Below are positions 1 through 64,000 of a stretch of 64,000 nt of DNA, piece by piece. Each line of letters begins with the position of its first letter. Positions within the stretch are counted from its first letter, which is position 1. A program made the translations under genes and the position numbers. The notes beneath the pieces were generated by a model. That model saw only the letters and a list, made by a program, of their open reading frames with translations, was not told the DNA's origin and made no database searches. Source of the DNA: Rhizophagus irregularis (lineage: Eukaryota; Glomeromycota; Glomeromycetes; Glomerales; Glomeraceae); the NCBI RefSeq assembly GCF_026210795.1, contig NC_089449.1, positions 3,038,001-3,102,000 on the forward strand, in the 5' to 3' direction.

Positions 1-436
1 TGTATAAGAAAAAGGTTCCGGCAGTGTTCCGAATAACAATTAAGTCATCCTTTTTTTTGTAATACTCAAAGAAAAAAGAAATTTTTATAAATGATTATGT
101 GAGGTAGAAAAATATTCCGTTGTCTTAAATCGCAAAATGTAACATGTAACATAACATGACCTTAATTTCGTTATTAACGGACAAGGAATATGATCTTAAT
201 TTGATCCATATATTAATACGATATACCGCGGCGGTAACCACTTCTTAGCGTCGTATTAGGAACACCACCTTAGTATATTACCAATTGGAATTGTCCCATA
301 CCCAGATGCCCGACGACATTCTAGCAATACGTATATTTTATAGTTATCAGTGTTTATCTAGTTGCATGAACATGTGAATTTACACTATAACACTTCAAAA
401 AACAACCAATAATACTAGGAACGTGGCAACGTGCTA
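1..436. other. AT-rich non-coding stretch
   Basis: I see no gene, RNA or repeat structure that I can support here. The last nine bases (428-436, AACGTGCTA) are the left target-site duplication of the element that follows. Confidence 0.4.
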
Positions 437-1176
437 ATTTGGGGTGTGCGGTCAACTGATTAAATCAAAACTATATGTGGTCACACTGATTTTCAACTAG
501 GGAATGATTTTTGGCAAAAATTTGATCGACATTATAACTTTATAATAATATATAAATTAAATATAAAAAAATAATCTATTTTTTTTAGATGCTCAGTTCG
601 AATTTCTTTCTTTCTCCAAATTTTTTAAATATAAATCAGTTTTTCCATACCACAGCTACAAAGTTACGACATTTTTATTTACATCAACCAGCCAGTTAAA
701 AGTAGATACCAATTTAAATCATCAAACTGAAAAAAATTTCCAAACAATTATATCAGATGTAAGTTTTTTCATATTAAATGTAAGGAATAGTCTCGTAACT
801 TTGTTTGTATGGCTTTAATATTGATTTTTACAAAATTTCGCCTTAATATATTGAGCCGTTAGAGCTGTGCATCTAATTAAAGTTTGGAAAATAGCAATGG
901 GTATATACAAGTTATATAAACGTCGTTTTCAATTGAAGAATTGCAACAAAATTCGATCGGAAAAGCAAAAAAGGAGTCAGAGAGATAAAATAATTAATGA
1001 AATAAAAAATAATCAACGCTTTTTAAACAGTTTATTGAATAATTATAATAAAACAATTGTTAAATTGTTAATATAAGTGTATATGACTGAAAATTTTATA
1101 TGCAAAAAATCTTTAATAATAAATTTTTATATGGTACCATATATAGTTTTGATTTGATTAATTGACCGCACACCCT
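437..1176. mobile_element. Mutator-like non-autonomous element (MITE), 9-bp TSD
   Basis: About 740 bp bounded by inverted repeats of roughly 40 bp. The left end (441-482) contains GGTGTGCGGTCAA and later AAATCAAAACTATAT; the right end (1136-1175) reads the same on the other strand with a few mismatches. The 9-bp word AACGTGCTA lies directly outside both ends (428-436 and 1177-1185), as expected of a 9-bp target-site duplication, the size typical of the Mutator (MULE) superfamily. The only internal open frame (867-1076, 69 codons, Lys/Asn-rich) resembles no transposase I know, so I do not call it a gene. The superfamily is inferred from duplication length only. Confidence 0.75.
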
Positions 1177-1188
1177 AACGTGCTATGC

Positions 1189-1335
1189 TCTATAAAAATT
1201 TTTTAGAAAATTGATCACGTATCGGAGTTTTTTTGGAATTTTAGAAAATTGATCACATACCGGAGTTTTTTTTGGAATGAAAACTAAAAAAATGATCATT
1301 TATCGGAATTTTTCCCAGAAAATTTTTAATAGGGA
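1189..1335. mobile_element. Short palindromic MITE, family CTATAAAAATTTT, copy A
   Basis: A short element with ends of the type CTATAAAAATTTT and AAAATTTTTAATAGGG and an interior with TTGATCACGTATCGGAG and AATGATCATTTATCGGAA. Most of it is the reverse complement of copies B (26156-26256) and C (30461-30566), and it is related to copy D (45385-45485). Here the left part (about 1203-1239) is repeated in tandem (about 1241-1278), making this copy longer than the others. Confidence 0.65.
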
Positions 1336-2203
1336 TGTATTTTAAATAACACGGTTTAAAATTATTATTAAACACGTATATTATTTATTGTATGAGACTA
1401 ATTGCTTAGAAATCTAAAATCACTTCGTTGTTATCATTAAAACTATAAAGCGTTCTTTAGGAAAAGATTTGCTCTCATTTTCATCATTTTCAAATATCAT
1501 TTCGTATAAGTTCACTAACAAGAAATAATACTACCATCTTCATATTTAGTTACATGTTTCCATATATTGACATTGTAATTCATTTTACTGCCGAAATTTA
1601 ATAAGAAATAACTTTTAATTAAAAGATACAACTCCTCGACAACTGAGCAAAGTAAATATTGAGTTCGATTAACAAGTTATGATATAATTATATTACTAAT
1701 CATTTATTCAAGATTTCGCTGAATCTTTCGGACTTACGGAAAAGCATCATTTGACGATTTTCGAATCGATTCTTAAAAGGATTCAGCTTGCTAAATAAAG
1801 TTAAAGGCGATCAGCCTACTAACTATTCATTGAATATATAGATCACAACAATGTCATTAAATGTATAGATCACAATAATGTATATAGTCAAAGTTCCAAC
1901 TTCTTTGAAAAGTAAAAGCGAGCGAAAACACACAAGTCATCAATCTAAACAATGATCATACGTTCAAATAAAATAAGAGGTTACTAATCACTTTATTTCT
2001 AAAGATCTACTTCATTATAACTATGTCGAACTTATCTTGCGTTACCGTTAAAGACTCTAGATTTTGGCTTATTATTATTTGTATGAATCTTCAATCAATC
2101 TTATTTAGTCTCAACATATAAATAAGGAGCAAAAAAACCAAACTCTCTCTTGAAAAAAAGAAGAAAACAAATAAAACAAATTATATAACGTTTAAAATAA
2201 AAG
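1336..2203 (+). promoter_or_regulatory. Upstream region of MIF gene 1, shared with MIF gene 2
   Basis: Non-coding DNA ahead of the first MIF gene. Several stretches recur ahead of the second copy: TTTCAAATATCATTTCGTAT (near 1489 and 12013), GTGATCAGCCTA-type sequence (near 1806 and 12247), AATGATCATACGTT (1951 and 12333), and a TATA-like ATATAAAT (2116-2124 and 12433-12440) about 70-90 bp before each ATG. The shared order argues that the duplication included the promoter. The TATA assignment is inference. Confidence 0.55.
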
Positions 2204-2681
2204 ATGCCATACATCGAGGTTAAAACCAATGTTCAGGTAAACAAGTTTATGAAAATATGATTCTTCATCCTTATACATTCATATACTCTCTTCCTATTTC
2301 TTCTTTTTTCTCTCCCTTTCTCGTTACTCTATTTTTCTCTTTCGCTTACCTTTTCTTCACTTATTTCAATATCAACAGGTGCAAGACCACAAACAATTCA
2401 TTAGAGAATTAAGTTCCTACGCAGCCAATGTTTTCAACAAACCATATGTATGTGTTTCTCTTCAAGACAATCTCTCGATCATCTTTAATGATTCCGATGA
2501 CCCGGCTTACATTATTGGAGTTACATCTATCGGCATAGATGCTGCGACTAAAAAAAAATTGAGTAAGGAATTAAGTGAATTTTTGGAAAAAGAATTGAAA
2601 GCCAGTAGTGATCGTGGGTATATTTTCTTTTATGGTCCTGATGGAGCTAATGTAGGATGGAAGGGCAGTGTTTGTGGATAG
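2204..2681 (+). CDS. Macrophage migration inhibitory factor-like protein, copy 1
   Basis: Two exons, 2204-2236 and 2379-2681, with a 142-bp GT-AG phase-0 intron, give 111 residues; animal MIF has about 115. The protein begins Met-Pro-Tyr-Ile-Glu-Val, so Pro2, the N-terminal catalytic base of MIF tautomerases after Met removal, is present. Other family landmarks are KTNVQ, NKP followed by a YVCVSLQ strand, VTSIG and GYIFFYG..GANVGW near the C-terminus. Compared with human MIF, the CXXC redox pair is absent and the residue at the Asn97 position is Phe, so substrate preference probably differs. In animals MIF is a trimeric cytokine/tautomerase; the role in fungi is unclear. The start is fixed by the MP pair and the splice donor directly after the eleventh codon. 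A TATA-like site lies about 90 bp upstream. Confidence 0.93.
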
Positions 2682-4239
2682 TTGAGAGATGTCATTAAAA
2701 AAAATTTAGTTCTTTAAAAATTTCTCTTGAAAAAAATTTGATTATATATATATGTATATTTTGAAAAAAAATTGTTTCTTTTTATTTTTCTTTTCTTTTA
2801 AAAAAAAATTTGTTTATTTTACTTCATAGTTCAAATAATTTTGGAGGATTCACATGAGAATTACTAATTAAAGATACGAAATTGTATCTAGTATATTATC
2901 ATTTTTTTTGCAAATAAGTTTTATCAATAAAATATATATCTATTTTTATACTCTTTATCTTGAATTTTGAATCATTATAAATGATTTAATAAAGTAATAA
3001 AAGACATGTGAAAAGCAATATACAATAAAAAATGTAAGTTTGTAGTAATATTTGTATGTAAAATGAAAGGTTTACTAATAGGACTCAGAAATCTAATATA
3101 GGTCTTAGCCCTTTTTGCTAAAGAAAATCACATAATCCTAATTTTTAACTTTTTAAAAAATGGGCCAATTTGTTAAAAATGTGATTTATGACTTATTTCA
3201 GAGATTTCCAAAGTTCCTTTACTGAATAATTATTAAATTTTATTATTAATTGGGCTAATATTATAGATTTAATAATTTTGTAAGTTTAATAAAATTCAAT
3301 ATCTTATTGATTTTTATATAATAATAACAGAAAAAAGTTACCTGCTGATATATTAAAAAACTTTGTACAAAAATTTGAAAATCTTAAAGTAATAATTTTA
3401 ATTATATAATTTATATTAATATTTTATATTGACTTAATATTATATATTATTAATGTAAAAATCCATTCCAAATAGTTTAAAGCTTTTATCTATAATACTA
3501 TATTTAGATGCCACAAATATTAATATATTAGAATAAAGTCAACTTTCAATTGGCAATATTAAGAATTGGAATATAACAAACTAGATGCCAAGCCGTTATT
3601 ACTTATTAGAATATTTGCAATTTTACCTAATGATAATACTAAAAAAGCTTCTGAAAAATTTAAGGCTTATAAACCTTTTTATAAATCTTTAAAAAAAGTA
3701 CTATTAAAACTTTTATTATCAAGTATTAGTATAAATAATGTGATTATAAATAATGAAAGAATTTAATTTTATTCTTAAATTTTAGTTGTAATTTTTGATT
3801 AGCCAAAAAGCTGCAACATATTATTTCATCTACAAATCATTTACATCAAATTTTTCTGATTATTTTTATTTGATCAAAAGAAATAATCTTAATATTAATT
3901 TATAAGACAATAAAATAATATTACAAAATATAGTAATTATGTAATTACTATATAAAATTCTTGTAATTAAATTATTATTACCTTTACTAAAAATGTCAAT
4001 TTTGTATAGTGATTTTAAGAAGTTTGTGGTTACTTCAATCTCTTCTATTGAGAGAAATATTAGAATAACAGCATATTTTATTATAAATAGTGAGTTCTAA
4101 TTCTTTATTATTTTAAACTAAAGGTAAATAGATATTTACAACTAGTATTTTAATTTTACTAATTAAGCTTTTTTTATATTTAGTATTTCTTTGAAAATTA
4201 CTGATTATCATACACAAAATTTACTTTATACCGCCGCAA

Positions 4240-4690
4240 AAAATCATCGTCCCTGGCCAGGATCCTGAAAAATACATATGGAAGTCATAAATGATCGGCA
4301 AGATTTTGGCCTAAAATAAGCAACTTTTCAGGGCCAGAATTATGATAATGCTAGCCAGTATCAAAACGGACAATAAAATTTAGGCCAGCACTATCTAAAA
4401 AAGGCAAGATTTTCATAAAAATTTAGGTTCTTTTTAAGCAAACTCAAATTTGACCTTTTTATGTATTTTTTGGGGTCCTATAAGGCCGCACCAATTCAAT
4501 TTTTCGTTTAACATAACCCCTTCCCCCCTGTTTTTGGATTTTTTATGTAAAAAAAATACATATAATTTAGGCCAGAATTATACAAATCTTTAAGTCTTGA
4601 TCGGAATTATCATCCAAAATTTTTGCTCACTCTTTTGGTCAAAATTTTGGCCAATATTAATGGTAATTCTGGTCATGTATTGTATTTTAT
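4240..4690. repeat. Dispersed GGCCAGAATT words
   Basis: GGCCAGAATT, GGCCAGCA, GGCCAATA and close variants on both strands recur through this stretch (for example near 4336, 4371, 4570 and 4650). Related words appear near 33270, 44190 and 52140-52190. It looks like an old, degraded repeat; no ends can be defined. Confidence 0.35.
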
Positions 4691-4787
4691 GTATTATTTT
4701 TTGTCCTTTCCCTCCCCCCCCTAGATTGGGGCCCCTATGTTATGTAAAACAAAGAATTGGCTTAAAGCAGCCTAAGTGGAATTAATA

Positions 4788-4943
4788 CAGTCAACTCTTA
4801 TTATAACAAACTTTAGGGCCCAGATCTCAACTTCGCTATAAGACTATAATGAAAATTTTAAGAGAATTTGATTGGTTAATTCATTATGATAGCGAGGGGA
4901 AATTTATTATAGTTGTCTGAAAAATTCACTAAAGGTTTGACTG
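4788..4943. mobile_element. Tc1/mariner-like MITE with TA target sites
   Basis: A 156-bp element starting CAGTCAACTCTTATTATAAC and ending with the near-inverse AAAGGTTTGACTG, with TA directly outside both ends (4786-4787 and 4944-4945). CAGT termini and TA duplication fit the Tc1/mariner superfamily. No coding capacity. Confidence 0.6.
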
Positions 4944-5887
4944 TATAAATAATAATTTTCTTTATTATTTATATGTTAAAGTTTTAACAGAATGATAATT
5001 AATTTGTAGTTTAAATTTAGTATATAATAAAAATAGCATAGCATTTAATATTCAAAAACATGTATTATCAATATTAAGTTGGATTGTTTATATCATGATG
5101 CATTTTCTAGAATTACAAATCACTGAAATGCCCTTTCAGATCCAATTCTATTAGATTTCTTGACCATTTGAATTTTGAAATAATTTTCTTAAAATATTTA
5201 AGATCAGATAACTAAGTTGATCCAATTTATTCAAAAGTAAATAGGTATAAGTTGAATTTCTTCATAATATCTACATTCATTTCTATCTCAATTGCATAAT
5301 AATTTGCTTCCTTTTTTATATTTATTCTAGCATATTTCATCTGAATTTAGAGTGATATTAGTTTTGCTGTTATATATTTGCTTATTACATATTATAATAA
5401 AACTTTATTCTTATTATTGCTTTAATTAATACATATAAATGTTAATAAAATTTCATCCATAATTCAGGCCCAGATTTTGCAGTGGGAAACTAATAAAATG
5501 CTTTCATATACATTACTTTATGATTGCATTACATGATTGCATTACCATATAGACATAGTAAAATGGTAGATTTTTAATTCCCTTATAAAATTGCTCTTTT
5601 TTATCTACTTGTAATGAATTACTGTGCATCGCTAAAATATAGTGGATTTTAATCCTTCCAGTCTAATTTATAAAGATTTCACATAAATACATACTTTATT
5701 CACTGTCACGTGATGTTTACTTCTTTAATTAAAAAAAAACGTCGATACAGGATCTTAAAAAATGTTGCAGTATAAATAATATATGGAAAGATGAAGTGAA
5801 ACGAGAAATTCACAAAAGATTAAGTAGATTTCACGTTTATTTACGATAAAGTGACTGTCAAGGCATTGATTGATCCCAGATCCCAGT

Positions 5888-7205
5888 ATGACGTTGACAG
5901 TTATCAAAAGCCACCGTTATACATTAAGACCTAGACAGATCGTAGAACAGGAAAGGGAAAAAAGACAATATCGCTGTAGAAAAAATCTTTGGGAATTACC
6001 TCTTTCATTACATACATTCTATGAGTTATTATTCCCTGATTTCACTGCAATTGATTCAGATGGAGAAGCTATAATAACCAAGTTTCCAAACATAAACGTG
6101 AGTTCAATGGCCTAAGTGAGTATTGTGATACGGACTATTCTGAAACGGAGTCATCTAGCTCTGAGATTGATTCTTCCCGATCCTGAAACAGATTCTGAGG
6201 CTGAGGATGCTGAGGACGTGCCTCCTCCGATGATTATGGGTACAGCTGAATACCACGAACGATTTATTACCACATTTAGAGGTTTTCTTAGACAGGATGG
6301 TGATGACAATGATAATTTTATTTCCGCATTTTTCAATCGGAAATTAGCATAGAGCTCTTTGACTGAGCAATGGTTCTCTTCCGATTTAACTAGTCAACAC
6401 TCCAGAGTGGTGATCAGCCATTACGTCAATCCAGTGTAGATCACCAACTCGGAAGATTTTTTGCTGAGCCACGTTTTCACGCTTTCTCAAGAAAATATTT
6501 ATGCTAACCCAAGTCCCTATATTTTTTCCCAAACAAACATGAGAAAATGTGAAAGAAAGTCTACATGCAACACAGGACCTACTAAATAAGTTTAATATTA
6601 GCATCAAAAGCATACGTTATGAAAGGTTGAGGACTTCGCAATTTCGAGATCGCCAGGCGTAAAACCGACTGTGTAGATCTACAGTATATGTGAAAAGGTA
6701 TGAAAATTCCATTCTCATGTGCTTTCAAAGCTTTCTTGGCAACAGAAGACAAAGCTAATTACGCCATATACCTCCTTAACTTTTTCCCAACAAGATATAA
6801 AGCATGTAGTAGTATGTGGAAGTCCAGCCAACTTTCCCGCAAAAATTTTAAGGTATGTATATGCCAGAAATTATGTATGTGGGAGCGAGTTTTTTTCTCA
6901 CAATGGGCCTTGTATTTAGGAAAGTAAGATGTCTTCCAGTGCAGATAATGATATTATCAGTCTTAAATTCTGCTACCGTAATGCAGAAATAAAAATATAA
7001 TTTTCTCGTTTGAGATCTCTAAGAATAAAAAAGTTTCAGATCTTTAAAATGAAGTAAGAAAGAGTTGGAGCCAATTAATCGTGACGACTTCCTCCGTCAA
7101 ATTTATCCCGAGGAGAAGCCTACGCGAACAGAAGATAGGATTTTTTCCTATTTTAACGAGACACCTGATGATGAGGATCGTATTCACATCCGAATTCTTC
7201 CCTAA
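5888..7205 (+). pseudogene. Decayed protein-coding region of unknown family
   Basis: Several readable segments in changing frames suggest one dead gene. From the ATG at 5888 the frame reads MTLTVIKSHRYTLRPRQIVE and continues to a stop at 6113-6115. A Ser/Asp/Glu-rich stretch (about 6116-6177) reads in another frame, then an acidic segment and FITTFRGFLRQDGDDND (6245-6310) return to the first frame, ending at 6352. Further pieces are IPFSCAFKAFLATEDKANY (about 6703-6760), which must shift frame to join QQDIKHVVVCGSPANFPA, and PINRDDFLRQIYPEEKPTR (about 7072-7130). I do not recognise the family. Base composition is higher in G+C than the flanks, as expected of former coding DNA. Confidence 0.45.
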
Positions 7206-7484
7206 TGAGTAGGTAGGAATTTTTTATTCATACTATGAAATGGCGATGTAATTCGCAAATATTATTTTTTGTGTATCAGTTGTTCCGGCAACTTTTTTAT
7301 TTCAAAATAAAGTATTATTATTATTTTACCAGTACATGAGAACGAGTCACGTGTAATTATGCAATGCCTGTGCGACATAAAAATCTATATTAACGCTTGT
7401 TTTTTCCCAGAAATAAGTTATCTCTCTCCGAACGTAACACTATTTTTTTGTCCGAGCCAAATATCCCTATAAAAAAAACGTACT

Positions 7485-8941
7485 ATGTCAGATATTGAAG
7501 ATATACCTGCCTCCACTTCCTCCACAAGCGCTACTGGAAATGAGACGCTCACATTGACGGATGAAATAAAAAAATATGACACAGAAGCTCTTATCTCGTT
7601 TTTGCCGTGACTTCTTTGACTTGACCGAAGAAAGGCTTCGCAATGTTGGCTTAGGCTTGTGACCTTTGTAAAGTTCGCTAAGGAGTGTAAAGAGAAAAAG
7701 TTGAGGTCGTTCTCCTTGTACAAGACTAAGAAAGAGTTAAAGGAGGTGTTACGTAAGTACGGAATCGACAGCAATGAAATAACAAAAATTTCGCCCTTTG
7801 AACCAGATAGTGTTTCAACCCGTTATCCGCAATCCGTATCCGTGGACGGATATCCGCCATTTACGGCTATCCGGATAGGAATTTTTAAACGGATACGGAT
7901 GAGGATATCCGTAACGGATCATCCGGATTATCTGTATCACTAACGGATTATCCGGATATTATCATACGAACTTTTCTAATTTCGTTAGATCCTTCCACCT
8001 GGCTTCGGAGAAAATAGTTAGGTTAACTTTTTTTATTTCTTTTTTTTCGTTACTTTTTTTTGTTTCTTTTCACTAATTTTGTTTTTCTTCTTTAGATCCT
8101 TCGGTTCTTCGGCCACTTAAACTTTGGAGATATCGTAGTAAATCTCCATATATTTAGATTATTAAGAGTATCCGGGTGGATCCGTTAGGATATCCGGATA
8201 ATCTTCAATCCGTCACTACGGATATCCGGATTGTATTTTTATTAGACGGATCGGATTGTCGGGTGACGGATATTAAACGGATCGGATTGACGGATAACGG
8301 ATTATCCGCGGGTTGAAACACTAGAACCAGAGACTGTGGAAATTGACGATGAAGACGAGGAACAAGGCTGTGCGTTGCGAGTATATTTCCCCAATATTAT
8401 ACGCATCCATCTACATCGCCAAAAGAAAGGAATTACCATGGACCCCCAGTTCGAAGTTTTAGGCGAAGAAGCATCAGGCCGAGTCGATTACGCAATCAAG
8501 AAAATAATAGACGCCGTTAATGAGGAGTTGATAGCCATAACCGAGGGAAAACAAAAGGATTGGTAGCGAGATTCATGCAGAACATAATGCAACTCGAAAG
8601 CTCTCACTATACAAACACAAGAAAGAGGAAAGCATCCGTGGCATTTGACTATTCATAATAATCTAAATATCCATTAGTAATTGAGTCTTCTAACTCAATG
8701 ACGTACTTATTAGAATTGTTAGTAAATTGTGACCGCAGGTAGAGCTTGTGTGATTTTTTATCAATCGTTCGTATATACTAACTCGTGTCTTTCTTTGTTT
8801 AGCCTCGGACTGGTACTTCCTCATGTACACACCGGAAAGGATTTATTGCTCGAAAGACGATTATCACATAGTACTTACCGAGAAAATAATGAAAGATGAT
8901 GCGGAATTTCGCCGTGGTGTTAAAAAGGTTATAGGAGTGTA
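7485..8941 (+). pseudogene. Broken SAM-like repetitive-family gene, copy 1
   Basis: Translations in order are MSDIEDIPASTSSTSATGNE (7485), ISFL then a stop, DFFDLTEERLRNVGLGL (about 7610-7660, SAM-like), KECKEKKLRSFSLYKTKKEL (7683-7740), then EVLRKYGIDSNEITKISPFE. A 516-bp element interrupts the frame, which resumes at 8324 with EPETVEIDDEDEEQG, TMDPQFEVLGEEASGRVDYA (8432-8490) and NEELIAITEGKQK. The tail reads SDWYFLMYTPERIYCS and KDDAEFRRGVKKVIG up to a stop near 8940. From memory, proteins of this layout form a large expanded family in Rhizophagus; their function is unknown to me. This copy is dead: early stop, frameshifts, an internal deletion, the insertion, and extra DNA at about 8656-8800. 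Confidence 0.7.
7808..8323. mobile_element. hAT-type MITE, 8-bp target-site duplication
   Basis: 516 bp with perfect 15-bp inverted ends: TAGTGTTTCAACCCG (7808-7822) and its reverse complement (8309-8323). The 8-bp word GAACCAGA lies immediately outside both ends (7800-7807 and 8324-8331), the duplication size of hAT transposons, and the ends begin TAGTG as in many hAT elements. The interior is rich in GGATATCCG-type palindromes near both ends and has a pyrimidine-rich tract followed by TTAGATCC..CTTCGGC (about 8030-8120). It has no transposase, so it must be mobilised in trans. It sits inside the host pseudogene at a Glu-Pro-Glu codon run, so the original junction can be deduced. Confidence 0.88.
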
Positions 8942-9640
8942 AGGAAAAAAAGAAGCGCTTTTTCTCCTTGTACAAGACTAAAAAAAGACTTAATGGAATA
9001 TATTATTCGCACTGGTAAGTTTTTAAACGCCACATAGCCTCAGAATTTATACGCAGACACTACTATATTCAAGCTACGCGTTGCGAGTAATATTTCGATT
9101 ATCCTTCGCGCTTCGCTCAATATTTTTAAGATGATAACAGAAAAAGCACCTTGGCTTCTCAGCTTGAAATTGTTAATGAAGAAAATATCGGACGGTTGAT
9201 TACGCAATTAAGGCCCTTGAAGAACTAATTTGTGTAACCGGGGAGAAGCTTCATTAAATATTCATGGATTTGTGCAGAATTTAATCCAACACAAAAGTGC
9301 GTTGCAAGTTAACAAGAAGAGACGTTCGTAAGGCGAATAATGCATTTGGAGACTACTATGATTATATCTACGGAATCGCCACAACAGCTACAGTTTGGTA
9401 TTTCATCCTCTAAAGATGGACTTTTAGCTATTCATAATGCCGAAAAGTTCATGCTTCGGACGGAATATCTTGTACAAATAAAAATCCTCTTAATATTCGC
9501 TTTTCCGAGTCTGCACTTAAAGAAGGTTCGGGGGGAGGCGTAAAACTTGAAGCAGGTGATGTAGAATTATTAAAGGATAGGGTGGATGTAGAAAGAGAGA
9601 AAAGCAACAGGTCCAGGGATATTTCGAAATACAGGAGTAA
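8942..9640 (+). pseudogene. Broken SAM-like repetitive-family gene, copy 2 (tandem)
   Basis: Directly after copy 1 a second, more decayed relative can be read. FFSLYKTKKRLNG (about 8958-9000) corresponds to RSFSLYKTKKELKE of copy 1; RTVDYAIKALEELICVTGEK (about 9190-9250) to GRVDYAIKKII..NEELIAITEGK; then YYDYIYGIATTATVWYF (about 9352-9402), KDGLLAIHNAEKFMLRTEY and GDVELLKDRVDVERER (about 9556-9602). Frameshifts separate the pieces. The order matches copy 1, so this is a tandem duplicate or a neighbouring family member, not a continuation. Confidence 0.55.
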
Positions 9641-9846
9641 TCGGCCGTATGACACTTCGCATGTATGTTAGCATGGAATCAAATTCCCTAGGGCATCATC
9701 ATCATGAATCACTGACTTACTACCCAATCCTTTGTATTTATTTTTCGCATGGTTTAAAATTTTTTCTTGGCAAAGTTTCAAATTTGAACGAAAGTGCACG
9801 TTAATTTTTGTTTTTTGAATATATTGTATAAACAGTGTTATCAAAC

Positions 9847-10170
9847 ATGACATCAGAGCTTGAATTATTGAGACAGAAAGTTGTTGAGCTTATGGCTGAG
9901 AATGCCGAGATTTAGGCAGAGAATGCAAAGCTAAGATAGGTTGTGGAGGAATAGATTGATCACGAGAAAAAAGATAGAAAAATTCATTTGATTCAAAATA
10001 TATTGTGTATACATCACATGTATGTGTATGTGTATATAAATTTTAATAAAACAACAAAAATAAGGAGGAAGGAGAAAATGCCGAGCTCAAGAGTAGAATC
10101 AAAAAGTAAAATAGACACTACCAATCTTGTAGCTGAGAATTCTGAGCTTAACTAAAGTTTCGAAATTGAA
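9847..10170 (+). pseudogene. Coiled-coil protein fragment with nonsense codons
   Basis: From the ATG at 9847 the frame reads MTSELELLRQKVVELMAENA and then AENAKLR with TAG codons interrupting. About 110 bp later (10072 on) ENAELKSRIKK continues the heptad pattern, followed by EN-type remnants and more stops. This is the start of a Leu/Glu/Ala/Asn coiled coil of the kind found in many expanded Glomeromycotina proteins. The interruptions could be CAG to TAG changes. No function can be assigned. Confidence 0.5.
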
Positions 10171-11960
10171 ACAGAGTTCAACAGACGCTCAATTTATGTA
10201 TTAAAATATTTAATTATTTATTAAATTTATTAAACTTTCTGAAATGTATTATAAACTTTTTCGAATCTTATGTACTAAAATTAATATTTTCACGTTTCTG
10301 ACATATCAAGTGGTATCAGAGGTATCAAATAATAACATTTCATCAATACTTGACCACCCAAGTCACTGCTCGATAATTAAGTATGCACATTCATACAACC
10401 ATTATTTTTCCTTGATTTATTTAACTTCCTATTACTTCCTTAACCCAATTATAAATCAAAAAATTTAATTTATTTATAAATTAGAATTAGAAAGTTATTT
10501 GAGCAATAGTTAAACAGGTATTTCTGGATTCAGTAAATAAGATAAAGGATACCAGAGATATCAAATGATAAAACACTCAATCATGCGAGGGGATACAATG
10601 ACTCAACGCCCGAAGGTTGCAGAAAATTGGCTGGACTATGTACCAAGTAGTCTCTAATGAGGATATTGGTAAATAGAAAATTTGATGGTTTTTAATAGAA
10701 ATAAATTTGTAATTAAAGATAAAATACCCACATATACTATTTATGTTTATATTAAGTGTAATATTTTACTGAATTTTATAATACTGCTTTAATGGGAAAT
10801 CAACTTATTCTATGAACAGGTGATCATTTTGTATCCTATTTAGAAATTAGAGTTTTCACTTTATATTGGACTAATACATCGGACGATTATTATCAATCAT
10901 CTTCGGCAGACAAACAAACCGATCCGGCTCCTGACTCATATATGAGAATGCGGACACAGAGTCAAAAAATTTCTTATAATCAAAAAGTGGACAAGGCTTG
11001 AGATGGGATCTTACACTAAATGTCATGATGGCAAGGATAATAAGGCATTCGATATTCGGATTCCTGAATTCTCTTACGGAGTGATTCTGGCGGGATTTAG
11101 TGAAGTTACGGCATAAAACATCTATTTAGGGTAGCATTTTCCACATCCTTATGTCTAAGCTTTCATTGCAACTATATTTGTAATGCAAAACGTTTTCAAC
11201 AAAATTTTAAAAAAGCTTTAACGACCTTTCGCGCAAGTCCTTGACGCTCATATGATTCATAGAATTTCTAAATAAAATATCAAGGTATAATTATATATTT
11301 ACTTTTTAAAATGCATGTTTATTACGCATTATAATCAAGATTATAGTGATGAAGAAAGTGTCGAAGATAACCCAAAATCAGAATTACAATTAACAATCGA
11401 GGTGCTTACGTACCGCATTACCGCATTGGACTAGTGGTGATAATGATGTTGATAAATTTATTCAAGATGCTCAGCTATTGGAACATACTGATGAAGTATA
11501 GAAGTGAGATTTACGCTGATCATAATAAGTCTAAGAATAATATTAATGGTAAATCAGCATGTACAGCCCTCCTTCCTAACATTACTGTTGTAAACTTGCA
11601 AGTGCAAATCTCGTCACTTCGAAAGCCAATCAGACTGAGCCACTGACTTGCAATATGTATCTTTTGAATTGATATTCTATATAAAAAAGAAATACAATTA
11701 TTTTATTTAAATGTATTCTAGTATAAAACTGTATCCGCATTCCGCAACCACGCCATATATATATGTTCACAGAATTACCGATGGTTACACGTCTATAACA
11801 GTGATTTCAAAAAACAAAAAAATAACCAATCGGAACGTGCTATGTACTTCGACAACGAATTATAGCATGTTTTTTAAATTTATTCAAGCACGTTGTTTTA
11901 TGGGACTATTTGTTTTAGAAGGAATTCTAACATCACATTCGTTGGTATCACTAATACTAT
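10171..11960. other. Degraded DNA with scattered coding-like remnants
   Basis: No intact gene. Around 11335-11400 a frame reads YSDEESVEDNPKSELQLTIE and around 11433-11500 another reads SGDNDVDKFIQDAQLLEHTD. The latter resembles the (S/T)SGN..VD.FI.D.QL linker that precedes the kinase domain in many Rhizophagus TKL-like kinases (from memory) and occurs in similar form in the kinase pseudogene near 51236. The rest, including 10900-11150, is too decayed to interpret. Confidence 0.35.
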
Positions 11961-12499
11961 AAAGTATAAGGTGTTGTTCTGGAAAATAAATACTCTTCAT
12001 ATATTTTTCATCAGTTTCAAATATCATTTCGTATAAATTCATTGTAATTCATTTAGTGAATTACCGTAATAAATATTTATATTTATTAAAAGATATTAAT
12101 GTGAAAATCAAATGGCTCAACAACAGATTTACGAAAAGACAAAGTTTGTATCATATGATAAAGTAATATTTCCATACATGAATTTCAGGATTATTTCATT
12201 ATTAACGATCTTCGTCTAACTTCAACTTGCCAAATAAAGTTAAAAGTGATCAGCCTAACTAACGTAATTGTACAAGATTGTTATTCTATAATGTATGTAA
12301 TTATAACATAATTGTTATAGACAAAAGTATAAATAATGATCATACGTTAAAATAAATATGACTACTTTCCCTTAAACAGTTAGGGTTGACTATTTAATAA
12401 TGTCAAGATCTAATCAATCTTTTTTTGTTCTCATATAAATTGGGAATAAAAAAATATTTCTCACCATTAACCACTCCCTGAAAAAGAAGGAAACAAAAG
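11961..12499 (+). promoter_or_regulatory. Upstream region of MIF gene 2
   Basis: Holds the same ordered landmarks as the DNA ahead of MIF gene 1 (see 1336-2203), including a TATA-like ATATAAAT at 12433-12440, with many differences. It is about 300 bp shorter than the first copy, so the unit has gained or lost DNA since duplication. Confidence 0.5.
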
Positions 12500-12957
12500 A
12501 TGCCATATATCGAGATTAAAACTAATGTTCAGGTAAATAAGTTTATAAAAATATTGTTCGTTCATTCCGTATAAATTCACATACTCTCTTCCCATTTCTG
12601 CTCTTTTATCTCACTTTCTTGTTACTCCAATTTAAACAGGTGCAAGACCACAAAAAATTCATTAAAGAATTAAGTACTTACTCAGCCGCCGCTCTCAACA
12701 AACCAATATCGTATATATGTGTTTCTTTACAAGATAACCTCTCAATGCTCTTTAATGATTCGGATGAACCGACTTACATTGCTGGAGTTACATCTATCGG
12801 CCTAGATTCTGCGACCAAAACAAAAATGAGTAAGGAATTGGGTGAATGGTTGGAAAAAGAATTGAAAGCCAGTAATGATCGTGGCTATATTTTCTATTAT
12901 GGTGTTGACCCAGCTAATGTAGGGTATAAGGGTAGTCTTATTGGACAGTTGATATAA
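12500..12957 (+). CDS. Macrophage migration inhibitory factor-like protein, copy 2
   Basis: Two exons, 12500-12532 and 12640-12957, with a 107-bp phase-0 intron at the same place as in copy 1, give 116 residues. It starts Met-Pro-Tyr-Ile-Glu, keeping the catalytic Pro2, and has KTNVQ, NKPISYICVSLQ, VTSIG and GYIFYYGVDPANVGY. As in copy 1 there is no CXXC pair and Phe occupies the human Asn97 position; here the Trp of the C-terminal GW is Tyr. The protein is five residues longer than copy 1 because of two extra residues before YICVS and a longer end (GQLI). Most differences between the copies are substitutions that keep the fold motifs, so both genes look functional. They lie on the same strand about 10 kb apart. 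Confidence 0.93.
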
Positions 12958-13526
12958 TTAAAAAATTTGTTTATTTTTCCTTCGAATAATGTCTTCGTTA
13001 AATAATTATTTTGGAGGATTCACGTGAAATTACTAATAGTAAAGATTAAGTGAAAGCATTTTTATGTCATATATTTTCATAGTTAGAAGTATGAAAATTA
13101 TCCCAATGTATTATCATTTTCGCGAAAAAGTTTTAAACAAAAAAAGAAAAAATATATATATATATTCTTTATTCTTTATACTTTTAACTCGAATTTTTGA
13201 ATATTTAAATAAAAAGTAAATGTGAAAAGAAATTTAACAAGCAATATACAATAAACAATATTGTAGTGTTTGTATAAGTTTAACTGATTTAAAATTAGTC
13301 TAATTAATGAAAACAAGATTGATGGCTATTAATGGACTTGAGCAATATAATTCAATTTACTGGACTACGGAAATAAGAGTGATAAAGATGTCCAAATGTG
13401 TTCACGTGAATGTGATAGCCGTTATATTTTACATCACCAAATATAAATTTCACACGTTGTTTGTGTAGCATAATAAAGATCTAATAAATAACGGGCCAAA
13501 ATATTTATTTGGTGCAAATATGAAAT
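12958..13526. other. Intergenic DNA between MIF gene 2 and PMT4
   Basis: AT-rich spacer. Its first part matches the 3' flank of MIF gene 1 (TTTTGGAGGATTCAC near 13011). The rest probably carries the PMT4 promoter, but I cannot point to a specific element. Confidence 0.35.
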
Positions 13527-16500
13527 ATGGCTTCTAAATATAAAGAAGGCGATGGTTTAGAACAGCTGCAATATTCAGGTACATATTTATAACGTGGTAA
13601 GTATCATAAATAAAAGGTTTATTAACTTTTTCAATTTGATTACTACAGATCAAATTACTTCTACTGGAACTTCATATGGCGACATAAGATTTCGAAAGTC
13701 AAGAATTGACTATAAAGACCCTGATCCGATATATGATTTAAGAGGATACGAATATAAGAACAGAAAATCCTCTCGGTCACTCTTTAGAGTAAACAGGGGG
13801 GATTTACTGAATCTTATTATACTTATATTAGTAGCATTTATAGTGAGATTATATCGGTTAGATCAACCTACTTCAGTAGTGTAAGTGTTAATTTCATTTA
13901 TCGATCAATTATTTAATGATAATAGAAGCTAAGAAATTTTATTTGATTTAATGTTTATAAACAGATTCGACGAAGTACATTTTGGTGGTTTTGCAACGTA
14001 TGTTCAGCATTTTATTAAATTCTAACTTACGTGTTTTTTGTTTATTATAAGATTAATTTATTTATTTAAACTAGAAAATATATGAGAGGAAGGTTTTTTA
14101 TGGATGTGCATCCACCATTAGCAAAATTACTGATTACACTTGCTGGTGTATTAGGCGGGTTTGATGGGAGGTTTGATTTTAAAGAAATTGGCAAGTAAGT
14201 TCAAAGATGGTTGTTATTTTATTTAATTATAATTATAATTAATTTTTTCCCCTGTTTTTCCTTTATAAATACGTGACTTAGGGATTATTTGGAACCTAAA
14301 GTGCCTTATGTAGCAATGCGTTTATTACCCGCTATGTTGGGAATCTTCTTAATACCAATTTCTTATTTAACTATAAGATTATCAGGGTTCAGCAGTGCTG
14401 CGTCGTTTTTAGTAGCTGCTTTAATTATATTTGGTAATAATGAATACTTTTTTTTAGAAAAAAAATTCAAAATTTAAATAAATTTTTATTAATTTTTATA
14501 TTGGGTTCTTTAATTAAGAGAATGGGTTGGTAACACAAAGTAGGTTTATTTTACTGGATGCACCTCTTATTGCTTTCACTGGTTTTACAGTGTTAATGTG
14601 GGTAAAATTTCATAATGAGCAAACAAGGTATGAACCGATAATATATATGTTTATTTCTTCTTGTTTAACTTTCTCTTATTGATACTTAATTCTTGATAAA
14701 TTAAATATAAGACCTTTTAAATTTTGGTGGTGGGTTTGGTTGGCAATGACTGGAGTTGGACTTGGGCTTACAGTGAGGTATGTTGACAAGAATTAATTGT
14801 TATTTTTTATGGATATAGTTTAATTTTTATTTTTTTTTCTTTTTAGTTGTAAGTGGGTCGGACTTTTTACAATTGCTCATATTGGATTATCAACGATAAA
14901 GGGATTATGGGAATTACTCGGTGATTTAAGAATAACTCCGGTAAATATAAATATATTAACTTTAAAAATGATTTATAAGGATTATTTAAACAAAAAACTT
15001 TTTAACCTTTAGATTCAATGGATGAGACATTTTTTTGCTCGAGCATTATGCTTAATTGTGATTCCAATATCATTATATTGTTTCTTTTTTGTTATCCATT
15101 TTGCGATATTGCAAAATGGTGGTGATGGAGACGGATTCATGAGTTCTGAATTTCAACATACTTTAAGAGGACATGGTATGAATGATATGCCAATAGGTGT
15201 GAATTATTTTAATGTTTAGTAATTATGAATGATTTTTGATTTTTTCTGAAGAAAAATTTAATAATTTATTAAATTATTTAGACGTTGCATTTAATTCGCA
15301 AATAACATTAAGACATGTTAATACGCAGGGAGGATATTTACATTCTCATAAACACAATTATCCTGGAGGAAGCACACGTAAATAATATATTTAACCGTTA
15401 TATTTTATTATAATAACATTAATAAATATGTGTACTTTATTTAGAACAACAAATTACCTTATATCCGCATAAAGACCATAATAATTTGTGGATTTTACAA
15501 AATGAAACCAATCTCGCGGTAAATGAAACTAAACCTATTTGGGTTTATGATGGCGACGTAATTCGACTGGAACATAATTCGACTCACAGGAGGTTACATA
15601 GTCATGATGTCAGACCTCCAGTTACTGACGCAGATTTTCAGAATGAAGTTAGGTGAGGTGCTTTTGAAAGCAAATTGTTTTTTATTTATTTCTTAAATTG
15701 CTATTTACTATCAATGAAATTTTTTTTTTTAACAGTGCTTATGGTTATGAAGGATTTGAAGGGGATGCGAATGATTTTTGGCGTGTAATAATTGTGGATC
15801 ATGATAAATCAGATCCGGAATCTAAATTGCGTCTTCGTACACTCCATACAAAATTCCGTCTTCAGCATGTTATTACAGGTTGTTTTTTATTTTCCCATTC
15901 TGTGAAATTACCTGATTGGGGTTTCGATCAACAAGAGGTTACATGTGCGAAGGGTGGAAGTTTATCGAATTCAATTTGGTATATTGAAACAAATTTTCAT
16001 TCAAATAGTAAGTAGAAATTATTGTTCTTTTAAACTGAATTAAATGTTTTTAATGACTTTATTTACTATACTTTCTAGTTCCTGAAGATGCTGAGAAAGT
16101 GAATTATAAGAAGCCAGGATTCTTTGGAAAATTATTTGAACTTAATAAAGTGATGTGGAATACTAATTCTGGTCTGACAGATACTCATCCTTACCAATCA
16201 AACCCATCGTCTTGGGTTTTCATGAAAAGTGGCATTAACTTTTGGAGCAAAGATCATCGCCAAGTTTTCTTAATTGGAAATCCATTAACATGGTGGTCCT
16301 CTGCATTTGCATTAATCGTATTTGTTTTTGCAAAATCAATTATGCTCTTGAGAGCCAAAAGAGGTTATAAAGATAATAATGGTATGAATTGATACTTTAA
16401 ATTGTTTAGACTCCAAATTTCAGAATTTTACTAATATATAATATATATATCTATTTTTTTGTTGTTAGCAATAAAAGAGCATTTTGAATCCAACGCAGGC

Positions 16501-17052
16501 TTCTTCTTCATTGGATGGTGTTGTCATTATTTTCCATTCTTTTTAATGAAGCGACAACTTTTTCTGCATCATTATTTTCCAGCATTATATTATGCAATCT
16601 TACTTATTGGCATAGGATTTGATTTAGTTACAATTCGATTAAAGACAAGAAATCGTTATATAGTGGCCGTAATGTTTTTATTTGTAGCAATATATGTATT
16701 TTCATTATTTTCACCGTTGACATATAGTAATCCATGGACAAAAAAAGAATGTCACGGAGTTAAATGGTTAAACACTTGGGATTTTGATTGCAAGCATAAT
16801 TTTGATTCTTACGAACAATTTTATAAGGAGAGTTCAGAAACATTATCTGTTTCGAAAACCGATGATGGTTCTTTACCACTTGATATTAGTAGTAATGAAC
16901 TACCCGCAGAAATATTAACAAAAGAAAATGAAATAGAACAAAAGATGAATGATACTATTGTAAACAATAATGATGTTCCTGTAGATCTTGTAGAAACACA
17001 TAATGAAAAAGTTAGAGTAGATGATGATGGAGAAAGAGCTATTAATATTTAG
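13527..17052 (+). CDS. PMT4: Dolichyl-phosphate-mannose--protein mannosyltransferase, PMT4/POMT1 type
   Basis: This ER-membrane enzyme moves mannose from dolichyl-phosphate-mannose to Ser/Thr of secretory proteins. Fourteen exons (13527-13578, 13649-13880, 13965-13997, 14075-14194, 14282-14433, 14519-14627, 14712-14777, 14847-14940, 15013-15196, 15282-15377, 15445-15652, 15736-16007, 16079-16381, 16469-17052) total 2505 nt, 834 residues, exactly in frame. Landmarks in order: FDEVHFGGF with the catalytic Asp97-Glu98, MDVHPPLAKLL, DYLEPKVPYVAMR, VTQSRFILLDAPL, KWVGLFTIAHIG, the MIR-domain motifs YLHSHKHNYPGG and HRRLHSHDVRPP, IGNPLTWW and FFLMKRQLFLHHYFP. HFGGF plus GGYLHSH.HNYPGG indicates the PMT4 rather than the PMT1 or PMT2 subfamily. 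The ATG at 13520 stops after four codons, so 13527 is the start. The polar, acidic C-terminal tail of about 90 residues is longer than in yeast Pmt4 (about 760 residues in all). Confidence 0.95.
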
Positions 17053-17197
17053 TGTTGTAATAATTATTAACAGATTGAATATATATATATTACTTAATAA
17101 TTTTTAATTTACTATTTTGAATTACTTTAGATTATTTATTTATTCTACATATGAAATATATTATTTACCGCAACGGTTTAATATTTAATAAAAAAAA

Positions 17198-17496
17198 TTA
17201 ATCACCTATTTTTGTTTTAAGACATTTGCTAAAATCTACAAAAAGAATTTTTTGCTAATAATTAAAAATAAATATTTAAAAAATCATACTTTGCATCCAT
17301 CCTTACCGATATAACTTAGAAAAGTTATGGGCAAGCCCGGAATAGAATAATCTTTAAAAGAAAGGTCTAAAAGATATTCAATTTCTTTTACGGATACTTC
17401 ACCATCCAGTCTAAACGTTGTGACTAAATTGGAAATAAGGAAAATTGACTGACTATATACAGATCCTGTAAGTAGAGTCTTTTTTTTGTTGTCCAT
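17198..17496 (-). CDS. Small hypothetical protein
   Basis: A minus-strand frame opens at an ATG ending at 17496 (MDNKKKTLLTGSVYSQS..) and runs 70 codons unspliced to 17284. A good donor (G|GTAAGG, exon end 17307) suggests splicing to an acceptor at 17236, which would replace the last residues with DFSKCLKTKIGD and end at 17198. It is convergent with PMT4, about 150 bp from it. The opening LLTGSVYSQSI is faintly like the N-terminus of Mediator subunit 18, but the protein is far too short and I do not rely on this. It may be a fragment. Confidence 0.35.
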
Positions 17497-20400
17497 ATCA
17501 TGTCAAAGTGAAATTATGGGAATCCAAATGAAAATTTTTTTTCTTTTTAAAAAAAAAGAAAGAAAGTAATAATAAAATATTAGGTTTAAATATTTTTTTT
17601 TTATTATTTATAATCATAAAGTTTTAAAGAAACTTACTGATGGGTTGGTTGACTTTCGTCATTGCCTAATCATAAAGGATGAAGCTATCATTTCGCTTAG
17701 CTAGTCTGTTTCGCAAAATATTATGATCTGTACAATTATTTCGGATCTAAAATTATCAAAGTTTCAGGATATGCTCATTTATAAATTATGTAAATTATCA
17801 GACACCTTTTGAACGCAAAAAATTCGAATTCACGTGATCTGATGTACAGTATTAACTGTCAGAGGGAACTGTCAGAGAGGAAGAAATTTGTTGTAAGTTT
17901 CTAATTATCTAAGTTCCTCGTATAAAGAAACAATCGTGAAAAAGAAGAGTAAATGACCAAAAAATACACACCTATGTTGTTAAGAATGTTTTAATTAACA
18001 GCATTTGATTCATTAATCAGTTGATTTGGAATTATTCAATAATGCAAATAACATCTTGTAAAGAAATCATAAATCCTTCATCGACATCCTAATTTTTCTT
18101 CAATATTAATCGAGAAAATTTTAACTGAATCAAATGATGGATCAATAGCGAGAGTTTAAAATTTATTGATAAAATCCTACATCAATACCACTCCATCTGC
18201 TTGAAATTTCCAAAGTGTACAAATTTTGAGGTTAAAATCGTTAGACATATTCTATATAATTTTCAATTTTTAATAAATAATTATTAAATCGCGAATGGTA
18301 TTATAAAATCTGAATAAATAGAAAGATAATAATAATAAGAAATTACCTTTATCGAAATCTTTTTCGGTCAAATTTAAACATTTCAGTACCTAAGTCAAAA
18401 TCTCCGATATAACTTTTCGATTATAACCGACTTTCGACTTTAAAACACAGAAACCTATATTTAACTTATAAATTTATTTGATTATAACCAGAAGATAAAA
18501 ACATTTAAATATAATATTATACAGATTAGTTTAAATGTTGATACTGAATTGATTAGTACAAGAAGAAAGCCAAGCGAGTGGTACCTCTGAGACCACCAAA
18601 TTCATACTTTTTGTTCAAAAATTGTTATATGCTCGAATTAAGAAAGTTAGGATACCGATAAACGGATATATGTCGTCAGAACAAACATATATATATATAT
18701 ATATAAACTTATTAAAATTTTGATTCGGCATGTTTAGTTCAAATAGAATTGTCTATAAGAACTATGTGAGAGAAAATGTCTATATAATTTTCAAAATAAT
18801 TTAATAAATTTCATTACAAATTTCAAATTTTAGATTATAACTCGATTATAGAACATTACAAAATATTGAATTCTTGAGTGTTGGAAATTTACATGTATTG
18901 TAATTTTCCAATTTAACGGTTATTGGTACAAAATTCGATTTCTACAACGAAGTTCCTATTATTTTTTAGATCAACTCTGCTTTTTATTATAATATTATAC
19001 TAAACCTACTAAACCTGGCACTTTCTGTTTCAATTGGCGCCGTGAACTCGAGATCTTGGATTATCAAAGTTCATAGATCTTTCGGTTAAACCAATTATCG
19101 TCTTTGAATATAATAGATGGGTTGAAAGGTTCTATAATCGTCTATCATTCATTTATAATACTGCTTTAATCTTGTTTACTAATTTATAATGCATGAAATA
19201 AAAATTAATAAAGTCATAATTTAATCTCATAGCATTAATATACTGAAAAAATCTACCTTAATCTTATTTTTTTTTAAAAAAAAAAACGGTAATAAATCAA
19301 AATATCACATTGCATTATGCCAATTATTATTAAATCAATCATTTTTCTGTCAAAAATTTTTTCTTTTTTATAATGGATGTCGCATTTGTCCATTGATCTT
19401 CAAAAGATTCAATAGAACGTGGAAATTATAGTGCATGTATTCAGACACGTTGAGAGAACACAGCTGAATAATAATAGCCTATAGAGAAAGTGATGCATTC
19501 TATTAATTAAAGTATTTAAATTTGCTGAAATAATTATAAAATCAATTATTGGTAGATGTGAGTAATGTTCAAATATTTTATTTAATATTAGGACTATATT
19601 AAATCGGGAAATTACCTCGTTAGAGCTTTATTTTATTACATTATTAGTCATTTTTAATCAAGTTTCATATTAAATTAAATGACACAAAAAAAAGATATTG
19701 GATTTACAATAATTACGAATTTCAAAATTTTTTTAGAATAATAACCATTTTAACCATTTTAACACGCTTTTCAATCTAAGAAGAATGTTCAAAAAAGAAA
19801 ATAAAAATAAAAATAACTAAAAAATACTATTTTTTTTTTTTTCACTTTATTCGTCTTTCTATGTGAGCATGATAAATATAATTATTACCTTTTGGTTTCC
19901 CATACGAAATATCGTACAACCTAAATTTCGATACGTAATTTTGCTTTCATTATTAACATTCTTTTGGTAAAGTTAGAACTTTGTTAATAAAGAAAGGTAA
20001 TAAAATAGAATCTTGATAAAGAAGGTCAATAGGATTTGAATCTCGATAAAGGAAGTCAATAGAAATATTTAGGATCTTGATAAAGTCAGTCAATATGAAT
20101 AAATCTTGATAAAGAAAGTTAATATGATATAACTTTGATATAGAAGTAGAAACCTTGATAAAGTAAAATCAATGGAATATAAAAAATTACTGTATCTTTT
20201 TTTTTACTTTTTTGTCTACTGGCTTTGCGACTTACTGTTTTTTTCATTTGATCAATCGTCAAATGTCATATGATCAATAATGCAGAATGACGATTAGTTC
20301 TTATTAGTTTGATCTCATGATTTAGGATGACCTAATAGTGTAACAAGGTGTTATAGTATTTTAATTCATTGAATCATTTGAATTGCTTTAAATAGGTAAG

Positions 20401-21763
20401 TTTATAATTGTGAGATTAATAGGAATGTCCGATATGAAACTTTAAATATGCAGCCAAGTTCCAAGAGAACTTTTTGAACCTGTTTTTTGATAAAAAGAAC
20501 ACTTTTTATTTTACTGTGATTACGTTTGGATTACAAAGTTGTTCATGTGATAGTCTCATGATTAATCCAAATATCTCTTTCAAATAATATTACAATGATA
20601 TATTGATAATATTTTTTTGTTTTTGTTGTGTTTATCCTTATTATATTAAAAGAAAATAAAATTCTTTGATTTATTTAAATTTGTTCAATGTCGTATTGTT
20701 AAATCAGGTTAAGTTATTTCGAGGGACCGTAAACAATGAAAATTTTTTGAACCGGAGAAAACGGAGATTAGTGAGATTCATATGTAATACAAATAAATAA
20801 TATTCCCGAAAGGCGATCAGAAGAATAGCGCAATAAACATGGATCCATTAAAGGATTCATTTTTAAGAAACAATGTGACCATCCAATAAATGAAAAATTT
20901 TGTTTATTTGTTTTAAAAGACATATTCATCTTCCAAATCAAGAATTTGTATAGTCTATGTTTAGATTTGAAATAGGAAAAAATACTCCAGGTGTTTAATT
21001 AGATTTAACTCGTAAAGTTTAAACTATAAAAGAAAAATATTTTAATTGGTAGGTATAAAAAATCATTAATTATTTAGTTTCCAAATACGTTTCAAAACAA
21101 TAAAATTAAAATTTCAGGGGACAGTCATTCTGCATATTGTTTGTTATAAGATTAGGATTAACTAAATTTATTAGTTAATAAAATTAAAATCCACGCATCG
21201 ATAAGATAACTCAAAATGGCGTTATTATAATTATTATAAAAAAAAAAATTATATGTATATTTATATACAAAAATATATAAAATTTTATATATATAAATTT
21301 TAATTTTATTGCTAATAAAATATATTCAATAATTAAAAGACTTTAATAATAATTAAAGATTAATTTTTAAAAATTTCGTTAAAAGGTAACCAATCATATA
21401 TTTTTTTAACCTAATTAAAATTTTCTTTCTTTTTTTACTTTGTATAGAATCATTAAAATTTTGAGCAGCTGAGTAGCACGCGTGAGATATTTAATATTAA
21501 TTAATTTTTTTTTATTTTTTTTTTCCAATTCACGAGAGAGAAATATAAAGCATATGACCTTATCAGCTTATCAGATATAATTACATAAAATCTATATAAA
21601 TAATAAATATAATATAACAAGGGAGCAATCGGATTAGACAAAAAAAGTAACTGCAAGAATCAGCTTATATTCACAGGAATTAAAAGTTTTAAACTTTAAA
21701 TGGAGAACAATTATAGGACATCAATTCTTTGTGTTTGCTTTGTGTGCTCCGATACCCAATATT
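17497..21763. other. Long AT-rich intergenic region
   Basis: No gene was found on either strand. It contains long A and T runs, the minisatellite at 19984-20175, and CGATATAA/CGATTATAAC words near 18400-18500 and 18840 that may be remnants of a mariner-like repeat. Confidence 0.4.
19984..20175. repeat. Degenerate minisatellite, unit about 30-36 bp
   Basis: About six diverged copies of a unit built around ATCTTGATAAAGAAAGTCAATA, of varying length, run head to tail (clear copies near 20010, 20033, 20070, 20103 and 20150). No coding pattern. Confidence 0.6.
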
Positions 21764-22384
21764 TTATTCAGGATGCAGTAAATGTATATATGTATAACGG
21801 TACTTCTTACCAAAACTAAAACTGTAATCTAAACTTATTTTATAGTTAGTCGCGTTATTCAAATCCCATAAATCCGGATCTGATAAGTGGCATGTGACGA
21901 TTAAATGATAAATCATCTGACCTACGGCAATTTTTCCGATTGGTTCTATTGGTGGTTCATAGAACATTACTTGTTGATCAAATGGGTAATAATATATTCC
22001 TTCGAATAGAAAAAAAGAAATGTACATACATCATTTATATGACTTTCATTTACATCATTGTTGCATTTATTATTATAAATGTGCGTTCCCTGGATCTTTT
22101 CCTCACCTTGTTGAAATATTTTAACAAAAAAAAATGGGTTGTAATTGGGCTGAAATTCGTGCACATCATTGTGGCTGATAACTTAATTAATGAAATGTAG
22201 GTAACTTCAAAAAAAGAAAAAAAAAAGGATCAAATGACAAACAGGTCATGCGGGTTCGTCATGATTACTCACTTACACCATAATGGTTACCATCCCTTAA
22301 ATTAAGGTTAGCATTGAAAATCCTTGGTTCGGGTAACGAGAACTTTGGTAGATATTCGAGAAAAAACTGACAAGGGAACTCATT
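21764..22384 (-). CDS. Unknown protein, 3' part of a spliced gene
   Basis: Three minus-strand exons fit together in frame: 22273-22384 (starting NEFPCQFFLEYLPKFSLPEP), 22107-22181 (SHNDVHEFQPNYNPFFFVKI) and 21764-21999 (GIYYYPFDQQVMFYEPPIEP, ending YIHLLHPE-stop). Donors are GTGAGT and GTGAGG, and phases match, giving 140 residues. The first exon has no start codon in frame, so the 5' part is missing or lies in an exon I could not find. The sequence is rich in aromatic residues and Pro, without a motif I recognise. It is divergent from the plus-strand gene at 22923. It may be a pseudogene fragment. Confidence 0.4.
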
Positions 22385-22699
22385 CTATAAGAAAATATTA
22401 TATTGTTAATCAAGAACTTTAAATGAAAATTCTCCGTTAGAATACTGGATATATAAATAATCTTCTTAGAATAAGGTTGAATTCGAATTTTCTTTATTAT
22501 GTAAAGATTTATAGATAATATTTTTTTTTAACAAACAAATAAAAAAAAAACAACGAACATGATCAAAAATTTCATATGACTTTTATTCGTGTATTAAACG
22601 TCCTGTTTTGTCAATACCGCTTACCTTTTATTTAAATTTAATAATATTCATGTTCTAAAATTGACTTAGTTAAAAGTATTTAAATGCATGTGTTTATGT

Positions 22700-22922
22700 T
22701 CACGAGTTGTATTTGTTATTGTATAATATTATCAGGTTAAAAATAGGTAAAATGGGTGACATGTGAAACCAAGAAAAAATATAAAAAGGATGTCTCAGAA
22801 AATTTTTTTTTTAGAAAACTTTTCAAGTATTCACGATCAAGATTACTTTTCTTCGAATATCAAAAAATTTTAAAAACAATCTTACAACTTTTCTAAAATA
22901 TTTTTTTTTAAGACGATAAGCA
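22700..22922 (+). promoter_or_regulatory. Putative promoter of the RGRK/coiled-coil gene 1
   Basis: A TATA-like TATAAAA lies at 22780-22786, about 140 bp before the ATG, followed by an AT-rich leader. Assigned by position only. Confidence 0.3.
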
Positions 22923-23432
22923 ATGTCTCCACCATCAGGTCAAATCGAATCAAGAACACTTAGAGTTAATACTCCAGCGAAACGTGGACGAAAACCTTAT
23001 ACCACACCAGACGTTATCGATGTAACTGGAAGAACTCATTTTATGGTTGTTCGAAGATTACAAACAAATAAAAAACCCAAGAAAAAGATAAATAACAATG
23101 AATGTAAAAATTGTGAGCAAAGTGATGAATATGTGGACATACTCGAAGAGAGAGTAAATAAGTTAGAAGGCTTACTCAATACTTTAAATGATAAAGTCAT
23201 AAATGTAAGGGCTGTGCCAAAAAATCCAATCATTAATTCCAGCGAATTAAATAGTTATTCAAGTTTAGACATAAGTTCTCTTCTTCGTCTTTCTGATACT
23301 GTGGGGCAGGTCTTATATAATAATACTCAACAAGTTTCGCCCACAACTACAGTAGAAACAGAATTCAATATAAACGAGAATATAATGACAGAACTTTGGG
23401 ACCCGAGTATAGACGGACAAAATATGTTTTAA
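22923..23432 (+). CDS. RGRK-motif/coiled-coil protein, paralog 1
   Basis: A single-exon gene of 169 residues. It has a basic motif AKRGRKPYTTP (about residues 19-29) resembling an AT-hook, then VIDVTGRTHFMVVRR (about 31-45), a Lys-rich stretch, a Cys pair (CKNC), and a short coiled coil with heptad Leu/Val residues (DEYVDILEERVNKLEGLL). The C-terminal half is Ser/Thr/Asn-rich. The gene at 36855-37445 has the same order of motifs, so these are paralogs. The basic motif, Cys pair and coiled coil suggest a small nuclear DNA-binding dimer, but this is inference; the AT-hook core is normally RGRP and here is RGRKP. The ATG follows an AT-rich leader and is the first in frame. Confidence 0.75.
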   Translation: MSPPSGQIESRTLRVNTPAKRGRKPYTTPDVIDVTGRTHFMVVRRLQTNKKPKKKINNNECKNCEQSDEYVDILEERVNKLEGLLNTLNDKVINVRAVPKNPIINSSELNSYSSLDISSLLRLSDTVGQVLYNNTQQVSPTTTVETEFNINENIMTELWDPSIDGQNMF

Positions 23433-26089
23433 TTATCATTTATTTTACATTTTTTTGTTTTTTTTTTTTACAAGAAAAAAAAACAACAATATTTTCATTA
23501 TTTAGTTTTATATGATTTCTTTTCCATTTAAGTATATGTAACTATGCGGGCGAAATATTTTAAATTCCTAAAGAAGAAAAGAAACTATTCAATAATAGCA
23601 TTTATTTTGTGCTTTTATTGTAATAGAAAGATACAATTATTGTAAATATTATATTTAAATTTTAAATTTAGTTATAAATGCTAATATCTAAACTGAACAG
23701 TATTTTAAAAAAAAAATTTTATTACATTTTCTGTCAGTTTTTTTCAAACAATTTATTTCTTCCATATTATCCATTTACGTTCACCCTCTCCTTATTCATT
23801 TTATATAGATCAAACAACAATATATTTTTCATATGTTTATTATTATTATAAGAGCATTAAGATTTTATTATTATGAATAAGAACTATTTTGATTGTTCAT
23901 ATTCAAATTTTGGAAGGAATAATCTTTTTTTTTTATTTTTATTTTCATTATTTTTTAATTATTTTTTTTTCTATAATATTCTCATTTGTACAGTAATTTG
24001 CGATTTCATTAATAATAAAATAATTTTATTTTAGAAATTTTAAGAATATCTTGAATATCTTTTAGTTTTGATTCGAGAAATTTGTTTACAAGTAATGTCC
24101 TTTAATTTACAAATCGAAAACGCGTAAAAGAGATGCAACTAAGATAATAAAATCATTAGAAATACGTAATTATCTATCATGATGGATTAATAATCCAATG
24201 ATTTGAATTAATCAATTAATGCAATTTATTAATTTATTTTACACGCAGTTAAAATCCTTTGTCTGATTTTTGTACAACCCAAATTATGAAACCTATTTGT
24301 TTCTTTTTCGAATTTTCGATCAAGTCTCAATAAAATCTGTGATTATCTAATTCTGTACATTTTCAAAGAAAATTCTTATGGAAGAAATCTTTATGAATTT
24401 TGGTAATTCAAATACTAAAATTCATGACATACATTTGCTTAACGTAATATAATTTGTTTATCAGATACGAACTAATTCACATTTTATGTACAAAATAGGA
24501 AATAATAATAATAACGTGGAAAACATGTTCAAGGATCGGAGAAAATAAAATAAAATAAAAAAATAAAATAAAAATTTCTTGCATGATCAATTTAATTTTT
24601 TTTCGGGTTTGTGACTCCACAACAGCGGAATTGTTAACTAAATACTTTTGATTTGTTCTATTACATATGATACTTTTATTTATTGTTAGTTTACGATTGA
24701 GTTGTACAAAAAACATCATGAAACTATTGTAATGTAATTATCCGTTAATTTTATGTTTCAAATCATTAAAATGTTACACGAGTCTGATAAACGTGTATCA
24801 TTTTTGAAACTCCTCCAAGTTTTTTTTTTAAAAAAAATTAACGATCCAATCAAATAATCAGGATTTTCATTACATGCTAAAAAAAATTTTTTTTTTTTTT
24901 TCCTTTTTATTTTCTATGGAAAGATTACATGGAAACTTTTTAACAATATTTTAATATTTTATAATTATTAATATTATTAAATGATAATACAAACTGGTTA
25001 AAATCAAAAAAAAAAATTCAGTTAAACAATTTATTTCTTATAGTTGTTTTATCACGCGTTAGAATTTAAATTTAAAAACGCGTTTCAAAGAAAATTAGTT
25101 TGGAATTTGTGTATCATTTACGAATTTTTTTTTTAATAAACAACAAACAAATAAATAAAATGTAATTACGTCATTAGCCACACTATCACACGATGACGTA
25201 GTTATTGCTTAATTTCACCCACAATTAGAAATTTTAAATGATGATACAACAGGTTTAGTATTACCTTGCATACAGCTTTTTTTTTCAGAAAGTTGCTTTT
25301 TTTACAAGAAAGTAAGTTTTATGCTTTATGACGAAATAATTTTCAAAGTGGTACACCAATTGAAAAATTGACCCGGTCTTTCATGAATCATGACAGGAAA
25401 ACGAGTTCCACGTAGAAATACTTTTTATTTTTAACTTGCATGAAAAAAATATTTATGATGAGCAAATGTTTGGATTTTTTAACATGGCATCAAAATGCAC
25501 ATAAAATAATCATTAAGTATATCGTTCGTTTAAGATTAGAATTATTCTGTAAGAGTTTTCTAATGTACTATTCATTTTTTCTTTTTCATAAAGAATTTTT
25601 TATGGGAACAAATCTTTTAACATAATAAAAAATTTTATACTTTGTAAGCGTAGTGACGTATTTTGCATCGGGATTTAAATAATGAAACATAGGAATTTTC
25701 GATAAATGTATGTTAATAATAATATTTGCGACACAATGCGATTTTCTATTTCTGGTTAGAAATCACGCTTTTTCCTTACTTTTCGACTTTTTGTAAATGA
25801 AATATTAAATACATTTAATTAACAGTTAAGTTACGGATTATTAAGATTATTCCGACTTTTTAATATCGTTTTATTTTTCATTGTTATTTTGAATTATTCA
25901 TCAAGTAAAACTTTGAATTTCAAATAAAGTTGTTTTGCTGCAAGGATCATTAAACGTAAATTCATTGAATTTCTTCATTTAGAAAATCCCGAGTTTCATT
26001 GTAATAATAATAATATCATTGGTTTGAATTATATTGAAAATTTTTCGAATTAATAAGCAATTGAATTCTATAATAAAGTATGTATGAAA
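23433..26089. other. AT-rich non-coding region
   Basis: Long homopolymer runs and no supportable gene. Short frames at 24477-24719 and 25440-25625 have low-complexity translations. Together with the DNA up to 34.8 kb this is a gene-poor stretch. Confidence 0.4.
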
Positions 26090-26400
26090 AAGTATGAAAT
26101 TACTGTATATATGAAAATATATATGAAATATATGAAAATATGAAATATACGAAAACCCTATAAAAAATTTTCCGGGGAAATTCCGATAAATGATCATTTT
26201 TCTAGTTTTCATTCCAAAAACTCCGATATGTGATCAATTTTCTAAAAAATTTTTATGAAATATATATGAAAATATATATGAAGAATATGGAATATATAGA
26301 GTATGAAATATATAGAGTATGAAATATATATGAAATATATGAAGTATGAAATATAATAGTATATGAAATACAGTATAGTATTACAGTAATATAGTATTGA
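26090..26400. repeat. ATGAAATATATATGAAAA microsatellite array
   Basis: Imprecise tandem copies of ATGAAATATAT, GTATGAAATATATAGA and similar words lie on both sides of the MITE copy at 26156-26256, which appears to have inserted into an existing array. Confidence 0.6.
26156..26256. mobile_element. Short palindromic MITE, copy B
   Basis: It begins CCCTATAAAAAATTTTCC and ends AAAAAATTTTTAT. The inner half-sites TCCGATAAATGATCATTTTT and CTCCGATATGTGATCAATTT make it nearly palindromic. Close to identical to copy C (30461-30566) and the reverse complement of copy A. Confidence 0.7.
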
Positions 26401-29400
26401 GGTACCAAATACCAAATACGCAAATTTTAAAGTTCGTGACACCTTCTAGTAATAAATATTAGATCTCGTGATTTGTTTTAAGAAATCCGCTATCACGTGC
26501 ATCAAAAATAACGCAGTTAGTCGTATGATTCTCATTCTCGGAATACTTGTCGTGTCGTTTAGTATATGTGATGATAAATTATATCACAAATGTGATTTTT
26601 CTATGTGATTTTTCTTTTTATGCACAAAAGATAATAACTGTCGTACAGACGTTTTGATCGTATGGGTACTAAAAAGTCGAGAACAAAAAAAATTAATTTT
26701 TAATTAAGCATTAAGCATTACAAATGACATTCAAATATAGCCGTTTCACCTTCATTAAAAGTGTTTAATTATATCATTTTTGGTTTAGATAACATCGAAT
26801 ACACGGGAATGAAATCCAAAAAGGCAAGATCGAAAAAAAGAAATGTTGGAACCAGAATAGTTTTCATATAAAACATATGAAAATTTTATGTGTCCCGCAT
26901 TTTGATGCAAGCACGCAAGAAATTGCCGGTAATGTCCTGCATGCATTAGGTTTCTTTCCGATAATATTCCCCTAAATCTTTTATATCCTTTCCAAACAGC
27001 CAATAATATGAATTTCGCACGTGATTCACAAAAAAACTTCTTTAAACCTCTTAACCAAATTTATTTTTTTACCGGTTTTTTTGTTATGCATAACAATGTA
27101 AACTATGCTTTATCTTGAAAAAAAAATGAAATTTTAATCAGAACGATTCAGATATAAAATGAAAGGGTTTTCTCTAATCGAAAAACTACACACAGGATTT
27201 GTCTTATTCCTGAATCTGATTTATAAAAACTTTTTTTATTAAAAAAAAAAAACAACTTTTTTTTAACTCTTTAATAATGCATTGGATTTTGATTCAATTT
27301 GTTCAATGTATGTCAAAATGTGTAAATATCTTGACCGAAAATGCGACATTTCTTCAACAAAAAACTTCTACAAATATTCCTTTAAGCGATCTAAATTTTC
27401 AAGACGCAAGGTTTGCCAAATATGAAATAATTTGGTAAACTTGTAAATATTTTTAATTATTTTAATAAGAAATTTTTTTTATAAAAATTAAAAATTTCTT
27501 TTATAAAAATCGATTTATATTTTTATTCCTTTTTTCCTTTTGTATAAAATAACTAGTATTGTAAAATATTCTCTCTTTTTCTTTTTTTATTTTTTATTTT
27601 GTTTTTTATTTTATTTTTTATTTTTTTAACAAAAAGTATTTTTAAGAAAAAAAAAGTTTTAAAAAGTAAAAGTAAAAATAATAACGGTTACAAAAATTTA
27701 TTGAAAAATTTATCAGTCGATATTTTTTTATCGATTTTCTAATAACTTTCTTTTATAACACCCTTAATTTTTTTTTGAAATTTTGATTATCTTCCCGATC
27801 TTTAAAAAAAAATTCTATTCAAAAATTTGTATTTTTATTATATACGGTATTTTTAAAGCTGGCTTTGAATATTCTGTAAAAAATGAATGATATATTTATC
27901 TTTGAAAAATTTCACACGAACGCATATGTTCACATATCTTTACATTCCTTTTATTTTTTATTATTATATTTAAAATACCGGAAATACCGGTTTCTGATTT
28001 TTTTTTTCACGCGTATTTACATAATCCATTCATTGAAATATTAATATTATTATTTTTTATATTATTTAGTTTTTTTTTATATTGTAATACGCAGTTTTTC
28101 TATCATCTCTCCTTATTACCCTTTATTGTTAACCCATTTTTTCTTTTGATGTAGTCATATGGTCTCGGGCCAATTTCCAATTCAGATACTTGGCATGACA
28201 TAAATCACTCTTTTTATCATTTAAAATATGCAATTTAAAGACCATATGACCCATAAAAAAAAAACTTGATGTAAATAACAACAAAAGTATTTTATAATAA
28301 TAAAAAAAAATGTACGAATCTTATTCGTAAATGCAAATTACACAATAATGAATATATATATATAATATGAGTAATAAATTAAAAAACTATACATTAAAAA
28401 ATGAAGTTATTGTTTTTCTTGTGATAAAAAAAAAAGGAAAAGAAAATGTTGGAATGTGACAGAGAAAAAATTTTTTGGTTTTGATCGACTAATTGAAACA
28501 ATAATTGTTATTTCCGGAGACAATGAAATTAAAAATATCATTATTTATGTGTCTTACAAATTACAAAATTGGCCTGGTTTTTTTCATAAATTTTCCTATT
28601 TTGATTAATCAACCTAATTTTGGTTTCTTTTAAAAAAAAGAAATTGTAAATGATTGAATTTATTGTTCTTTCGGAAAATATTTTACAAAGATAATGTTCG
28701 GGGTTTTAAAAAAAAAAAGAACTAAAAATAAAAAAGGATTATTGAGTTTTTTTGACATAGGGATTGGTTAAATCTCCGATACAGCGCATTAATACTATTC
28801 GATGTGACTTGTTAAAATTTTCATTTTGATCAACCCACTTTAACCCATAATATTCTCTTTTTCGAACTTACAAACTTTTTTTCCTGTTTGAAATCATGTA
28901 ATTTATCGCTCATTCAAATGTAATGAAAAGGTTTAAATTTCGCATGCAATTGCATTATCGTTGATCATATGCCTTTAAATGGTGAACCTTTTTACGAAAA
29001 GTTCCTTATATTCTTGGTAAACTCATTTTCGTAGGTTTCGAACTCTTCTTTTCTTGTAAAAAAACATGTGAAATATTATTTATTTATAACTAGGAAAAAT
29101 ACTATATATAATGAAGGTAATATCGTCTTGAAAGTGCATTTTTTGAAAGCCATATTGCATTAAAATTTTTTGACAATCAAGTGGTGTTACACGCATTTTT
29201 TTTTTTCAAACTTAAAAAATATTATGGTTTCAAGTCTAACTTTTTAATCATAAATCATTGAAAGAATAATAAAAAAATGATTAACATATCGTTATTGTTT
29301 TAATATCATTGAACCTTTTATATATTTTACACAATAGAACATTTTTTTTATTTTTATTTATGATATTCTTTTTTTTTTTTTTTTTTTCTTCTCTTGATCT

Positions 29401-30055
29401 GTATATGAATTTGCCAAATTATACAAATATGCAAATGAATTGTTCTTTTTAAAAGGAAATATTATTTAAAATAAATGAAAAAAAAAAAAGATACGATTTC
29501 TTTCTTCAGCCTAAATAAATAATAACTTAGCCACAAAGGTTCGTACTTTACCTCTGGCTTTATAATTAAGGTTTTATATATAAAAAGGAAATACTATATA
29601 TATATTATATTATATTTATTATATTGTATTAAAATTATATTGTACTCTCTCTTGGAAAAGTCGCGTTTTTTTGTTTCTCATCATATTTACGAGAATTGTT
29701 ATTTATTTATTTATTTACTTATTTATTTTTTTTTTAAAAAAAAAATACAATTAATAATTGTTTATTGTTCTTAAAAAATGATTTATTAAATATTATGCAT
29801 TTATGCATATGGTGTATATGGTGTGATTGAAGAATAAATCACATTAATCACATACGGGACCGTCGGGACGATTCATGATGTCACGTGAGGTAGCTGTCCC
29901 GATAAAATTACCGGAAACTAATCGTTACGTACTATGGTTTTTTTTTTATTTCCGCAGTGTGATAGTATGTAGGGTCCCGGTAATTTGTACAGTAACTCTG
30001 TTCATTTTAAAATAAATATTTCCGCAGTGTGATAAAATATAGATCCGTATCATTT
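26401..30055. other. AT-rich non-coding region
   Basis: No gene is supported; the frame at 26785-27003 on the minus strand has no family features. Noted structures are an 11-bp inverted repeat TCATATGGTCT/AGACCATATGA about 90 bp apart (near 28146 and 28239), and an 18-bp direct repeat TATTTCCGCAGTGTGATA at 29947-29964 and 30017-30034. Confidence 0.4.
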
Positions 30056-30225
30056 CCCTATAAAAAAAAATTTTATCTGTTATTTCTGTAAAAACTCCGT
30101 AAAAATGAGCTTTTCACGGATCCATTAACGGAAAATGTAAATAATTCGATAAATTCCGTTATTAATTCGAGCTTTTTACGGAAAAAAGATGGAATATAAA
30201 AAACGGATCGACTTTTTTTATAGGG
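30056..30225. mobile_element. MITE of the CCCTATAAAA..ACGGA family, copy 1
   Basis: 170 bp with ends CCCTATAAAAAAAAATTTT and TTTTTTTATAGGG. The interior repeats CTCCGTAAAAA, CACGGATCC, AACGGAAAA and TTACGGAAAAAA on both strands. A relative lies at 48378-48504. The ends resemble those of the first palindromic family (copies A-D) but the interior differs. No clear target-site duplication. Confidence 0.6.
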
Positions 30226-30357
30226 TTTTGTTCTTAATATTTCCTAAAGAATGCACAGAGCAAAGGATGTGTTGATAAAATTCACTCCTTTTAATATCAC
30301 TTTAGTTCAATTATTAGCTTTTAATTCTAGATAATCTATAACTATTAACAATATACA

Positions 30358-31230
30358 GTGCCCACTAATAAGTCACCGGTCACCTTTAAGTTCGTATATG
30401 GTCATATGTAAACTTTTTTTTAATAATAAATCCGCCTTTTATCGTATAAGTAAAGTTGGTCCCTATAAAAATTTTCTGGTGAAAATTCCGATAAATGATC
30501 ATTTCTCTAATTTTTATTCCAAAAAACTCCGATATGTGATCAATTTTCTAAAAAATTTTTTATAGAGCGGTCATCAAGTTGAATTGCATTTACTCTAAAA
30601 ATTATAATAAGAATTGGCCATTATATTTTAAATTTTATTAGAAAATTTTAAGATTTCAATAGAGATCTTTAGGTATTATCATAATATTAAAACAATTTGT
30701 TTAAATCGCCTACCGTGATTTTAAATAAAGTATTATTAAAATCAATAAAATAATCTATCTATTATTAATAAATTATCAAGTTAAAGAATAAATTATAATC
30801 TTGAATTTTATTATCATAAAAAAATTCAATCAAAAAATTTAAGGATAAATTATCTGTAACCAAATATTTTTGGAAAAAAAAATTTGGCCAAAATTCAATG
30901 CTAATAATTTGGTGAATGATCAGTAAATGCCGGCCGGCTAAATGTGAATCATTTCATTAATTTTGGCAATAATGTGCCATAAATTATAAATGAACAAATT
31001 ATTTAATTTTTTATTAATACCTATTGATCTCTATTGAAATCTTAAATTTTTTCTAATAAATTTAGAATATAATGGCCAATTCTTATTAAATTTACATATA
31101 ATTTTTAGAGTAAATGTAATTCAACTTATACGATAAAAGGCAGGTTATTATTAAAAAAAAAAAGTTTACATATGACCATATTTGCGCAATAGTTATACGA
31201 ATTTAAAAGTGACCGGTGACTTATTGGTGG
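30358..31230. mobile_element. Foldback/Mutator-like element with long inverted arms
   Basis: Two arms of roughly 250-300 bp in opposite orientation start at the outer ends (CTAATAAGTCACCGGTCAC on the left, its complement on the right) and continue inward through CATATGGTCATATGTAAACT-type, CCTTTTATCGTATAAG, TACTCTAAAAATTATA, AAGAATTGGCCATTATAT and TTCAATAGAGATC. The left arm is split by MITE copy C (30461-30566); without it the arms align along most of their length. The word ACAATATACA flanks both ends (30348-30357 and 31231-31240), a probable 9-10-bp target-site duplication. No coding capacity. Confidence 0.8.
30461..30566. mobile_element. Short palindromic MITE, copy C, nested
   Basis: It runs from CCCTATAAAAATTTTCTGG to CTAAAAAATTTTTTATAGAG, with the same interior as copy B. 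It lies inside the left arm of the foldback element at 30358-31230, so it inserted after that element. Confidence 0.75.
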
Positions 31231-31533
31231 ACAATATACATATAATGATATAAATTATGAAATATAAAATATAAAGATAAAATATCCACTATCCGCCCAA
31301 CACAAAATCCATCAAATGGAAGTTATATGCTTGTAATGGATAAACCGATAAAGCAGATATGGATTTAAGAAAATATTCACAACAAACTCAAAATCAACTT
31401 ACATGGAATGAAAGAATAAAACCAATTAAACGTGATTTGTCAATAGAAACGTTTGTCTACATGTTTAGGCTAACTATTAGTAGATTTACCAGATTACATT
31501 ATCTTTATTTGTAACAATGATAATGTAATTTTC

Positions 31534-32761
31534 CAGTGAAATTCGAAATACCGGAACCTCGATATAACGGATCATAAGTAGGGATGGCAAAAAACATGTT
31601 TTAAAATATATATGTTGCCGAAATATTTCGGCTATTTCGCCCTCTTCAAAGCAAAATCATCTGATTTCATAGATCTGGCTGAAATTAGGCTTCATATAGG
31701 TTAATCTGGGTCTGAAGAACCTATGAAAGAACTTTTGAGGAATTTCGACAAACTTACATAATGGCAGGGCTCTGTAATTTCGGACAACCTATATTTAATA
31801 TATGGCCAAAACTTTAAAGTCCGATTCGAAATTATTGCAGATTATGCCGAAATTTTCTGAAGTCTAAAAGTTGCTGCAGATCTGACCCAAATTATCAAAA
31901 AATTTATTAGTATATCTACAAGTAGCTATATTTTGGAGCCGAAATGCGGCCGAAATTGAAAAAAAGTTTCGACATGTATATTTTAAAACAATTTTGGCGT
32001 TTTAAAACATGTTTTAAACGTGTTTTAAAACATTAAGCACTTACTAGTTTTACGATATAATACATATTTGCAATAAAAATTTAAGCACTTTATTATATAA
32101 TATATATTTAGAGTATAGCCGGACCGACCTTGTTGGGAATATAGCTGGAAGTTATTTTTGAATTAATTTTTTCGTGGGAAGTTAAAATTAGAATTGGCCG
32201 GTCGGACCAAAGGCTACGCCCTTAATTTCCTCAAAAAGGTAGTGATACTAGTGATTCGTTAAATTAAATGTGCGCTAACTCTTAAAAAAAAAAAATTATA
32301 TAATATAATCTTCTAATCGATCAATTAAATCAATAACTAATGTCATTTCCACAATAATTACACACTTTTGACGAGGTGTTTTTCGTAACTTTTCAAAGTG
32401 CTTACGGACGTCTTCCGATGATGGTCTTCCACGAGAATAATTCTAAAAAAAGGTTGCTTAAAAATACAAAAAAGGTCATTAAAAAATAATTCCGCAATAA
32501 TCATGCCGATCAATGTTTTAAAACAAAAAAAAAACGTTTTAAAACAATAAAAAACTGATTTAAATTGTTTTAAAACATCTTGTTTTAAATCACGTTCCAT
32601 CCCTAATCATAAGTAAAATTTTGATATATCGGAATTGAGGTCTGGAACGGATCATAACGTATAATTAATTTACCCTCGATATATCGGAATTCTTGATATA
32701 ACGGATTTTTTGACAAATTTTACTAATGGAACGGATGGTTCCATTATATCGAATTTCACTG
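31534..32761. mobile_element. Mariner-like outer repeat interrupted by a hAT element
   Basis: The outer ends are inverted: CAGTGAAATTCGA at 31534 and TCGAATTTCACTG ending at 32761. CTCGATATAACGGATC on the left and CGATATATCGGAATT and TTGATATAACGGAT on the right add further symmetry. CAGTG ends with ATATAACGGA-type interiors recall Tc1/mariner MITEs, but I could not find a TA duplication. Removing the 1027-bp hAT element and one 8-bp copy leaves a repeat of about 190 bp. Confidence 0.55.
31579..32605. mobile_element. Non-autonomous hAT element, 8-bp target-site duplication
   Basis: 1027 bp bounded by TAGGGATGG and its complement CCATCCCTA, with the perfect 8-bp duplication ATCATAAG on both sides (31571-31578 and 32606-32613). 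Subterminal regions on both sides are rich in ATGTTTTAAAA/TTTTAAAACA words, probably transposase binding sites. There is no transposase frame. TAGGGATGG ends resemble those of the element at 49100-49489. Confidence 0.85.
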
Positions 32762-34862
32762 TGTACATTAATATTGGTGATGGCTTTTTGGACTATTGGA
32801 CTATTGGACATTTGAACTATTGGACTTTGTATAATGATCCAAATCCACATTTTATTGAACTATTGGGCTTACAATCAATTCCAATTGTCACTCTCTTAGT
32901 ACTATTACTAAATGTCATTAAAAAAATTTGGTTTATACATATATATATATTTTTTTTTTGAAAAAAAAAGTTGTTTGGTTAGTATATATTACAATTAATT
33001 TTGAAGATTTAGAAGAATCAAAATGAAGAGACATCCAAATAATAATAATTATTTTTTTTTCGAAAAAAAAAATCAAACGGATTAAAAATTTTATTGTAAT
33101 GCAAGAAATTTGGCTAATTTGGCTGAAATTAGTCTGATCGGTCTTTTTTTTTTAAAAAAAAAATCCACGTGAACAAGGTCTAATTGGTCTTCAATAATCA
33201 ATATTTAATATGCTATTCGGGCACGTGACATATATTCCAACTCTAATAGGCTAATACTAAGAATCAAAATTCTGGCCAACATTAAACCAAAATCACGTGA
33301 TTAAATTATGAATTTTTCCTTGTCGCCGCAGCATTAACGCATTAACAATCTAACGATAAATAAATTCAAAGGTTGTGAAGAATAAAAATCCTTGAAATTA
33401 TTAAATATTGAATTATATTATTGATTGGTTACACATAGAAATTACGAGATTGAATCAATCCGACATATTATGTCAATATTACTATCCGCAGAAATTGAAC
33501 AATCATCCAGCAAAGAAGAAAAGAGAGAGATTCTAGAAGTATACAGATCGTTCTTAAATTGGGACGTCATTTTAAGTTTTAAGCTTTTGCAGTTTTGTAA
33601 AAAAAAAAAAGACGTACGTTTTGACCTAGCCAAATTCCTAAAACTCAATGGATCATGTGACAAATATGTATTCTCGGTTTTATTAGTTTACCAACTTTGG
33701 CATTATAAACAATCTTTATTTGGAATAATTTTGAAATACTATGTGTGCAAGTAGAAAGTATTTCATTAAACTTCCATAAATGAATTCTTTAATGACATTT
33801 GAAACATTTTTAACAGTTAAAGAGTTTCATAGGAGAAATTGTGGAAAAATGTAACTTTGAATGATCCGCAAAGAAATTTTTCTTTGAAGAACCCATATAT
33901 ATGTTCGATTTGATAAGGGACAATATTTTAATTTTCAATCAAAAATTATATGATACACAAAGTAAAATATAATTCTGCGGAATTCACTGCAGAAATAATA
34001 CTTGGCCTTTAAGTCACACAAAATAAATTTATTTGGATATTTAGAAAGCCGAATTTGAATTTATAATGAAATATCATAAGTTTATCAAGAAACTTTCATA
34101 GGATTTAAAAAAATATTAGTAATTAGCCAATATATATTTAATGATTAATTGCATGAAATTTTATTATATATCAATTTTAAAATTTATGAAATTTCTGTTT
34201 ACAAACGGTTTATGAAATCCGTAAACAAGTTTCATCAATTTCATTGATGAAAATCCCATATTGGTTTTAATAATGAGATTCATTAATAATTATTAAACAA
34301 CTAAATTTTTTATTGGACTAACTTTAATAAGTATTTCGGCTGATACTAATTATTATTATTATTATTTATTAATTTTTTGAAAAAAAAAAAAATAAATTAT
34401 CAAAAATATTTGTGGTGTGAATATTTTTTCTTTTGATTTAGATAATCAAATGAGGAAAAAAAAATTTTAAACAATTATGGCTCGTAAATATTGTAAATAA
34501 TAAATATTAAAAAATGTTTATTTTTTTTTTTGTAATTATTAACTTAATATTGGTAGTTTATTGCCTTTTTTTCAACGGCGATTCTTTTTCTATTGTTTTT
34601 ATTTTTAGTAAAAATTTTGGCTAATAAATTCTTATTTTCTCAGGTGACGGATTTTATAAAAAAAAAAAACAAAATACCTTTATTTGTTTTTATTAAAACA
34701 GCTATTTCTTTATCTTCATTTTCTCAGGTGATTCTTTCTTAAGAAAAAACCAAAAAAAAACCCAAACATCTATTATATATATAGATTATCGTGTGATTTT
34801 TTTAATCCCGCCTCCAAATAAATAATCATGCACAAAATTGAGGTAATACTCAATCGGAATAT
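32762..34862. other. AT-rich region with one doubtful short frame
   Basis: Mostly non-coding. The frame at 33425-33754 is listed separately. Microsatellite-like ATT runs occur near 34350, and there are several long A and T runs. Confidence 0.35.
33478..33754 (+). CDS. Doubtful small hypothetical protein
   Basis: From the first in-frame ATG (33470s) the frame reads SILLSAEIEQSSSKEEKREI and on through EVYRSFLNWDVIL to a run of Lys codons, then DVRFDLAKFLKLNGSC and a stop at 33752-33754. The first half has a coding-like mix of Glu, Ser and Lys, unlike the surrounding DNA; the second half turns hydrophobic after a poly-A run, where a frameshift may have happened. I recognise no family. It may be a gene fragment. 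Confidence 0.2.
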
Positions 34863-35613
34863 TTATATGCTTATGACGATGACTTTTTTGGCGTTTGCTT
34901 CGACATACACAATGTATTCATTAATTCGTTAAAAAAGATTTTCGTGGCTATTACTATTTCCCATATATTGGAGAAAACAAAACAATGCGGCGTTCGAAAG
35001 ATAATACTCCACACACTCAGGTTTATTAAAGCCATCAAAATATTCATCGGGTATGATATGATTGATAATGAGTCGTTCTCAGTCATTATTATCTGCAAAT
35101 AAATTTGAAACTTTGAAAGAAAAGATTTTCACAATATGTTTGGCGGTTATTTCCTATAAAACAAAGACTTTTGAAACCAAACCGCCACAAGGATCTGCAG
35201 AATACTGTAGCACAACAATCCAAAATTACCTTTCCATAAATGATTTTCCGAAAACATATTGTGCCCGTTTCTTTTTGATCGTCTTAATTAGTTCCCAATT
35301 CATTTACATTGTTTTGTCTCAATTATTTGAAGGAAAAAAAAAAAAAAAAAGATTTTCAACAGGTGCCTTTTATGTACATTCTTCTTTAACAACAACAATC
35401 TCCGCGGGAAAAATTTCGTCATTATGAAGTACGAATATGAAATAAAACAAAAAACGATGCAGGATTACCCGCACGTGTTAATACTGCACATATAGCATTC
35501 ACAATTATAACTAATTGTTTACATTTTACATATCCCGATTGAAATGTGAACCTCTCGTAATCTATGATATCATAAACAGGTTGATTTTCATCATATTTTA
35601 TGTTTGGTTCCAT
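34863..35613 (-). pseudogene. Dead gene of unknown family with several in-frame nonsense codons
   Basis: On the minus strand an ATG at 35613 opens MEPNIKYDENQPVYDIIDYE and VKCKQLVIIVNAICAVLTRA. A frameshift near 35440 leads to HNDEIFPAEIVVVKEECT, and after a run of 16 T residues (minus strand) the frame continues MNWELIKTIKKKRAQYVFGK, VVLQYSADPCGGLVSKVFVL, EITAKHIVKIFSFKVSNLFA, RLIINHIIPDEYFDGFNKPE, YLSNAALFCFLQYMGNSNS and RINEYIVYVEANAKKVIVIS, ending at 34863. From 35226 on it is one frame broken only by stops (35226-35228, 35154-35156, 35079-35081, 34929-34931). Each stop could come from CAA, CAG or CGA by one C-to-T change. I do not recognise the protein, about 260 residues originally. Confidence 0.65.
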
Positions 35614-36854
35614 GAGCTATGTTAAAAGATTCATTTAAAATATTTTAAATATGCACTCTAATAGAAATATAACAAAGAAAATTTTCACATATGGTATGTC
35701 CATTAGTGGCTCGGATTTTGTGATTTTGTGCGAGTCACAAGCAACAATCATGTGATGGCTTTTAAATATAGGATTTCTGTTTTAAAAAAAATGAAACAAA
35801 TTTAAAACGACAAAAATTATTAATATAATTATGAACATACTTTCTTTGTTGATAAATGATAATAGATTAAAAGATAAGATTTAAAGAAAACAAAATAAAA
35901 AAAAAAAATTGCTGCGCTGTACATGTTTGTCAAAAAAGAATTCTGACTCTGTACATAGCTGCGGTTGAGTTGATTTAACAAAAATGATAATATGCTACAA
36001 ATACAAAACTAAAGAAAAAGGACCGAATTTTTAATATCTCGTAAAGTGAATAATATTATAATATCATTCGGGTGTTTCGGACCGAATTTGGTCCGAGTTC
36101 CGAGTTCCGACAGAAATAAACCAGTATTTTTTTAATTCAAGTAGGAATATTCAAGTAATAACAACGTGGTTGAAAAGAATATTCGAGAGTCAGAAATATT
36201 GCCAAGTCGGAAATTTTTTCCGAAAAAAAAAAAATACCTGTTTACTAAAAATACTAGCGAGTCAAAAGATAAAAATATATATATATATATATTATAAAGA
36301 ACATAAATAATGTACACTATAATTATATGCGTAATATACAGCATATACAATAGTAAATCAATTTTAAAGAAAACTCCTTTATAGGATGAATTCAAATAAT
36401 AATAACAATAATAATAATAATAAATGATTTTTTTTACTATTGAGACAATAAAAGGAAACAAATTATTGCAAGGTTCAAGAAAAGAAGAAAAATGCTTGTA
36501 TCCTCTAAAAATGATCTAAAAATATAAAGTAGACTACAAGTTAAACTGTAATAAATAATTAATTACTAAAAAAGCTATTCAATAATTCAAACAATGAAAA
36601 TTCTTTTCTCATTTACAATTATATTGCTAAAAAAAACAACAATACACAATTTTTTTTTTCTTTTACAATAATTTTCAGTTTACATAAAATTGGGCATTAA
36701 TTGTTTATTTTAAATAAATAATATAAATAAATTTTTGTGTAACCCTTTCTTGTATATAAAGTCTGAAAGTTTGCTTCCTAGTCACTCAACATCTTCCTTC
36801 AAAATATTTCATTTTTTTTTATAAAAAAAATAAAATAAACGAAATTTAATAAAA
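35614..36854. other. Intergenic DNA and promoter of the second RGRK gene
   Basis: No gene. It contains a TTA/TAA microsatellite (36400-36425) and a TA run (36277-36292). A TATA-like TATATAAA at 36753-36760, about 95 bp before the ATG at 36855, is the best promoter candidate, with a pyrimidine-rich stretch after it. Confidence 0.4.
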
Positions 36855-37445
36855 ATGAGTCCACCAAATTCTTTTGATGAAAAGCCCGTCGTTGTAAAAT
36901 CAAAACGAGGACGAAAAGCACTTGCTGTTAGCGAAGGACATATAGATGTTACAGGAAGGACACACATAATGACTGTTCGTAGAACAAATCCTCCTACTCC
37001 AAAAAAGAAAACTACAACCCCAAAAGCAATAAAACAAAACAATACTTATTGTAGACGATGTGAACAAAATGACGAATATATCGATGTTCTTAACGACCGA
37101 ATCGGCAAATTAGAAAACTTGGTAGAAAAATTAACAAACACAACGAAAAACAATTGTATCAACAACAACAATATTACACAACAACAACCTCAACCGATAA
37201 TCGCTCCAAATTTCTCTGCTATGGGAACGGAAGATCTTTTAAATTTGTCAAGTCAAATTAACGTTGTACTGCTCGAAAGATTTGACATTCAAAATCAATT
37301 ACAATTACAAACTTCGATGATAAACCCAATAACTCCAATAACTCCAATAACTCCGATAAATTTAACCCCACCTGTAAGCCCGTTTACAACTTGCGAAGCC
37401 ACTGAAATAACGGAGTGGAGTTATCCGCCATTTAACCAATATTAA
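36855..37445 (+). CDS. RGRK-motif/coiled-coil protein, paralog 2
   Basis: A single-exon gene of 196 residues. It shares with paralog 1 the start MSPP, the basic motif SKRGRKA (about residues 16-22), HIDVTGRTHIMTVRR (about 29-43), a Lys/Thr/Pro-rich linker, a Cys pair (CRRC) and the coiled coil NDEYIDVLNDRIGKLENLV. It then has an Asn/Gln-rich stretch, a region LLNLSSQINVVLLER comparable to LLRLSDTVGQVLYNN of paralog 1, and a short ITP repeat (ITPITPITPI). Both end in a Trp-containing acidic tail (TEW or TELW). A nuclear regulatory role is possible from the basic motif and coiled coil, but is not shown. It lies 13.4 kb downstream of paralog 1 in the same orientation, with no intact gene between them. 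Confidence 0.8.
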   Translation: MSPPNSFDEKPVVVKSKRGRKALAVSEGHIDVTGRTHIMTVRRTNPPTPKKKTTTPKAIKQNNTYCRRCEQNDEYIDVLNDRIGKLENLVEKLTNTTKNNCINNNNITQQQPQPIIAPNFSAMGTEDLLNLSSQINVVLLERFDIQNQLQLQTSMINPITPITPITPINLTPPVSPFTTCEATEITEWSYPPFNQY

Positions 37446-40400
37446 TTTAAATACGATTTAATACGAAATTATCATATTATAAATTTTTTTTTTTTATCGA
37501 AATACTTACTATTATTATTTTACGAATTTTTTGTATAAACAAAAAATATTAAACTTAAAACGATTCCTGTAAATATCGAATTATTATTAGAGTTTTCGTT
37601 TCACTCACTCGCATTTTTTCATTCATATCATTTTTCATTCTAAGATATTCATATGTAGTATAGAACTAAGATTGGCAAAATCTGAATAAAAAAAACAAAA
37701 AAAAAAATTTTTTTTTATTTATTACTTTAAAAAAATTTTATATACATTAATAATTGAGAAATATTTTTTCATGTAATATGATGTACTACTATACTTATTA
37801 TATACTGTACACAATTTATTCGGTATATCAATGGGCGGGAAAAATATATTCTGGATTATTAATTATATGTAAACAATAATGTGTTACATATTTTTATTTT
37901 ATTTTATTTTATATTATTTTTATTATAGATTATAGATACCATAAACATCATACCACTAATATTTATTATTAAATAATTGTTTCATATTTTTGTAATAGAA
38001 ATATTATTTAATTTTATTGTGTATCCAGTGATAAGAAGCTTTAAAAGCAGCGATCATAAAAAATGTCAATTATTACTTAATTTGTACAATAACTATTAGA
38101 ATAAAAGTTTGATATTGGAGTAACATTTTTTTCTTTTTCTCATCCTTTAAAGGTAAGGTATTTTATTAACGTCATTAAAGAAGGGAGTAATTTTTACAAC
38201 CGCTTTTAAAGCAATAAAATAACCAATGAAATATTTAAATGCTGTCATAAAGCATTAAAAAAATATTACATACTATGTAATATTTTTATTATTATATATA
38301 TGATATATGAATGCATCCATCATACACGCATTATTTCAACGTGTATGCATATGCAATAATACCAGGTAATAGAAGAAACGATTCACAAAATGAATAAAAT
38401 GAATTCATGTTTATTTTTAGTGGGCGTGATTTTATTATTATTTCATAAGAAAGATAATAATTAGATAGTTGATTCCTTTCTATAAATAATGTTAATACAA
38501 AAAATCTCCTGATTTTCTCGCGAATTTCCTATTTATAATCAGCGTTTACCCAAATATAGATCAATCGGAATAAGTTCACCTAAAAATCATTGAACAACTT
38601 CCCTTGGAAGTGGCCAGTATTTTTAATTGTAACCTTGTTCATTTTAATTCCCTTTTTTTTTCTGTTTAAACTTTTTTTTTTTGATGCAACATATGCGGCT
38701 GAAAATTTTGTAACACACGCTCATTTTCTTTTTTGTCGTAAAACAATAAAACAATGAAAGGCCAGTAAACGTTATTGATAATTAATGTAAAGTTTGAGAC
38801 TGAAATAAGGTTCTGAAAAGAAATGCTACCCTTATAAACAATTACGTGAATTTTTACTAATTAGGAATTAGGAAACATAATTTTTTTTTTTTTCTCAAAA
38901 GTTTTCCGCCATTTTCTTCTATGTATAGTAAGATTCATTTTTAGACCAATTATTTCATTACACATGCTAGAAAATAAAATATTATTATTCCCTCTCATGA
39001 AAAAAAGTGATACGAATTATAATTTCCAAATTTATAAAACACATAGAAATTCGATTTTTTGTAATTTTTGTAAAATTGTCAAACCCAGTCCCAGATTACG
39101 TATGTAAAAATCATTGTTACAACAAATAAAGGGTTTGTGTAACCATCCAGCATAAAATTTATTGGGTTTCACATCGGATTTGCTTTGCTTAACATTCCCA
39201 ATTGAAAAACTTCATTGACCAAATTGGTGAATCATATTATATTGTTAAAAAAAAATTTTTTTCCAAGTACCCGAACAAAAAAAGTAAAAGAAGATGATTC
39301 CTTTATTGATATGTAAAAGAACTTCCAGAAATGTGTCACTGTAACATTTTTTTTTCCTCCTTAATATGATTCGTTCTATTGAATTGACAAGGAAATTCTG
39401 CAGTTACGTATTAATTTTTTTGTTATCTTATGCTGCGTAACTAAATGTTATATATAAAAGTTATACAAAGAATTCTTTGTTATTATAATAATCAAATGAT
39501 TCGTTCATTTAATATATCAAAAAAAAAAAATATGTGGATATCTATTTAAAAATATTTTTTTATATTATGTTTGAAATTGTTCGGAGTTTTATTCATCTTT
39601 TCTCTTTTAGTAAAAGAAGTAAACAATCAGAATTTTTTATTTTTATTTTTTATTTTGTACATTAATTGTTCAGTTAATTTAATTGCAAAGGAATCAATTA
39701 TACCCGATTATACCCAAATTTGCAAAAAAAGATTTTCTTTGTGTTAAATGAAACATTTTTCCTTTTGAAAATTATGACGTAGAATTTACTAGAAAAACTA
39801 AAAACATTTTCTAGAACGCGAAAATCATTGTCAAATAGATGCAATTTTCATATGTTACGTAAACCAAACAAACAATCATTGTATTCATTTCATGTGAATA
39901 TAAATAATGCAAAAAGTACGATAATTTTTTTTTTTTTTTTTTTTACAAATACATCATTGTTTAATGCCACACATTGTCATCAAAGATGGGCGGGAACCTC
40001 GAATGAAAAAAATGAGTCATTGTGTTTCTTGTCTTTTCGCTAGATTCCAAGTTTAAATGGTCTAAATACACTGTCCATTCATACAAATTCATGTGGTGTA
40101 AGGTAAACACAATTATATGCATATGCAAATGGTTTGAAAAAAACACATATGGCCCTTTATTGAAAATATTTTGATACAAAGAGGCTGAAGAAATTATTTT
40201 CTTTCAATAAAACTTGTTTCATTAGTCAACGTATGAAGTAATGATGATGGCATTATCTTACGAATTCACCATGGATGTGCGTAGAAATAAATAAATATAT
40301 ATATATATATACAGTAAATATATCTATATATAATATATATATATAATGTATATATATATAATGTATATATATATACTTTTTCATTGTTATTTTCTTTTTT

Positions 40401-43400
40401 CGTGAAAATTATTGTAAATTCCCTCAAATTTATTTGTAAAAAAGGCTTAACTCTTGGCATATATACATTATTTTTAAAATATAGTTTGGTTAGTTCATTA
40501 GTTCATTGTTGGTTGCCCATTTGTTACATAAATTAATATATTAGGAAGATGATCGTTATATCGCATCCCCCAATTAAAATTAATAACGTAATTTAAGCAA
40601 TCCCTCCTTCTAAGTGGATAGTTGCATCATTACGTCATATACTTACAAGGGTTAAGATGTTCCATATTTGCATTTGTGTATGCGGTAGAACTTAGATGAA
40701 ACCCTTATTGGGAAGATTGAAAGGTAAATGTTCTTATGGGGACACCAATTAAACATAACCTTAGTCAATTTTAATCCGATCCCGGTGAAATGATTTATGG
40801 CCAATCGTAATTCCATATGGGTAGGAATCGATTTTTTATTTATTAAATTCGGAGTAACTATAAATATTTACTTCGGTAATTTTTTTTGTGCATCGGCTGA
40901 TCAATTTTTCTGCTTGGACTTGTTTAACCGAATTGATTTGCCATAAAAAAAAATATATAAAAAAAAACAAACATCGGAAAAAATAATTTAATGTGAAAAG
41001 CAAAAAAGATGAAATTTCATTAATGCATTTAATAATCTTTCTGAAACAAAATAAAAATTCTCAACCGGAGCGTAAACAAACAACGGAATTTCCCGAACGA
41101 ATACCGGATGGTTTTTAATTAATTTCACTAATCTTTATATTACATTCATAATTTCAAATATGATCGATAATTTTGTTCTTTGTTTAAAGAAAATATTGAG
41201 ATAACTTGATTAAGTAACTAAACAATGAATTTAATGAAATAAAAATCAAATGATTCGGCCGAATTAATAATTAATTAATGTAAAGTGGGCGGTGATCTAT
41301 TTGATCACAAAAAAAAAAAAGATAACATAAAATAAAACAAAATAAATGTAAAACTATTTAAGGAGAAAAATTAATCATTTATTTACATAATGTTTATTAA
41401 AATGTAAAAAAATATTTTGATTAAGATATTTTTGATATTTTATAATAATGTTTTCGCGTTTGATAACGCGCGAAAATCATGATATAATAAAATACATCAT
41501 TATAATACGTAAATATAAAAAGGTAGAGTAATTGTTAACAAATATTTAGAAAAAATAGAAAAATAATAATAAAATTGTTGTACCAATTAATTGAAATTTT
41601 TCGGGTTATGCTCAATATTCGATTTATTATTGGTTCGATCATTTTATACATATATATATATATTTTCAAATAGGTTTAGGTTAAATAGGTTCAAATTTTT
41701 TAATATAATTATTTAAGCGCTAACCATATTTTGACTAATTCCTGCATAAGTGCATTTTTCTGCGGATTTTTAAAATCACGTGACAATACAGGCGGGCGTT
41801 CTATATAGGGCTATTTAAAGACTTATTAGTATTATTCGTGGGAATAAAATTTTCTCGTGATTAACAATATAAGATAATTTCTTTATTATTGTACTATAAG
41901 AGCTATAAAAGCTTTAAAATAACCAAAATACAAAGAAACTTAAATGTATCATGATATCATAAAAATTTTTCTTTCTTTCCAAATAATTGAGGATCATATT
42001 ATATTTTTTCCCAACAGTAATTACATATGAAGTTTTGGGCGTAAATTTCTAAATGTGACTGATAGCCGAACATTATCTATACTTCATAGATGCACTTTAT
42101 TGATTTGATTACGTAGGATAATATTATAATTTTAATAATTGGATCAAATAAATAAATCAAAATACGTTCTTATTTTATCGCTTTTATAAGGGCAATAACG
42201 AACTTTTTTAATATATTTGAAACGTTGATTAAATAACCTTTTAATGAGATAATAGAATTCTTTTTGATTTTCTCATGTTATAAAAAGAATGTAAATAAAT
42301 ATATAATCATATAAATATATTATCTATTTAGATCAAAGAAAATCTGGTTTTTTTTTTACCCGAATATATTAAAAGTGGCGTGCTAAATTAATATATTATA
42401 AATACTGGTCAAAATAACGCGCCGTTATTTGTTCATTCCTAAAAAATATTAGATCAAAAATGAAAAAAGGGTCTAACTTCATTTATAATATTTATTGAAT
42501 CTTATCATCTTATCAGTTAGTTATCAGGAATTCTTTATTGGAAATGATTGTTTAAATGACTTCTTAAATAATATCTCCTTTGTGTTTGAAACACTTATTT
42601 TGCTTATTTTACATCTAAATACAGGAATTTATTGAGCAATGATAAGTAAAGTTTTATATTACTTGCGTTTGAACAATGTATTATGTACTGCAAAAAAAGA
42701 ATTATAATATATAAACTAATCATATTGTAGAACAGTAACAAATTTTTATATAATTTATTGAGTGGTCGATCCATTCAGAATGTACCATTTTTATTTTATA
42801 TTTCTTATTAGAATTATTATTATTATATTGAAATTTTTTTTTTTATTTATTTATTTGACGGAAATTCCGTGGAAAACTTAAAAAAGAAATGTGGTTAGCC
42901 CGGGATAGCCGATATGTACATAATTGTTCTTCAGTAAATGCATGCACATTATTATGGGGCGGTAATAATCTTCCGAATAATAAATAATTAGCTCATAACT
43001 TTTAAACAACTACTACGGTTTATATTACGCGTACCTTTTAATTAATAAGCATATTATAATCACAAGATAATTTCTTTAAATATATGAGAACTTTTTATTA
43101 TAGAAATTTCATTGACATAATAACCGCGAATCAATAATGTATGATGTAATATTTAAGTTAAACCATATCAAGTAAAGCACTTGTATCACTTTGAAAAATT
43201 TATAATTTAGCTTGGCGTTAGGCTTGGCTCCTTAATCACGTGACTAAAGGATTTACCAGTTACAGAAAAATAAAATATATATGCTAAAAAATTAAAATAA
43301 CGAGGTTAATTTTTATTCGTTTTTTAGCCGAATTAAATTAATCTCCTGATCTCCTGAACACCAGTTTAATTTTTGTTGTTATTTTTAGAGTGTGGACAAT

Positions 43401-44818
43401 AAAAATAGATATGATGTAATGCGCCGATCAAAATTTCTAATAATATGCATACAAATAGGAGAATTTTCTATTAGCCAATCATGTGTACATCAAAGTACGT
43501 GCATACAGTACAAAGAATCCCTACTTTGAGATACACTATTTTTTTTCATTTAGTTTTTCCAAATTTTGATGGTTCATTTGTTGCACAAATTAATAAAACT
43601 ATGATAATTAATAACGCGTCGCGAAAGAAATTATGTTACATATTATTATTGGGCGGGTAAAAATATCATTCAAAGCCTCATAAAAAGAAAGTTCTGTTCA
43701 ATTGGATAGGTTTATCTAACCATTAGCTAATATTAATGAGGTTAGATTTTTAGTTTAGGATAAGGAGCTATTGATGAGAGGAAATCCCTATTTATCGTCT
43801 TTATATGTCGAACTGGTGATAAATAAAAAAAAAAAATATCGTAATAAGTACAACATTCGTTTATATGACAGTATGACTAAATATTATAAAATTTTATCAT
43901 TAATTTTTACCATTATTATTTCATTTTACAATGCATTGCTGAATTAATAATAATTAACAATTAAAGAACAAAGTGGAATTTATTTTAATATTTAATATTG
44001 TAATTATTGTAATCTAAAAACAAAGGGTCATTCTCAAACCCACGTGATCTATATAATTTGTCACCCGGGTCACACCCTCCACTTCTTCAAGTATTATGGG
44101 CGAATTTTCTTTGCAAAATCACTATTTGTCACATAAGATTTGTCACATGGTTAATTTCTTAATGCCGGTCGAATGGCTGATGTTAGATGTCGGCCAGTAA
44201 TCACGTGATTAGTTTATCACTTTGCTGTGTGATCATTGAATTTCATTTTTTTTACCTTTGATGTTATTAGATTAAAATACAATCAATTATAAATATTCTT
44301 TTTTACATCAATAATAATAATAAATATTATCGGTTATTAAGAAGAATCTGTATTTTTATGCAGGATGCGGGCAGTGATTTAAATTGGATTCACGCAGTAG
44401 GCGCAGCGTACATTACTTTTATTTCCCGCGTATTTCGTTGAAAATATTAGGTGGCATTTTTCTTAGTATCGCCTATCATTATTTTAATCTAATATATAAA
44501 GCGCATATGAAATTAGTAGGTTGCGCATATGAATTTTATTAATGATATGCGCTTTGCGCGTATAAGAATTTTTTGAATTTATAATAACACTGGATGCGGC
44601 ATCCAATATTAGTCTAGAACTGAACAGCCAATGATAATATTTAGATAAAAATCTACAATGTTCAAACTGTATATAAACATATCAACACACTATACTGACG
44701 AAAATTTTCTACGCTTTCAATCCAACCTAATTTCTAATTTGGTATTTCTTCGTTCTTTAATAATTAGAATATTACATTTATATATTACTAATCACATAAT
44801 AGTATTGCATAAAAATAA
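37446..44818. other. Long gene-poor AT-rich region
   Basis: More than 7 kb without a supportable gene. Frames at 39828-40043, 39961-40179 and 40266-40460 give low-complexity or unrelated translations. A TA-rich microsatellite lies at 40291-40375. Near 44498-44555 an 11-bp inverted repeat (AAAGCGCATAT/ATATGCGCTTT) surrounds TTGCGCATATG. The G+C-richer patch at 44360-44600 differs from its surroundings but codes for nothing I can see. Confidence 0.4.
44498..44555. repeat. Inverted repeat AAAGCGCATAT with nested GCGCATATG
   Basis: Perfect 11-bp arms at 44498-44508 and 44545-44555, with a third GCGCATATG at about 44523-44531 between them. It could form a hairpin of DNA or RNA, or be paired protein sites. 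No neighbouring gene gives a context. Confidence 0.4.
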
Positions 44819-45104
44819 ATGGATAAGATACTAGAAAATGCATATAAGAAATATCAAAGTAGAACTTTAAGAATAAAACTAATCTGAATTAAAAATATAA
44901 CATAAAAGAGAAGAATTATAAATGAAGAAAGAGAGACAACACCAGAATATAATGAAATAATACAATTATATACGCTAACAACAATGCAAGAATATAAAGA
45001 AATAATGAATATAATGAAAGAAAATAATTACATAAACTGGGGAAATTGTCGAGCAGTAACACTATAAAATAAAAAGAAAATATTCGGAACTATATGGCTA
45101 AATA
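44819..45104 (+). pseudogene. Short decayed coding fragment
   Basis: Starts MDKILENAYKKYQSRTLRIK at 44819, meets stops, then reads in another frame YNEIIQLYTLTTMQEYKEIM and NYINWGNCRAVTL before more stops and KKIFGTIW. The amino-acid mix is protein-like but I cannot name the family. A short leader with a pyrimidine-rich patch precedes it. Confidence 0.35.
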
Positions 45105-45384
45105 AATGATAATTTTAAAAAATAATATTTATTATAAATAAATATTAAAGATTTTAATAATTATTAAACTTGATTTTTATTTTGACAAAAATGCGCCCGT
45201 AATTTTGTCATCCATGAAAAACAACTTATAGTCTTATAATCGCTATTCCCTCTTTATAATATTTTCCTTTTCCTTTTCCCTTATTGTCTTTTAACACCCA
45301 ACTCTCATTAAGTGATTTTTCATATAACTGTATTATTGAAAACAACTTGATAAATACATATTTAAAATTTTAATCTTAACATAG

Positions 45385-45485
45385 CCCTATAAAAATTTTT
45401 TCAGAAAAATAATCACGTGCCTGAGTTTGTTCGGAATGAAAACTAGAAAAATGATCGGAGTTTTTTTCTAGAATTTTTTTTATAG
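45385..45485. mobile_element. Short palindromic MITE, copy D
   Basis: It starts CCCTATAAAAATTTTTTC, contains AATAATCACGTGCCTGAG and GAAAACTAGAAAAATGATC, and ends TTTTTTTTATAG. Related to copies A, B and C but more diverged. Confidence 0.6.
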
Positions 45486-45584
45486 TAGGTAAACAAGATG
45501 TATACATTACAATGAAAACTTAATTTATGGTTTGAAATTATAACTTATTTTGTAAAAGTTTGAAACATAAAAATTGAATATTCC

Positions 45585-46289
45585 TTAGTTAAATAAATAG
45601 TTGCCTAAATATTGTGATAAATAGAATTTAAGATTCTCTTGTTGATCGGATGTGAAAACTAATTGTTTCTGTTCCATATTTGGTTCAATTTCGATACCGT
45701 AAAATTTCTTGTTGAGATAATTGGAAGAAGCAATTTCACATGATATTTGATAAATTTGATTATTATTTTGTTGTTGGTAATAAAAAATATATTCATTCGC
45801 TTTAGATTGCATTGAATTATTTAATAATTGTAGAGAAACTTTTTCACATTTTATGTGATAATTTAAAAAATCGTTATATGGTCGATAAAAAAATTTATTA
45901 CAGTGAACAGCACGTTGTGCTTTATCTTGAGAGTATATAGTTTGAGAAATTTGTTGTTGTGGTTGCATTAACGTGATTGGGTCATATTGGCATGGATAAT
46001 GCAAAGAAGCCATATCATTAGCATTTGCGCTTGAAGCCTGTTGAGGATATGAATTTGTAAGAATAGAGAACAAATGATGGCCAGGCGCTTTAAAGTTTAA
46101 GTCATTGTATTGTTGGTTTGTTAAATGTGACATCGAATCCACGTAATTAGCTTTTCGATTTGAAATAGCTGATATATGTTCAGAATGTGATTGTGATTGA
46201 GATAAGATGATATTTTCCTCTTGTAATTTGTAAGGTATGGAAATAAAAGAACTTTCCGAGTCGTCAGATTTTTGACGTGTTTTGTTCAT
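45585..46289 (-). CDS. Hypothetical protein, 234 residues
   Basis: An intact single-exon minus-strand frame. The first half is polar and Ser/Gln/Asn-rich, as in disordered regions, with SQSQSHSEH near residue 31. The second half looks folded, with VHCNKFFYRPYNDFLNYHIK (about 129-148), CEKVSLQLL, EYIFYYQQQ and CEIASSNYLNKKFYGIEI. The strand pattern and spaced Cys, Tyr and Phe residues suggest a small globular domain that I do not recognise. The ATG at 46289 follows an AT-rich leader. A complete frame of this length is unlikely by chance in such AT-rich DNA, so I believe it is a gene, without known function. Confidence 0.65.
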   Translation of the reverse strand: MNKTRQKSDDSESSFISIPYKLQEENIILSQSQSHSEHISAISNRKANYVDSMSHLTNQQYNDLNFKAPGHHLFSILTNSYPQQASSANANDMASLHYPCQYDPITLMQPQQQISQTIYSQDKAQRAVHCNKFFYRPYNDFLNYHIKCEKVSLQLLNNSMQSKANEYIFYYQQQNNNQIYQISCEIASSNYLNKKFYGIEIEPNMEQKQLVFTSDQQENLKFYLSQYLGNYLFN

Positions 46290-47056
46290 ATCTAAGTTAA
46301 ATTTTTAGGTAGCTGCTAGAATTTGCTGTTTATTTATATTTTTTAAAATCAAGAAATGATGTATGCATGATAGTATTTTGAATATTTAAGTAAACTACAG
46401 TATATATTCGCGTAACCATTCATTACCGGTTTCGAATTATTGCAGTAACAATGTTGATTTTTATGTTGCAAATCAATACCCAAGAATACATATTTTATAT
46501 TGAAACCCTGCATATAATAATTATTATAATCATGGAAATTTTTTATACCAGAATCTTTTTATCTAAAAAAATAAATGATTAAAGTTATACTATATATGTA
46601 AGTAATCGAAAAAAATCTAATTTTATTACACAAAGTGTGCATTTAAATCTTTGTAAATTATTTTTATATGTATTTAAGGAATATCTTTAAGCATTGAATT
46701 TCTTAATTCACAAACAAAAATCGTTTAAAAATGCGATTCATATTTGTAATGCAAAAACTAACATTATTACTGCGAAAATCAACATAGTAACTAACTGGTT
46801 TAATTATAGCGAATGTAGCGTAACCAATCATCAATCAGAATTATTATTTGGGATCAGAGTCTGCGGATATTCTTCATCCGTTTATCCGTTAATTTCATAC
46901 GAATATCTATTACATATTCGATATATTGTTATAATGGATTAAAAGCATTTAATTAATATGACTAAACTAACTACTCTTTAAGTAAAACTGGTTACTGGTG
47001 TTTGGATAGCCATTTCTAATCATCCCATTCAAAGAATTTAGAAGTGGAACCGATTA
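46290..47056. other. Intergenic DNA
   Basis: No gene is supported; the frame at 46694-46942 is not convincing. The last nine bases (47048-47056, AACCGATTA) are the left target duplication of the next element. Confidence 0.35.
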
Positions 47057-47804
47057 CAGTAATTACAGCAAGATTCGAAATATATGAAAATTTTGATTGT
47101 CGGTACTCGGCTAGTCGAGTTATTAGAAAAGATACATAACACGTCTCACATATATATTTATATGAATATAATAAATCGCGTAGTATAAACTATAAAGTAT
47201 AATAGAGTATAATTGTATATACTATATAATATGTAAACATATCAATATAACATAAATTAACAAATAAACTTTTTTTTAACAATATCAATATTTCTTAAAT
47301 TACTTTATTGATTTTTATTGAACAATGGCATTTTCTTTGGAATTTCGTTTGAACTTTGAATGCCTGTCCAATTTGTCTTATTTTTTTAGATTGTCAAAAC
47401 ACATATGGTCAAAAATGCACTTGTCAAGCAAGAGAAGTAATATGGAAGAGGAAAAAAGCCGAACGTAATTATGCAGTAGAATTTGTTCACAAATCCCTGC
47501 ACGGCCTCACACAAAAAGATGCCACAAACCAAAAATTGTGGACTCGGAATTTGTTGACTGGGTTTTTGCTAATATTTCGAAGGAAATTGAACTTTTACCA
47601 ACCCAAAACGATGTAAATATTTGTAAAAATGTATAAATGGCTGGATTATCGTAGCAAAAAAAAGGTGTATTAACCACATATTATATGTCACGTGTTATAT
47701 ATCTTTTTTAATAACCCGACTAGCCGAGTACCCGAGTACCCGAATACCCGACAATCCCGACAATCAAAATTTTCAAGTGACCACTATATTTCGAATTTTG
47801 CTGT
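47057..47804. mobile_element. Mutator-like element with long ends and TCGGGTAC repeats
   Basis: 748 bp flanked by the 9-bp word AACCGATTA (47048-47056 and 47805-47813). Inverted ends of about 100 bp run from ACAGCAA-ATTCGAAATATA through AAAATTTTGATTGTCGG and TCGGCTAGTCG to TTAACACGT-type sequence. The right end carries extra tandem copies of a TCGGGTACTCGG-like unit that the left lacks. An inner frame at 47356-47616 reads CPICLIFLDCQNTYGQKC and later EVIWKRKKAERNYAVEFVHK; it could be a remnant of a Cys-rich coding region but shows no transposase signature. Confidence 0.75.
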
Positions 47805-47904
47805 AACCGATTAAGGTTAATTTAACCGACTATTAATAAATTGGGTTATATTTTATAAATTACCCAATTTATTATTGATTAGTAAAATAAATTGGGTAAT
47901 TTAT

Positions 47905-48065
47905 AAAATGGTTACGGTACATTTTGCCGAAATCCATCTCACCGAAACCCATTTCGCCGAAACTATTTCACCGAAGGGATATTTCACGCCGAAAGTTCAT
48001 TTTATCGAATCCATTTCACGGGCACCGAATTCCATTTCGTCAAATTGACATTTCGCCGAGAATGG
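47905..48065. repeat. Degenerate CATTTCGCCGAAA tandem repeat
   Basis: About ten imperfect copies of a 12-20-bp unit with core CATTTCGCCGAA, variants including TTTCACCGAAG, TTTCACGCCGAAA and TTTCGTCAAATT. No coding potential. The unit type is common as simple-sequence DNA; nothing else is implied. Confidence 0.65.
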
Positions 48066-49091
48066 TAGCGACTAACATTTTAATAAAAACAACGATTCTA
48101 TAATCGAAGAACAAGTTATTCCATTATCCAGTATCCATAAATCAATGTATCAGGCATTTCGGAAGTTAAGTTGAGCGAGAAAAAATCTTGAACTAGAACA
48201 ATTGAATGTTAGTTTAAAAGCCGATATGCTATGCTATTAAAACGAAAAAAAAATAATCTCCGGATCAAAATTTACGATTTCGTATCTTAGTGTCAAAATA
48301 AGATATACTGTAAATCTGGCTCGAAATACAATATGAAAATTGTCACTAAATATGAAGAGATGATAAAAGAACAGTAACCCTGTAAAAAATCTGATCCGTG
48401 TTTTATCTTTCCATGTTTTTTCCGTGAATGTATCATTTTCACAGAATTTTTACGGAAGACACGGAGAAATAATGGAAATATTCGGATAAAAATTTTTTAT
48501 AGGGCAAATTAAAGCTTTCGACTCAAAGCGATGAGAAACAATCTAATATTAAGAAGTAATTAAAAGTAACGCTTCTGGGACTTATTAATTCAAGAATAAA
48601 ATTATAAAATATGTAAACCTCTTCAAATTATTTTGTTAGCTCAGATTTTAAAGAATTTGGAACAGATTCAGTTGAATTTGATAGGTTAATATTACAAATA
48701 ATGGATTAAATAACGGGAAAATCTTGTTAGTGAACAATTAGGAAAATGAATCTATAATTGGAGAACATATCACTACGATTAATCAAGCACTTCGGAAACT
48801 CGATATGTTAAGTTAAGAAACTGATACACAGCCTTTCTCGAAAAAGATAATGAACTTCTTTTTAAAAGTTATGAAAATTCGGATGACGATTTCAAATATT
48901 AATATCAAAATGAAAGTTCAAATCCGGCTCATAGCATAATAAGAAAATTGTCGAAAATAACAAGAAACTAACGCCATCGATTCAAAACAATGAGAAACAA
49001 TGTTCCTAGAACTTAACAAGACAAGAAAATTGTAACAAAATATGAAGAGATGACTAAGAACAACAAGAATTAACACTTCAAACTTGTACTA
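48066..49091. other. Two diverged copies of a decayed coding segment
   Basis: Stretches near 48100-48370 and 48720-49060 share order and words: a CATTTCGGAA or CACTTCGGAA motif, AAGTTAAG, then an AAAATTGT..AACAAAATATGAAGAGATG type end. Readable pieces include IIEEQVIPLSSIHKSMYQAF in the first and KDNELLFKSYENSDDDFKY in the second, both surrounded by stops. A family-2 MITE (48378-48504) follows the first copy. No function can be given. Confidence 0.35.
48378..48504. mobile_element. MITE of the CCCTATAAAA..ACGGA family, copy 2
   Basis: 127 bp from CCCTGTAAAAAATCTGATCC to GATAAAAATTTTTTATAGGG, with TCCGTG and ACGGA words inverted about the centre. A relative of 30056-30225. Confidence 0.6.
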
Positions 49092-49099
49092 TCCCAGAT

Positions 49100-49489
49100 T
49101 AGGGATGGGAATCGATTATCGAATCTTTGTAGATTCGATTTTTTGTTCCTTAAAAGATAATCCATTTTAAGCTTTGATAATTAATTCCATAATCAGTAAA
49201 TATATAAATTCTGAATTAAAATTGTAAAATCTATTAAGAAATTATAGGTCGTTTTACTAACAGCTAATACCCATGTAAATTACTATAACATCATTGCCGA
49301 TCATTGCCGATCATTTCGTCATTTTTAAGTTTTTGAAGGCTATTATCGATCAATTTTTCTTTTTTGAAAATATTTTAAATAATGCACTTTAATTTTGGAT
49401 GCAATGCTAAATTAATTTTTTTGCTTAATTTCAATTTTCTCTTCAACAAATGAGATTCGATTTGATTCGATTATCGATTCCAATCCCTA
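49100..49489. mobile_element. hAT-like MITE with TAGGGATGGGAATCGA ends
   Basis: 390 bp. The left end TAGGGATGGGAATCGATTAT and the right end, read on the other strand as TAGGGATTGGAATCGATAAT, are near-perfect inverted repeats of about 25 bp. TCCCAGAT (49092-49099) and TCCCAAAT (49490-49497) form an 8-bp duplication with one mismatch. No coding capacity. Confidence 0.75.
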
Positions 49490-49497
49490 TCCCAAAT

Positions 49498-49643
49498 CGA
49501 GTATTGAATGGCAATTGCATAAGGTGTCACAATCCATTAGTTGCTAAATATTGGTGTAAATCTGGTCAAACTAAACTCCCTCCTAAATCATTAGAACAAT
49601 ATAATATATTCATGATTAAAAAGAGGGATCTTTTAATTGTATA
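49498..49643 (+). pseudogene. Cys-motif fragment, possibly kinase N-terminus
   Basis: The frame continues out of the hAT element as RVLNGNCIRCHNPLVAKYWC and KSGQTKLPPKSLEQYN before ending. C-x2-C followed by WCKS resembles the Cys/Trp motif that begins many Rhizophagus TKL-like kinases (from memory). If so, it is the separated N-terminal part of the kinase remnant at 51220-52545, but 1.6 kb of other DNA lies between. Confidence 0.35.
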
Positions 49644-49654
49644 ATTGAAGATAA

Positions 49655-50435
49655 CTAAAGACCTACAAGTTCGCTTTCTTCTTCCTTTTTTGACATAGCC
49701 TTAACTCTATTACTGAGGATACCCGGCTGCAGTTCTTAAGAATCAACAGCACTTTTCATGAGATGATCATTTTCAAGCTTCAGCATGTCACCGGCACCTT
49801 GCAACTAAAAAAGGCAGTTACTGTAAATAACTTATTATGTGTTTCGAATGCAACTTGGACAGAGAACAATCTCTAGAATCCAGATCCGTTGTAGTTCAGT
49901 CTGCTCTTCCCAGAATATTTTGACAGAATCTGATTTTGTCTCATCCTGGTGTTTTCTCAAAGAATACAAATTATATGAATTTTAATAACAATAACAATAT
50001 TACAAATACGATTTGTAAGAATCTTAGGAAAAGATGAAGGTGATGATTAAACACAACAATAGCTCTGGTTCTCTGGGGCATCTAGGACCCAGGACGGAGC
50101 TGAAGTGCAGACATTAAGCTGTGAAGACTCCCTCAGAGGAGAATGCAAGCGTCCATACTACCTGATCAGGATCGTATGCTCATCAACGGAGTTTGGAATC
50201 GTTCCCATTGCAAGTTCAGAACCGCAACAGTAGTTGAAGATGTATCCTTGGCTCTGCCTTCATCAAAAAACAAAATAAATAAATAAATTACATCACCTTA
50301 TAATCATCAAATGCTTTTGTATATTTTTGTATGTATAAAATTTGTAATTCAAATGCTCAGTATCTTTCTTAAAAGTTGCTCATCTGGACGTACCTCAAAA
50401 AGTCTTGAGACTTGGGGTATTTTCTTTCCAGTATT
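49655..50435 (-). pseudogene. Multi-exon gene remnant, unknown family
   Basis: Minus-strand pieces with good splice borders: exon ILERKYPKSQDFLR (50393-50435, acceptor TTGCAG, donor GTACGT), exon QSQGYIFNYCCGSELAMGTI through DEHTILIR (about 50160-50261), then in the same frame a TAG and YGRLHSPLRESSQLNVCTSA to about 50045. A segment KHQDETKSDSVKIFWEEQ (about 49890-49960) and a last exon DMLKLENDHLMKSAVDS, stop, ELQPGILSNRVKAMSKKEEE (49655-49804) follow. The composition is richer in G+C than the flanks. Two in-frame stops (TAG and TAA) argue that it is dead, although alternative splicing around them is not excluded. I do not recognise the protein. Confidence 0.5.
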
Positions 50436-50559
50436 CTGCAACAAAATGCAATGTAAAGATCAGTAGCAGTCTTTTTACATTGAACTTGAATTCACCTGTT
50501 ACAGTTAATATTTAAAAACATATATACAAAGTAGAATTTTAATTATATATATATAATAT

Positions 50560-51170
50560 CTGCGCTTGCCATTTCGGTTTCACATACAGGTGGGTTCTTA
50601 TTTTTGCGCTCCTTTGTTCTCTTTTTTTGTTCTTTAACTTCGTTCTAACTTCTTTTTCTCTTAGGTCCCAGCTCTTTGGCATTTCGGCTCTTCAGTTTTC
50701 AGCTCTTCAGTTTTCAGCTCTTCGGTTTTCAGCTCTTCAGTTCTAAGGTGCGTCTTTTTTTCATTTTTTTTTCTTTTGTCTCTTTTTTTCGTTCGTTCTG
50801 ACTATTCTTTCCTCTCAGACATGACGCACTTCAATAACAGATGTTCAAATGCAAGTACATAAGGATAACGGTGAGCTATAATGTAAAAAATTTCCAATTA
50901 ATATAAACTCATTTAATACCTCAAAAAAATTAAGAAAAGCAAAATTATATAATTTACCAAGAGCTTTTATTTTGTTTTTTATGTTCTGCGCAATAGGTCC
51001 TGGCTCTTTGGCAACTTTGGCACCTTGATATTTCAGTTACAAGGTTCCAAAGTTCTAAGGTACTTTTTTTTCTCTTTTTGTCTTTTTTTCGTTCGTTCTA
51101 TTATTCTAACTCTTCTTTCCTCTTAGATCCTGGCTCTTCGGCATTTCGGCTCTCAGTTAAGACAATATTC
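50560..51170. repeat. Pyrimidine-rich repeat with CTCTTCGGC motifs
   Basis: Three pyrimidine-rich tracts of 40-60 bp (TTTTTTTCGTTCGTTCT and similar) each end in a TTAG or TCAG site followed by GGTCC or GATCC and CTCTTTGGC or CTCTTCGGCATTTCGGC. The 15-bp minisatellite at 50686-50745 lies inside. The same arrangement occurs inside the hAT MITE at about 8030-8120, so this is probably an old repeat of related origin. Confidence 0.5.
50686..50745. repeat. 15-bp minisatellite, four copies
   Basis: Four head-to-tail copies of AGCTCTTCAGTTTTC, with one changed base in the first and the third and a changed end in the last. Confidence 0.85.
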
Positions 51171-51219
51171 TGTTCCATTCCTATATCATTCGCCATGTAA
51201 TCCATAATTCCCATGCTTT

Positions 51220-52545
51220 ACACAAAATTTTAAGAATTGGACGAGTGGTAATTCGAAAGTTGATGAATTAATCCAAAATAGTCAATTAGAAACAACGGAT
51301 AATTTAAACTATTTTGAATTGATTGACCATAAGAAGATCGTAAATATTGAGTACGTAACTAAAGGTGGATTGGGCAATGTTTGCCAATGTATTTAAAGAC
51401 ACGTGGGTTAAGGGACCTAGACTTAAATATAATACGACAGAAAGAATCTGGAAAAATATTCCTAATACAGCTATCGCTTTAAAAGAACTTAATAATCAAG
51501 AGAACTTTAATTCAATTTTTTGACGAGGTAATATTCCGGAATTTAGTTTATTTAGTAACAAAATGTTTTAACGTTTTAATATATAGGTTCGAAACCATCG
51601 TCTAATCACGAAAATCACGTGTTGAGATGTTTTGGAATCATACGGAACTCACAAAATGGCCAAAGCAAGATGCTAAAAAGAGACCCAAACTAAACTCGTA
51701 TATGATGGTAATGATGTGGACAAATGATGATGATTTGTTCAATTATATTAAGAAAACGTATAATGATGAAAAGTACACTTGGTACGGTTAAAAATATTAG
51801 AAGAATTACCAGGTGCCCTCAAAAGTATTCATGGTAAACATCATGATCTTCATTGTAATAATATTTTAATGAAGGACTTCACTTTCCAGCTATCGGTGAT
51901 TTGGAATTATGTGGAAATTACAATAAAACAAGAATTCTAATAGGCGTAACATTTTTTATTGCACCTGAAAGTTTAAAAGAAAATAAAGAAAATCCAGAAA
52001 ATTAATTCTCATCTATAATTATTATTCTGATTATTCAATTTTTAATTTCGATAACGTGGTCCAATATTATTAATTTAATTTTTCTAACTATCACCGAAGG
52101 GTGATGATGATCACCGGTGACTGAAATTATGACGATTGGCCAGCATTAAAGAATATAGTGCCGGTAAAAATTGATAATTCTGGCCAACGGTGATGGTCAC
52201 CCCCAGTAAAAAACATTAATTATTAGATTTAAAATTTATATAAATTTCCTTTGATTATTTTGATTATCCAAATTTAATAAATTCAAATGAGACAAATGAG
52301 ACAAGTCATCAAGTTTAATTATATCTTATTATACATTTATTCAGATTTATGCCTAAAGTTACAACAGCATCGGATATTTGTTGTAAATTACCTTATGATA
52401 ATACAGCAGTTAAAGGTATACTTCAGAAGATTCCAAAAGATATTCTAACAAAGCTATGCAGAACTTATAAAAAGTCGTTGGGATGATAATCCAAAAAAAA
52501 ACGCCCAAAGCATTTGAATTAAGAAATATATTTCAATGTGGAAAA
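51220..52545 (+). pseudogene. Broken protein kinase-like gene
   Basis: Kinase landmarks can be followed in shifting frames: KNWTSGNSKVDELIQNSQLE (about 51236-51295, the family linker), IVNIEYVTKGGLGNV (about 51340-51388, altered glycine loop), IALKELNNQENFNSI (about 51475-51520, VAIK-like lysine), NHVLRCFGIIRNSQNGQ (about 51615-51665), LKILEELPGALKSIHGKHHD (about 51788), HDLHCNNILMKD (catalytic loop, Asp in HDLH), IGDLELC where DFG is expected (about 51893), and TFFIAPESLKENKENPE. After about 340 bp of other DNA, ASDICCKLP, ILQKIPKDILTKL and DDNPKK.PKAFELRNIF (52340-52545) match the end of a kinase domain. Frameshifts and stops throughout show it is dead. The DFG change may predate inactivation. 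Confidence 0.75.
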
Positions 52546-54079
52546 AGCAATATTATTCGAACCGTAAAGAATTTTTATTACAGAAAAGGAAAGATTACAT
52601 AGGATGATAGGATCAAAAATTCTGGCCTAATCAAGAAATAAAACGCAGTAAACTAATTCATAAAAAAGTAAAAAAAGTGAGATCTTTTCATTTATATTCT
52701 TTATACTAAAATTATCATTAATTAATTTTTTTATTTTACTACAACACATAGAAAATAATGCTTTATCATGTGAACCTTTTGATGAAGTTTCTCTTTCAAC
52801 GGTTAATTTGAAATTCGAATAATAATAATGAAGACGGAATCTTATATTTATTTGTTAGATAATTGAAACATGCGATTATGATTATCTGGTATCCTTCTGG
52901 TATCTCGATAAGCGAGCAGAATAAGAAAAAGATTTGGAAACAGCTGAATTCACTGCTCCTCCGTCGCCAAGATCCTACTGTATGTATATTGATATGAATT
53001 GTATTGATAAGAACAAGTAGCCACTGTGGGTAGCTGAGTAAATCACCATCAGCAACTGCCACCTGAAGCAACAATCCTTTTAGCTTTCGGAAATGATATT
53101 TTCTAAAAACTGCAGGCTGTCCTATAGATTAATTTCAGGTGGTTTCATTATGTACAGTATGTCCAAATTTCGTTTTCTAAATTACAAACTGTGTTCACAT
53201 TATCAAATTTCTCCATGTATCCACACCTTCTATTCGTTTGTAGAGTTTATCTTAATTTTTCAGAGACTCGTTTTCGTAGTAATAGTTTCTTATAATATGG
53301 TCGAAGTTATCTTTAATTTGAATTTCTTTCAAATAAAATACAAAGAAAATTTTCAATTAAACAAAATGAATTCTTTATTACAAGTTTATGTCTTTTAAAC
53401 CAAACCATTCTTTTAAGCGATACAAATTTTTGATGTTTCCAATAAATTTGAACTATTAATAATATCTAAGCTTCTTGAAACATCCAAAACGTGCCATAAT
53501 CGAAAGGTGTGATATAGATTAATTAATAGCCAATCGATGCAAAATTGAACATTACTAGTTTTAGAAAGTAACACTTGAATGAAAAAAATTATTATTTTCC
53601 CAATATAAAACTTTATAAACTGATTTTCCTGGTACTTACTAGTTACGTGAAATTTTTTTTTTTTATTATTATCATAATTGAAAGATATTGTACAGCTTCA
53701 TTGAGTTGATTATATTCATTACGAAGTTATCGCCATTTATAACCGATTATAATCAAATTTGGTAATTTTTTTTTATGAATAGTTTGATGTTAATTACACC
53801 AATTTTCCACAATTTATGGGGTCGATTATCCAAAAAAAAAAAATAAGAGTGTAACATTTCTTAGTCTAAATAAAGTTAATTAACCGAGCCATATATTTTA
53901 TTATTACAGTACGGTTAATTAACCGGTTAAATAATTTTCCTTTTTTTAACACAAAATTTCCATTTTTTCACTAGCGTAAATTGTATAATTCTTTATATAA
54001 CCATTCATTTTTTTTATCGCCTCAATTCGCTGGATATATTTATTTCTTACAAACAACTAAATAAGAAACTAAATATCAG
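52546..54079. other. Intergenic DNA, possibly with kinase tail remnants
   Basis: Just after the kinase remnant, pieces such as NNALSCEPFDEVSLSTVN (about 52750-52805) and IWYPSGISISEQNKKKIWKQ (about 52880-52940) could be its decayed C-terminal tail. From about 53100 on I see no gene; the frame at 53093-53398 is not convincing. A TTAACCGGTTAA palindrome lies at 53919-53930. Confidence 0.35.
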
Positions 54080-55954
54080 ATGATAAGAAAAGAGAGAAAG
54101 AAAGGCGCCGTTTGGAAACATTTCTTCAAGACTGTAGTTGAAAGCAATAACTCACATCCTTTTGTGCAATGTAAATACTGTTGCAAAAATTATCAACGAG
54201 CTGTTCCTGAACGAATGCAAGCCCACCTTGACAAATGTTCAAAAGCACCGAGTAATGCAAAATCACAACCCAAACAACAACAATTAATTAACAATTTTAA
54301 TGGTGGCCATATGAGTGAAGATCAGAATGCTAATATATTATCTTCACAACATTTTACTCAACGTCCTCAATCATCTTTCGAGTTACAAGATAGTGAAGAA
54401 ATGAACATGCAAATAGAGTATAGTGACCAATCAGAACCTCCAAGTAATATACGTCATCTAGGTTATTGTTATCAGTACGGAATAGGAATTGAAAAAAATG
54501 AAATCAGAGCATTTCAATTGTACAAAGAAGCAGCTGAAAAAGGTCATATTAATTCAAAATATGATCTTGGAAGATGTTATCTACATGGAGTAGGAATTGA
54601 AAAAAATGAAATTAAAGCATTTGAATTATATAAAGAAGTAGCTCAAAATGGTCATATAACTTCAATATATGAGCTTGGAGAATGTTATCAATATGGAATG
54701 GGAACGGAAAAAAATGAAATTAAAGCATTTGGATTTTACAAAGTAGCAGCTGAAAAAGGGCACATTACTTCAATATATAAACTTGGAGAATGCTATAAAA
54801 ATGGAATAGGAACTGTAATAAATAAAATCAAAGCATTTGAATTTTACAAAGAAGCGGCCCAAAAAGGTCATATTACTTCAATATTTAAACTTGGATATTG
54901 TTATAATCATGGAACAGGAACTGAAATAAATAAAATTAAAGCATTTGAATCATATAAAGAAGCAGCTGAAAAAGGTTACATTACTTCAATACATAAGCTT
55001 GGAGAATGTTATCAATATGGAATAGGAACTGAAAAAGACGAAAACAAAGCATTTGAGTCATATAAAGAAGCAGCTTTTTTTAAAGATTCGGTGTCATGGC
55101 GTAAACTTGGAGAATGTTATCAATATGGAATAGGGACCGAAAAAGATAAAAACAAAGCATTTGAGTTATATAAAGAAGCAGTTGATAAATTTGATGATTT
55201 AGAGTCATTGCGTAAACTTGGAGAATGTTATCGGTATGTAAGAGGGACTGAAAAAGATGAAACTAAAGCATTTGAGTCATACAAAGAAGCAACTGAATTT
55301 GGTAATTTCCTGGCATTGCATGAACTTGGAGAATGTTATCGATATGGAATAGGAACTGAAATAAATAAAATTAAAGCGTTTGAGTCATACAAAGAAGCAG
55401 CTGAACAAGGTCATATTAGTTCGTTATATGAGCTTGGAAAATGTTATCGATATGGAATAGGGACTGAAAAAGATGAAACTAAAGCATTTGAGTCATACAA
55501 AGAAGCAACTGAATTTGGTAATTGCTTGGCATTGCATGAACTTGGAGAATGTTATCGATATGGAATAGGGACTGAAAAAAATGAAAGCATAACATTTGAG
55601 TTATATAAAGAAGCAGTTGAGGAATTTGATGATTTGGAGTCATGGCGTAAACTTGGAGAATGTTATCAATATGGAATAGGGACCGGAAAGGATGAAAACA
55701 AAGCATTTGAGTTATATAAAGAAGCAGTTGAGGAATTTTATGATTTGGAGTCATGGCGTAAACTTGGAGAATGTTATCAATATGGAATAGGGACCGAAAA
55801 AGATGAAAACAAAGCATTTAAGTTATATAAAGAAGCAGTTGAATTTGGTGATTTGAGGTCATTGCATAAACTTGGAGAATGTTATCAATATGGAATAGGA
55901 ACTGAAATAAATAAAATTAAAGCGTTTAAATTATTTAGAAGCGGCTTAAAATGA
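54080..55954 (+). CDS. BED-type zinc finger plus Sel1-repeat protein
   Basis: An intact single-exon gene of 624 residues. The N-terminus has a BED-type finger with zinc ligands Cys31, Cys34, His49 and Cys53 (C-x2-C-x14-H-x3-C), a fold found in transposases and chromatin-binding proteins. A polar Gln/Ser-rich linker follows. Residues 127 to the end are 14 Sel1 repeats of 36-37 residues with the pattern LGECYQYGIGTEKDE.KAFE.YKEA, the last one cut short. Sel1 repeats are alpha-helical protein-binding scaffolds often found in ER quality control and signalling. Neighbouring repeats 11-13 are very alike at DNA level, a sign of recent repeat amplification. A 2-bp deletion in the last repeat has removed the original tail (see findings). 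The ATG at 54080 has no in-frame alternative before the finger. DNA binding and partners are unknown. Confidence 0.88.
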   Translation: MIRKERKKGAVWKHFFKTVVESNNSHPFVQCKYCCKNYQRAVPERMQAHLDKCSKAPSNAKSQPKQQQLINNFNGGHMSEDQNANILSSQHFTQRPQSSFELQDSEEMNMQIEYSDQSEPPSNIRHLGYCYQYGIGIEKNEIRAFQLYKEAAEKGHINSKYDLGRCYLHGVGIEKNEIKAFELYKEVAQNGHITSIYELGECYQYGMGTEKNEIKAFGFYKVAAEKGHITSIYKLGECYKNGIGTVINKIKAFEFYKEAAQKGHITSIFKLGYCYNHGTGTEINKIKAFESYKEAAEKGYITSIHKLGECYQYGIGTEKDENKAFESYKEAAFFKDSVSWRKLGECYQYGIGTEKDKNKAFELYKEAVDKFDDLESLRKLGECYRYVRGTEKDETKAFESYKEATEFGNFLALHELGECYRYGIGTEINKIKAFESYKEAAEQGHISSLYELGKCYRYGIGTEKDETKAFESYKEATEFGNCLALHELGECYRYGIGTEKNESITFELYKEAVEEFDDLESWRKLGECYQYGIGTGKDENKAFELYKEAVEEFYDLESWRKLGECYQYGIGTEKDENKAFKLYKEAVEFGDLRSLHKLGECYQYGIGTEINKIKAFKLFRSGLK

Positions 55955-58108
55955 TCATATTGATTCACGTATATTTTTGGAACATATTAATCAAAGCTTA
56001 CAAGTTACATCTACTCTAGTCTCAATTAATTATTAATTAGAAAAATAAATTTAAGAATAAATAATTTATCAATGTTAAAATATTTAAAAAATTGATTTTT
56101 TTTCCGCCTATTTTTAAATTTCATGCACTATCATAAACATGCTCTACGCCATTATAATCATAATAATGTTCCGAAACTTGAAACTTTTGAACATTTATAT
56201 ATATTTATACATATTAACCGATTAATTTATTGATTATTTAACTGATTAATTAACCGATTATTATTTGATTATGGTAGTTGGTTACAGTAATCGATTAACC
56301 GGTTAAAGTTGATCGTTTTTTTTAACTTTTAAATTTTAGCCAATAAACAATAAAAACAAATCAATGGAATTTTAACTGGATAATTGGTTTTTATTTATTC
56401 TTTATAGTACCATTATCGGCTGAACTCATTGAAGTCATTCGAATTTTCAAATTAGCCGCTCGCTTTAATAATCAATTCACTTATATTTTCCGCAACTATT
56501 ATTACTAATTCGTTAAATGTCATTTCTTAAATTTTAGCCAAATTGATACATTCTCTTATCCGATTAAAAAATTTTGAACTCAACGAATTAGTTAAATCAA
56601 ATCTGTTCAAATTTGTCATCGAGTTACCTTAATAAAAGCTCCTTTAATATTGTACGTATTACTCACGACAGATGATCTTATATTTAATTGGCACTATGGA
56701 CAAATGAACATGTGGCTTATTCTTGTCACGCAAAATTTGGGGTTCGTCGATCGCTTGAAATAACTAAAAATATAATTAGTACTTTTCAGGTTTTATTAAT
56801 ATGATATACGTTCGCCAATGTTTTCACTAATTAATTCACGCGTTATCTAAGTACTCTTTATCATTACGATCGACCAAAAGTTTTCGATTGGATAGATTTA
56901 GGGCTGTATGACTGCTACTCAAAACTTCTGGAATTTTCATGTAGTGGTTAGAATCGTTTAATGTTAACCGGTTAATTAAACGATTAAGTCCCTTGGATAT
57001 CCTGTTTTAATCGGTTAAGGTTGTTTTTGGATGGTTTCAACCTTTATATTCTCAGATGGTAAGACGACAATATTTTGCCAATATTATTACCCAGCATTCG
57101 GTTATCTCAGGAGTGTAGGTATGGTAGTTGTGTACGAAGAATTTCCAATAAAGCCCAGCGTTCATAGTTGTTTAAAAAAATACAGTAAGGTCTTTCATTT
57201 TATACCAATGTTTATACTGTACATATATATTTCTTTTAACAAAGTTGATCCGCGATCCATGAATGTAGTAATTGTAGCATGATTCATTGAATATCTATTT
57301 CGGGATAATCACACCATATAAAAATTACTAACCCGTACCTGTCGGGTGCCGTACAAAATCCCGAAACTCATCACATAGGAGATTTCAAATGATTCTAAAT
57401 TAAAATAAATTTTAATTAAATTAATTAAATTACTTTATGAGTCCTATACATACTGATAAGAATCTTGCGGTGCGGATGAAGAGTGATTGAAAATGTTGAT
57501 AATTACTTAAAATGATAGGTTTATAGGAACCTTTTTCTTTCTTTTCTAATTTTCATTTCGACATTATTATAGCGCCATCAACAATCGTCGTGCCATATCA
57601 ATATGAAAGATGCAACATCCATGTTATTTTCAAGATCATAACTAAATTAAGAGTTATACAGTACTTGACTTGCAACATCATAAAATAGTAATGGAGTGAT
57701 ATTCCTCGTTTTATTATATGATCATCATTATTTATATCAAATGATCAGTCATGCGGTACACAATAAATACAATAAATACGAAACGTACACGCATAATACA
57801 TAATACATACTTGTTTAATATTTGAAGAATTAATTATTATCATGCCATTTTATTTACGAATTTAACAATGTCAATTAAATTATTTATAATTAAAATATCG
57901 TTCAATTAATAATATTAATAATAGAATTGTTGATCATAAAATTATCATCTGATTAATGTATTTTCTATTACTCAAAACAAAATGTGTGAATAATCAACTT
58001 CAGACAATATTACTACATTTCCCGCTATTTTTTTTTTGTTGTTATTATTAATATAATAAAATAATAACGTAATAATTGTTTAAAAAAATTTTAAGTGTCA
58101 TAATTACA
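55955..58108. other. Intergenic DNA with TTAACCGGTTAA repeats
   Basis: The first 80 bp hold the lost reading frame of the upstream gene's tail, to about 56036. Palindromes TTAACCGGTTAA lie at 56295-56306 and 56964-56975. A frame at 57031-57282 is not supported by any family feature. The remainder is AT-rich with no visible gene. Confidence 0.4.
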
Positions 58109-58449
58109 TTAGCTAAGAATTCTTGGGAGACGATCAATGATATTAGTGATATTGCTATTATTACTAGAAGGTACACTTATATCATTATAAATTTCGTATA
58201 TATTGAAGTTAGCATTATGTATATATCTTACTTCTTTAACAATATCAGCTAGATTTACGGCAAATATAATCAATGCCATAGCAGCTGCTAAATTCGATAC
58301 TGCTCTTAAAAAATTTATCATGTTTAAATCAAAGCTGCTTTGTGTTTTATGGAGAAGAATTAAATTAAAAGTTAAAACCATAGTACTGCAAATAAATAAT
58401 TGAAAAAAGTAAAAAAAAAAACTTACTGAGAGTTATTGCGAGTCGACAT
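58109..58449 (-). CDS. Small predicted membrane protein
   Basis: Two minus-strand exons, 58427-58449 and 58109-58385, with a 41-bp GT-AG intron (donor GTAAGT, acceptor TTGCAG) encode 99 residues starting MSTRNNSHTMVLTFNLILLH. A hydrophobic segment LAAAMALIIFAVNLADIV (about residues 41-58) is a likely membrane helix; the region MVLTFNLILL nearer the start is weaker. The C-terminal third is polar, with a run of Asn and Ser. The intron is shorter than others in this window, so the second exon alone, starting at Met10, is an alternative. No family recognised. Confidence 0.5.
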
Positions 58450-60222
58450 GATGAATATTTATTAAAGCGTAAAGAGTTTATAAATAATATCTGGTAGTAC
58501 AATTTATATTATTCGACTTTCTATTTAGAACCCATTTTAAAGCCAAAATTAGCTTAGAAAAGTAATTTTCCCGATGAAGCTCATAATTTAATAATGGCTA
58601 TAAAAAAACAATGATACTTAAGAATTACCTATTATGAACTAGAATATTCCAGGAAACCCCAAGAAAACAATAATGAGTATAAAATGTTGTAAATTGTTGT
58701 AAATTAAATTTCTTTTTAATAATTAGCCCGTTGATCACAATCTAACCGAAATCGGCTAAGTCGATTGTAGATTTCTTTCCACTTATTTTGAGATCGTTCT
58801 TTCCACTACTACCGTTGAAAATCTTAAATTAGTTCGTATTATTTGAGATAGTCTCATAAGGGAATGTATTTATGAGGAAGTTGAGGCAATATTCAAGTGA
58901 CGGGGTCAGAGACATGAACTTAACATTGTTAAAATAATATTTTCCAGATAAAACACGTGGTATTTTCAGCGTAGATCACAAATTCCACATATAATCCATG
59001 TGGAATTACATAGATGATCTACCTAAAAAATTTCTTCTTATTCGTTTCATTAAACTATCAGTCGTTATCATTGAATATATGAGTTATATATATTTATAGC
59101 TGGAATAATCGATATATATTGTTTAACTTTGAAAGCTTTACTTTATTGTAGACATCTAATACACCACAAACGCATTAGTAAAGATTATTTACAACCTTTC
59201 AGATTTTATAGTACTGTATATAAATCATTAGTGGTCTTTGTGTGAACAAGTACAAATTTTGATTTGAAAATATTCGCTGATTTCTTTGACACTTTATATA
59301 AATTCTAGGATTCTGCAACTAAAACAGTATTTTGCAGCATAAATGGCTAATAAAGGATACTAAACAAACTCATGTGTGATGTACAAATGGATCTAGTATA
59401 TGTAAATGAGGTCCATTAAAACGTATACATTTAACAGTTAATTCAACGACTTTAATGTACAAAATAAAATTGTAATTGACGCAATAAAGTAGTTTTTTGG
59501 AGAAGATGCCTTCGATACATAATTGATAGCAGCAATGAGATTCACAATCTAGTTCGATTCTGTTTGCAATCGGTGGACTATTTCTGAATTTTCCCATCTG
59601 ATAATAAGCAACATTTTGAGGATTTACGTAATACTTATCCATTACCAACAAAATTCCACCTTCACGTGGCTTTTGCCCAGCGTTATGATGGAATTATAAG
59701 TGACAAATATTTTTTAATGATCACGTGAGAGTGAAAATTTTTTGTTACGGTGACGACTTCAAAATCAAAAAATTCTTGGAATAATAATATATAGATCGCT
59801 CGTGATTTTGAATTTATGAATTGAACTAACTATGTTCAAGGTTAAAAATTCATCACCAATCAACTTTAAATTAGACAATTTCAATACTTATTATTATTGG
59901 AATTGTAGACTCTAGAAATGTTTTTAAATCTTTGATTCGAGAAATTAAATGTATAGATACAGCAATTACGTCATGTCACACTTACTAGTTAGAGACTTGA
60001 AACATTCTATTATTATTGATGGTGCCGACAACAATTGAAGTGTCACATAATAATACACGAAAGATTTATTAATAATTAATTTCATTTTTGCAGGTTCTTA
60101 ACCTTGCTTGAAGAGCTTTAATAATATATAATTATTAATATACAATACATAACATGTACATTCAATATCACAAAATAAAAAGCAAATTATAAAAAAAAAA
60201 TCAATTTTGCTATTTAATCTCT
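58450..60222. other. Intergenic DNA
   Basis: Holds one doubtful minus-strand frame (59370-59651, listed separately). Otherwise AT-rich with no visible structure. The first part is probably the promoter of the membrane-protein gene. Confidence 0.35.
59370..59651 (-). CDS. Doubtful hypothetical protein, 93 codons
   Basis: A minus-strand frame MLVMDKYYVNPQNVAYYQMG through ANRIELDCESHCCYQLCIEG to KCIRFNGPHLHILDPFVHH. Five Cys in the middle and a mixed composition look more protein-like than most frames nearby, but there is no homology I can name and no splice context. It could be an exon or a remnant. Confidence 0.3.
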   Translation of the reverse strand: MLVMDKYYVNPQNVAYYQMGKFRNSPPIANRIELDCESHCCYQLCIEGIFSKKLLYCVNYNFILYIKVVELTVKCIRFNGPHLHILDPFVHHT

Positions 60223-63200
60223 TTACTCTTTATCATTGACCCAATTTTGAACCCATTCTTTAGCTTTTTCAGAAATAATATTTCTTTTTTCTTCATTTTC
60301 AACCATTTTCTTTAAAGCTTTTTCAGCTTTTTCATAACACATTTCACATTCGTCTTTAAAATTTTCAAACATAATTATTTCAAGATATTTCATAGAAATA
60401 CAAGTAGTTAATATCTCTTCAATTTCCTTAATTTCTCCAATTTCCTTTTTAATTTCTTGTTTTAAATCATTTAAATCATTTAAATCATTTTTATAAAAAA
60501 ATTCATAAAATGATTTATTTGGTAAGAATTTACCATCAAATGATTGTAGTCCTAATAATTCAAATAAATTTTCAACGTTTGATTCTTTATGATTAATTTT
60601 AATTTCGAGCTGTTCAATTTCTTGTAATGTCGTTTCCTGTGCTACATGTTGCGATCTTGCAGCTGAAGTTGTTAGTTGTTTTCTGGGAGCTTTACCACCC
60701 GTTGATTTTCTGGCTGTTCGATTTGTTGCGGAACGTTTTGGAGGTGGTGGAGCATCTATTTATTAAATGTTTATTAAAAAAATATTTCTTATTTATTTTT
60801 TTTTTAATTATAAATTAATTTAAATAAAATGATTCCTTTACCATCATCTTCATCATCTTCATCATTCATTGCATCAAAACTTATTCTTCGATGCCTTTTA
60901 GCACCACCCTTACCAACTATGTAATAAATATTATTAATTAGAATTTTTCTATTAAAAAAAAATTAAGTTTTATATAATACACGAAATATAATGTATTTCT
61001 ATTTTTTTTTCTTATAAAATTGATACATACGTCCTGATAATCCCCTGCCTGAACCAGATGAGACAACAGCTTGGGGGACAATTACTTGCTTTGCTTTGAT
61101 AAAAACTTCATCAGGTTCACTTGTCCTTTCATCAATTCCAATAAAACTTGTAAAAATAATAAGATATTAAATAATAAATATGAGAGTGGATATGTATTGT
61201 AATATAATACTATCATAATAAAAATTGAAAAATTTATTTATACCTTGTATGTTTTGATGCTAAATTAAAAGTTTTACCAAGTTTAACAATATATTCTTTA
61301 GCTGAAATATTTTTACCAGCATTTTTAGGATTCTTATGAAGAAATGATTTTTCATCATCAAGATCTTGAATGAGTTTTCTTACTGCTAATCTATGAATAA
61401 TTGAACCTTGTAAAGTGACAGGATCCAAAGGAATATCAAGTTTAATGGGACCATCTTGAGAAGTAGCATTTAAAGTAATAACTTTACACGGTTCAATATT
61501 TTTTTCCAAAATACAATAAACAATAAAACGAACACCTGGATAAATTGGTGGAATGAAATATGGAGCTTGTTGAACTTTAAAATCGGTAAAAATATCATTT
61601 TGTGATGATGATGTATTATCACTCGCAAAATTAATATCTTGCATCATATCTGATTCTTCATTTTTATTTGATTCTAAGAAATTATTATCGGTCCAAGTAA
61701 TTTCATAATCCTTGATTGGTGGTTTCAATGCATTCTTTAACATTCCAATAACTTTTTTGTCCATCCTTTCACTATTTGTTACAAATTGAGCATATCCTTT
61801 ACCGGTACGAGCAACAGACTCGACTAAGTGATGAGAAACCGCATCACCAATTCCTAACGAGAAAAGACGTAGGTCACCGTCCTTTTTTTCTTCATTTGTA
61901 CGTACAAGTTCTACAATCTGATTAACATTCCAAACTTCACCATCTGTAATAAGAAATACAGTAGTTGCCATATCATTTCTTGAATTTTCAAATGACCATT
62001 TTAGTGCACTATAAACTTCTGTCCCTCCATAATTTGAAGTCATCTTTTGAGCAAGATTAATAGCTTCAGATAAAGATTCTTCGGAATAAAGTTGACTTTT
62101 AGGGAAAAGAGAATCATGATGACTTCCAAATGAAACTACATTAAAGTAACAATCTTCAGGAATTGAACGTAATAATAATTCAAGTGCTTGCGCAGCCTTC
62201 TTCATAGGCTCAACAGACATTGAACCCGATCTATCCCATATCAACAAAAATAAATATATATATTATATTATCGATGTTAATTAAATTTAGTAAAATTATC
62301 ACGCTTAATTTAAATTATATCATACCTATCAACGACAAAAATTAGTTCAGTAATAGTTGTATTCAATGAAAATTTCGGAACCAAAGTTAACATAACACAG
62401 TTAGTTTGTGTTTCAGGATTGTATTCAAGAAAAGCACTAAAAGATACAAGAAAATCAAATAATTATATTAATTATATTTAAGAATGAATTAATAACAAAT
62501 AGATAATATAAATATTTGTATTTACCGTGGTTGATCAAGATCTTTACTTTTAACTACAAGAATAAAATCTTTTTCTAAATAAGTGATTTGATCAGCTAAA
62601 GTGATCTTTGAAATTTTAGGATTTTCGTCAATATTCATTTCAGTAGAAATTTTATGTGAAGGTGATTCAATACTTTGAATAATTGAAGTCATTCTACAAG
62701 TAACAGTGAGGTCTAAATAAAAATTAGCTTCTTTAGAATATAACACGGCATCAGGCTCAAGAATTTTCCCGTCATTTGATGATGATGTTGAAGTCGAAGT
62801 TGAAGAGCCGTATCTTGGCACGATATGAGTTGGAAGAACAAATCGGATTTTCTCTGTTTCAGAATCGTGTTTAAGTTCAGAAACATACGTAATCTTTACG
62901 ACTATAGTTTGTCCGGATGTAATATTTCCAATAGAACATTGAAATACATCTGCGGATTCAGATTCTAACAAATATGCGCCATGTCCTTTCTAATCAATTT
63001 AAGAAAAATAATTTAAATGTAAATATATGAATAAATAATAATTTATATTAAAAATTAGTTTTTAAAGGTATTTTTTACCTCAATTGCTTCAGTATATTCT
63101 TGTGCGGCTTTTTTTGCTTCTTTTACGACGCCTTTTACTTTTCTTTGTCCATCAATATCTGCTTCAAATCCGCAGACTGCTGCGGCTTCATGAATGGGAA

Positions 63201-63555
63201 ACTTATATCGAGCTTCAATAGGATCTTTTTCAACATTTTTATAAGTTTGGCTGATTGTAACTTTATAAAAGGAAAAAAAAGAAAATAATTATAATATTTA
63301 AATATTTATGTAAATATATATAGGTTACAATTATTTTATAATTTTGACCAAATTTTAACAAACCTTCAGTTATCATATCAACAACTATAAGTGAAATTTA
63401 GAATTTGGAAATTTAATTGATTACATAATAATAATCATAGTACAAACGCCAGATTATCAGTTTTTAAACTTACTATTAGCTTCAATGACAACATTTTGTA
63501 AAGGAATCGGAGTTTCTTTATTCTCAATTACACAACAAAGGCCGTAAATTTGCAT
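60223..63555 (-). CDS. VIT and von Willebrand A domain protein with H3-tail-like segment
   Basis: Nine minus-strand exons (63474-63555, 63364-63384, 63079-63260, 62526-62989, 62326-62436, 61244-62230, 61031-61146, 60842-60916, 60223-60755) total 2571 nt, 856 residues, exactly in frame. Residues 1 to about 130 are a VIT domain (MQIYGLCCV.., VTISQTYKNVEKDPIEARYK, FPIHEAAAVCGFEADIDG). The vWA domain starts at about 280 (ELIFVVDRSGSM) with all five metal-site residues: Asp286, Ser288, Ser290, Thr357, Asp383. A basic/acidic linker follows (KRHRRISFDAMNDEDDEDD, about 655-680), the H3-like segment at 693-707, and a helical C-terminus containing LLGLQSFDGKFLP, as at the end of other VIT proteins. The architecture is that of inter-alpha-trypsin-inhibitor heavy chains, VWA5A and PARP4. 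No signal peptide is visible, so it is probably intracellular. An upstream non-ATG exon before 63555 cannot be excluded. Confidence 0.92.
60673..60717 (-). other. Segment identical to histone H3 residues 6-20
   Basis: Within the last exon of the VIT-VWA gene, residues 693-707 read TARKSTGGKAPRKQL, identical to histone H3 residues 6-20. The following TTSAARS resembles H3 ATKAARKS, and an Arg precedes where H3 has Gln5. Lys696, Ser697, Lys701 and Lys705 match H3 Lys9, Ser10, Lys14 and Lys18. The reading frame is secure because the exon is open to its stop codon. Whether it is modified or bound by histone readers is not known. Confidence 0.93.
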
Positions 63556-64000
63556 CTTGAAATTATTCAATTAATAAATAAATTGAGTATAATAATTAAG
63601 AGAATGAAGAGAGTAGTGTGGGGAATATTTAAAAATTATTTACCGGAAATAAAACTCCTATTGAAACGGGCAGCTGATCATAAATTAGTTAATTTGTCAT
63701 CAAATATGCAATCGAATCGGACGTAAAACGGATTTGCCGATTTGCTGCCTTGGCGATCTTCTACATATTCTACATAATAAATTAAGATGTTTATCACGAA
63801 TTACGTAAATGACACTTCACTTTAACCTGATATATAAAATTATATCCCCCGGTTATGCGGTTAATAGAGATTTAGCGTAAAGGCGCAGAAAAATAATTTT
63901 ATGAAGCATATACAGTATCTGATGTTGGCAATATAATCGCAGTAGTATTACTAGCAAGCCTTTTAACTGAATTAATACATGCAAAAAAATAGCCCTGTTC
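63556..64000. other. Upstream region of the VIT-VWA gene
   Basis: Probably holds the promoter. A possible short exon (LPVSIGVLFP, about 63643-63672, with a GTAAAT donor) would extend the protein N-terminally, but it has no in-frame ATG within this window. The last bases (AATAGCCCTGTTC) look like the start of another CCCT(A/G)T MITE. Confidence 0.35.

What the first reader, a model, noticed from the sequence alone, without database searches (positions are those of the whole stretch)
60673..60717. Histone H3 tail mimic inside a VIT-vWA protein
The C-terminal region of an otherwise standard VIT-vWA protein contains 15 consecutive residues identical to histone H3 6-20 ([15 protein letters not shown]), followed by a partial match (TTSAARS versus ATKAARKS). 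The segment keeps the ARKS site around the H3 Lys9 equivalent, plus Lys14 and Lys18 equivalents, and sits in a basic linker next to KRHRR and an acidic run. Known histone mimics (G9a/GLP automethylation, influenza NS1) use much shorter matches. A match this long suggests capture of a histone gene fragment or strong selection to imitate the tail, perhaps so that histone acetylases, methylases or readers act on, or are titrated by, this protein. I know of no described VIT-vWA protein with this feature.
Basis: partly seen in the sequence, partly recalled or inferred. Interest (0 to 1): 0.88.

Follow-up and report, generated by a model that had tools for sequence, protein, structure and literature searches.

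The report
Twin histone-tail mimic in fungal scaffold
A scaffold-like protein of a root-symbiotic fungus carries, in one floppy loop, near-exact copies of the tails of two histones (H4 and H3), probably kept by selection, which suggests that it engages the machinery that writes or reads histone marks.

Summary
On the minus strand the last exon of a nine-exon VIT-vWA gene encodes [15 protein letters not shown] (H3 6-20); my model equals a Rhizophagus irregularis database protein letter for letter. Both lie in a 108-residue linker predicted disordered. Codons differ from the fungus's own H3/H4 genes as much as re-drawn codons would, while the core peptides are unchanged: not a recent copy or assembly error; selection on the peptide is likely, not proven. 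R. clarus has both mimics; a second own paralog has H4 plus three tandem TARK(A/S)TGG units; Cetraspora paralogs on a separate branch carry R(T/S)[10 protein letters not shown]. Other paralogs have FG-repeat linkers. No copy keeps both K14 and K23, the Kap123 import anchors, whereas K9 persists, so I favour a ligand or substrate for H3K9 writers/readers plus an H4 basic patch over an import signal or a decoy. Binding, modification, localisation and expression are untested. I found no description of it in the open-access library.

The parts
60223..63555 (-). VIT-vWA gene, 9 coding exons (63555-63474, 63384-63364, 63260-63079, 62989-62526, 62436-62326, 62230-61244, 61146-61031, 60916-60842, 60755-60223), 856 aa
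   Evidence: splice model; identical to database protein P0001
62885..63501 (-). VIT domain (aa 19-130, interrupted by introns)
   Evidence: Pfam PF08487 E 4.5e-34
61783..62348 (-). vWA domain with MIDAS-like DRSGSM (aa 280-436, interrupted by one intron)
   Evidence: Pfam PF13768 E 5.4e-25; D286, S288, S290 nearly invariant in 48 aligned relatives
60598..61121 (-). Disordered, hypervariable linker (aa 625-732, two introns inside) that carries both mimics
   Evidence: AlphaFold2 pLDDT under 50 at 625-631, 635-683 and 685-732; P640 is its only nearly invariant residue
61031..61052 (-). First part of H4-tail mimic, SGRGLSG + first base of next codon (end of exon 7)
   Evidence: of the three own H4 genes read one begins (M)SGRGKGG, two (M)TGRGKGG
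60873..60916 (-). Second part of H4-tail mimic, (L)GKGGAKRHRRISFD; GLGKGGAKRHR = H4 9-19
   Evidence: GGAKRHR codon pattern found at 5 places in the genome: 3 H4 genes, this gene, the C14 paralog
60842..60872 (-). Acidic spacer AMNDEDDEDD between the H4 and H3 mimics
60649..60729 (-). H3-tail-like region [27 protein letters not shown] aligned to H3 2-28 (20 of 27 identical, counted by eye)
60673..60717 (-). Exact H3 6-20 core [15 protein letters not shown] (aa 693-707)
   Evidence: ARKSTGG codon pattern at 8 places in the genome: 5 H3 loci, this gene, 2 in the C14 paralog
60235..60576 (-). Conserved helical C-terminal domain (aa 740-853)
   Evidence: AlphaFold2 helices; conserved in the family

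Best explanation
The gene encodes a VIT-vWA scaffold whose disordered interdomain linker displays an H4-tail peptide followed by an H3-tail peptide, most likely captured long ago. SHOWN: both peptides, their order, their place in a linker predicted disordered, retention in R. clarus and at a second R. irregularis locus, presence of an H3 core on a separate branch of the family, and silent-site saturation with unchanged core amino acids. INFERRED: the linker serves as a ligand or substrate for the fungus's own histone-tail enzymes and readers, the H3 part around the K9 equivalent (SUV39/Clr4-type methyltransferase, HP1-type chromodomain; recalled specificities) and the H4 part through the K16-R-H-R basic patch, so that the scaffold is tethered to, or holds back, these factors. 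Likelihoods: real and selected mimic about 0.85; this particular way of working about 0.45.
For: Exact identities. Own-genome scarcity: ARKSTGG at 8 places, each an H3 locus or a VIT-vWA gene; GGAKRHR at 5, each an H4 gene or a VIT-vWA gene; reversed-pattern controls 0 and 0 (unspliced exact matches). Codons: over 15 codons 9 nucleotide differences from the nearest own H3, no amino-acid difference, no closer than re-drawn codons (mean 8.8, P 0.64); over 9 H4 codons 8 differences, no amino-acid difference. R. clarus P0005 has GGAKRHRKIL and [27 protein letters not shown]. C14 paralog: GGAKRHRQILRD plus three tandem TARK(A/S)TGG units. Cetraspora P0130 [12 protein letters not shown] and P0132 [12 protein letters not shown], not one clade with the Rhizophagus rows (AU p 5.6e-45, 35 rows, group named after a first tree). 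K9 is kept in these copies, while none keeps both K14 and K23, the Kap123 anchors (PMC5677370, passages). The genome has one partial chromoshadow match (C8, E 2.8e-4) and two Pre-SET matches (C32 E 2.1e-17; C11 E 8.7e-8 with stops read through).
Against: No binding, modification, localisation or RNA evidence. The unchanged stretches were picked because they are unchanged; over the whole aligned H3 region (24-27 codons) pN is 0.21-0.24 against pS 0.47-0.79, and the H4 stretches of the two own loci differ more in amino acids than silently (pN 0.23, pS 0.09). P0003, another R. irregularis record, has T6 to I; P0006, a database relative of the C14 paralog standing for 16 sequences, has I at H4 K16; P0007-P0011 and own locus C14:952 kb are degraded. 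Diversispora P0156 has R at the K9 place. The closest studied relatives are described as cytoplasmic or nucleocytoplasmic, not as chromatin proteins (PMC10539598, passages and one section).
Confidence: 0.45

Rival explanations
1. Nuclear-import mimic. H3 and H4 tails are also import signals read by importin-beta proteins such as Kap123; the linker would carry the scaffold into the nucleus or occupy these importins. FG repeats in sister paralogs bind the same class of receptors (recalled), which would unify the slot.
For: H3 1-28 and H4 1-34 are bound by Kap123, with K14, K23 and H4 K16 as pocket residues (PMC5677370, passages). H4 K16-R17-H18-R19 is present in this gene, the own C14 paralog and R. 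clarus P0005; K14 is kept in this gene and in C14 unit 3. FG linkers occur in the family.
Against: K23 is S here; K14 is I in R. clarus and T in Cetraspora and in C14 units 1-2; no copy keeps both, while K9, not an ordered contact in that structure, is kept. P0006 has lost H4 K16.
Confidence: 0.25
2. Decoy slot. The fast-changing linker displays copies of conserved nuclear targets (histone tails, FG repeats) so that foreign proteins that attack or use these targets are caught or sensed, as integrated decoys do in plant NLR receptors (recalled).
For: Core highly conserved but linkers mostly unlike each other, several paralogs, a cluster on C2; two unrelated kinds of nuclear-protein-like content in the same slot.
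Against: Nothing seen links the family to defence; ten non-histone linkers from Rhizophagus and Glomus show no convincing relative in PDB sequences, so much of the slot is not recognisable mimicry.
Confidence: 0.12
3. Captured remnant without function: an old insertion of histone-coding sequence drifting in a permissive disordered linker.
For: Flanks, several alleles and paralogs are degraded; the linker is predicted disordered.
Against: 17 nucleotide differences and no amino-acid difference over the 24 core codons of H3 and H4 (ascertained stretches); tandem triplication of the core in C14; core also present on a separate branch.
Confidence: 0.13
4. Annotation or assembly error that joined histone DNA to a VIT-vWA gene.
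For: One other gene model, P0004, joins differently and lacks GKGGAKRHR.
Against: Codons differ from the own histone genes compared; the same arrangement is in P0002 and P0003, other R. irregularis records, and in R. clarus P0005; one reading frame runs into the conserved C-terminal domain.
Confidence: 0.02

Closest known systems
G9a/GLP non-histone substrates: H3K9-like linear motif (WIZ, LIG1, ATF7IP)
   Same: Non-histone protein carrying the K9 context; a writer methylates it and a chromodomain protein reads it (PMC6172828 and PMC10611923, passages and abstracts)
   Different: Those matches are on the scale of ARK/ARKS; here 15 H3 residues plus 11 H4 residues in one linker of a VIT-vWA protein, and no methylation is shown
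BAZ2B histone-mimicking interdomain linker
   Same: Disordered linker between domains that resembles the H3 tail (PMC5663869, abstract and passages)
   Different: There a lysine-rich resemblance inhibits the protein's own PHD finger; here near-exact copies, and Pfam shows no histone reader domain in this protein
SARS-CoV-2 ORF8 ARKS proposal and influenza NS1
   Same: H3-tail mimicry proposed in a non-histone protein (search listing; NS1 as cited in PMC5663869)
   Different: Viral and short; the ORF8 claim is disputed (PMC10833455, title and start of abstract in the listing); here a gene of the fungus itself, presumably acting in its own cell
ISWI AutoN
   Same: A motif likened to the H4 basic patch (recalled) that regulates an H4-tail user (PMC5305211, search listing)
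   Different: Short motif inside the enzyme; that abstract says it is not a simple pseudosubstrate; here a longer H4 copy in a different kind of protein
VWA5A / Dictyostelium Vwa1 intracellular VIT-vWA proteins
   Same: VIT, vWA, ITIH-like fold, C-terminal domain (PMC10539598)
   Different: No histone-like linker mentioned: the main text holds no word beginning 'histone'

Membership tests
Intracellular VIT-vWA (VWA5A/Vwa1-type) | VIT domain followed by vWA domain | tested here: met
   PF08487 E 4.5e-34 at 19-130; PF13768 E 5.4e-25 at 280-436
Intracellular VIT-vWA (VWA5A/Vwa1-type) | ITIH-like fold of the VIT-vWA core | tested here: met
   AlphaFold2 model; best PDB match ITIH1 6fpy, E 1.1e-31, TM by query 0.41
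Intracellular VIT-vWA (VWA5A/Vwa1-type) | Conserved C-terminal domain | tested here: inconclusive
   Helical aa 740-853, conserved within the aligned relatives; not compared directly with VWA5A or Vwa1
Intracellular VIT-vWA (VWA5A/Vwa1-type) | Intracellular location | not tested
   No signal-peptide predictor was available or run
Histone mimic | Sequence match to a histone tail beyond chance | tested here: met
Histone mimic | Match kept by selection on the peptide | tested here: inconclusive
   No amino-acid change in cores with many silent ones, but ascertained and with freely changing flanks
Histone mimic | A histone writer, reader or eraser acts on it | not testable with these tools
   needs biochemistry
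Histone H3 or H4 protein | Histone fold domain | tested here: not met
   Pfam scan of P0001 lists no histone family at E up to 1
FG nucleoporin (for sister paralogs only) | Pfam Nucleoporin_FG over its cut-off | tested here: inconclusive
   P0034 34.8 bits against 32.2 passes; P0170 and P0146, which I also labelled FG, have no PF13634 match at E up to 1; this gene has none

The most novel reading that the evidence does not exclude
The VIT-vWA family of arbuscular mycorrhizal fungi has an interchangeable display slot between its core and C-terminal domain that is loaded with copies of the cell's own nuclear interaction peptides (H4 tail, H3 tail singly or in tandem, FG repeats), making the proteins a set of programmable adaptors or decoys for the chromatin and nuclear-transport machinery, with the H3 tail acquired more than once.
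Probability: 0.25. Interest if true: 0.93.

Novelty: new variant of a known kind. Interest (0 to 1): 0.82.

Why it matters
The cellular histone mimics I read about are motif-sized. Here two different histone tails are reproduced in order in one non-histone scaffold, the H3 core is tandemly repeated in a paralog, and it is also present on a separate branch of the family. That makes directly testable whether evolution can rewire chromatin enzymes by transplanting stretches of histone tail, in a group of fungi that is hard to manipulate genetically (general knowledge). It also warns that anti-H3K9me or anti-H3K14ac antibodies and tail-peptide proteomics in these fungi could pick up this protein.

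Tried and rejected
Assembly error or recent gene conversion from own histone genes: rejected by codons and by the same arrangement in other records. Exon shuffling of a histone exon: not supported; own H4 runs through this stretch in one open frame while the mimic is split by an intron inside GLG. All H3 cores as one clade: rejected, but one old gain with several losses is not excluded, since counts of changes cannot tell gain from loss.

Leads that led nowhere: P0013's linker looked to me like the start of dynein intermediate chain (recalled); no such Pfam family at E up to 1, no PDB relative. Leaving out the five long matches, matches of 4, 5 and 6 residues (for instance RKSAPA in P0127, RKSAP in P0180) are no more frequent than with reversed histone tails. 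Ten non-histone linkers from Rhizophagus and Glomus searched end to end against PDB sequences: three matches at E up to 5, best 0.041, to T-cell receptors, judged chance. The Cetraspora P0132 linker by itself gives no PDB match at E up to 1, so that match rests on exact identity of 10 to 12 residues, not on phmmer. The own-genome Pfam search for FG repeats found only the VIT-vWA locus at C2:2613 kb and no nucleoporin, so it is insensitive and says nothing about nucleoporins. Papers: ten searches; none of the titles listed describes it. Six lists were cut short (27: 25 of 276; 28: 12 of 23; 50: 15 of 367; 51: 20 of 75; 52: 8 of 9; 56: 10 of 1,892), 28 and 52 were about mechanism, and the library is open-access only.

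Rows dropped: the database lists were capped (120 of 139, 120 of 960), so the family was seen in part. The tree used 71 of the 121 family proteins in hand, chosen by me to drop near-copies and fragments; its H3 label counted degraded P0007-P0011 and the weak P0156. The AU test used 35 rows and a group named after the first tree. The linker statistics used 77 non-redundant of 111 usable linkers of 121 proteins.

Full report
CHECKING THE OBSERVATION. The 45 bases 60673-60717 encode [15 protein letters not shown] on the minus strand, histone H3 residues 6-20 without a mismatch; the plus strand holds stops there. I built the gene from nine coding exons with GT..AG introns between 63555 and 60223; the resulting 856 residues equal database protein P0001, R. 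irregularis OCT59_014089. The genome in which the window lies has 146.7 Mb in 32 contigs, the window being C21:3038001-3102000. The protein has VIT (PF08487) and vWA (PF13768) domains and no histone family; AlphaFold2 (48 sequences, mean pLDDT 75) gives a folded core, a helical C-terminal domain, and a linker at about 625-732 with pLDDT under 50 nearly throughout and no secondary structure; the best solved match is ITIH1, 6fpy.

The sequence before the H3 match reads SSGSGRGLSGLGKGGAKRHRRISFDAMNDEDDEDD. GLGKGGAKRHR is H4 9-19, 11 of 11; SGRG before it is how one of the three own H4 genes read begins after Met, the other two beginning TGRG. The H4 mimic is split by an intron (61031/60916). So one linker holds an H4 tail, an acidic spacer and an H3 tail.

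IS IT CHANCE OR ERROR? In the own genome, DNA encoding ARKSTGG without an intron occurs at 8 places: five H3 loci (C3, C6 twice, C15, C19), this gene, and two in a VIT-vWA paralog on C14; GGAKRHR at 5 places: three H4 genes, this gene and the same C14 paralog; the reversed-pattern controls gave 0 and 0. Codon comparison: against the nearest own H3 (C6) 9 nucleotide and 7 codon differences in 15 codons, 0 amino-acid differences, about 12.2 synonymous sites; re-drawing codons at random for the same peptide gives a mean of 8.8 differences to the nearest own H3, P(at most 9) 0.64. For GKGGAKRHR 8 nucleotide and 7 codon differences in 9 codons, 0 amino-acid differences. The mimics are therefore not recent copies. 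Because these stretches were chosen for identity, I also took the wider aligned regions: H3, 24-27 codons, pS 0.47-0.79 and pN 0.21-0.24; H4, 16 codons, pS 0.68-0.83 and pN 0.17. This fits peptide-level constraint on a core with loose flanks; it is not proof, as saturation and ascertainment both bear on it. Against a uniform constraint, the H4 stretches of the two own loci differ by pN 0.23 and pS 0.09.

RELATIVES. Two database searches listed 120 of 139 and 120 of 960 proteins; I looked at 121 family members. The core is highly conserved and the linker mostly not. P0005 of R. clarus has SGRGLGVGGAKRHRKIL and [27 protein letters not shown] in the same order. The own paralog at C14:835-838 kb has VGVGGAKRHRQILRD in a short separate exon and [62 protein letters not shown], three tandem H3-core units; its nearest database relative P0006 (16 member sequences) has the same three units but GGAIRHRQIL, H4 K16 lost. 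A third own paralog, at C14:951.8-956.0 kb, is worn down to [13 protein letters not shown]. Other R. irregularis records differ, for instance T6 to I in P0003; P0004's gene model lacks GKGGAKRHR. Two Glomus cerebriforme relatives, P0012 and P0047, have neither mimic. Cetraspora pellucida P0130 and P0132 have [12 protein letters not shown] and [12 protein letters not shown]; a further search with P0132 (30 proteins) brought six proteins not seen before, none with such a core by my pattern search. On a quick tree of 71 rows the H3 label needs 3 changes, all forced by starred branches, one of them the weak Diversispora P0156 (TARRSTGG); holding four Rhizophagus and two Cetraspora rows together is rejected (35 rows, p-AU 5.6e-45). 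Gain twice, or one old gain with losses, remain open. Of 77 non-redundant linkers 5 have an exact H3 or H4 match of 8 or more residues (shuffle mean 0.002, reversed tails 0); the remaining shorter matches are no more frequent than with reversed tails.

A SLOT WITH OTHER CONTENTS. Ten of the 71 tree rows have linkers with six or more FG dipeptides (my rule), needing 2 changes on the tree; P0034 (own locus C2:2610-2615 kb) passes Pfam's nucleoporin FG cut-off, P0170 and P0146 do not register. Ten other linkers that I tried resemble nothing convincing among PDB sequences. The reading of the linker as a slot for nuclear mimics is thus supported for two kinds of content and open for the rest.

HOW IT MAY WORK. 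What most copies share is T6-A7-R8-K9-(S/A)10-T11-G12-G13 of H3 and, in the three with a clear H4 part other than P0006, G13-G14-A15-K16-R17-H18-R19 of H4. The structural work on Kap123 (PMC5677370, passages) names K14 and K23 of H3 and K16 of H4 as pocket residues for import. K23 is lost here; K14 is lost in R. clarus, in Cetraspora and in two of three C14 units; no copy keeps both. So the H3 part is better explained by a user of the K9 site than by Kap123, whereas the H4 part fits either. The genome has a partial chromoshadow match and two Pre-SET matches, that is, candidate reader and writers; BAZ2B shows that histone-like interdomain linkers can regulate a protein (PMC5663869, abstract and passages), and G9a/GLP substrates show methylation of K9-like motifs outside histones (PMC6172828, PMC10611923, passages). 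That SUV39/Clr4 and HP1 recognise the K9 context, and that FG repeats bind importins, I state from general knowledge. I give about 0.45 to the writer/reader ligand, 0.25 to import, 0.12 to a decoy, 0.13 to a remnant.

NOVELTY. Histone mimicry is known; a tandem H4-plus-H3 mimic of this length in a VIT-vWA protein is in none of the titles listed by ten searches of the open-access library (several lists cut short), of which (R. irregularis with von Willebrand) returned one unrelated paper. I call it a new variant of a known kind; the slot idea would be more than that if borne out.

Noticed in passing
L049, own genome C2:2610000-2614800 (P0034); also P0015, P0032, P0033, P0035, P0146, P0154, P0163, P0164, P0166, P0169, P0170, P0172, P0181: Sister VIT-vWA proteins carry FG-rich linkers like nucleoporins in the same slot; P0034 passes the Pfam FG cut-off, P0146 and P0170 do not register.
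   Followed up: partly
L046, C14:838017-838523 and 837810: Paralog with three tandem TARK(A/S)TGG units and an H4-like short exon.
   Followed up: yes
P0156 Diversispora epigaea, linker: FKSTARRSTGG, H3-like but with arginine at the K9 place.
   Followed up: partly
P0130 Cetraspora pellucida, residues 125-189: Weak match to a fungal MACPF-like domain (E 0.0015, below cut-off) in an N-terminal extension of about 500 residues; may be a fused gene model.
   Followed up: no
P0202 Racocetra fulgida: Database protein joining ubiquitin domains and other sequence to the C-terminal part of a VIT-vWA protein; probably a merged gene model.
   Followed up: no
window 54065-55954 (+): Open frame of 629 aa with 13 Sel1 repeats after an N-terminal stretch that looks like a BED-type zinc finger (by eye, recalled).
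   Followed up: partly
window 16435-17052 (+): Exon of a protein O-mannosyltransferase, C-terminal four-TM region, PF16192 E 4e-35.
   Followed up: no
own genome C11:3639337-3641479: A Pre-SET match with five stops read through (introns or decay) lies about 1.3 kb from a divergent H3-like sequence.
   Followed up: no
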